Source: a virus
IMG/VR virus record: IMGVR_UViG_3300022074_000260
Span: 1-29,658 of that record
Direction: 5' to 3' (one strand)
DNA length: 29,658 nt
Below the pieces are notes generated by a model that ran no database searches, had not been told where the DNA came from, and was given only the letters and a program-made list of their open reading frames with translations. Both the position numbers and the translations under genes were made by a program. Positions 1-29,658 of this stretch are shown here, piece after piece; within the stretch, counting starts at the first letter, position 1; each line of letters starts with the position of its first letter.

Positions 1-203
1 TTCCACAGTGGACAGATGACTGGGCAGTATGTGCAGTAGATATTCCAGACGCAGCATGTCATTGGTATGTTGCAGAAGCAGATAATACATTTGGTGAAGG
101 ATTTGATTGGGAGAATGCTCCTTGGTTTGATGCTAATGGATTGAATGACATAGCACCAATACAGAAGAAGACCGTAGCACAGAAATTACAAGACCTAGGT
201 TGA
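1..203 (+). CDS. 3' end of an unidentified protein (5' truncated by window edge)
   Basis: An open frame enters the window in phase from base 3 and runs 66 codons to a TGA at 201-203. The visible C-terminus is rich in Trp, Asp and Ala and ends KKTVAQKLQDLG. I do not recognise it. In T4-like phages the genes before the terminase are neck, tail-terminator or small-terminase genes (gp13 to gp16), so this could be the end of one of them, but nothing in the visible residues decides it. The next gene starts 23 bases downstream on the same strand. Confidence 0.6.
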   Translation, partial: PQWTDDWAVCAVDIPDAACHWYVAEADNTFGEGFDWENAPWFDANGLNDIAPIQKKTVAQKLQDLG

Positions 204-226
204 CAGTAGTACATTCAGTCAACGTA

Positions 227-376
227 ATGATCCTCATACTTATCATAAGTGTGACGATTCTCATCGCCTATATAATGAAGTATGCTTATGAGGAAATGAA
301 CGATGGGAGCACTGACACCCCCAAGCAGGAAGAGTTGTTACAACTTCCGAGTGACGGAGATAACAAAAGTAGTTGA
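227..376 (+). CDS. Small single-pass membrane protein, 49 aa
   Basis: An ATG frame of 49 codons begins with a nearly pure hydrophobic segment (residues 1-17, MILILIISVTILIAYIM), followed by a charged tail rich in Glu, Asp and Lys. This looks like an N-terminal membrane anchor with a short hydrophilic C-terminus. It lies 23 bases after the preceding stop and overlaps the start of the downstream nuclease gene by 74 bases. That long overlap is the main argument against it, but the composition is clearly membrane-like and very small membrane genes recur in this genome. Function unknown. Confidence 0.5.
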   Translation: MILILIISVTILIAYIMKYAYEEMNDGSTDTPKQEELLQLPSDGDNKSS

Positions 377-764
377 TGGAGATACCATTGACGTAGTAAT
401 AGACCTAGGGTTCGATATCTATAAGCACGAGAGAGTAAGAATTGCAGGAATTGATACTCCCGAGAAGAGGACAAGAGACTTAGAAGAGAAAGCATTGGGT
501 ATAGATGCAACAAACTGGATGAAAGGAACGTTAGAGGATACTATAAATGGAGAACACGAACTTACTATACGTACTGAACTCAAAGGTGGCGTGGGTAAGT
601 ATGGTAGGCTTCTTGGTTGGTTATACGTTGGCGATGATCCTATATCACTCAACGAACAGATGATTGACGAAGGGTACGCATTAGAGTATGATGGTGGTAC
701 GAAGAATAAAGATTGGGAAATCCTAAAAGAGATTCGTCGTAAACATGGCACCCTAATAGAATGA
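303..764 (+). CDS. Staphylococcal-nuclease-like (SNase/thermonuclease) protein
   Basis: This 153-aa protein has the SNase (OB-fold) layout: VVDGDTIDV at residues 23-31, VRIAGIDTPE at 45-54 and KYGRLLG at 99-105. The residues equivalent to the SNase catalytic set (Arg35, Glu43, Arg87) are Arg46, Glu54 and Arg102. The calcium-binding Asp positions match Asp25 or Asp27 and Asp51. The family cleaves DNA and RNA phosphodiesters in a Ca2+-dependent way. The ATG at 303 has a GAGG sequence about 8 bases upstream, though it overlaps the upstream 49-aa frame. No signal peptide is visible, so it probably acts in the infected cell, perhaps on host nucleic acid. Such nucleases are common in cyanomyoviruses. 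Confidence 0.85.
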   Translation: MGALTPPSRKSCYNFRVTEITKVVDGDTIDVVIDLGFDIYKHERVRIAGIDTPEKRTRDLEEKALGIDATNWMKGTLEDTINGEHELTIRTELKGGVGKYGRLLGWLYVGDDPISLNEQMIDEGYALEYDGGTKNKDWEILKEIRRKHGTLIE

Positions 765-772
765 TACCTACT

Positions 773-988
773 ATGAGAAAAACTATTATTAACGCACTCA
801 AAGCACACGCAATGGGTGACATCAAAAAACATTTAGCAAACATTGAAATCTATTTGGAGAATCCTGCTGGCATTGGAGAACACTCTGATGTTATGGAAGC
901 AATCCAAGTAGAACTAGATCAGGTGGCAAAATACCATGACCAACTCGAAGTCCTCTCAAAGTACGTTGACAGGGAATCTGGTTCATGA
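773..988 (+). CDS. Conserved small cyanophage protein, unknown function
   Basis: This 71-aa soluble protein is predicted to be mostly helical, with a central IYLENPAGIGEHSD block. I recognise this pattern as a small conserved protein of T4-like marine phages, without a known function. Two in-frame ATGs exist, at 761 and 773. I chose 773 because MRKTIINALKAHA is the usual beginning of the family, and the 761 start would overlap the nuclease gene stop. The 3' end overlaps the pcyA start by 53 bases. Confidence 0.7.
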   Translation: MRKTIINALKAHAMGDIKKHLANIEIYLENPAGIGEHSDVMEAIQVELDQVAKYHDQLEVLSKYVDRESGS

Positions 989-1673
989 AGTTTCTTCATT
1001 AATTAGACATAAAATATTAACTCTCCCCGACCTTCAACCATTTGATAATCCACATCCTATTGTAGAAAATGACGATGTGTTTATCATTAACGAGATGAAT
1101 AGTTGTAGGGGTCTTAGGAAGGTACATTTAGAAACAGGATATACAAAGAACATTGAAGTCATGCACTGTGTGTTCTTTCCTGATCCAAACTACCCCCTAC
1201 CTATTTTTGGTGCCGATATAGTAGCAACACCGAAAGTAATTACTGCTGCCATAGCAGATATATCTCCTGTATATAATGCAAGTAGTATATACTATGGTTT
1301 AGATTTGATCGCTAGTCAATATAAATTTAAAGAACCAAGAGCATTACCAGAATGGGCAGATATATTCTCACCCTTCTGTCAGTTTGTGCGTATAAGAGAT
1401 AATAAAGAGAAAGGAATGTTTGTTCAGTTAGTAGAAAGATACTTAGATATCTACATTGAACATGTGTATGGTGCTGAAAGAGATCCTCAGTGGATAAATA
1501 CTATGAAGCGTATGGATGATCAGATCTGGTATTGTAAGCAACAAAGGCAAAACAAAAAGACTAAGGCAGTCCTTGGTCAGTGGTTTGATCCTGAGTGGGC
1601 ACAAGATTATATCGACAATACTTTATTTGATACACCCAACAGTAACTGGCGATGGTGGATGAACAATGAGTGA
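936..1673 (+). CDS. pcyA: Phycocyanobilin:ferredoxin oxidoreductase
   Basis: This 245-aa protein is a ferredoxin-dependent bilin reductase of the PcyA type, which reduces biliverdin IXalpha by four electrons to phycocyanobilin, the phycobilisome chromophore. From memory it aligns with Synechocystis PcyA over LRKVHLE (60-66), VMHCVFFPDP (75-84), FGADIVA (91-97) and AAIADISP (104-111). It also matches the C-terminal YC(K/Q)QQ and LFD blocks. Residues matching catalytic Glu76, His88 and Asp105 are Glu66, His77 and Asp94, with the His-Asp spacing of 17 preserved. It fits PcyA better than phage PebS. The ATG at 936 overlaps the previous gene by 53 bases; a later start would cut into the N-terminal part that families of this size keep. 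Its last 8 bases overlap TerL. It is presumably an auxiliary metabolic gene acquired from a cyanobacterium. Confidence 0.93.
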   Translation: MTNSKSSQSTLTGNLVHEVSSLIRHKILTLPDLQPFDNPHPIVENDDVFIINEMNSCRGLRKVHLETGYTKNIEVMHCVFFPDPNYPLPIFGADIVATPKVITAAIADISPVYNASSIYYGLDLIASQYKFKEPRALPEWADIFSPFCQFVRIRDNKEKGMFVQLVERYLDIYIEHVYGAERDPQWINTMKRMDDQIWYCKQQRQNKKTKAVLGQWFDPEWAQDYIDNTLFDTPNSNWRWWMNNE

Positions 1674-3312
1674 TCAGCAGTATCTAGGTAACCCCAATTT
1701 AAAGAAGGCGAACGTTGCACATCCCTTTACACCCTCACAGGTTAAGGAGTTTGTGAAGTGTTCTCAGAATCCTGTATACTTTATTAAGAAATACATTAGG
1801 ATTGTTTCACTAGATAAGGGTCTTATACCATTTGACTTGTATGATTTCCAAGAGGATATGGTACAGAAGTTTCATGATAAGAGATTTAATATAGCAAAAC
1901 TACCAAGACAGTCTGGTAAATCAACTGTTGTTACCTCATACCTTCTATGGTATGTGATATTTAATGATAACGTCAACGTAGCGATCCTTGCTAACAAGGC
2001 AGCAACTGCTAGGGAGATGCTACAACGTCTACAATTAAGTTATGAAAACCTCCCAAAATGGATGCAACAAGGAATCAACCAGTGGAACAGAGGATCACTG
2101 GAATTGGAGAATGGAAGTAAGATCATGGCTGCATCTACTTCTGCTTCTGCTGTTAGGGGTATGTCGTTTAACGTTATATTTTTGGATGAATTCGCTTTCA
2201 TTCCGAATCATATCGCTGATCAGTTTTTTAGTTCTGTATATCCTACTATCTCATCTGGTAAATCTACCAAGGTTATCATCATTAGTACACCTCACGGGAT
2301 GAACATGTTCTATAAACTCTGGCATGATGCTGAGAGGAAGAAGAACGAGTACACAACAACAGAGGTTCATTGGTCACAGGTCCCAGGCAGGGATGCTGTA
2401 TGGAAAGAACAGACTATTGCGAACACATCAGAAGAACAGTTCCGTGTTGAGTTTGAGTGTGAGTTCCTGGGATCTGTTGATACCCTCATTGCTGCGTCTA
2501 AGTTAAGGATGCTGGCATATGAAGATCCTATTACTAAGCATAAAGGATTAGATGTATATGAAAAACCAATAAAGGATCATCAATATTGCATAACCGTAGA
2601 CGTCGCCAGGGGTGTGACTAAGGATTACTCTGCATTTGTGGTGATAGATACGACAACAATACCATATAACCTAGTAGCAAAGTATAGAAATAACACTGTT
2701 AAACCATTACTCTTCCCTAATACAATAAACGATGTCGCATGTGCGTACAACCATGCGTTCATATTAGTGGAGGTAAATGATATAGGTGGACAGATTGCGG
2801 ATATACTACACTATGACTTGGAATATGATAACCTTCTCATGGCATCTATGCGCGGACGTGCAGGACAGGTGGTAGGACAAGGTTTCTCAGGTAGTAAAGT
2901 ACAACTAGGAGTCAAGATGTCAACCACTGTCAAGAAGACAGGGTGTGCGAATATGAAACAGTTGATAGAAGATGATAAGTTATTACTATCAGACTATGAA
3001 ATCATTGCGGAACTAACCACCTTTATACAAAGAGGACAGGCATGGGAAGCGGAAGAAGGATGTAATGATGACCTTGCTATGTGTCTGGTTATGTTTAGTT
3101 GGTTAGCAACATCAGATTACTTCCGAGAGTTACATGATAATGATGTCAGAATGCGTATGTATCAGGAGCAGAAGGAGCAGATAGAAGCAGACATGGCACC
3201 CTTCGGTTTCGTCAGTGACGGATTAGAGACGGAAACCATCATTGACAATGAGGGTCAAGTATGGCATACTGATGAATACGGAGATATGTCTTACATGTGG
3301 GATTACAAATGA
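1666..3312 (+). CDS. 17: Terminase large subunit gp17 (TerL)
   Basis: This 548-aa packaging motor ATPase and nuclease docks on the portal, pumps DNA into the prohead and cuts the concatemer. The N-terminal ATPase has Walker A RQSGKST at residues 81-87, Walker B IFLDE at 171-175 and a coupling motif STPHG at 207-211. The C-terminal RNase H-like nuclease has Asp312 (TVDVARG), Glu369 (LVEVND) and Asp468/Asp469 (CNDDLA). The 57-residue Asp-Glu spacing equals that of T4 gp17 D401/E458. Length is close to but shorter than T4's 610 aa. It starts inside the last codons of pcyA (8-base overlap), so translation is probably coupled. No intein or frameshift is seen. Confidence 0.97.
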   Translation: MSDQQYLGNPNLKKANVAHPFTPSQVKEFVKCSQNPVYFIKKYIRIVSLDKGLIPFDLYDFQEDMVQKFHDKRFNIAKLPRQSGKSTVVTSYLLWYVIFNDNVNVAILANKAATAREMLQRLQLSYENLPKWMQQGINQWNRGSLELENGSKIMAASTSASAVRGMSFNVIFLDEFAFIPNHIADQFFSSVYPTISSGKSTKVIIISTPHGMNMFYKLWHDAERKKNEYTTTEVHWSQVPGRDAVWKEQTIANTSEEQFRVEFECEFLGSVDTLIAASKLRMLAYEDPITKHKGLDVYEKPIKDHQYCITVDVARGVTKDYSAFVVIDTTTIPYNLVAKYRNNTVKPLLFPNTINDVACAYNHAFILVEVNDIGGQIADILHYDLEYDNLLMASMRGRAGQVVGQGFSGSKVQLGVKMSTTVKKTGCANMKQLIEDDKLLLSDYEIIAELTTFIQRGQAWEAEEGCNDDLAMCLVMFSWLATSDYFRELHDNDVRMRMYQEQKEQIEADMAPFGFVSDGLETETIIDNEGQVWHTDEYGDMSYMWDYK

Positions 3313-3596
3313 TTACTTTTTTATTAGCAAGTGCTGGTTTACTAAACCTATTGTTCTATGTTTTTGCAATAGGGTTTGTGGTATCTTTGATACTGGAACA
3401 GATACTTAAAGCAAGACCTCTCTCATCTTTTGCAGAGATAAACGAAAGGAACAACTATATAGTACAGACCAACAGAAAATACTGTTGGAGACAAGCATGG
3501 GTCACTAATCTAATATGGTTTATGGTCAATGTAAGTTTGTTCTTGATATCAAGAAACATGCAAACACCAACTGATACATTCTGGAACGGAATCTAA
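3309..3596 (+). CDS. Small membrane protein, two predicted TM segments
   Basis: This 95-aa protein has an ATGA overlap with the TerL stop, which fixes the start at 3309 over an in-frame GTG at 3297. Residues about 2-30 are strongly hydrophobic (FLLASAGLLNLLFYVFAIGF), and a second hydrophobic stretch lies near residues 65-83. A basic and polar loop (NERNNYIVQTNRKYCWRQ) separates them. Function is unknown. Small membrane proteins between terL and the sheath gene occur in other T4-like cyanophages, but I cannot assign a role. Confidence 0.75.
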   Translation: MITFLLASAGLLNLLFYVFAIGFVVSLILEQILKARPLSSFAEINERNNYIVQTNRKYCWRQAWVTNLIWFMVNVSLFLISRNMQTPTDTFWNGI

Positions 3597-3718
3597 TGGT
3601 AGTTAAAGTAGACAAGTCAGAAGAGTTTATAAAGAGTGGAAAGAAACTTGCATCAGAGTATCCTGCTCAATCAAATAAGGATGGTTTCCGTATTGTGAAG
3701 GATGGATCTCGAAAGTGA
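3596..3718 (+). CDS. Small hypothetical protein, 40 aa
   Basis: The frame starts ATG at 3596, overlapping the stop of the preceding membrane protein (TAATG), and ends at a TGA inside the next gene (17-base overlap). The product is basic and hydrophilic, with Lys-rich ends and no membrane segment. The tight coupling on both sides and the otherwise empty stretch it fills make it likely to be a real gene. No family is recognised. Confidence 0.55.
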   Translation: MVVKVDKSEEFIKSGKKLASEYPAQSNKDGFRIVKDGSRK

Positions 3719-3932
3719 CTTCTTAGAATTAGAACATCTTATCCTAAAACAACGTGTTTGCAAGACATGTGGGATAGAGAAAGACCTATTGACAGACTAT
3801 TATAAGACTAGAAAAGACAGAGGTGCTATGCCCTCTGCTTTTTCGTATGAGTGTAAATCGTGTACGAAGATAAGAATTAAGAGAAGACGCAAAACCGTTG
3901 ATAAAACTACATACTCCTACCCTGACTGGTGA
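3702..3932 (+). CDS. Small CxxC/CxxC zinc-ribbon protein
   Basis: This 76-aa protein carries two CxxC pairs, Cys20/Cys23 (VCKTCG) and Cys51/Cys54 (ECKSCT), spaced as expected for a zinc ribbon. A DYYKTRKDRGAMPSAFSYEC segment lies between them and a very basic tail (KIRIKRRRK) follows. The pattern resembles the zinc-binding part of HNH or endonuclease VII-like phage proteins, but no HNH catalytic motif is present. The basic tail suggests nucleic-acid binding. It ends 89 bases before the tail sheath gene. Confidence 0.75.
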   Translation: MDLESDFLELEHLILKQRVCKTCGIEKDLLTDYYKTRKDRGAMPSAFSYECKSCTKIRIKRRRKTVDKTTYSYPDW

Positions 3933-3971
3933 TGTTCACGTCCTGTTTCCCCACTGGAAACATGCATTTTT

Positions 3972-3978
3972 CTAAATA
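3972..3978 (+). promoter_or_regulatory. T4-type late promoter (CTAAATA) for gp18
   Basis: CTAAATA sits about 45 bases upstream of the sheath start, in the 89-base gap. It is a variant of the T4 late -10 element TATAAATA, which is recognised by gp55-bearing RNA polymerase. The sheath start itself has a good Shine-Dalgarno (CGAGGAG at 4006-4012). Confidence 0.6.
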
Positions 3979-4021
3979 TTAATAGCATCCGAAATGAATT
4001 TAATCCGAGGAGTATACCCAG

Positions 4022-6829
4022 ATGGCATCCACACAAATTTCACCAGGTGTCGTTGTCCTAGAAAGAGATCTAACTAATACCGTCAACGCAACTGTTGATA
4101 ACATTGCAGCGGTAGTTGGAACCTTTCAGAAAGGACCAGTAGATGAGGTTAGAACAATCTCGTCCGAGAGACAACTGGTTGAAGAGTTTGGTAAACCAAA
4201 CGACAGTAATTACGAGTACTGGTTTTCTGCTGCACAGTTTATGCTGTATGGCGGTTCATGTAAAGTAATTCGTGCAACAAGCACATCATTAAAAAATAGT
4301 ATTGACACTACTACTGTAACAGATACAACATTCTCTGCATCTGATACTACACTGACAGTCAGTGAAGCAACTGACTTCGACAACGGAGATCTTTTAAAGA
4401 TCGACGCTGAAATAGTTTCAGTCACAGGAATATCTGGTTTAGATATAACAGTAAGTCGTGGACAGTTAAACACATCTGCGGTATCTCACGCTGCATCTTC
4501 ACAGATCACATTGATCGAAGCAGCAGGAACTACTACAACAATCAACGAAGGCGGTACATTTAGTAATAGTGATACAACACTAACAGTTACTAACGCTTCT
4601 ACACTTGGAGTTCAGATAAACTCTTACATCAGAATTACTGATGAGATCATGCAAGTTACTGGTATTTCTACCAACGACTTGACTGTAACAAGAGCACAAC
4701 TAGGAACTGCTGCATCATCACATACTGATGGTGTTACTGTAACTCTATTGACTGTTACTACTAACAAGACAACAATCAATGAGACAACAACATCTGGTGT
4801 TACTCCTCCCTTAATCAAGAACTTTGATGAGTATGAGGCAACAACTGAAACTGCTTCTAACAACTGGAAGTGGGCAGGAAGAACTCCTGGATCATACGGA
4901 AATAGCATTCGTGTCGTAATGACAGACGCTGGTCCTGATCAGATTCTATATCTCGCTGCTCCAACAACAGGTAACCCTGAGCATAAGTTAGAGACAGGCA
5001 AGAAGGTTAACATTTCAGCAACTAGTTCTTACTCACAGATTTATTCATACGTCTTAGAGATTGAATTTGATAACGATGCTTCACTAGTCGGAACATTTGA
5101 TGGTGGTAACTTCTTTACTGCTGTATCTGGTAACGTAACTGGTAGTGTGGTTGCTTACAATTCCTCAACAAGAAAGATAGAAGTCACAGTTGACACAACA
5201 TCATCTGATTACCTAGAAGTTGGTGACACAGTTACTGAACTACTAAACAGTGGTGGATCTCCTGGATCTGCATCTGGTGATAGCGCAAAGATTAAGTCTA
5301 TTAACAGAAGACTTTCTATCGTTATGAATAAAGATGCTGTTAACTTTGTAGCAAACCAAGTAATTAAAGAAGGATCTACATATGCTGCTGACGGTGTAAC
5401 AACTGCTGGTAGAGATGTAAATATCGTTTCTATCGCAGATGAGTATGCAAGTCGTGTATACGGTAATGAGCAAAAATGGTCATCTATTGCTAAGAGACCT
5501 GGAACTTCTGCATACGCAGCGGACAGAAATGGATTCCGCGACCTAATGCACATCCTTGTTCTTGATGGAGACGGTGGTATCACTGGTGTCCCAGGAGCAG
5601 TTCTTGAAAAATTCACCGACGTGTCTAAGGCATCTGATGCTAAGTCACCTCAGGGAACTAACATTTACTACAAAGATGTTATCAAGGCATCTTCACAGTA
5701 TATCTGGTGGGGTTCACACGAATCAACATTAGTATTAGATATTGATGGCACTGCAACAGGAGACGTCGGAACAACTGCAACAGGCAGACAGTTTGACCTC
5801 TTTAAGAGCACAACTGCTATATCAGATATAGATGATCCTGCTGGAACTGCATCTGGTGCAGTACCGCTTATGTTCACAAAGGGAACTTCTACTATCAAGT
5901 ACTCCTTAAAAGGTGGAGTTGATGGTTACTCAGCAGAAAGAGATAAGTTATTTGATTCATATGACTTACTAAGCGACCCTGAGACAGAAGAGATAGACTA
6001 CATTATAGGTGGTCCAGGCATGAGCAATGAGTCTGACTCTATTGCTAAGGCACAGAAATTGATTGACATTGCAAACATCCGTAAGGACTGCATAGCATTC
6101 ATTTCACCTCCTAAGTACTCTGTTATCGGTGTACCTAGCACAAACACTATTGTAGAAAATACAATATCATTCTTCGATGCATTATCATCAACATCATACG
6201 CTGTATTTGATAACAACTACAAGTACATGTATGACAAGTACAATGATAAGTATCGTTACCTTCCATGTAACGCAGACGTTGCTGGACTAACACTAAGTAC
6301 TGCACTTAACTCAGAACCATGGTTCTCTCCTGCTGGATTCAACAGAGGACAACTATTAAATGCTGTTAAGTTAGCATACTCACCATTAAAAGATCATAGA
6401 GATCGTTTATATGGTTCACGAATCAACCCTATCGTATCATTCCCTGGACAAGGTAATATACTTTACGGAGACAAGACTGCACTTGCACAAGCATCTGCTT
6501 TCGACAGAATCAACGTTCGTCGTTTATTCTTAGTAATCGAGAGAGCAATCTCACTGTCTGCTAAGGGACAACTCTTTGAAATCAATGACGAGTTTACTCG
6601 TAAGGGATTCAAAAACTTAGTTGATCCATACCTAAGAGGAGTTCAATCTGCTCGTGGTATTATTGACTACCTAGTTGTATGTGACTCCACAAACAACCCC
6701 GCAGAAGCACAGGACCGTGGTGAGTTCTTTGCTGAAATCTTTGTTAAACCAACAAGGTCGATTAACTTCATCACACTTACATTTACTGCAACCAGAACAG
6801 GGGCAACCTTTGCTGAGGTAACACAGTAA
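4022..6829 (+). CDS. 18: Tail sheath protein gp18
   Basis: This 935-aa contractile sheath subunit polymerises around the gp19 tube. The N-terminus (QISPGVVVLERDLTN) and the C-terminal region (VKPTRSINFITLTFTATR) are typical of myovirus sheath proteins. The C-terminal domain also has the FDRINVRRLFLVIERAIS block seen in the sheath core. It is much longer than T4 gp18 (659 aa). Part of the excess is a Ser/Thr-rich insert at about residues 95-260 with two tandem copies of a roughly 70-residue module, probably displayed on the outside of the sheath. A strong Shine-Dalgarno supports the start, and a late promoter motif lies upstream. Confidence 0.95.
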   Translation: MASTQISPGVVVLERDLTNTVNATVDNIAAVVGTFQKGPVDEVRTISSERQLVEEFGKPNDSNYEYWFSAAQFMLYGGSCKVIRATSTSLKNSIDTTTVTDTTFSASDTTLTVSEATDFDNGDLLKIDAEIVSVTGISGLDITVSRGQLNTSAVSHAASSQITLIEAAGTTTTINEGGTFSNSDTTLTVTNASTLGVQINSYIRITDEIMQVTGISTNDLTVTRAQLGTAASSHTDGVTVTLLTVTTNKTTINETTTSGVTPPLIKNFDEYEATTETASNNWKWAGRTPGSYGNSIRVVMTDAGPDQILYLAAPTTGNPEHKLETGKKVNISATSSYSQIYSYVLEIEFDNDASLVGTFDGGNFFTAVSGNVTGSVVAYNSSTRKIEVTVDTTSSDYLEVGDTVTELLNSGGSPGSASGDSAKIKSINRRLSIVMNKDAVNFVANQVIKEGSTYAADGVTTAGRDVNIVSIADEYASRVYGNEQKWSSIAKRPGTSAYAADRNGFRDLMHILVLDGDGGITGVPGAVLEKFTDVSKASDAKSPQGTNIYYKDVIKASSQYIWWGSHESTLVLDIDGTATGDVGTTATGRQFDLFKSTTAISDIDDPAGTASGAVPLMFTKGTSTIKYSLKGGVDGYSAERDKLFDSYDLLSDPETEEIDYIIGGPGMSNESDSIAKAQKLIDIANIRKDCIAFISPPKYSVIGVPSTNTIVENTISFFDALSSTSYAVFDNNYKYMYDKYNDKYRYLPCNADVAGLTLSTALNSEPWFSPAGFNRGQLLNAVKLAYSPLKDHRDRLYGSRINPIVSFPGQGNILYGDKTALAQASAFDRINVRRLFLVIERAISLSAKGQLFEINDEFTRKGFKNLVDPYLRGVQSARGIIDYLVVCDSTNNPAEAQDRGEFFAEIFVKPTRSINFITLTFTATRTGATFAEVTQ
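4307..4753 (+). repeat. Tandem protein-module repeat inside tail sheath
   Basis: Codons 96-166 and 170-244 of gp18 encode two diverged copies of one module. Both contain SDTTLTV, then a Gly, a D/E-E-I pair, VTGIS, DLTVTR or DITVSR, QL, and A-x-SH. The DNA copies have diverged well beyond a recent duplication. A short third start (TTINETTTSG, codons 250-259) follows. The sequence style is that of beta-rich modules decorating marine phage structural proteins. Confidence 0.8.
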
Positions 6830-6863
6830 TTATTATTCACCACAAAAACAATAGGTAAAACTA

Positions 6864-7463
6864 ATGGCATTAGAAGTAACAAAGGACATTATCTCATTCC
6901 GTAACTCGGTAAGAGAAGTTGCCCGCCCCAATCAATTCCAAGTTGAACTAGATTTTCCAAGTGGATTAGCACCCGCTTCTCCATCTAAACTAGCAGAATT
7001 TGGAACCTTCCTAGTTAAAGGAGCAAACTTACCAGCATCTACTGTTGGTACAGTTGAAGTTCCATACAGAGGAAGAGTCTTAAAGATTGCAGGAGACAGA
7101 ACATTTGAACCATGGACTGTTACTGTTATCAACGACGAAGGATTCAAGTTAAGAAACGCTTTTGAAGAATGGTCAGATAAGATCAGTGAACTTGCGGAGA
7201 ACAGATCCTTTTTTAGCAACGCAACACAGTATCAAACAAGTGCTGTTGTAAGACAGTTGTCAAGATCAGGTGGAGACATCAAATCATACAAATTTGAAGG
7301 AATCTATCCTGTAAATATCTCTGCTATTGACTTAGCATGGGATAGTAATGACGCTGCTGAGGAGTACACAGTTGAGTTCGCAGTCCAGTACTGGCAACCA
7401 TTTGGTGACAAGAACGACATCTATAACTCAGTTAAAGTTGAAAAAGGCGGAAGGGGCACCTAG
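6864..7463 (+). CDS. 19: Tail tube protein gp19
   Basis: This 199-aa protein follows the sheath gene, as in all T4-like phages. Features of the family are ARPNQFQVELDFP near residues 20-32, VKGANLPASTVGTVEVPYRGR at about 49-70 and DRTFEPWTVTVIND at 75-88. The DLAWDSNDAAEEYTVEFAVQYW region near the C-terminus also fits. It forms the hexameric inner tube through which DNA passes. It is slightly longer than T4 gp19 (163 aa). The gap of 34 bases to gp18 has no late motif, so co-transcription with gp18 is likely. Confidence 0.93.
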   Translation: MALEVTKDIISFRNSVREVARPNQFQVELDFPSGLAPASPSKLAEFGTFLVKGANLPASTVGTVEVPYRGRVLKIAGDRTFEPWTVTVINDEGFKLRNAFEEWSDKISELAENRSFFSNATQYQTSAVVRQLSRSGGDIKSYKFEGIYPVNISAIDLAWDSNDAAEEYTVEFAVQYWQPFGDKNDIYNSVKVEKGGRGT

Positions 7464-7471
7464 AAACTTGT

Positions 7472-7479
7472 CTAAATAA
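7472..7479 (+). promoter_or_regulatory. T4-type late promoter (CTAAATAA) for gp20
   Basis: CTAAATAA lies 27 bases upstream of the portal start, in the 42-base gap after gp19. It matches the CTAAATA variant seen upstream of gp18. Confidence 0.55.
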
Positions 7480-7505
7480 TAATGTAAAAGATAACGATAC
7501 TTTCG

Positions 7506-9113
7506 ATGTCACAATTATTTGGTTATAGTCTAGACCGCAAAAAGAAGGGGAAGGAAGCGACCCCTTCTTTCGTGCGTAAGGAATCTGATGACGCAGCGCA
7601 ACCTATTGTTGCGGGTGGTTATTTCGGACAGTATGTGGAAATGGGCGACGCTGCTAATAAAGCAAGCGAAGCAGACCTTATCGGTCGTTATAGAGAAATG
7701 TCACTACATCCAGAAGCGGATGCAGCGATTAATGATGTTACTAATGAAGCGATTGCAGGGGATTTGAATGATCACCCAGTAGATATTGATCTACAACATC
7801 TCCCTGGATCACAAAATTTAAAGAACAGAATCAAGGAAGAGTTTGATAACGTCCTTGTTCTATTAGATTTCGATAGAAAAGCATACGATATATTCCGTAG
7901 GTGGTACATAGATGGTAGATTATTCTACCATAAGATGATTGATACTCAGAATCCTAAGAATGGAATCACGGAACTGAGGTATATTGATCCTAGAAAGATT
8001 AAAAAGGTTGTAGAATTTGACAAACCAAAGGATAGATTACAACCCATAGATCCTCAGACTGCTTCTATTGTTCCCAAATCAGTTGAGTATTACATCTACT
8101 CACCGAAAGGATTAAAAGGATACGAGAACAACGGAATCAAAATTGCTCCTGATGCGATTACATATTGCCACTCAGGTCAATTAGATATGCAACGCAACTA
8201 TGTGTTGTCCCACATGCATAAAGCAATCAAAGCACTCAATCAACTTAGAATGATTGAGGACAGTTTGGTTATATATAGATTGTCCCGCGCCCCAGAGCGT
8301 AGGATATTCTACATTGATGTAGGAAATTTACCTAAGCAAAAAGCAGAAGCATACCTCCGTGAGGTTATGTCTCGCTACCGTAACAAATTAGTATACAACG
8401 CTGATACAGGAGAGATAAGAGATGACAAGAAATTCATGTCCATGCTCGAAGACTTCTGGTTACCACGAAGAGAAGGAGGACGAGGTACTGAAATCTCTAC
8501 GCTCCCAGGTGGACAGAATCTTGGAGAACTTGAAGACGTCAAGTACTTCCAAAAGAAACTTTACCGATCACTCAACGTACCCGAATCACGCTTAGAGTCT
8601 GAAAGTTCATTTAACGTTGGTAGATCTGCTGAGATCACTCGCGATGAAGTGAAGTTTCAAAAGTTTGTTACTAGACTACGTAAGAAGTTTAGTGACTTAT
8701 TCACTGATCTCCTTAAAACACAACTCGTTCTTAAAGGTGTTTGCACCTTAGAAGAATGGGATAGTATGAAGGAGCACATCCAGTTCAACTTCATTGCGGA
8801 TAATTATTTCTCCGAGATGAAAGAGAAGGAAGTCATGAACGAGCGTCTCGCGATGCTACAACAAATGGATCCTTATGCTGGTAAATATTTCTCTGTTGAA
8901 TACCTTAGACGCAACATCTTACGTCAAACTGACAATGAAATGTCAGAAATAGACGCACAGATGGCAGCAGAAATCGCAGATGGTACCGTTGTTTCTCCTG
9001 TGGAGATGCAACAAATGGAAAAAGCGCAGATGGAAATGCAAATGCAACCACCAGAACCGCCACCTGAGGAAGAAGGTATGTCCGAAAAGGACTATAAAAA
9101 GGGAGATATCTAA
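7506..9113 (+). CDS. 20: Portal vertex protein gp20
   Basis: This 535-aa portal protein forms the dodecameric ring at the unique head vertex, initiates head assembly and is the docking site for TerL. It is close in length to T4 gp20 (524 aa). Familiar blocks include ADLIGRYREMSLHPEADAAI, the FRRWYIDGRLFYHK region, EIRDDKKFMSMLEDFWLPRR and GTEISTLPGGQNLGELEDV, which are widely conserved in cyanophage g20. The C-terminus is Met, Gln, Pro and Glu rich (QMQPPEPPPEEEG). A late promoter motif precedes it. Confidence 0.96.
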   Translation: MSQLFGYSLDRKKKGKEATPSFVRKESDDAAQPIVAGGYFGQYVEMGDAANKASEADLIGRYREMSLHPEADAAINDVTNEAIAGDLNDHPVDIDLQHLPGSQNLKNRIKEEFDNVLVLLDFDRKAYDIFRRWYIDGRLFYHKMIDTQNPKNGITELRYIDPRKIKKVVEFDKPKDRLQPIDPQTASIVPKSVEYYIYSPKGLKGYENNGIKIAPDAITYCHSGQLDMQRNYVLSHMHKAIKALNQLRMIEDSLVIYRLSRAPERRIFYIDVGNLPKQKAEAYLREVMSRYRNKLVYNADTGEIRDDKKFMSMLEDFWLPRREGGRGTEISTLPGGQNLGELEDVKYFQKKLYRSLNVPESRLESESSFNVGRSAEITRDEVKFQKFVTRLRKKFSDLFTDLLKTQLVLKGVCTLEEWDSMKEHIQFNFIADNYFSEMKEKEVMNERLAMLQQMDPYAGKYFSVEYLRRNILRQTDNEMSEIDAQMAAEIADGTVVSPVEMQQMEKAQMEMQMQPPEPPPEEEGMSEKDYKKGDI

Positions 9114-9117
9114 ATAG
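9110..9117 (+). promoter_or_regulatory. T4-type late promoter (CTAAATAG) for prohead core gene
   Basis: CTAAATAG overlaps the gp20 stop codon and lies 20 bases before the prohead core start. The downstream leader is AT rich and has no clear Shine-Dalgarno. Confidence 0.45.
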
Positions 9118-9137
9118 TAAATATAGTAACATAAATT

Positions 9138-9386
9138 ATGCCATCCCAATCTGCTAATGACATCGTAAATGCGCTATTTGCTGGAAAGAAAGATCTTTCT
9201 GACTATGTGAATACGCAAATGAAAACTCTCGCTATGGACTCTATTGGAGACATGAAGAAAGAGGTTGGAAAAACTATGTTCGCACCACAGGAAGAAGGTC
9301 CTGAGAACACAGAACAACCTGTTGATGCAATTCCACCTGATCAAATCGAGGAACCCAAAGATGAAACTGATAACGGAACAAATTGA
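9138..9386 (+). CDS. Prohead core protein (gp67/gp68-like)
   Basis: This 82-aa protein sits between portal and protease, the place of T4 genes 67 and 68. Its N-terminal half, DIVNALFAGKKDLSDYV, is followed by a predicted helix. The C-terminal third is acidic and Pro rich (QEEGPENTEQPVDAIPPDQ). T4 gp67 has the same plan: a helical N-terminus and a very acidic tail. It would be an internal scaffold component cleaved by gp21. The last 26 bases overlap gp21, suggesting coupled expression. Assigning 67 versus 68 is not possible by eye. Confidence 0.75.
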   Translation: MPSQSANDIVNALFAGKKDLSDYVNTQMKTLAMDSIGDMKKEVGKTMFAPQEEGPENTEQPVDAIPPDQIEEPKDETDNGTN

Positions 9387-10008
9387 TGACGCTACTGTCG
9401 TAATTACCGAAGGTAAGAACGGAAAGAAGAATACCTTTATAGAGGGTGTTTTCTTGCAGGGCGAAATCACTAACCGCAACGGTAGACGTTATCCTATTCA
9501 AACTCTTGCAAGAGAGGCGAGTATGTACAACGATCGGTTTGTAAAAACTGGACGTGCGTTAGGTGAACTTGGACACCCCGAGGGACCTACAATAAATTTA
9601 GATCGTGCATCACACATTATTACTTCTTTAAAGCAAGAGGGTAATAATTTTGTGGGTAAAGCACGTTTATTAGAGACCCCCATGGGTAAGATTGCTAAAC
9701 AACTTCTTGATGAAGGTGTTAAATTAGGAGTCTCATCACGCGGACTAGGGTCTATCAAAGAAGAGAATGGTATCAAAGTTGTAGGTGAGGACTTCGTTCT
9801 TGCTACTGCTGCTGATATCGTTGCCGATCCTTCTGCTCCTGATGCATTTGTTAATGGCATCATGGAGGGTAAAGAATGGGTACTTGCTGGTGGCGCAATA
9901 GAAGAGCAAGATATCGACAAGATTAAGAAGAGAATTAATACTGCTGCGGTTTCGCAGTTGGAGGAGAGAAAGATTTCCGCGTTTAATTCATTCCTAAATT
10001 CTTTATAA
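9361..10008 (+). CDS. 21: Prohead core protease gp21
   Basis: This 215-aa serine protease matures the prohead by cleaving gp23, gp22 and core proteins. The conserved blocks are FIEGVFLQGEITNRNGRRYP (26-45), ALGELGHPEG (67-76) and GVSSRGLGSI (123-132). The catalytic His corresponds to His72 and the nucleophile to one of Ser125/Ser126, matching T4 His85 and Ser140. The length equals T4 gp21 (212 aa). I chose ATG 9361 (MKLITEQ), not the longer frame open from 9265, because the extra N-terminus reads through the neighbour in another frame and resembles nothing in the family. Confidence 0.95.
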   Translation: MKLITEQIDDATVVITEGKNGKKNTFIEGVFLQGEITNRNGRRYPIQTLAREASMYNDRFVKTGRALGELGHPEGPTINLDRASHIITSLKQEGNNFVGKARLLETPMGKIAKQLLDEGVKLGVSSRGLGSIKEENGIKVVGEDFVLATAADIVADPSAPDAFVNGIMEGKEWVLAGGAIEEQDIDKIKKRINTAAVSQLEERKISAFNSFLNSL

Positions 10009-10009
10009 G

Positions 10010-10017
10010 TATAAATA
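10010..10017 (+). promoter_or_regulatory. Perfect late promoter TATAAATA for gp22-gp23
   Basis: An exact TATAAATA starts two bases after the gp21 stop and 49 bases before the gp22 ATG. The ATG is preceded by GGAG at 10050-10053. This is the canonical T4 late element and probably drives scaffold and capsid together. Confidence 0.75.
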
Positions 10018-10058
10018 TTAATTAGCAACTCAACAATAACTTAGGACACGGAGTAACA

Positions 10059-11096
10059 ATGTCTGACAAACTTGAAAAAACTGTAACTGAATCTAGTGTT
10101 ACTGCTAACGCTAAACCTGGCGATCCAATGCCTAAGTCAGAAGCAGGAACACCTGGACAACCTGGATATCAGGATCTAGGAGGACCAACACCATCTAACT
10201 CAAAACCAGACGATGAGTCTAATAAGTATAAGACTGGTGGTGGACCAACAGCAGTTCCCCCTTCAACTAAACCATCTGATGCTTCTGCATCTAAGGCAGA
10301 GTTTAGTACAAAAGGTGATGTACAGGCATCTCACAAACCTGAGGGTGAGGAGATAACTGAGGAAGAAGTCAGTGAAAGAATTGAAATTGACTTATCCGCT
10401 GACGTTGCTGCACTAACTGAGGGTGAAGATCTAAGCGAAGAGTTCAAAGCGAAAGCAGCGACCATCTTTGAAGCAGCAGTGATCTCACGCTTAAACGAGG
10501 AAATGGGCAGAATCCATGACGATTATGCCAAGGTCCTTGAAGAAGAAATTGAGTCTGTTAAGACCGAATTGGCAGAGAAGGTAGACGAGTACCTGTCATT
10601 CGCGACTAACCAATGGGCAAAAGACAACGCTCTTGCTATTGAGCACGGTATCAAAACCGAAATGGCAGAGTCAGTCCTTGCTGGACTTAAACAAGTTTTC
10701 TCCGAGAACTTCATTGATGTTCCCGAAGAGAAAGTTGACTTAGTTGACGAAATGACTGAGCAACTCGATACTATGGAGAAGAAACTCAATTCACAAATCG
10801 AAGATAACGTCTCTCTAACTAATGAGATAGGCGGATATATCAAGAATGGGATAGTGACCGAATTATCTGACGGTCTTAGCGTTGCTCAAAAAGAGAAATT
10901 CGCTAGTCTAACAGATGCAGTTGAGTTTGAAAATGAAGAAACCTTCCGCGAGAAGGTGAAGACAATACGTGAATCATACTTCAACGATGGCAAACCAGCA
11001 ACTACTGTTGTTACTGAGGATGTCGAAGTTGATGCACCTTCTGTTGAAGGTACAATGGGCGCATATGTCAACGCACTTTCCCGCTGGGCAAAGTGA
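10059..11096 (+). CDS. 22: Prohead core scaffolding protein gp22
   Basis: This 345-aa protein lies between protease and capsid genes, the fixed position of gp22. The N-terminal 110 residues are low complexity (Pro, Ser, Thr, Gly, Lys). The rest is highly charged and helical with coiled-coil character (for example EEMGRIHDDYAKVLEEEIES, then ETFREKVKTIRESYF) and ends VNALSRWAK, as in the family. It is longer than T4 gp22 (269 aa), mainly because of the disordered N-terminus. It assembles the inner core of the prohead and is degraded by gp21. Confidence 0.92.
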   Translation: MSDKLEKTVTESSVTANAKPGDPMPKSEAGTPGQPGYQDLGGPTPSNSKPDDESNKYKTGGGPTAVPPSTKPSDASASKAEFSTKGDVQASHKPEGEEITEEEVSERIEIDLSADVAALTEGEDLSEEFKAKAATIFEAAVISRLNEEMGRIHDDYAKVLEEEIESVKTELAEKVDEYLSFATNQWAKDNALAIEHGIKTEMAESVLAGLKQVFSENFIDVPEEKVDLVDEMTEQLDTMEKKLNSQIEDNVSLTNEIGGYIKNGIVTELSDGLSVAQKEKFASLTDAVEFENEETFREKVKTIRESYFNDGKPATTVVTEDVEVDAPSVEGTMGAYVNALSRWAK

Positions 11097-11125
11097 TTAT
11101 AGTAAACACTAATCCAAATTTATCC

Positions 11126-11133
11126 TTTAAATA
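11126..11133 (+). promoter_or_regulatory. Late-promoter-like TTTAAATA just before gp23
   Basis: TTTAAATA ends 6 bases before the gp23 ATG. If used, transcription would begin at about the start codon. It may instead be only AT-rich leader, with gp23 transcribed from the gp22 promoter. Confidence 0.3.
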
Positions 11134-11139
11134 AGACAA

Positions 11140-12486
11140 ATGTTCAACTCAGAACACTTGCAGGAAAAGTGGGCACCTATTCTAGAACATTCCGAGTTAG
11201 ATAACATCTCAGATAAGTATAGAAAGGCAGTCACATCAATCTTGCTAGAAAACCAAGAATCATTCCTCAGAGAGGAAGCAGGCATTCTTAACGAAGCTGC
11301 TCCAACAATGAGTGCTGGTACTGCTGGTTTCAGTGGTAGTTCAACTGCTACTGGACCTGTTGCTGGTTTCGACCCTGTGTTGATTTCATTAATCAGAAGA
11401 AGCATGCCTAAGTTAATCGCTTATGACATTGCTGGTGTACAACCTATGACTGGTCCTACTGGTCTAATCTTCGCAATGAGATCACGCTACGGTACAAACA
11501 GAACCGCAGGAAACGAAGCATTCTTTAATGAAGCAGACGCAGAATTCTCAGGAGAGAACGCTGCATCAGATTTAGGTCAGTCAGCACAGTCTGGATCTAA
11601 CCCTGGTCTACTCAATGATAGTGGTACATATACTACTAACACTGGTATGACAACAGCACAGTCAGAAGCATTAGGTGATGCATCTGGTAACCAGTTCGCT
11701 GAAATGAACTTCTCAATCGAGAAAGTTACAGTTACTGCGAAATCTCGTGCGCTAAAAGCAGAGTACAGTTTAGAACTTGCTCAGGACTTGAAAGCAGTCC
11801 ACGGACTAGACGCTGAGTCAGAATTAGCAAACATCCTCTCAACTGAGGTTCTTGCTGAAATCAACAGAGAAGTTGTTAGAACAGTATACAAGGTTGCAAG
11901 ACCTGGTGCTCAGAACAACACTGCTACTGCTGGTGTATTTGACCTAGACGTTGACTCTAATGGTAGATGGTCAGTTGAGAAGTTCAAGGGACTTCTATTC
12001 CAGATCGAAAGAGACATGAACGCAATCGGGCATGAAACTCGTCGTGGGAAAGGGAACATTCTAATATGTTCTGCTGACGTTGCATCTGCACTATCAATGG
12101 CTGGTGTACTTGACTACACTCCTGCTCTTGCTGGAAACTCAAACCTACTTCCTGATGACAATAGTTCCACACTTGCTGGTACATTGAACGGAAGAGTTAA
12201 GGTTTACGTTGATCCTTATTCTGCAAACGTATCTGACAGACATTTCTATGTTGCTGGATACAAAGGTAGTTCTGCATATGATGCTGGATTATTCTACTGT
12301 CCATATGTACCTCTACAAATGGTCAGAGCAGTAGGTCAGGATACATTCCAACCAAAAATCGGATTTAAGACTCGTTACGGTATGGTTGCTAACCCATTTG
12401 CGGAAGGCACTGACCAAGGCGGTGGAGATCTTGATCCAAACAAAAACAGATATTACAGAAGAGTCCTTGTTGACAACCTAATGTAA
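11140..12486 (+). CDS. 23: Major capsid protein gp23
   Basis: This 448-aa precursor forms the hexameric capsid lattice. It opens with an N-terminal propeptide (MFNSEHLQEKWAPILEHSE), and the HK97-fold region begins near GFDPVLISLIRRSMPKL, with the conserved GVQPMTGPTGLIFAMRSRY block. It ends GMVANPFAEG...YYRRVLVDNLM. A plausible gp21 cleavage site of the T4 (I/L)-x-E type is Leu50-Asn51-Glu52 before Ala53. It is shorter than T4 gp23 (521 aa), as usual for cyanophages. There is no convincing Shine-Dalgarno upstream, which is odd for the most abundant virion protein. Confidence 0.97.
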   Translation: MFNSEHLQEKWAPILEHSELDNISDKYRKAVTSILLENQESFLREEAGILNEAAPTMSAGTAGFSGSSTATGPVAGFDPVLISLIRRSMPKLIAYDIAGVQPMTGPTGLIFAMRSRYGTNRTAGNEAFFNEADAEFSGENAASDLGQSAQSGSNPGLLNDSGTYTTNTGMTTAQSEALGDASGNQFAEMNFSIEKVTVTAKSRALKAEYSLELAQDLKAVHGLDAESELANILSTEVLAEINREVVRTVYKVARPGAQNNTATAGVFDLDVDSNGRWSVEKFKGLLFQIERDMNAIGHETRRGKGNILICSADVASALSMAGVLDYTPALAGNSNLLPDDNSSTLAGTLNGRVKVYVDPYSANVSDRHFYVAGYKGSSAYDAGLFYCPYVPLQMVRAVGQDTFQPKIGFKTRYGMVANPFAEGTDQGGGDLDPNKNRYYRRVLVDNLM

Positions 12487-12492
12487 ATCTTA

Positions 12493-12512
12493 TATGTGAG
12501 TCCACTCACATA
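12493..12512 (+). repeat. Perfect 8-bp inverted repeat (hairpin) after gp23
   Basis: TATGTGAG and CTCACATA flank the loop TCCA, 6 bases after the gp23 stop. The mRNA would form an 8-bp stem immediately before the terminator hairpin. It has no U-tract, so it is more likely an mRNA 3' stabilising or processing structure than a terminator. Confidence 0.6.
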
Positions 12513-12520
12513 ATCTACCC

Positions 12521-12545
12521 AAGGACCCTTCGGGGTCCTTTTTTA
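12521..12545 (+). terminator. Rho-independent terminator after gp23
   Basis: AAGGACCC and GGGTCCTT form an 8-bp stem closed by a UUCG tetraloop, followed by a run of T. This is a textbook intrinsic terminator 35 bases after the capsid stop. It would limit the abundant gp23 transcript. Confidence 0.9.
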
Positions 12546-12546
12546 T

Positions 12547-12563
12547 TATAAATGGTATATAAT
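12547..12563 (+). promoter_or_regulatory. Overlapping late motif and -10 box
   Basis: TATAAATG (12547-12554), one base off the late consensus, is followed by TATAAT (12558-12563), a perfect sigma-70 -10 hexamer. Both lie just after the terminator and 37-53 bases before the next start. No good -35 is apparent for the TATAAT, so the late reading is slightly preferred. Confidence 0.45.
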
Positions 12564-12599
12564 AGACAAATGAGAACCACACCTAAAAGGAGATTCTAC

Positions 12600-12941
12600 A
12601 TGTTATCAGAAGTTTTAAAGGAGTTACCTACGAGTGACTATGTTAAACCTAAACGTGTCAGCAGTCCTGCTGTAAAGAAGGCGTATAGAAAACCATATCT
12701 AAACAAGCAACAAGAAACATTTACAAGAGAAGAGTGCGAAGCAATGATTGAGTTTGCTATCAATCAGCACAACAGAAACGCAGGACAGATCAGCATGGTC
12801 CTCGGTTTTATTTTCATGGCATTATTTGCTGACGGTTTATTCAGAGTGCTGGGACTAATCCCTCCATTCATGGGTCTAGATGTTAATATAGTTCAAGATG
12901 TAGTGGATGCTATAAAGGGCGAAGTACTGAAACAACTATAA
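12600..12941 (+). CDS. Small membrane-anchored hypothetical protein
   Basis: This 113-aa protein has a basic Lys, Arg and Tyr rich N-terminal half (for example AVKKAYRKPYLNKQQ). A hydrophobic segment at about residues 64-90 (ISMVLGFIFMALFADGLF) follows, then a short amphipathic C-terminus. The start at 12600 has a strong AAAGGAG upstream, preferred over the in-frame ATG at 12552, which lies in the promoter. Similar small membrane proteins follow gp23 in other cyanophages. Function unknown. Confidence 0.75.
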   Translation: MLSEVLKELPTSDYVKPKRVSSPAVKKAYRKPYLNKQQETFTREECEAMIEFAINQHNRNAGQISMVLGFIFMALFADGLFRVLGLIPPFMGLDVNIVQDVVDAIKGEVLKQL

Positions 12942-12944
12942 ATA
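12937..12944 (+). promoter_or_regulatory. Perfect late promoter TATAAATA for gp3
   Basis: An exact TATAAATA overlaps the stop codon of the preceding gene, 20 bases before the gp3 start. GGTAGAG lies just ahead of that ATG as a possible ribosome binding site. Confidence 0.65.
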
Positions 12945-12964
12945 ACTAAAAACAGGTAGAGAAA

Positions 12965-13525
12965 ATGCCAGATTATCCACAGGAAACTGGTAGTTGGAAC
13001 AAGCAGATTGAGAATAGGAACTTCCTATCTCCAATCGGTTTCAAGATGCAGATAGAAGAATATCCAAAGACTGTATATTTTGCACAGTCTGCAAATATTC
13101 CAGGTGTTGCTACTAATACAGTAGAGCAACAGACAGGTATGGGACGTCCGATTCCTTATGAAGCATTTGGTCTTAACTACGAACCATTCAATCTAACATT
13201 TCTAGTTGACGAAAATTTAGAGAACTATTTGATAATACACAACTGGTTGACTGCTATCGCGGGTGGTAGAGAAAGTCTTAGAGAGCGTCGTAATATAGAA
13301 AAGAACTATGCAGTTCGTTGTGATGCATCACTTGCTGTGATGAATAGTAATATGCAGACAAATTTCTTTGTGACATTCAAGGATATGTTTCCTGTGTCAT
13401 TGAATGCTTTGGAATTTAATGCTACAATAGATGGTACAGAGTATGCTACTGCCACCGCAGAATTTAGGTATGCTGTGTATAATATAGAAACAATAGATGG
13501 TATCGTAAGAACCCAATTAGAATGA
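12965..13525 (+). CDS. 3: Tail completion/sheath stabiliser protein gp3 (tube-like fold)
   Basis: This 186-aa protein resembles tail tube proteins in layout: FLSPIGFKMQIEEYPKTVYF near residues 20-39, then SANIPGVATNTVEQQT and LNYEPFNLTFLVDENLENY. In T4-like cyanophages the gene between gp23 and uvsY is gp3, which caps and stabilises the tail tube and sheath. T4 gp3 is 176 aa. The late promoter and virion-type composition fit. The alternative is simply a second gp19-like tube protein. Its stop overlaps the uvsY start by 4 bases (ATGA). Confidence 0.7.
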   Translation: MPDYPQETGSWNKQIENRNFLSPIGFKMQIEEYPKTVYFAQSANIPGVATNTVEQQTGMGRPIPYEAFGLNYEPFNLTFLVDENLENYLIIHNWLTAIAGGRESLRERRNIEKNYAVRCDASLAVMNSNMQTNFFVTFKDMFPVSLNALEFNATIDGTEYATATAEFRYAVYNIETIDGIVRTQLE

Positions 13526-13944
13526 CCCTTGATGAAATTCGTGATATGTGGAGGGAGGACTGTAAGATTGATCAGAACGACCTCGACACTGAAAACTTTA
13601 AATGCACCGTTATCCATGAGAAGTATCTAAACATGTGGTCTCACTTTCGTCTGATGCTATCAGATGCTGAGACTAAGGCAAAGATGCTATACAAAGAGAA
13701 GTTTGAATACTATGCTGGCAAGGCACCAGCAGCAGTGTATGCAAAGAACCCTTTTAACCATAAGGTATTGAAAGGTGATCTAACAACATACATCTGGGCA
13801 GACGAGGAATGGTTAAGAAACAAGCAGAAGATTGACTACATTCAAACTGTTATAAATTACTTAGAGATGATACTTAAACAGTGTACCAATCGTGGTTTCC
13901 AGATTAAGAATTATCTAGAACTGAGGAAACATGCAGATTATTAA
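13522..13944 (+). CDS. uvsY: Recombination mediator UvsY
   Basis: This 140-aa protein matches T4 UvsY (137 aa) in length and pattern: an acidic N-terminal helix, KFEYYAGKAP at about residues 60-69 (T4 has LDYYSGRG) and NRGFQIKNYLELRK near the C-terminus (T4 RGFAIKHIQDMR). UvsY loads the UvsX recombinase onto gp32-coated single-stranded DNA. It is coupled to gp3 by ATGA and to uvsW by TAATG. Confidence 0.9.
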   Translation: MTLDEIRDMWREDCKIDQNDLDTENFKCTVIHEKYLNMWSHFRLMLSDAETKAKMLYKEKFEYYAGKAPAAVYAKNPFNHKVLKGDLTTYIWADEEWLRNKQKIDYIQTVINYLEMILKQCTNRGFQIKNYLELRKHADY

Positions 13945-15404
13945 TGACAGTCATCCAAAAAAAGAATGAAGTCTATTTGAAAGTGAACGCGGAACCTCAC
14001 GTTCATAAAGAACTAAGTGAACACTTTCAATTTGATGTACCAGGGGCAAAGTATATGCCTCAGTATCAAAAATACAAATGGGACGGAAAGATCAGATTAT
14101 ACTCTCCTGCTACTGGTGAGATATATACTGGTCTTTTTGATTATGTAACTGACTTCTTAGAAGAAAGAGGATACCACTACCAGATACAGGACAATAACAT
14201 CTATGGAAGACCAACAGATACCGAACCTCTCGTATCACCTGAGGCAGTTGCGGGGTTTACTAGATCTTTATCAATACCACTTAAAGCACGAGACTACCAG
14301 TTACGAGCAGTTTACCAAGCACTTAAATACAATCGCAGACTTTTACTTTCCCCGACAGGATCAGGAAAGTCCCTAATCATATACACATTAGTAAGATGGC
14401 ACCTAGGATTTGATAGAAACATATTGATTATAGTTCCTACGGTATCATTAGTAGAACAATTATATAAAGACTTTAAATCATACGGATGGTATCCTCAGGG
14501 ATATTGTCACAAAGTGATGGCAGGAAAAGAAAAGATATCAGAAATGCCTGTGGTTATATCTACATGGCAAAGCATCTACAAAGAGAACCGTAAGTTTTTC
14601 AATAGGTTTGATGCAGTGATAGGTGATGAAGCACACCTCTATAAAGCGAAGTCATTGTCGGGTATCCTCACCAAGTGTCATGATGCAAAATATCGAATAG
14701 GTCTGACAGGGACACTGGATGGCATGCAAACTCATCAACTTGTATTGGAAGGGTTGTTCGGTAAATGCGAAAAGGTAACTAAGACTGCTGACCTCATGAA
14801 GAGAGGTCATCTTGCTCCTCTATACGTTAAGATCCTAGTGTTGAAGCATGGTTACGTCCCTTTTGATGACTACCAACAGGAGATGGATTGGATAGTTCAG
14901 AACCATAGACGTAATAACTTAATCACTAACCTATCCCTTGACTTGTCAGGTAACACCTTGATTCTCTTCAATTACGTGGAGAAGCATGGTATCCCCTTGA
15001 ACGAAATGCTAAATAGTAAAGTAAAAGAGGGACGTAAAGTCTTCTTTATACATGGTGGTATTGATGCGTATGACAGGGAGGAAGCACGCACGGTTTGTGA
15101 GAAAGAAAAGGACGCGATCATTCTTGCGTCTTATGGGACTTTCTCTACTGGTATCAATATTAGGAACTTACATAATGTAATTTTTGCAAGTCCATCTAAG
15201 TCGAGGGTTCGTAACCTTCAATCTATTGGACGTGTCCTTCGTAAGGGTGATAACAAAGCACAAGCAACTCTATATGATATAGCAGACAACTGTGCTCGTG
15301 GATCTAAAAAGAACTATACTATTAGACATCTTGATGAACGAATTAAGATATACAATGAAGAATCTTTCAATTACGAAATCAAGGAGATCAAATTAAATGA
15401 TTAA
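13944..15404 (+). CDS. uvsW: Recombination DNA/RNA helicase UvsW
   Basis: This 486-aa superfamily 2 helicase branch-migrates recombination intermediates, unwinds R-loops and so shifts replication from origin-dependent to recombination-dependent mode. Motif I is SPTGSGKS at residues 136-143, motif II GDEAH at 227-231, motif III LTGT, and motif VI QSIGRVLRKG. The small N-terminal domain that T4 UvsW also has is present (residues 1-100). T4 UvsW is 503 aa. It overlaps the next gene by 8 bases. Confidence 0.95.
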   Translation: MTVIQKKNEVYLKVNAEPHVHKELSEHFQFDVPGAKYMPQYQKYKWDGKIRLYSPATGEIYTGLFDYVTDFLEERGYHYQIQDNNIYGRPTDTEPLVSPEAVAGFTRSLSIPLKARDYQLRAVYQALKYNRRLLLSPTGSGKSLIIYTLVRWHLGFDRNILIIVPTVSLVEQLYKDFKSYGWYPQGYCHKVMAGKEKISEMPVVISTWQSIYKENRKFFNRFDAVIGDEAHLYKAKSLSGILTKCHDAKYRIGLTGTLDGMQTHQLVLEGLFGKCEKVTKTADLMKRGHLAPLYVKILVLKHGYVPFDDYQQEMDWIVQNHRRNNLITNLSLDLSGNTLILFNYVEKHGIPLNEMLNSKVKEGRKVFFIHGGIDAYDREEARTVCEKEKDAIILASYGTFSTGINIRNLHNVIFASPSKSRVRNLQSIGRVLRKGDNKAQATLYDIADNCARGSKKNYTIRHLDERIKIYNEESFNYEIKEIKLND

Positions 15405-15858
15405 CTACATTCGACACGACGAACAATTTTATGGAGTATGTAAACTTTCCATAGGTGATGAGATACTTGGCGAGATTATTGTGACAGAGGATCCAGAAAC
15501 GAACACGGATCTAATTTTCATACAACATCCTGCTAAGACAAAGATTGTTGATGTGTCAACACCTATAACAGAATCTGCAAAAGAGCAGAAGGTTGCTATG
15601 GGATTCATCAAATGGATGAATTTCAGCGACGAAGATTTCTATGTGTTAGGTGAGAAAGATATAATGACACTAGCACCCATGTCACCAGAAGCGGTGATGA
15701 TGTATAAAAGATGGGTCAGAAAAGAAATTCAAAAACTACCAGAGAAAGAAAGAGAAGTTCCAATGAACGCATCTATGGGATTGCTCGGAAAGGTAGAAGC
15801 ATCAAGACATTTATTAGAAAGAATATATCAGAGTCGTCAATTACCTAAGGACCAATAA
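15397..15858 (+). CDS. Conserved cyanophage protein, possible Sm-like fold
   Basis: This 153-aa protein lies between uvsW and gp55, as in other T4-like cyanophages. Residues about 14-52 (KLSIGDEILGEIIVTEDPET, then LIFIQHP) resemble an Sm1-type beta segment: G-x-x-I-x-G-x-I, a polar turn and a hydrophobic strand. The later part has GFIKWMNFSDEDFYVLGEKDI and a charged C-terminal helix. I recall a published crystal structure of an Sm-like protein of putative cyanophage origin; whether this is the same family is inference. If so, it would bind RNA as a ring, Hfq fashion. Confidence 0.7.
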   Translation: MINYIRHDEQFYGVCKLSIGDEILGEIIVTEDPETNTDLIFIQHPAKTKIVDVSTPITESAKEQKVAMGFIKWMNFSDEDFYVLGEKDIMTLAPMSPEAVMMYKRWVRKEIQKLPEKEREVPMNASMGLLGKVEASRHLLERIYQSRQLPKDQ

Positions 15859-15906
15859 CTGCCCTTTGAACCCTTACAGTGTTAACTGTACACAAAATCA
15901 CACATC

Positions 15907-15950
15907 TTGTCAACCCCCTGGCATCTTTTGTGTTTATATGTTATTATAAG
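15907..15950 (+). promoter_or_regulatory. Possible sigma-70-type promoter region before gp55
   Basis: The 111-base gap before gp55 is the largest between uvsW and gp46. It holds TTGTCA (15907-15912) and AT-rich -10-like boxes (TTATAT, TATTAT, TATAAG between 15934 and 15950). No pair has ideal spacing, so exact elements cannot be assigned. Confidence 0.3.
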
Positions 15951-15969
15951 TACAACCGAACAGGTTATT

Positions 15970-16449
15970 ATGCCCCGTAAATCGACCAAGAAGAAAGAGC
16001 ATTATGTAGATAACAAAAAGTTTCTAGAAGCAATTACTATCTATCGTAATCAATGTCAAGAGGCAAAAGAAAAAGAAGAACCTAAACCAAGAGTATCAAA
16101 CTATATTGGAGATTGTTTTCTTAAAATAGCAACTCATCTTTCTTATCGTCCAAACTTTATCAACTACATGTATCGAGAGGATATGATAGGTGATGGTATT
16201 GAAAACTGTATTCAATACATTCATAACTTTGATCCTGACAAATCCTCAAACCCATTTGCATATTTTACACAAATAGTGTACTATGCATATCTAAGACGTA
16301 TTGCAAAAGAAAAGCGACAGCAAGCAATTCGTGAAAAGATCCTCGAACGTAAAGGTTATGAGGAGGTCTTCCATTCAGATGACCACGATAACTCCGCTGA
16401 CTTGAACTATATCAAGAACAGAGTAGAAACAAACACTCGATACAAATAA
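15970..16449 (+). CDS. 55: Late transcription sigma factor gp55
   Basis: This 159-aa protein is a minimal sigma factor that lets host RNA polymerase recognise late promoters, with the gp45 clamp as co-activator. The sigma region 2 segment is SNPFAYFTQIVYYAYLRRIA at about residues 97-116, preceded by MIGDGIENCIQYIHNFDPDK. It has no region 4 domain for -35 recognition, as in T4 gp55 (185 aa). I chose ATG 15970 (MPRKSTKKK); the upstream extension from 15907 reads through the promoter-like gap. The TATAAATA/CTAAATA motifs elsewhere in the window are its expected targets. Confidence 0.92.
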   Translation: MPRKSTKKKEHYVDNKKFLEAITIYRNQCQEAKEKEEPKPRVSNYIGDCFLKIATHLSYRPNFINYMYREDMIGDGIENCIQYIHNFDPDKSSNPFAYFTQIVYYAYLRRIAKEKRQQAIREKILERKGYEEVFHSDDHDNSADLNYIKNRVETNTRYK

Positions 16450-16607
16450 TGCAACTATCATCCCTAACCAAACAGGATTACAAATTAATTGCTGATGCTC
16501 TGCATAAAAGACAGAGAAACTTTATAGCGGGTGACCGCATGTTTAAACACTACGGTACACTTTACGATACATTTGATAGACTTTATGAAACTGCTCCTGA
16601 TAACTGA
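16449..16607 (+). CDS. Small conserved hypothetical protein, 52 aa
   Basis: The ATG at 16449 uses the last base of the gp55 stop (TAATG), and the frame runs 52 codons, overlapping the start of gp47 by 23 bases. The product is soluble, basic and aromatic (DALHKRQRNF, then GTLYDTFDRLYE). Its place in the gp55-gp47 gap and the coupling on both sides support a real gene. Function unknown. Confidence 0.65.
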   Translation: MQLSSLTKQDYKLIADALHKRQRNFIAGDRMFKHYGTLYDTFDRLYETAPDN

Positions 16608-17613
16608 TCAACACTTCGGTGTAAGAAATGATAGTCCTGCATACATTGAGCAGTATCGTAGATTCTACGAGAAGACTGTACTACCATACATTGATAAGAA
16701 TAAGATTACCCACATAGTAAATCTTGGCGATACATTTGACAAACGAAAGTCTATAAACTATTCGTCTCTCGATGCTGCTAAGGATATGTGGTTTGATCCT
16801 ATCAGGGATCGTGGTATCCATATGTGGATGATCATAGGTAATCATGACATCTATTATAAGAATACTTTAAAGGTTAACAGTCCTGAGTTAATACTAGAAG
16901 ATTACGATAACATTACAATAGTCGATGAACCACAGGATATTAACATAGGTGGTCTGGATATTCTAATGTTACCATGGAGGTGTGATGCCAATACTGATAA
17001 GTGGAAACAGAGCATAGAAGATTCTAAGAGTACCGTATGTCTAGGACATCTGGAACTCAGTCAGTTTGATCCTATCCCTGGATATACTATGGATCATGGA
17101 GACGATCCTACACAGTTTGAGAAGTTTGATTTAGTCTGCTCAGGACACTATCATCACAAATCAACCAAGGGCAATACCAATTACCTAGGTAATCCATATC
17201 AACTATACTGGAATGACTTTGGTACTGAGCGAGGATTCCATACACTAAATACTAAGACTAAGAAACTGACATTCATTAAGAATCCTAATAATATGTTTAA
17301 CAAGATATATTATAGGGATCGTGAAACTGCTCCTATTGATTATCAGTCTCTGAATGGAACGTATGTAAAATTAATTGTTGAGAAGAAAGAAGATCAACTT
17401 CTATTCGATACTAAACTCGGCATGATTCTACAATCAAATCCAGCAGACCTAAAAATTATCGAAGACACATTCATTGTGTATGACGATGTAGACGATACAA
17501 TAGAAACAGAAGATACTTTATCCATCCTAAACAAATGCGTTGCAGAGGTCGATCATAAGGATGAGGTGTTCGGTATTCTTAAATCATTATACGTTGAAGC
17601 ACAAAGAGTTTAA
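16585..17613 (+). CDS. 47: Recombination endonuclease subunit gp47 (Mre11-like)
   Basis: This 342-aa metallophosphoesterase is the nuclease subunit of the gp46/gp47 complex, equivalent to Rad50/Mre11 or SbcC/SbcD. It resects DNA ends for recombination-dependent replication. Motifs in order are LLLITDQHFG (residues 3-12), NLGDTFD, IGNHD, GHLE and SGHYHHK, which together bind two Mn2+. The start at ATG 16585 (MKLLLITDQ) is preferred because T4 gp47 also begins at this strand and is 339 aa. It is coupled to the next gene by TAATG. Confidence 0.95.
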   Translation: MKLLLITDQHFGVRNDSPAYIEQYRRFYEKTVLPYIDKNKITHIVNLGDTFDKRKSINYSSLDAAKDMWFDPIRDRGIHMWMIIGNHDIYYKNTLKVNSPELILEDYDNITIVDEPQDINIGGLDILMLPWRCDANTDKWKQSIEDSKSTVCLGHLELSQFDPIPGYTMDHGDDPTQFEKFDLVCSGHYHHKSTKGNTNYLGNPYQLYWNDFGTERGFHTLNTKTKKLTFIKNPNNMFNKIYYRDRETAPIDYQSLNGTYVKLIVEKKEDQLLFDTKLGMILQSNPADLKIIEDTFIVYDDVDDTIETEDTLSILNKCVAEVDHKDEVFGILKSLYVEAQRV

Positions 17614-17876
17614 TGTTTGTATTAGTTGACAAAGCAAGCGGAGGGGTGTATGCTGTAAAGGATGACACCATCACAGAACGTGTTGTCCAACTCTTTCAAG
17701 AGGAGGATGATGCCATTAGATACCACGAATATCTGATCGCAGCAGACTATGAGAGAGAATTAGAAATAACACACTGTGAAGAGCAACAGGTAAAAGATAA
17801 TTGTGCATCCTTCGGATATGTTTATACTGTAATAAAACCAACTGATATTGTTTATCCCCCAAGTGATTCTGACTAA
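17613..17876 (+). CDS. Hypothetical protein between gp47 and gp46, 87 aa
   Basis: This small acidic soluble protein begins MFVLVDKASGGVYAVKDD and has a helix-like EEDDAIRYHEYLIAADYE region, then ends VYTVIKPTDIVYPP. A small gene in this place is usual in T4-like cyanophages; T4 also has small genes between 47 and 46. It is translationally coupled to gp47 and its stop abuts the gp46 ATG. The alternating strand and helix pattern hints at a compact alpha/beta fold, but no function can be given. Confidence 0.75.
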   Translation: MFVLVDKASGGVYAVKDDTITERVVQLFQEEDDAIRYHEYLIAADYERELEITHCEEQQVKDNCASFGYVYTVIKPTDIVYPPSDSD

Positions 17877-19592
17877 ATGATTGTTTTTGAAAAGATTAGA
17901 TGGAAGAACCTATTGTCCACTGGACAACAGTTTACTGAAATCCATCTGAATGATACTGCGTCTACATTAATTGTAGGTAATAATGGAGCAGGCAAGAGTA
18001 CACTTCTTGATGCTCTTTGTTTTGGTCTGTTTGCAAAACCATTCCGTAAGATCAGTAAGAGTCAGTTAATCAATACAGTAAATGAAAAAGAATGTATAGT
18101 AGAGATAGATTTTAATATTGGTAGTGTAAAATATAATGTCGTCAGGGGTATGAAACCCTCCGTCTTTAAGATATATCGTAATGGAGAACTGTATGATGCA
18201 AATGCATCTGTTGCTGATGACCAGAAATTCCTAGAACAATCTGTATTGAAACTGAACTACAAGTCATTCACACAGGTGGTGATACTTGGTAGTAGTACCT
18301 TCGTTCCTTTCATGCAGTTGACTGGTCCTAATAGAAGAGATGTTATAGAAGATATACTAGACATCCAGATCTTCTCTCAGATGAATACTCTATTGAAGGA
18401 GAGAGTCAAAGAGATCAAGGATGAGCAGAGATCATGTGAGTATGAAATGGATATTGCACAACAGAAAGTTGATATGCAAATCCGTAATATCGAGAACCTA
18501 GAAAAGGTTGATACTACACAGATGGAAAGGAAGCAGAAGAAGTTTGATACTAATGAAAAACGTATGCTTGAAATAAAAAGCAGAGTCAAACAACTAGACA
18601 AGAATTGTAATGATCTGGAACCTGAGATATTAAAACTAGATCGCGCTGTTGATAAGCATGAGAAGTTTAAAGAAATGCGTACCAAGATCAAGCAACGCTA
18701 TGAGAACTCTCGTAAGGAGATGGATTTCTTTAATAGCAATCATACATGTCCCACCTGTACCCAAGATATTAGTGAAGAGTTTAAGCAACAGAAGATAAAG
18801 ATTCTGGACGATAAGACAGTAGAACTATTGGAAGGATCTAGAAAGATCACTGATGAGATTAAGAACCTTTCTTCTACTGTAAAAGAACTCAGGAAGAAAT
18901 CAGAAGAGATCAATGGGTTTAGATATGAGATACAAGCATTGACCCATGAGGAAACTAAACTACTCAAAGAGAATACTGAGATACTAACTGAGGTTGGTAG
19001 TGATACATCTAACTTAGAGAGTGAGAAACAAGAGTTGGTACGCATAGAAACTAAACTCAAAGAAAAGAAAGAAGACTGTGCCAAGGTCAACACTCAGAAC
19101 AACTATCTTAAAATTGTAGGAGAGTTATTAAAGGACGGTGGTATCAAAACAAAAATTATTGCTAAGTTCATTCCACTAATCAATGCTAGGATTAATAAAT
19201 ATCTTCATAGCATGGACTTCTTTATAAATTTCACACTAGATGATAATTTTACTGAGAAGATCCTATCACGATTCCGTGATGACTTTACATACTCCTCATT
19301 CTCTGAGGGTGAAAAGCAAAAGATTGACCTAGCACTACTGTTTACATGGAGAGAAGTTGCTCAACTTAAAAATAGTGTAGCAACTAACCTACTCATTCTT
19401 GATGAAGTGTTTGACTCATCCCTTGATCAGTCTGCTACCGATGAATTGATGAAGATATTAAAGAACAAGTTGGACAACACTAACTTGTTTGTGATTTCAC
19501 ACAAAGGTGAAGTCCTAATCGACCGCTTCGATCGTACGGTTGAATTTAAAAAAGATGGAGATTTCTCAAATTTACATTTGACAAACGCATAG
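17877..19592 (+). CDS. 46: Recombination endonuclease subunit gp46 (Rad50/SbcC-like)
   Basis: This 571-aa SMC-family ATPase partners gp47. Walker A is GNNGAGKST at residues 34-42. A long coiled coil is interrupted by the zinc hook CPTC at 291-294. The ABC signature SFSEGEKQ is at about 474-481, Walker B LLILDE at 505-510, and an H-loop follows at VISHK. The length fits T4 gp46 (560 aa). Its coiled coils are short compared with cellular Rad50, as in all T4-like phages. A strong promoter for downstream genes lies across its last codons. Confidence 0.96.
   Translation: MIVFEKIRWKNLLSTGQQFTEIHLNDTASTLIVGNNGAGKSTLLDALCFGLFAKPFRKISKSQLINTVNEKECIVEIDFNIGSVKYNVVRGMKPSVFKIYRNGELYDANASVADDQKFLEQSVLKLNYKSFTQVVILGSSTFVPFMQLTGPNRRDVIEDILDIQIFSQMNTLLKERVKEIKDEQRSCEYEMDIAQQKVDMQIRNIENLEKVDTTQMERKQKKFDTNEKRMLEIKSRVKQLDKNCNDLEPEILKLDRAVDKHEKFKEMRTKIKQRYENSRKEMDFFNSNHTCPTCTQDISEEFKQQKIKILDDKTVELLEGSRKITDEIKNLSSTVKELRKKSEEINGFRYEIQALTHEETKLLKENTEILTEVGSDTSNLESEKQELVRIETKLKEKKEDCAKVNTQNNYLKIVGELLKDGGIKTKIIAKFIPLINARINKYLHSMDFFINFTLDDNFTEKILSRFRDDFTYSSFSEGEKQKIDLALLFTWREVAQLKNSVATNLLILDEVFDSSLDQSATDELMKILKNKLDNTNLFVISHKGEVLIDRFDRTVEFKKDGDFSNLHLTNA
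17913..17927 (+). repeat. Perfect 7-bp inverted repeat in gp46 start region
   Basis: TTGTCCA and TGGACAA flank a single C about 36 bases into gp46. With only one central base it is a DNA-palindrome type site rather than an RNA hairpin. It may be chance, but it shares TGTCCACT with the regions upstream of the VWA and AAA+ genes. Confidence 0.4.
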
Positions 19593-19605
19593 TCTCCTGT
19601 ATAAT
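19578..19605 (+). promoter_or_regulatory. Near-consensus sigma-70 promoter (TTGACA-16-TATAAT)
   Basis: TTGACA at 19578-19583 and TATAAT at 19600-19605 are both perfect hexamers with a 16-base spacer. They overlap the 3' end of gp46 and lie 20 bases before the next gene. This is the best host-type promoter in the window and should give early transcription of the small-gene cluster. Confidence 0.8.
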
Positions 19606-19625
19606 GAAGATAGTATTTAAAATTT

Positions 19626-19835
19626 ATGTTTCTAGCAACTTGTCCTAACGTCTACACACTTCCAGGGACGTGGAGTAAATGTAACGCAATCATTCCACAT
19701 TTCAACGCAGATCCTAACGCAACGTTTGGAATTGCACTCTTAGTATTCACTGTTGGACTAACTGGATTCGGTGTGTATAGAGCATTCTTTAATAATAAAG
19801 ACCTTGAAGATCAATGGGATAATCACGATGACTAA
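19626..19835 (+). CDS. Small membrane protein, 69 aa
   Basis: The product has a Cys and Pro containing N-terminus (TCPNVYTLPGTWSKC) and one predicted membrane helix at about residues 34-55 (FGIALLVFTVGLTGFGVYRA). It ends in an acidic tail (DLEDQWDNHDD). The hydrophilic N-terminus holds two Cys (6 and 19), which could form a disulfide if exported. It is the first gene behind the strong promoter at 19578. Function unknown. Confidence 0.75.
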   Translation: MFLATCPNVYTLPGTWSKCNAIIPHFNADPNATFGIALLVFTVGLTGFGVYRAFFNNKDLEDQWDNHDD

Positions 19836-19908
19836 TTATGGACTTGAAGTAGTATTCTGGGTAGTTCTTGGAGTACTTTTAATTTACCAGTATGAGAATA
19901 GAACATGA
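19828..19908 (+). CDS. 26-aa hydrophobic micro-protein
   Basis: The ATG at 19828 overlaps the end of the previous gene by 8 bases, and the stop overlaps the next start as ATGA. Residues 9-20 (VFWVVLGVLLIY) form one short membrane segment, followed by QYENRT. It exactly fills the space between two membrane-protein genes, and coupling on both sides argues that it is translated. No family is recognised. Confidence 0.55.
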   Translation: MTNYGLEVVFWVVLGVLLIYQYENRT

Positions 19909-20138
19909 ATGACATCACTGTCTTTATATACCTGTGTTTCTTTGTAGCATTGTTCGGAGCAACCTTCGCATTTATGTTTGCTACAATGAGATCAACGTTA
20001 GAGGCAGCGAATAAACCTAAAAGGAATGTACATCCAGAAATGGCAGACGTACGGAACGGTGATGAACTATTAGTATTTCATGCAGAGGAAGAAGATGATG
20101 ATGATGAAGAAGGTGATGTGGTGGTAGTACGAAGATGA
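19905..20138 (+). CDS. Small membrane protein with acidic tail, 77 aa
   Basis: An N-terminal membrane helix spans about residues 4-28 (TVFIYLCFFVALFGATFAFM). It is followed by a soluble part ending in a run of Glu and Asp (EEEDDDDEEGD) and then VVVVRR. It is coupled by ATGA to the 26-aa gene before it and overlaps the next start by 4 bases. The acidic tail could bind a basic partner or metal ions, but that is speculation. Confidence 0.75.
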   Translation: MNDITVFIYLCFFVALFGATFAFMFATMRSTLEAANKPKRNVHPEMADVRNGDELLVFHAEEEDDDDEEGDVVVVRR

Positions 20139-20356
20139 TTGAAATAGATCCAAAGATGGCAGCAGGAACTGGTTGCACCAAAATAGATTGGGAAATGGTT
20201 CCACTAACTCAGGAAGAGTTAGAATGTATAAGAGTATGTTTGGTGAACGCACCTATACCTTATGACATCCAGTTGAAAAAGGTTCCGAAACAATTATTAG
20301 AAAAGATTGGGTATCCTACACCACTACAAGATGAGTACGGAGAAGGACTGCAATAA
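20135..20356 (+). CDS. Small hypothetical protein, 73 aa
   Basis: This soluble protein starts MIEIDPKMAAGTGC and contains LTQEELECIRVCLVNAP and a Lys-rich helix (QLKKVPKQLLEKIGYP). It closes the small-gene cluster that starts at 19626 and is followed within 23 bases by an intrinsic terminator. No domain is recognised. Confidence 0.7.
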   Translation: MIEIDPKMAAGTGCTKIDWEMVPLTQEELECIRVCLVNAPIPYDIQLKKVPKQLLEKIGYPTPLQDEYGEGLQ

Positions 20357-20368
20357 ACCAGTTGACAA

Positions 20369-20420
20369 AGTGTCCACTAACCGTCCTATTGGGCGGTTTT
20401 TCTGTCATAATAGAATCATA
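20369..20420 (+). promoter_or_regulatory. Regulatory region upstream of the VWA gene, shared with the AAA+ gene
   Basis: AGTGTCCACTA (20369-20379), a near-palindrome, and ATAGAATCATA (20410-20420) both recur exactly upstream of the AAA+ gene at 22686 and 22713. An extended -10 (TG-t-CATAAT, ending at 20411) lies within it. The terminator hairpin sits between the two shared blocks. Confidence 0.55.
20379..20401 (+). terminator. Rho-independent terminator of the small-gene cluster
   Basis: AACCGTCC and GGGCGGTT pair into an 8-bp stem (one G-U pair) with loop TATT, followed by five T. It ends the 19626-20356 cluster 23 bases after its last stop. Confidence 0.8.
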
Positions 20421-20434
20421 GACACGAAAGAGAA

Positions 20435-22687
20435 ATGACAAACATCGAAATCAAAGGTTCACTAGCAAGACTACTTGCAACAGAGAACCTAGTTGTAGAG
20501 CACAAGCAAGTACCGACTGCATCATTCGATGTTGCTAACAGAGTCTTGACACTTCCAATGTGGACAAGAGCAAGCGATACAGTTTACAACCTACTAGTAG
20601 GACATGAGGTAGGACACGCATTATATACACCTAACTCACCAGACTTTGACAAACTTCCATGCCCAATGGCATTCCTAAACGTTACAGAGGATGCACGTAT
20701 TGAGAAGTTAATGAAGCGTAAGTACCCAGGACTTTCAAAAGACTTCTACGGTGGATATTCAGAACTACACAGTCAAGACTTCTTCATGGTAGAAGACAAA
20801 AACCTAGAAGAGTTACCTTTAATCGACAGAATCAACCTTCACTTCAAGATCGGTGCGTATGCAATGATGCCTTTCAATGCTGCTGAGACCCCTCTAAAAG
20901 ACGCTGTGGCAGTTGCTGAAACATTTGAAGAGGCAATCGCTGCTGCTGATGCTATTTGGAAGTACACCCAAGACAACCAACCAGAGAACACAGAAGAGGA
21001 AGATGACCTAGAATCAGAGGGTTTTGGAGCAACACCATTCGATCAAGGACAAGAAGATCAAGAAGATTTCGGTCCACTAGAAGATCTATCAACAGGTAAG
21101 GGTGGTGAAGATTCACCAAACCCTCAGCATATGCCTGACTTCGACTCACCAGAATCTAAGGAAGAGCAAGGTGAGAATGGAGAGGGTGATAACCTCCACA
21201 GTCTTGGTCCAAACGAAGCACTAGGTTATGCTAGACCAAGTATTGATGTTGTAGAGACACAGAGATCATTCGACGCACAGGCATCTCAACTAGCAGATGA
21301 GAACCAAAGAGAAATCTCTTATGCATCATTCCCTAAGAAAATTGATCACGATAATATCATCGTTTCACCACAAAAAATCTGGGATGCAGCAGAGAAAGAA
21401 TGGCAAGAATGGGTGATAGCAGGGTATGTGGAGAAAGGTCAACCAAGTCCATTCGATGAAGTAGATGCTAAATTTGTATCATTCTGTAAACGCACTGCTA
21501 AGGATGTCAACTATCTAGTAAAGGAGTTTGAGTGTAAGAAAGCAGCATCAGCATATGCAAGACAATCTATTGCTAAGACTGGTGTTCTTGACACTGCAAA
21601 ACTTCACACCTACAAGTTCAACGATGACATCTTCAAGAAGGTAACTCGTACTCCTGATGGTAAGAACCATGGTCTTGTATTCCTACTAGACTGGTCAGGT
21701 TCTATGGCATGTGAGATTTACGAAACTATATGTCAGGTTATCAACCTATGTCAGTTTTGTAAGAAAGTCGGTATTCCTTTTGATGTATATTCATTCGTTG
21801 TTGACGGTGGTATGTCTCTAATCGCAGAAGGTAAAGAGTACAACGATTCCTACTACGAAGATGATGGATCATCTCTATTCACTTCATCAAGAAATGTTGG
21901 TGAGTTCTTTATCGACAAGAGATTCAGACTCGGCAACCTTCTTTCTAGTGATACTCATACTAAGGTGTTCAATAAGAATTGTAAGAACCTCTATCGCGTA
22001 GCAAACTATTATGCTCAACGTAATCACTGGGAGTCAAGTGCTCCTCGTCCTCCTAAGTTTATGGGTCTTGGCGGTACTCCACTTAATGAAGCACTTGTTG
22101 TAATGCAGTCTTACTTAGGTAAGTGGAAAGCAACAAAGAATGTAGAAAAGACACACCTAATAGTTTTGACTGATGGTGAGTCACAGTGCCTACCAACATG
22201 CAAACAAGGAGTGTCGGGTGGATGGAGAGAGTTAGATAGTGGATCAATATATCCTGACTACAACCAGTACAATACAGTGATCAGACACAAAGGTCGTCAC
22301 TACGCTACTGTACATAACGCTAACTCAGAAATGACTCAACGTTTACTAGAAGTAATCAGAGAGACAAATCCAGGATCTAATGTTCTTGGTATCAGAATAT
22401 GCCCTAGTCGTGGGTTCAGATATTTCCTAAGTCACTTAGGCATCCATGACTACAACAAAGCAACTTCAATCCATAAGAAGTTCAAGAAAAACAAGTGTGC
22501 TGTTGTACAGAATGTTGGTTACAATGAACTATATGTTCTTGCTTCAAACTCATACAACGAAGATACAGAAATGGATGTTAAAGAAGATGCAACCAAGGCA
22601 GAAATCAAACGTGCCTTCGGTAAGTCTTTGAAGTCAAAGTCTATCAACCGCGCTATGTTATCCTCCTTCGTAGGACAGATAGCATAG
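20435..22687 (+). CDS. VWA-domain protein with HExxH motif (CobT-like 'peptidase')
   Basis: This 750-aa protein has three parts. The N-terminal 170 residues carry a gluzincin-like zinc motif, His57-Glu58-x-x-His61 (GHEVGHAL), and 24 residues later Glu85-Asp86 (VTEDARIE). Residues about 180-260 are acidic and low complexity. The C-terminal half is a von Willebrand A domain with a complete MIDAS: DWSGS at 419-423, GGTPL with Thr548, and LTDGE at 578-582. This plan matches CobT-like partners of CobS/MoxR ATPases in cyanophages. Despite the name, cobalt chelation is not shown; a chaperone or protease role on a host or virion complex is equally possible. It is followed directly by the AAA+ gene, its likely partner. 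Confidence 0.85.
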   Translation: MTNIEIKGSLARLLATENLVVEHKQVPTASFDVANRVLTLPMWTRASDTVYNLLVGHEVGHALYTPNSPDFDKLPCPMAFLNVTEDARIEKLMKRKYPGLSKDFYGGYSELHSQDFFMVEDKNLEELPLIDRINLHFKIGAYAMMPFNAAETPLKDAVAVAETFEEAIAAADAIWKYTQDNQPENTEEEDDLESEGFGATPFDQGQEDQEDFGPLEDLSTGKGGEDSPNPQHMPDFDSPESKEEQGENGEGDNLHSLGPNEALGYARPSIDVVETQRSFDAQASQLADENQREISYASFPKKIDHDNIIVSPQKIWDAAEKEWQEWVIAGYVEKGQPSPFDEVDAKFVSFCKRTAKDVNYLVKEFECKKAASAYARQSIAKTGVLDTAKLHTYKFNDDIFKKVTRTPDGKNHGLVFLLDWSGSMACEIYETICQVINLCQFCKKVGIPFDVYSFVVDGGMSLIAEGKEYNDSYYEDDGSSLFTSSRNVGEFFIDKRFRLGNLLSSDTHTKVFNKNCKNLYRVANYYAQRNHWESSAPRPPKFMGLGGTPLNEALVVMQSYLGKWKATKNVEKTHLIVLTDGESQCLPTCKQGVSGGWRELDSGSIYPDYNQYNTVIRHKGRHYATVHNANSEMTQRLLEVIRETNPGSNVLGIRICPSRGFRYFLSHLGIHDYNKATSIHKKFKKNKCAVVQNVGYNELYVLASNSYNEDTEMDVKEDATKAEIKRAFGKSLKSKSINRAMLSSFVGQIA

Positions 22688-22729
22688 TGTCCACTATGTG
22701 CTTACAAACCACATAGAATCATATACAAT
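22682..22729 (+). promoter_or_regulatory. Hairpin and promoter region upstream of the AAA+ gene
   Basis: CATAGTG-TC-CACTATG (22683-22698) forms a palindrome across the VWA stop codon and contains AGTGTCCACTA. ATAGAATCATA follows at 22713-22723. TTACAA (22702-22707) and TACAAT (22724-22729), spaced 16 bases, are a fair sigma-70 pair. Two blocks are identical to the region upstream of the VWA gene. Confidence 0.5.
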
Positions 22730-22757
22730 TAGATCATACGAAACAAACAAATAGATT

Positions 22758-23891
22758 ATGCCATTCGCACCCGCACCAGTCACAACACAAGACCTAGTAG
22801 ACTACCTTTCAAATAAGTTCGGTCTTGATGTTACTACACCAAATCTCCTTGATGCTGCTGACAAATACAATGTGTCATATGCAACAGTCAAGAAAAGATT
22901 AAAGCAATTCAAAACAGGTATCGGTAAGTGGAACCTGACTATCGCAGAAAAGTTAGAGCAGAACTTCCAGAGTAAGTCTGCTAACAAGACAACTCTTGTT
23001 GATTCTTTTGACCCTGCATACCTAGCAGGCAAAGATCTTATTCCTGCTAAGGACCCTAACTATGTTCCCTTCGGTAACTTCACTGACTTAAAGAAAATCA
23101 TCAAGTCAGAAGTGTTCTACCCTACATTCATCACAGGTCTATCAGGTAATGGTAAGACATTCGGTGTTGAGCAGGCATGTGCCCAGTTAGGTAGAGAACT
23201 CATCAGAGTCAACATCACAGTCGAGACTGACGAAGATGATTTGATCGGTGGTTTCAGACTTGTTGATGGCAACACAGTATGGCACAACGGTCCAGTGCTA
23301 GAAGCACTACAAAGAGGTGCAGTTCTATTACTCGATGAGTTAGACTTAGCATCCAACAAAATCTTATGTTTACAATCAATCCTAGAAGGCAATGGAGTAT
23401 TCCTTAAAAAGATCGGCACGCAAGTTTCTCCCGCGAAAGGTTTCACGGTGGTTGCAACCGCTAACACCAAGGGAAAAGGTTCTGATGACGGTCGCTTTGT
23501 TGGTACTAATGTTCTAAACGAAGCATTCCTAGAAAGATTCCCACTCACATTCGAGCAAGAGTATCCTTCAATCAAGATCGAACAGAAGTTACTACATAAC
23601 TACTGCTCTGAGTTGAAGTGCTGTGACGATGAGTACATCGAGAACTTAGGTACATGGGCAGAGATCATCCGTAAGACTTTCAAAGAAGGTGGTGTTGATG
23701 AAGTCATCTCAACCAGAAGACTTGTACACATCATTCGTGCATTCGCTATCTTCAAGGACAGAGTTAAAGCAATCAAACTTTGCCTCAACAGATTTGATGA
23801 TGAGACAAAGACTGCATTCCTAGAACTATATTCTAAGATTGATGCTAAGGCAGTTCTTGATGAGAATCCACTAACAGTTGACGTAGACTAA
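22758..23891 (+). CDS. cobS: CobS/MoxR-like AAA+ ATPase
   Basis: This 377-aa AAA+ protein is annotated as CobS (cobaltochelatase subunit) in cyanophages. A small N-terminal helical domain (residues 10-60) has an HTH-like AADKYNVSYATVKKRLKQF segment. The AAA+ core has Walker A GLSGNGKT at 127-134, Walker B VLLLDELDLAS at 189-199, sensor 1 ATANT, and the ERFPLTF arginine-finger region. Such ATPases work with VWA proteins to insert metals or remodel complexes, and the VWA/HExxH gene just upstream is the obvious partner. Whether it aids cobalamin synthesis is unproven, as no CobN subunit is in the window. Confidence 0.88.
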   Translation: MPFAPAPVTTQDLVDYLSNKFGLDVTTPNLLDAADKYNVSYATVKKRLKQFKTGIGKWNLTIAEKLEQNFQSKSANKTTLVDSFDPAYLAGKDLIPAKDPNYVPFGNFTDLKKIIKSEVFYPTFITGLSGNGKTFGVEQACAQLGRELIRVNITVETDEDDLIGGFRLVDGNTVWHNGPVLEALQRGAVLLLDELDLASNKILCLQSILEGNGVFLKKIGTQVSPAKGFTVVATANTKGKGSDDGRFVGTNVLNEAFLERFPLTFEQEYPSIKIEQKLLHNYCSELKCCDDEYIENLGTWAEIIRKTFKEGGVDEVISTRRLVHIIRAFAIFKDRVKAIKLCLNRFDDETKTAFLELYSKIDAKAVLDENPLTVDVD

Positions 23892-23912
23892 TTTCTCTGC
23901 TAGTATATAATC

Positions 23913-24188
23913 ATGAACAAATATCGTGAAAACGAGACTCTACAAATCGTCCAACAGTATGTCGATAACACATACCAAGGACATTATGTAGGGGATGATC
24001 AAGACAAGACACAGACCTTAGACCTTTTAGAGTCCATAGGTACTGTGTCTGACTTTTGTCAATCTAACATCATAAAATATGCTGCTAGGTTCGGCAAGAA
24101 AAATGGCAAGAATAAGTCTGACTTACTAAAAGTCATGCACTATGCTATACTACTGTACCACTTCTCAAACTTTGATAATGATTCCTGA
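23913..24188 (+). CDS. DUF3310-like small protein
   Basis: This 91-aa protein ends with FCQSNIIKYAARFGKKNGKN and SDLLKVMHYAILLYHF. This matches the pattern of the small phage DUF3310 (nucleotide-kinase-associated) family, in which N-I-I-K-Y and a K-x-D-L-x-K block are the signature. The family's function is uncertain. A TATAAT lies two bases before the ATG, too close to act as its promoter. It ends 4 bases before the sliding clamp start, so the two are co-translated. Confidence 0.65.
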   Translation: MNKYRENETLQIVQQYVDNTYQGHYVGDDQDKTQTLDLLESIGTVSDFCQSNIIKYAARFGKKNGKNKSDLLKVMHYAILLYHFSNFDNDS

Positions 24189-24192
24189 TTCT

Positions 24193-24924
24193 ATGAAAAT
24201 TTCTGATGAACAACTAGAAGTATTTAATATCTTCAAACTAATTAATCCTTCTATACTATTGAAACCAGGGCAGAGAGTATCCACTATCTCTAACAACAAA
24301 AACATTATGGGAGTGGCAGATTTTAACACTCTCAATATCCCTGTTCAAGCACCAATCTATGATCTACATGTGTTTCTAAACACTATGTCTATTGTATCTG
24401 GTGGTGATAGATTAAAGAGTGATGTTGACTTCCAAGAGAACTTAGTTAATATCAGTCACGGTCGTAGTAAGATGAAGTATTACTATGCTGACGAAAGAAT
24501 GATCACTGCTCCTCCTGATAAACTTGCTGACCTAGGAGAACCTGTACAGATAATGAACATCGAGTACATGGACTTCCAGAAGATGTTTAACGCAGCAGCA
24601 ACATACAGTCTTCCTGACATATGCTTCACTGCACATGAAGGTAACCTCAGTGCTATCGTTACGGACAAACGTAACAGTTCTTCAAATGTCTTTACAGTTG
24701 ATCTAGGTGAGACAGATAAAGAGTTCTGTTTCTGTGTTAAGACTGAGAACCTAAGGATTGTATGTCCTACATTAGGTGGTAAGTCAAACATTGTATCAGG
24801 ATATAAAGTTGAGTTGTTTACTAGCAAAGTTGCTAAACTATCTGCTATAATTAAATCAACAGCAAAGAAAGAATTACAATCTCTTGACTTGCTTGTTGCA
24901 CTTGAACCTGATTCGGAGTATTAA
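24193..24924 (+). CDS. 45: DNA polymerase sliding clamp gp45
   Basis: This 243-aa protein is the trimeric processivity clamp. In T4-like phages it also activates late transcription with gp55 and gp33. Signature segments are VFNIFKLINPSILLKPGQ, APIYDLHVFLNTMSIV and the C-terminal LDLLVALEPDSEY (T4 VVALEADSTHDF). I chose ATG 24193 (MKISDEQ), since T4 gp45 begins MKLS. An in-frame ATG at 24178 would add 5 residues and overlap the preceding gene. T4 gp45 is 228 aa. Confidence 0.92.
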   Translation: MKISDEQLEVFNIFKLINPSILLKPGQRVSTISNNKNIMGVADFNTLNIPVQAPIYDLHVFLNTMSIVSGGDRLKSDVDFQENLVNISHGRSKMKYYYADERMITAPPDKLADLGEPVQIMNIEYMDFQKMFNAAATYSLPDICFTAHEGNLSAIVTDKRNSSSNVFTVDLGETDKEFCFCVKTENLRIVCPTLGGKSNIVSGYKVELFTSKVAKLSAIIKSTAKKELQSLDLLVALEPDSEY

Positions 24925-24998
24925 TGTTGTACGGTTTAATATTTCTTGTTATAATATTCATCGTATTCCTAATCATCACATATTATAATCCACACTAA
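24924..24998 (+). CDS. 24-aa hydrophobic micro-protein
   Basis: The ATG uses the last base of the gp45 stop and the TAA gives the first base of the next ATG (TAATG at both ends). The product is nearly all hydrophobic (LIFLVIIFIVFLII at residues 5-18) with a YYNPH tail, so it is one bare membrane helix. The exact fit between two genes supports translation. No family is recognised. Confidence 0.55.
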   Translation: MLYGLIFLVIIFIVFLIITYYNPH

Positions 24999-25498
24999 TG
25001 AACATTTTTGTCACTGATCCTGATCCTACCAAGTCTGCTCAGTCTCTGCCTGACAAACACATAGTTAAGATGCCCCTAGAAACATGTCAAATGTTATCTA
25101 TTGTGGCATCAGAAGAATGGGGACATTCTTTTGGCACTCTACCTCGTGCAGATGGGCAACCATATCGTACAGAGAAGGGTGCCTTTCGTAATCATCCTTG
25201 CACACAGTGGGCGCAGAAAAACTGGCGGTGGTTAATCAACCATGGTCTTGCGTTGTGTGAGGAATATACCCACAGGTATGGTAAAAGACATACTTGTCAT
25301 GATACACTACTTGTAGCAGATCAAATCTTTCCTCGGGAAGATCTAGGTCCTACACCATTTGCTCGTGCTATGTACGATGAGTTCAAGCATGACAAATCTA
25401 TTTCCACATTTGATGCATACAAACGTTATGTTGCATCTAAACCTTGGGTATGTAATAATTACCTGAGGAAACCTGATCGCAAACCTACTTGGGTTTAA
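24998..25498 (+). CDS. Phage protein of unknown function, possible DNA-repair family
   Basis: This 166-aa protein starts MNIFVTDPDPTKSAQSLPDK and continues HIVKMPLETCQMLS, then NHPCTQWAQKNWRWLINHG and EEYTHRYGKRH. I recognise this as a widespread family of small phage proteins (DKH-x-VKM, NHPC-x-x-W, YTYRYGK pattern). Some relatives may be annotated as pyrimidine dimer glycosylase-like (endonuclease V related), but I am not certain of that link. The conserved His, Cys and Arg pattern suggests an enzyme. It lies between gp45 and gp44. Confidence 0.65.
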   Translation: MNIFVTDPDPTKSAQSLPDKHIVKMPLETCQMLSIVASEEWGHSFGTLPRADGQPYRTEKGAFRNHPCTQWAQKNWRWLINHGLALCEEYTHRYGKRHTCHDTLLVADQIFPREDLGPTPFARAMYDEFKHDKSISTFDAYKRYVASKPWVCNNYLRKPDRKPTWV

Positions 25499-25505
25499 TT
25501 TTATT

Positions 25506-26447
25506 ATGAATGAATTTCTTTGGGTCGAGAAGTATCGACCAGAGATTGTTGACGATTGTATTCTCCCAGAGGATACAAAAGAAATGTTTAAAGGATTCCT
25601 AGAACAAGGAGAGATACCTAATCTTCTCCTAGCAGGACCCGCAGGCATAGGTAAAACAACTATTGCCAAAGCATTATGTAAAGAACTGGGTGCAGATTAC
25701 TATGTAATCAACGGTTCTGATGAAGGTAGATTCCTAGACACTGTAAGAAATCAAGCAAAGTCATTTGCTGCTAGTGTCTCCCTTACATCAAAAGCAAAAC
25801 ATAAAGTAATTATTATCGACGAAGCAGATAATACTACTCCTGACGTGCAGATGTTACTGCGTGCAAACATTGAGGAGTTCCAGAATGCTTGTCGATTTAT
25901 ATTCACATGCAACTATAAGAATAGGATCCTTGATCCAATACATTCTCGTTGTTCAGTTGTAGATTTCCATGTAAAAGGAAAAGAGAAAGCACAACTAGCA
26001 ACACTATTCTTTAAGAGAGTTCATAAGATTCTTGCATTGGAGAATATTGAATTTGAAATGAAAGTTGTAGCAGAGATTGTACAAAAGTACTTTCCTGATT
26101 TTAGGAGGACATTAAATGAGTTACAAAAGTATTCCAGTAAAGGCAAAATTGATGTCGGGATTCTTGCTAGTGGTGCTGACATCACAGTTACTGATCTGGT
26201 TGGGCATCTTAAAAATAGAGAATTTACTAACATGAAGAAATGGGTTGTAAACAACCTAGATAATGAACCACATATCATTATGAGAAAAGTTTACGACACC
26301 ATGTATACTCACATGAAACCGAAGAGTATACCCGAAGCAGTTCTAATCATAGGTGAGTACCAATACAAATCAAACTTTGTTATGGATCAGGAAATTAATC
26401 TGGTTGCATTCATGACAGAACTAATGATGAGGTGTGAATTTCAATGA
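25506..26447 (+). CDS. 44: Clamp loader ATPase subunit gp44
   Basis: This 313-aa AAA+ ATPase opens and loads the gp45 clamp, as four subunits with one gp62. Motifs are LWVEKYRP near the N-terminus, Walker A GPAGIGKT at residues 44-51, Walker B IIIDEAD at 102-108, and the SRC motif Ser147-Arg148-Cys149 that acts across the subunit interface. T4 gp44 is 319 aa. The stop overlaps the next start by ATGA. Confidence 0.96.
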   Translation: MNEFLWVEKYRPEIVDDCILPEDTKEMFKGFLEQGEIPNLLLAGPAGIGKTTIAKALCKELGADYYVINGSDEGRFLDTVRNQAKSFAASVSLTSKAKHKVIIIDEADNTTPDVQMLLRANIEEFQNACRFIFTCNYKNRILDPIHSRCSVVDFHVKGKEKAQLATLFFKRVHKILALENIEFEMKVVAEIVQKYFPDFRRTLNELQKYSSKGKIDVGILASGADITVTDLVGHLKNREFTNMKKWVVNNLDNEPHIIMRKVYDTMYTHMKPKSIPEAVLIIGEYQYKSNFVMDQEINLVAFMTELMMRCEFQ

Positions 26448-26608
26448 ACTGTTGGCACTGTAACACAGAACTGATTTGGGGTGGTGACCACGATGGTGAG
26501 GACTACTGCAATGAAGAATATAATATAGTTACTAACCTATCGTGTCCTAAGTGTGATGCGTTTGTTTTAGTTTATCATTCGCCAAAGGCATGGGACAATG
26601 ACGATTAA
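26444..26608 (+). CDS. Small zinc-ribbon protein, 54 aa
   Basis: The ATG overlaps the gp44 stop (ATGA). The 54-aa product starts MNCWHCNTELIWGGD and has a second pair (SCPKCD), giving a Cys3/Cys6 and Cys34/Cys37 zinc ribbon. It ends overlapping the oxygenase start by 11 bases. Small ribbons of this type often bind nucleic acid or regulate transcription, but nothing more specific can be seen. Confidence 0.75.
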   Translation: MNCWHCNTELIWGGDHDGEDYCNEEYNIVTNLSCPKCDAFVLVYHSPKAWDNDD

Positions 26609-27224
26609 GAAACATGAACTATTTCCTACAAGAGTGTATGAGTTCAACCTAGAAGGTGAGGACTTAAACATTATGCATCAAGCAAGAGAACACTTAGGGA
26701 CTCTTGACTATGCTATGTACAATTACCCTGCTGGTGTTAGAACAACTCGTGGTGATATTCATAAAGATGAACCGATGAAACCTCTTTGTGGATTCTTTGA
26801 GGACTGTTTAGAGTTTATTAGACTTGATCTTGCATTACAAGTAGAGGAACTTAAAATCTCACTTGCTTGGGCAAACTATGCACCATCAGGATCAGGTGCA
26901 GGACACCCTCTTCATCGTCACCCTTATTCTTATCTCTCTGGGGTTTTCTATTTCACCGAAGGTTCTGAAACAATCTTCCAAGACCCAGTAGATATCCGTA
27001 ATCTTGACACATTAGAGATTATAAGAGATCATTTCGATGGTCCCTTTGAAAAGTCAGAAGCAAAACCAGGGAAACTAATGGTATTTCCTGGATGGTTACG
27101 ACATTACAGTAATCCTCATGCAGGGAAAGAAGACAGATATACTATGTCATTCAACTCATTACCTAATGGTGCTGTAAATGCAGGACCACAGGGTATACCG
27201 ATGGCGAGGATAAAAGTACTATGA
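26598..27224 (+). CDS. 2OG-Fe(II) oxygenase
   Basis: This 208-aa protein has the pattern of the small phage 2-oxoglutarate/Fe(II) oxygenase family. HRHPYSYLSGVFYF at 106-119 supplies candidate iron ligands His106/His108. FPGWLRHYSNP at 163-173 gives the distal His169, and DRYTMSFN gives Arg180, which should bind 2-oxoglutarate. Such enzymes hydroxylate proteins, nucleic acids or metabolites; the substrate here is unknown. They are very common in cyanophages. It is coupled to the methylase by ATGA. Confidence 0.85.
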   Translation: MTIKKHELFPTRVYEFNLEGEDLNIMHQAREHLGTLDYAMYNYPAGVRTTRGDIHKDEPMKPLCGFFEDCLEFIRLDLALQVEELKISLAWANYAPSGSGAGHPLHRHPYSYLSGVFYFTEGSETIFQDPVDIRNLDTLEIIRDHFDGPFEKSEAKPGKLMVFPGWLRHYSNPHAGKEDRYTMSFNSLPNGAVNAGPQGIPMARIKVL

Positions 27225-28075
27225 AATTAAACAAATTATTAAAGACTCCACTCAGATATCCTGGGGGTAAATCAAGAGCAGCAGTCAGACTATACAACTG
27301 GTTTCCTCTTGACATAGAAGAGTTCAGAGAACCATTTGTCGGTGGTGGATCTATGGCATTATATTTTAGTCAATGTCACCCAGAGACACCTGTATGGATT
27401 AATGATCTGTATGTTCCTCTGTATCATTTCTGGATAAACCTTAGAGATCGTGGTGATGAGTTAAGTGATGTTTGTTATGCTATCAAACAAGAGCATGCAA
27501 CACCTGATCTTGCTAAGGAATTGTTTGACCAGAGTAAGAAAGAGATTATCAATGCAGATAGTTTCAGACAGGCAGTATTGTTCTGGGTACTTAACAAGTG
27601 TAGTTACTCTGGTCTGACAGAGAACTCATCATTCTCACAGTCAGCATCCAAACAGAACTTCACACTTCGTGGTGCATCTAATCTTAAAAAGTATCAGGAT
27701 ATTATATCTCACTGGGAGATAACTTGTCTTGATTATACTGATCCATTACAACAAGAAGGTGAAGGTGTATTCCAATTCTTAGATCCTCCTTATAAAATAG
27801 GATCTTATTTGTACGGTAGAGACGCAGGATTGCATAAAGACTTTGATCATGCTAAATTTGCTGAGGATTGTAAAGATTGTGAAGGTCAATGGATGATCAC
27901 CTATAATATAGATGAAGAGATAGAGGAAATGTTTAAGGAATATAACCAACGTTATTTCTCTATGACATATGGAATGCAGCATAGACCAGACAACACTAAG
28001 AAAGCAGAGTTATTAATAACAAACTACGACGAAGAACCTACCAACCCACTTGAAACACTTCTTTATGGACAATAA
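27221..28075 (+). CDS. dam: DNA adenine methylase (D12 class, Dam-like)
   Basis: This 284-aa N6-adenine methyltransferase has LRYPGGKS at residues 11-18 (SAM and target region), EPFVGGGS at 37-44 (motif I) and catalytic DPPY at 188-191 (motif IV). The alpha-class order matches T4 Dam (259 aa). The target is probably GATC by family analogy, which I cannot prove. GATC is frequent in this window, so there is no sign that the phage avoids the site. It may protect phage DNA from host restriction. It overlaps gp62 by 11 bases. Confidence 0.92.
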   Translation: MKLNKLLKTPLRYPGGKSRAAVRLYNWFPLDIEEFREPFVGGGSMALYFSQCHPETPVWINDLYVPLYHFWINLRDRGDELSDVCYAIKQEHATPDLAKELFDQSKKEIINADSFRQAVLFWVLNKCSYSGLTENSSFSQSASKQNFTLRGASNLKKYQDIISHWEITCLDYTDPLQQEGEGVFQFLDPPYKIGSYLYGRDAGLHKDFDHAKFAEDCKDCEGQWMITYNIDEEIEEMFKEYNQRYFSMTYGMQHRPDNTKKAELLITNYDEEPTNPLETLLYGQ

Positions 28076-28460
28076 ATTTGAGTACTCATTAACTGCATAT
28101 CTTAATGGTATAAACTTAAAACAAGGTAACCTTCAAGACGATGAACGTGCCATGAAAAAGTATCCAAAGTTCGTTATAAACAAGTGTATGTCAGACTATA
28201 TTGACTGTATTATGTACAGCAATGAGATGAATCGTTTCTATACTTTGGACAACGATCTTCAATATAATTTTTATCTATATAGTATTAGGAAATCCAAAAG
28301 GTTTTCTCCCTGGAATAAAAAATCGACAGATAACGACCTAGAACTTGTCAAAGAGTTCTACGGATATAGTACCGACAAGGCACAAGATGCATTGAAACTA
28401 CTGAGCAAGGGTCAACTTGAAGTCATCAAACTGAAATTAAATGTTGGAGGAAAAAAATGA
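28065..28460 (+). CDS. 62: Clamp loader small subunit gp62
   Basis: This 131-aa protein follows the cyanophage gp62 pattern: MDNKFEYSLTAYLNGINLKQ, then PKFVINKCMSDYIDCIMYSNEMNR, SKRFSPWNKK and a C-terminal QLEVIKLKL. It is the adaptor subunit of the gp44/gp62 loader and lacks ATPase motifs. It is shorter than T4 gp62 (187 aa). I chose ATG 28065 over the in-frame TTG at 28050. It overlaps regA by 4 bases. Confidence 0.88.
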   Translation: MDNKFEYSLTAYLNGINLKQGNLQDDERAMKKYPKFVINKCMSDYIDCIMYSNEMNRFYTLDNDLQYNFYLYSIRKSKRFSPWNKKSTDNDLELVKEFYGYSTDKAQDALKLLSKGQLEVIKLKLNVGGKK

Positions 28461-28876
28461 CTGATGAGATCTCTTGGTCTCAGGATATGATGCTAGAAGT
28501 GACTTTAAAGGAACCTGATGACTTCCTAAAAGTCCGCGAGACCCTTACTCGTATCGGTGTAGCGTCCAGAAAGGACCACAAATTATATCAATCCTGTCAC
28601 ATATTACACAAAAAAGGAAAGTATTATATAGTACACTTTAAAGAACTGTTTGCGTTAGATGGTAAACCAGCAAACATCACTAAGAATGATGTTGAGAGAC
28701 GTAACAGAATTGCTAAGTTACTATTTGATTGGGGATTAGTAAATTTCCAAGCAGAAGAATTAACAGAGGTAGCACCATTGAATCAGATCAAGGTACTATC
28801 TTACAAAGACAAGGCAGACTGGGTGCTTGAATCCAAGTACAACATAGGTAAGAAGAAAGTAGTAGCAGAATCATGA
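28457..28876 (+). CDS. regA: Translational repressor RegA
   Basis: This 139-aa RNA-binding repressor blocks translation of early phage mRNAs by covering their start regions. It closely follows T4 RegA (122 aa): LKEPDDFLKVRETLTRIGVA, KLYQSCHILHKKGKYYIVHFKE and a C-terminal SKYNIGKK. The extra length is an N-terminal extension (MTDEISWSQDM) and a short tail. Its ribosome site is strong (GGAGG at 28446-28450) and leads into a run of A up to the ATG. This kind of A-rich initiation region is the type RegA itself recognises in T4, so autorepression is likely. Confidence 0.95.
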   Translation: MTDEISWSQDMMLEVTLKEPDDFLKVRETLTRIGVASRKDHKLYQSCHILHKKGKYYIVHFKELFALDGKPANITKNDVERRNRIAKLLFDWGLVNFQAEELTEVAPLNQIKVLSYKDKADWVLESKYNIGKKKVVAES

Positions 28877-29133
28877 CTAACTTTGCAAAACAACAAATCA
28901 AGAAGTTCTTTAACACAGGACAGTGGGCATTAAAGTTAATCTTTATTGTTGTTCTTTGTGAACTAGGCATTGTTATGGGTGCTATGGTTGGACTGGCAGG
29001 ACCACTTGATGAGAATGACAGTAACAACATCAAACATATTATGGGAATGATTGCTACTAAGTCCTTCGCACTGTATGCTGCTGAAAAAGCAGGAGCAAAA
29101 GAAAAGTATCTAATTGAAAAAGCAAAAGTATGA
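28873..29133 (+). CDS. Small membrane protein, 86 aa
   Basis: The frame is coupled to regA by ATGA. A basic N-terminus (FAKQQIKKFF) precedes a membrane segment at about residues 20-42 (ALKLIFIVVLCELGIVMGAM). A soluble helical tail ends EKAGAKEKYLIEKAKV. Function unknown; similar small proteins sit after regA in other cyanophages. Confidence 0.75.
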   Translation: MTNFAKQQIKKFFNTGQWALKLIFIVVLCELGIVMGAMVGLAGPLDENDSNNIKHIMGMIATKSFALYAAEKAGAKEKYLIEKAKV

Positions 29134-29393
29134 TTGGAAAAGAAACACCAGAGATCAAGTATGATAGAGCACTGTCCCTATTCCAAGAGTCAGTACTCAA
29201 ACCTGATCATAAACTCAGAGCATGTGCTCATAATCAAGGATGTCATGATGAGTTGATGGAGATCAGATCTCATGTCCTAGACTATTTGAAGACACTGAGG
29301 GAGGTTACACACCACACAAACCCTGATGAGAGTGATGAAATAGAGACTGCTAAGTTATCAAGTCAGAAACCTTACTACACAAAATGGAGATAA
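29130..29393 (+). CDS. Small hypothetical protein, 87 aa
   Basis: This soluble, charged protein is coupled to the previous gene by ATGA. It has a His and Cys containing middle (ACAHNQGCHDEL), then a helix (IRSHVLDYLKTLREV) and HHTNPDES. The C-x7-C and flanking His residues could bind a metal. No family is recognised. It overlaps the next start by 10 bases. Confidence 0.7.
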   Translation: MIGKETPEIKYDRALSLFQESVLKPDHKLRACAHNQGCHDELMEIRSHVLDYLKTLREVTHHTNPDESDEIETAKLSSQKPYYTKWR

Positions 29394-29658
29394 AGTTCGA
29401 GAAGTCATTTGGACCAGGGAAAGAACCATGGTATGTCAAGTATGAGAGATGGGCGAAGAAGCAACGCTTCCCTATCTCTTTTTTAGCGTTAGGGGTTATC
29501 GCTTGGTTAAAGGAGAAGTGGATAGAAGGTAAGGTTGACATGGAAATGACAAGTGTTGACGCACAGGCAGCAGAATTATTGCAAAAATGGGAAGAAGATG
29601 CTAAGATAAAGTCAACGATCAAGTCCACACCCTCAGAGGTGAAGGGACTTGACGACAT
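29384..29658 (+). CDS. Hypothetical protein, 3' end beyond the window
   Basis: An open frame from ATG 29384 continues through the window edge with no stop for 91 codons. It begins MEIKFEKSFGPGKEPWYVKY, with a basic segment (RWAKKQRFPISFLALGVIAW) that is weakly hydrophobic. A charged helical region (AAELLQKWEEDAKIK) follows. It shares the strand and overlap style of its neighbours, so it is real, but no function is recognised. Confidence 0.7.
   Translation, partial: MEIKFEKSFGPGKEPWYVKYERWAKKQRFPISFLALGVIAWLKEKWIEGKVDMEMTSVDAQAAELLQKWEEDAKIKSTIKSTPSEVKGLDD

Follow-up and report, generated by a model that had tools for sequence, protein, structure and literature searches.

Gene arrangement around terL

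The window, by which we mean the whole 29,658-nt stretch of viral DNA that was analysed (IMG/VR record IMGVR_UViG_3300022074_000260), starts within a cyanomyovirus hyperplastic region and carries the features collected in Table 1. The reading frame of pcyA is intact, with one clear start and the sequence AGGTGG upstream of the ATG. According to the initial annotation this gene overlaps both neighbours and lies directly ahead of terL, and the ORF coordinates agree. The stop of orf75 is found at the same place in close relatives, in which the overlap with terL comprises 11 bases instead of the 8 in the window.

Table 1 Features of the window discussed in the text
Feature	Position	Strand	Remarks
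Conserved hyperplastic-region ORF, C-terminal part	3..203	+	PTOX between this ORF and the SNase gene in relatives
SNase-type endonuclease, PF00565, phrog_452	303..764	+	Common terL neighbour in cyanomyoviruses
orf75, small conserved phage ORF, phrog_1811	761..988	+	Overlaps pcyA by 53 bases
pcyA, phycocyanobilin:ferredoxin oxidoreductase, complete, 245 aa	936..1673	+	Profile matches, residues, trees
pcyA codons TGG ATA AAT ACT ATG, with late-promoter core ATAAATA at 1494-1500	1491..1505	+	Motif match
gp17/terL, large terminase, 548 aa	1666..3312	+	Start overlaps pcyA stop by 8 bases
gp18 tail sheath, right border of g15-g18 region	4022..6829	+	CTAAATA, late-promoter-like, ~49 nt upstream

PTOX was considered for the leftmost ORF of the window, which proved wrong: a different conserved ORF lies there. 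In most relatives of the same type PTOX is located between the 121-aa ORF and the SNase gene, where positions 204-302 of the window stand against 12957-13686 of L303; the window lacks it, as do L012 and L039, the two nearest relatives. An unlisted short ORF of ~49 aa with a hydrophobic start (MILILIISVTILIAYIMKYAYEEMNDG...) was noted at 227-376 on the + strand, overlapping the SNase start. Relatives that diverge further upstream retain this DNA well, and the ORF possibly encodes a small membrane protein.

The window protein is a conserved phage PcyA

When compared with family models, the window protein scored 230 bits against the NCBIfam PcyA equivalog NF002760 (cut-off 206) and matched Pfam PF05996 with E=1e-48; the top rival bilin-reductase model gave 44 bits at a cut-off of 327. 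The initial annotation had described a complete pcyA with catalytic Glu66, His77 and Asp94. This was borne out, as these residues, together with His64, align with Glu76, His88, Asp105 and His74 of Synechocystis PcyA, in the residue numbering of that protein. Across 17 phage PcyA sequences, His64, Glu66 and Asp94 are invariant and His77 is nearly so. The gene is under purifying selection, with a median dN/dS of 0.13 in 74 pairs of close relatives.

Two quick trees of 60-62 bilin reductases were calculated, the second without the single PcyX row, which formed a very long branch whose placement is not safe. PcyA split from PebA/PebB/PebS with support of 99-100, and the window protein formed a five-row clade of its own (support 100) nested in a 17-row phage clade (97-98). 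The initial annotation had proposed such a tree to check the assignment, and the protein is placed inside PcyA, within phage PcyA and apart from PebS, PebA and PebB. PEB-forming PcyX/PebS-like enzymes are known from phages, and the window protein might be one of these rather than a PCB-forming PcyA. This identity was rejected on family models and trees and is very improbable: the protein passes the PcyA equivalog cut-off but fails all PEB models (a set without a curated PcyX model), retains the Glu76 equivalent, lies far from PebS in the trees and matches the PcyX crystal protein far more weakly than PcyA.

No heme oxygenase gene was found in the 29.7-kb record, which is a genome fragment. This agrees with the initial annotation, by which the source of biliverdin would be the host or another part of the genome. 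Likewise, ho1 is missing from 9 of 10 complete pcyA-carrying cyanophage genomes, the exception being P-RSM6, which also has pebS; three pcyA phages tabulated in PMC3037559 follow the same ho1 pattern. As ho1 is rare among complete genomes of this kind, its absence from the window is unremarkable. The likely substrate of the window PcyA would be host biliverdin.

pcyA lies in the g15-g18 hyperplastic region

A hyperplastic region between g15 and g18 of cyanomyoviruses was reportedly described by Millard in 2009. In the review PMC2984593, this stretch is presented as hyper-variable and as containing host-type genes. The initial annotation had considered the location of pcyA unusual, namely in the packaging module and not in a variable region; the site turned out to be the g15-g18 region itself. 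In the 79.9-kb relative G007 the gene order is gp13 (Ad2), gp14, gp15 (sheath stabiliser), gp16 (PF11053), DUF7243, a 784-aa ORF, DUF6321, a 121-aa ORF, PTOX, SNase, orf75, pcyA, terL and then gp18, an order in which gp16 and gp17 are already widely separated. The locus thus lies between gp15 and gp18 and has variable content, with gp18 present in the window, gp13-gp16 on the opposite side in G007 and PTOX varying between relatives. Like the cyanomyovirus region, the window carries a host-type gene (pcyA, with PTOX in relatives), whereas the description of the region in the accessible part of PMC2984593 names no pcyA adjoining terL. The structural module of P-TIM40 ranks among the closest in GenBank; in this phage PTOX and psbN are located around terL, and pcyA sits between dam and gp62, beside the clamp loader. 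The window pcyA is a conserved cyanophage PcyA in an already known hyperplastic region, and in this respect ordinary.

Proximity of pcyA and terL recurs in several lineages

The pcyA gene is located immediately 5' of terL in two lineages besides that of the window and about one gene away in three more. The order SNase-orf75-pcyA-terL of the window was found in lineage A, where 18 environmental contigs show the junction, and also in lineage B (15 contigs), with TerL 73-86% and PcyA 56-57% identical. Lineage E has SNase-orf75-...-pcyA-terL at 18 loci, lineage C (P-RSM4, P-RSM1, metaG-MbCM1) SNase-pcyA-orf75-terL, and lineage D (P-RSM6 and relatives) pebS-pcyA-SNase-terL; in lineage F, pcyA lies on the opposite strand ahead of SNase-terL. 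Elsewhere, pcyA occurs beside gp5 (P-SSM7), cobS (P-SSM4), pstS (S-SSM6b, S-SSM4) or nrd/talC (ACG-2014j). On the tree, the state 'next to terL' requires five changes, at least 3-4 of which are forced by well-supported branches. Thus, pcyA has moved to or away from the surroundings of terL on several occasions. Such recurrence comes close to what the initial annotation itself had named as the mark of an ordinary position.

The PcyA proteins of cyanomyoviruses (T4-GC 413; P-SSM7, S-SSM4, P-SSM4, P-RSM4) share family, catalytic residues and host-range setting with the window protein at 47-57% identity. Unlike in the window, pcyA is not beside terL in P-SSM7, P-SSM4 and S-SSM4, and in P-RSM4 a small ORF separates the two genes.

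In L050 and L083 the pcyA strand is opposite to that of SNase-terL, the region being otherwise co-directional. Genes for PcyA of cyanophage or cyanobacterial type were also seen on contigs labelled Nonlabens (L136), Bifidobacterium breve (L140) and Gammaproteobacteria (L146), with identities of 94% to P-TIM40, ~40% to the window and 62% to ACG-2014j, respectively; contamination or mislabelling is probable. The photosynthesis section of PMC2984593 assigns pcyA to P-SSM2; in the P-SSM2 record, tblastn detected pebS and no pcyA.

A late-promoter core in the 3' end of pcyA

A late-promoter core, GGATAAATACTAT, is present near the pcyA end, 172 nt before the terL ATG, and GGATAAATACTATG spans pcyA codons W186-M190 (peptide W-I-N-T-M). 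The published cyanomyovirus late promoter is given as NATAAATA in PMC2984593. With T4-type gp55/gp33/gp45 late promoters (TATAAATA; NATAAATA in S-PM2) the window shares, by sequence, a sense ATAAATA core that precedes a late gene; it differs in that this core lies inside the coding sequence of a metabolic gene, at its 3' end, and at that distance from terL. Over the complete window, 15 copies of the related core TAAATA lie on the + strand and 3 on the - strand, several of them directly before structural genes, among them gp18, gp20, gp22 and gp23. Sense ATAAATA occurs four times, which is within chance.

When 205 pcyA loci were surveyed, sense ATAAATA was found in the pcyA 3' end of all sequences of lineages A (13/13), B (12/12) and E (18/18), in E at another position. 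In the P-SSM7-like group it was present in 19 loci (23 with the next gene called gp5) at a third position, which precedes gp5 by 30 nt. Other phage clusters among the 205 loci had no copy in the pcyA 3' end, and the one remaining sense copy belonged to a cyanobacterial pcyA, close to its start. Hence the motif occupies the pcyA 3' end only in four lineages in which a late gene (terL or gp5) comes next, at three unrelated positions, and antisense ATAAATA gave no matches at the pcyA 3' end. Lineages A and B share one motif position and because of this are possibly not independent. The codons ATA AAT are kept in every lineage A and B sequence, where ~20% of the codons for shared residues are invariant between the two lineages.

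Upstream of terL the core was present in 37 of 37 cases with pcyA as the preceding gene, in 1 of 17 with SNase and in 11 of 58 others. Since it is missing near terL in most pcyA-less relatives, terL does not generally require the core. In a check of the motif, ATAAATA was also seen to precede gp18 in 34/65 and gp5 in 21/21 distinct upstream sequences, with no antisense matches. Within 250 nt upstream of window-type pcyA no late-promoter core was detected, and upstream of SNase there were rare exceptions; a late promoter directly ahead of either gene is thus nearly absent. A scan for generic sigma-70 promoters returned a count at chance level, and a scan of the + strand found nothing resembling a terminator between pcyA and terL.

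In P-SSM7-like loci (L227, L229, L235, L241 and others), all 16 distinct sequences upstream of CP12 have ATAAATA at -10 to -12 relative to the start of the gene, and a late promoter in this very close position may drive CP12.

Discussion

Altogether, the window very probably encodes a working PcyA that would reduce host biliverdin during infection, its gene being one of the host-type genes that T4-like cyanophages maintain in the g15-g18 hyperplastic region. In an infected marine picocyanobacterium, biliverdin IXa made by the host would be converted to phycocyanobilin by the phage enzyme with electrons from ferredoxin, and the gene lies in the conserved string SNase-orf75-pcyA-terL. A probable gp55-type late promoter in the 3' end of pcyA would start late terL transcription independently of the pcyA transcript.

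The initial annotation had placed pcyA in one unit with terL and suggested that it may be expressed late. The tight packing stands, and the overlaps of 53 and 8 bases and the lack of a terminator-like site on the + strand fit an auxiliary gene abnormally wedged into the packaging module; joint late expression is doubtful. Against this reading, which we regard as improbable, the location is that of the published hyperplastic region (PMC2984593), a relative already has gp16 and gp17 widely separated, pcyA recurs near terL, and the late-promoter core lies inside pcyA, with none within 250 nt upstream of window-type pcyA and rarely one upstream of SNase. With the core in this place, late terL transcripts can arise without pcyA, and if the embedded promoter works, the overlaps give no ground for concluding that pcyA is expressed late together with terL. 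We found no literature on the expression timing of pcyA itself.

The core itself could have arisen by chance from the peptide W-I-N-T-M and codons rich in AT, with terL transcribed by read-through from upstream. The motif is short, its copy number is at chance level in one genome and many codons are conserved anyway, which leaves this reading a serious possibility, if the less probable one. However, sister pcyA genes that encode the same peptide and are not beside terL use ATC, ATT or Val codons and never ATA; the motif is confined to loci in which the next gene is a late one, where it takes three different positions; and antisense matches at the pcyA 3' end are absent. Compared by lineage, the motif is strongly associated with late genes, but it is short and AT-rich. 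We lean towards a working gp55-type late promoter in the 3' end of the window pcyA, from which terL would be transcribed late, and this likely late start signal within pcyA is the one new detail of the locus. About evenly balanced is the wider proposal, based on at least three separate placements, that phage pcyA genes evolved a gp55-dependent late promoter in their 3' coding end serving terL or gp5, so that a metabolic gene would double as promoter carrier for the DNA-packaging motor.

For cyanophages, the locus corrects a tempting misreading: genes beside terL belong to a known variable region and not to a protected packaging block. If the embedded promoter is real, an acquired metabolic gene would be tied to an essential late gene, its own time of expression still being different. 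Such a promoter would make loss of pcyA costly and thereby help to fix the gene at this site.
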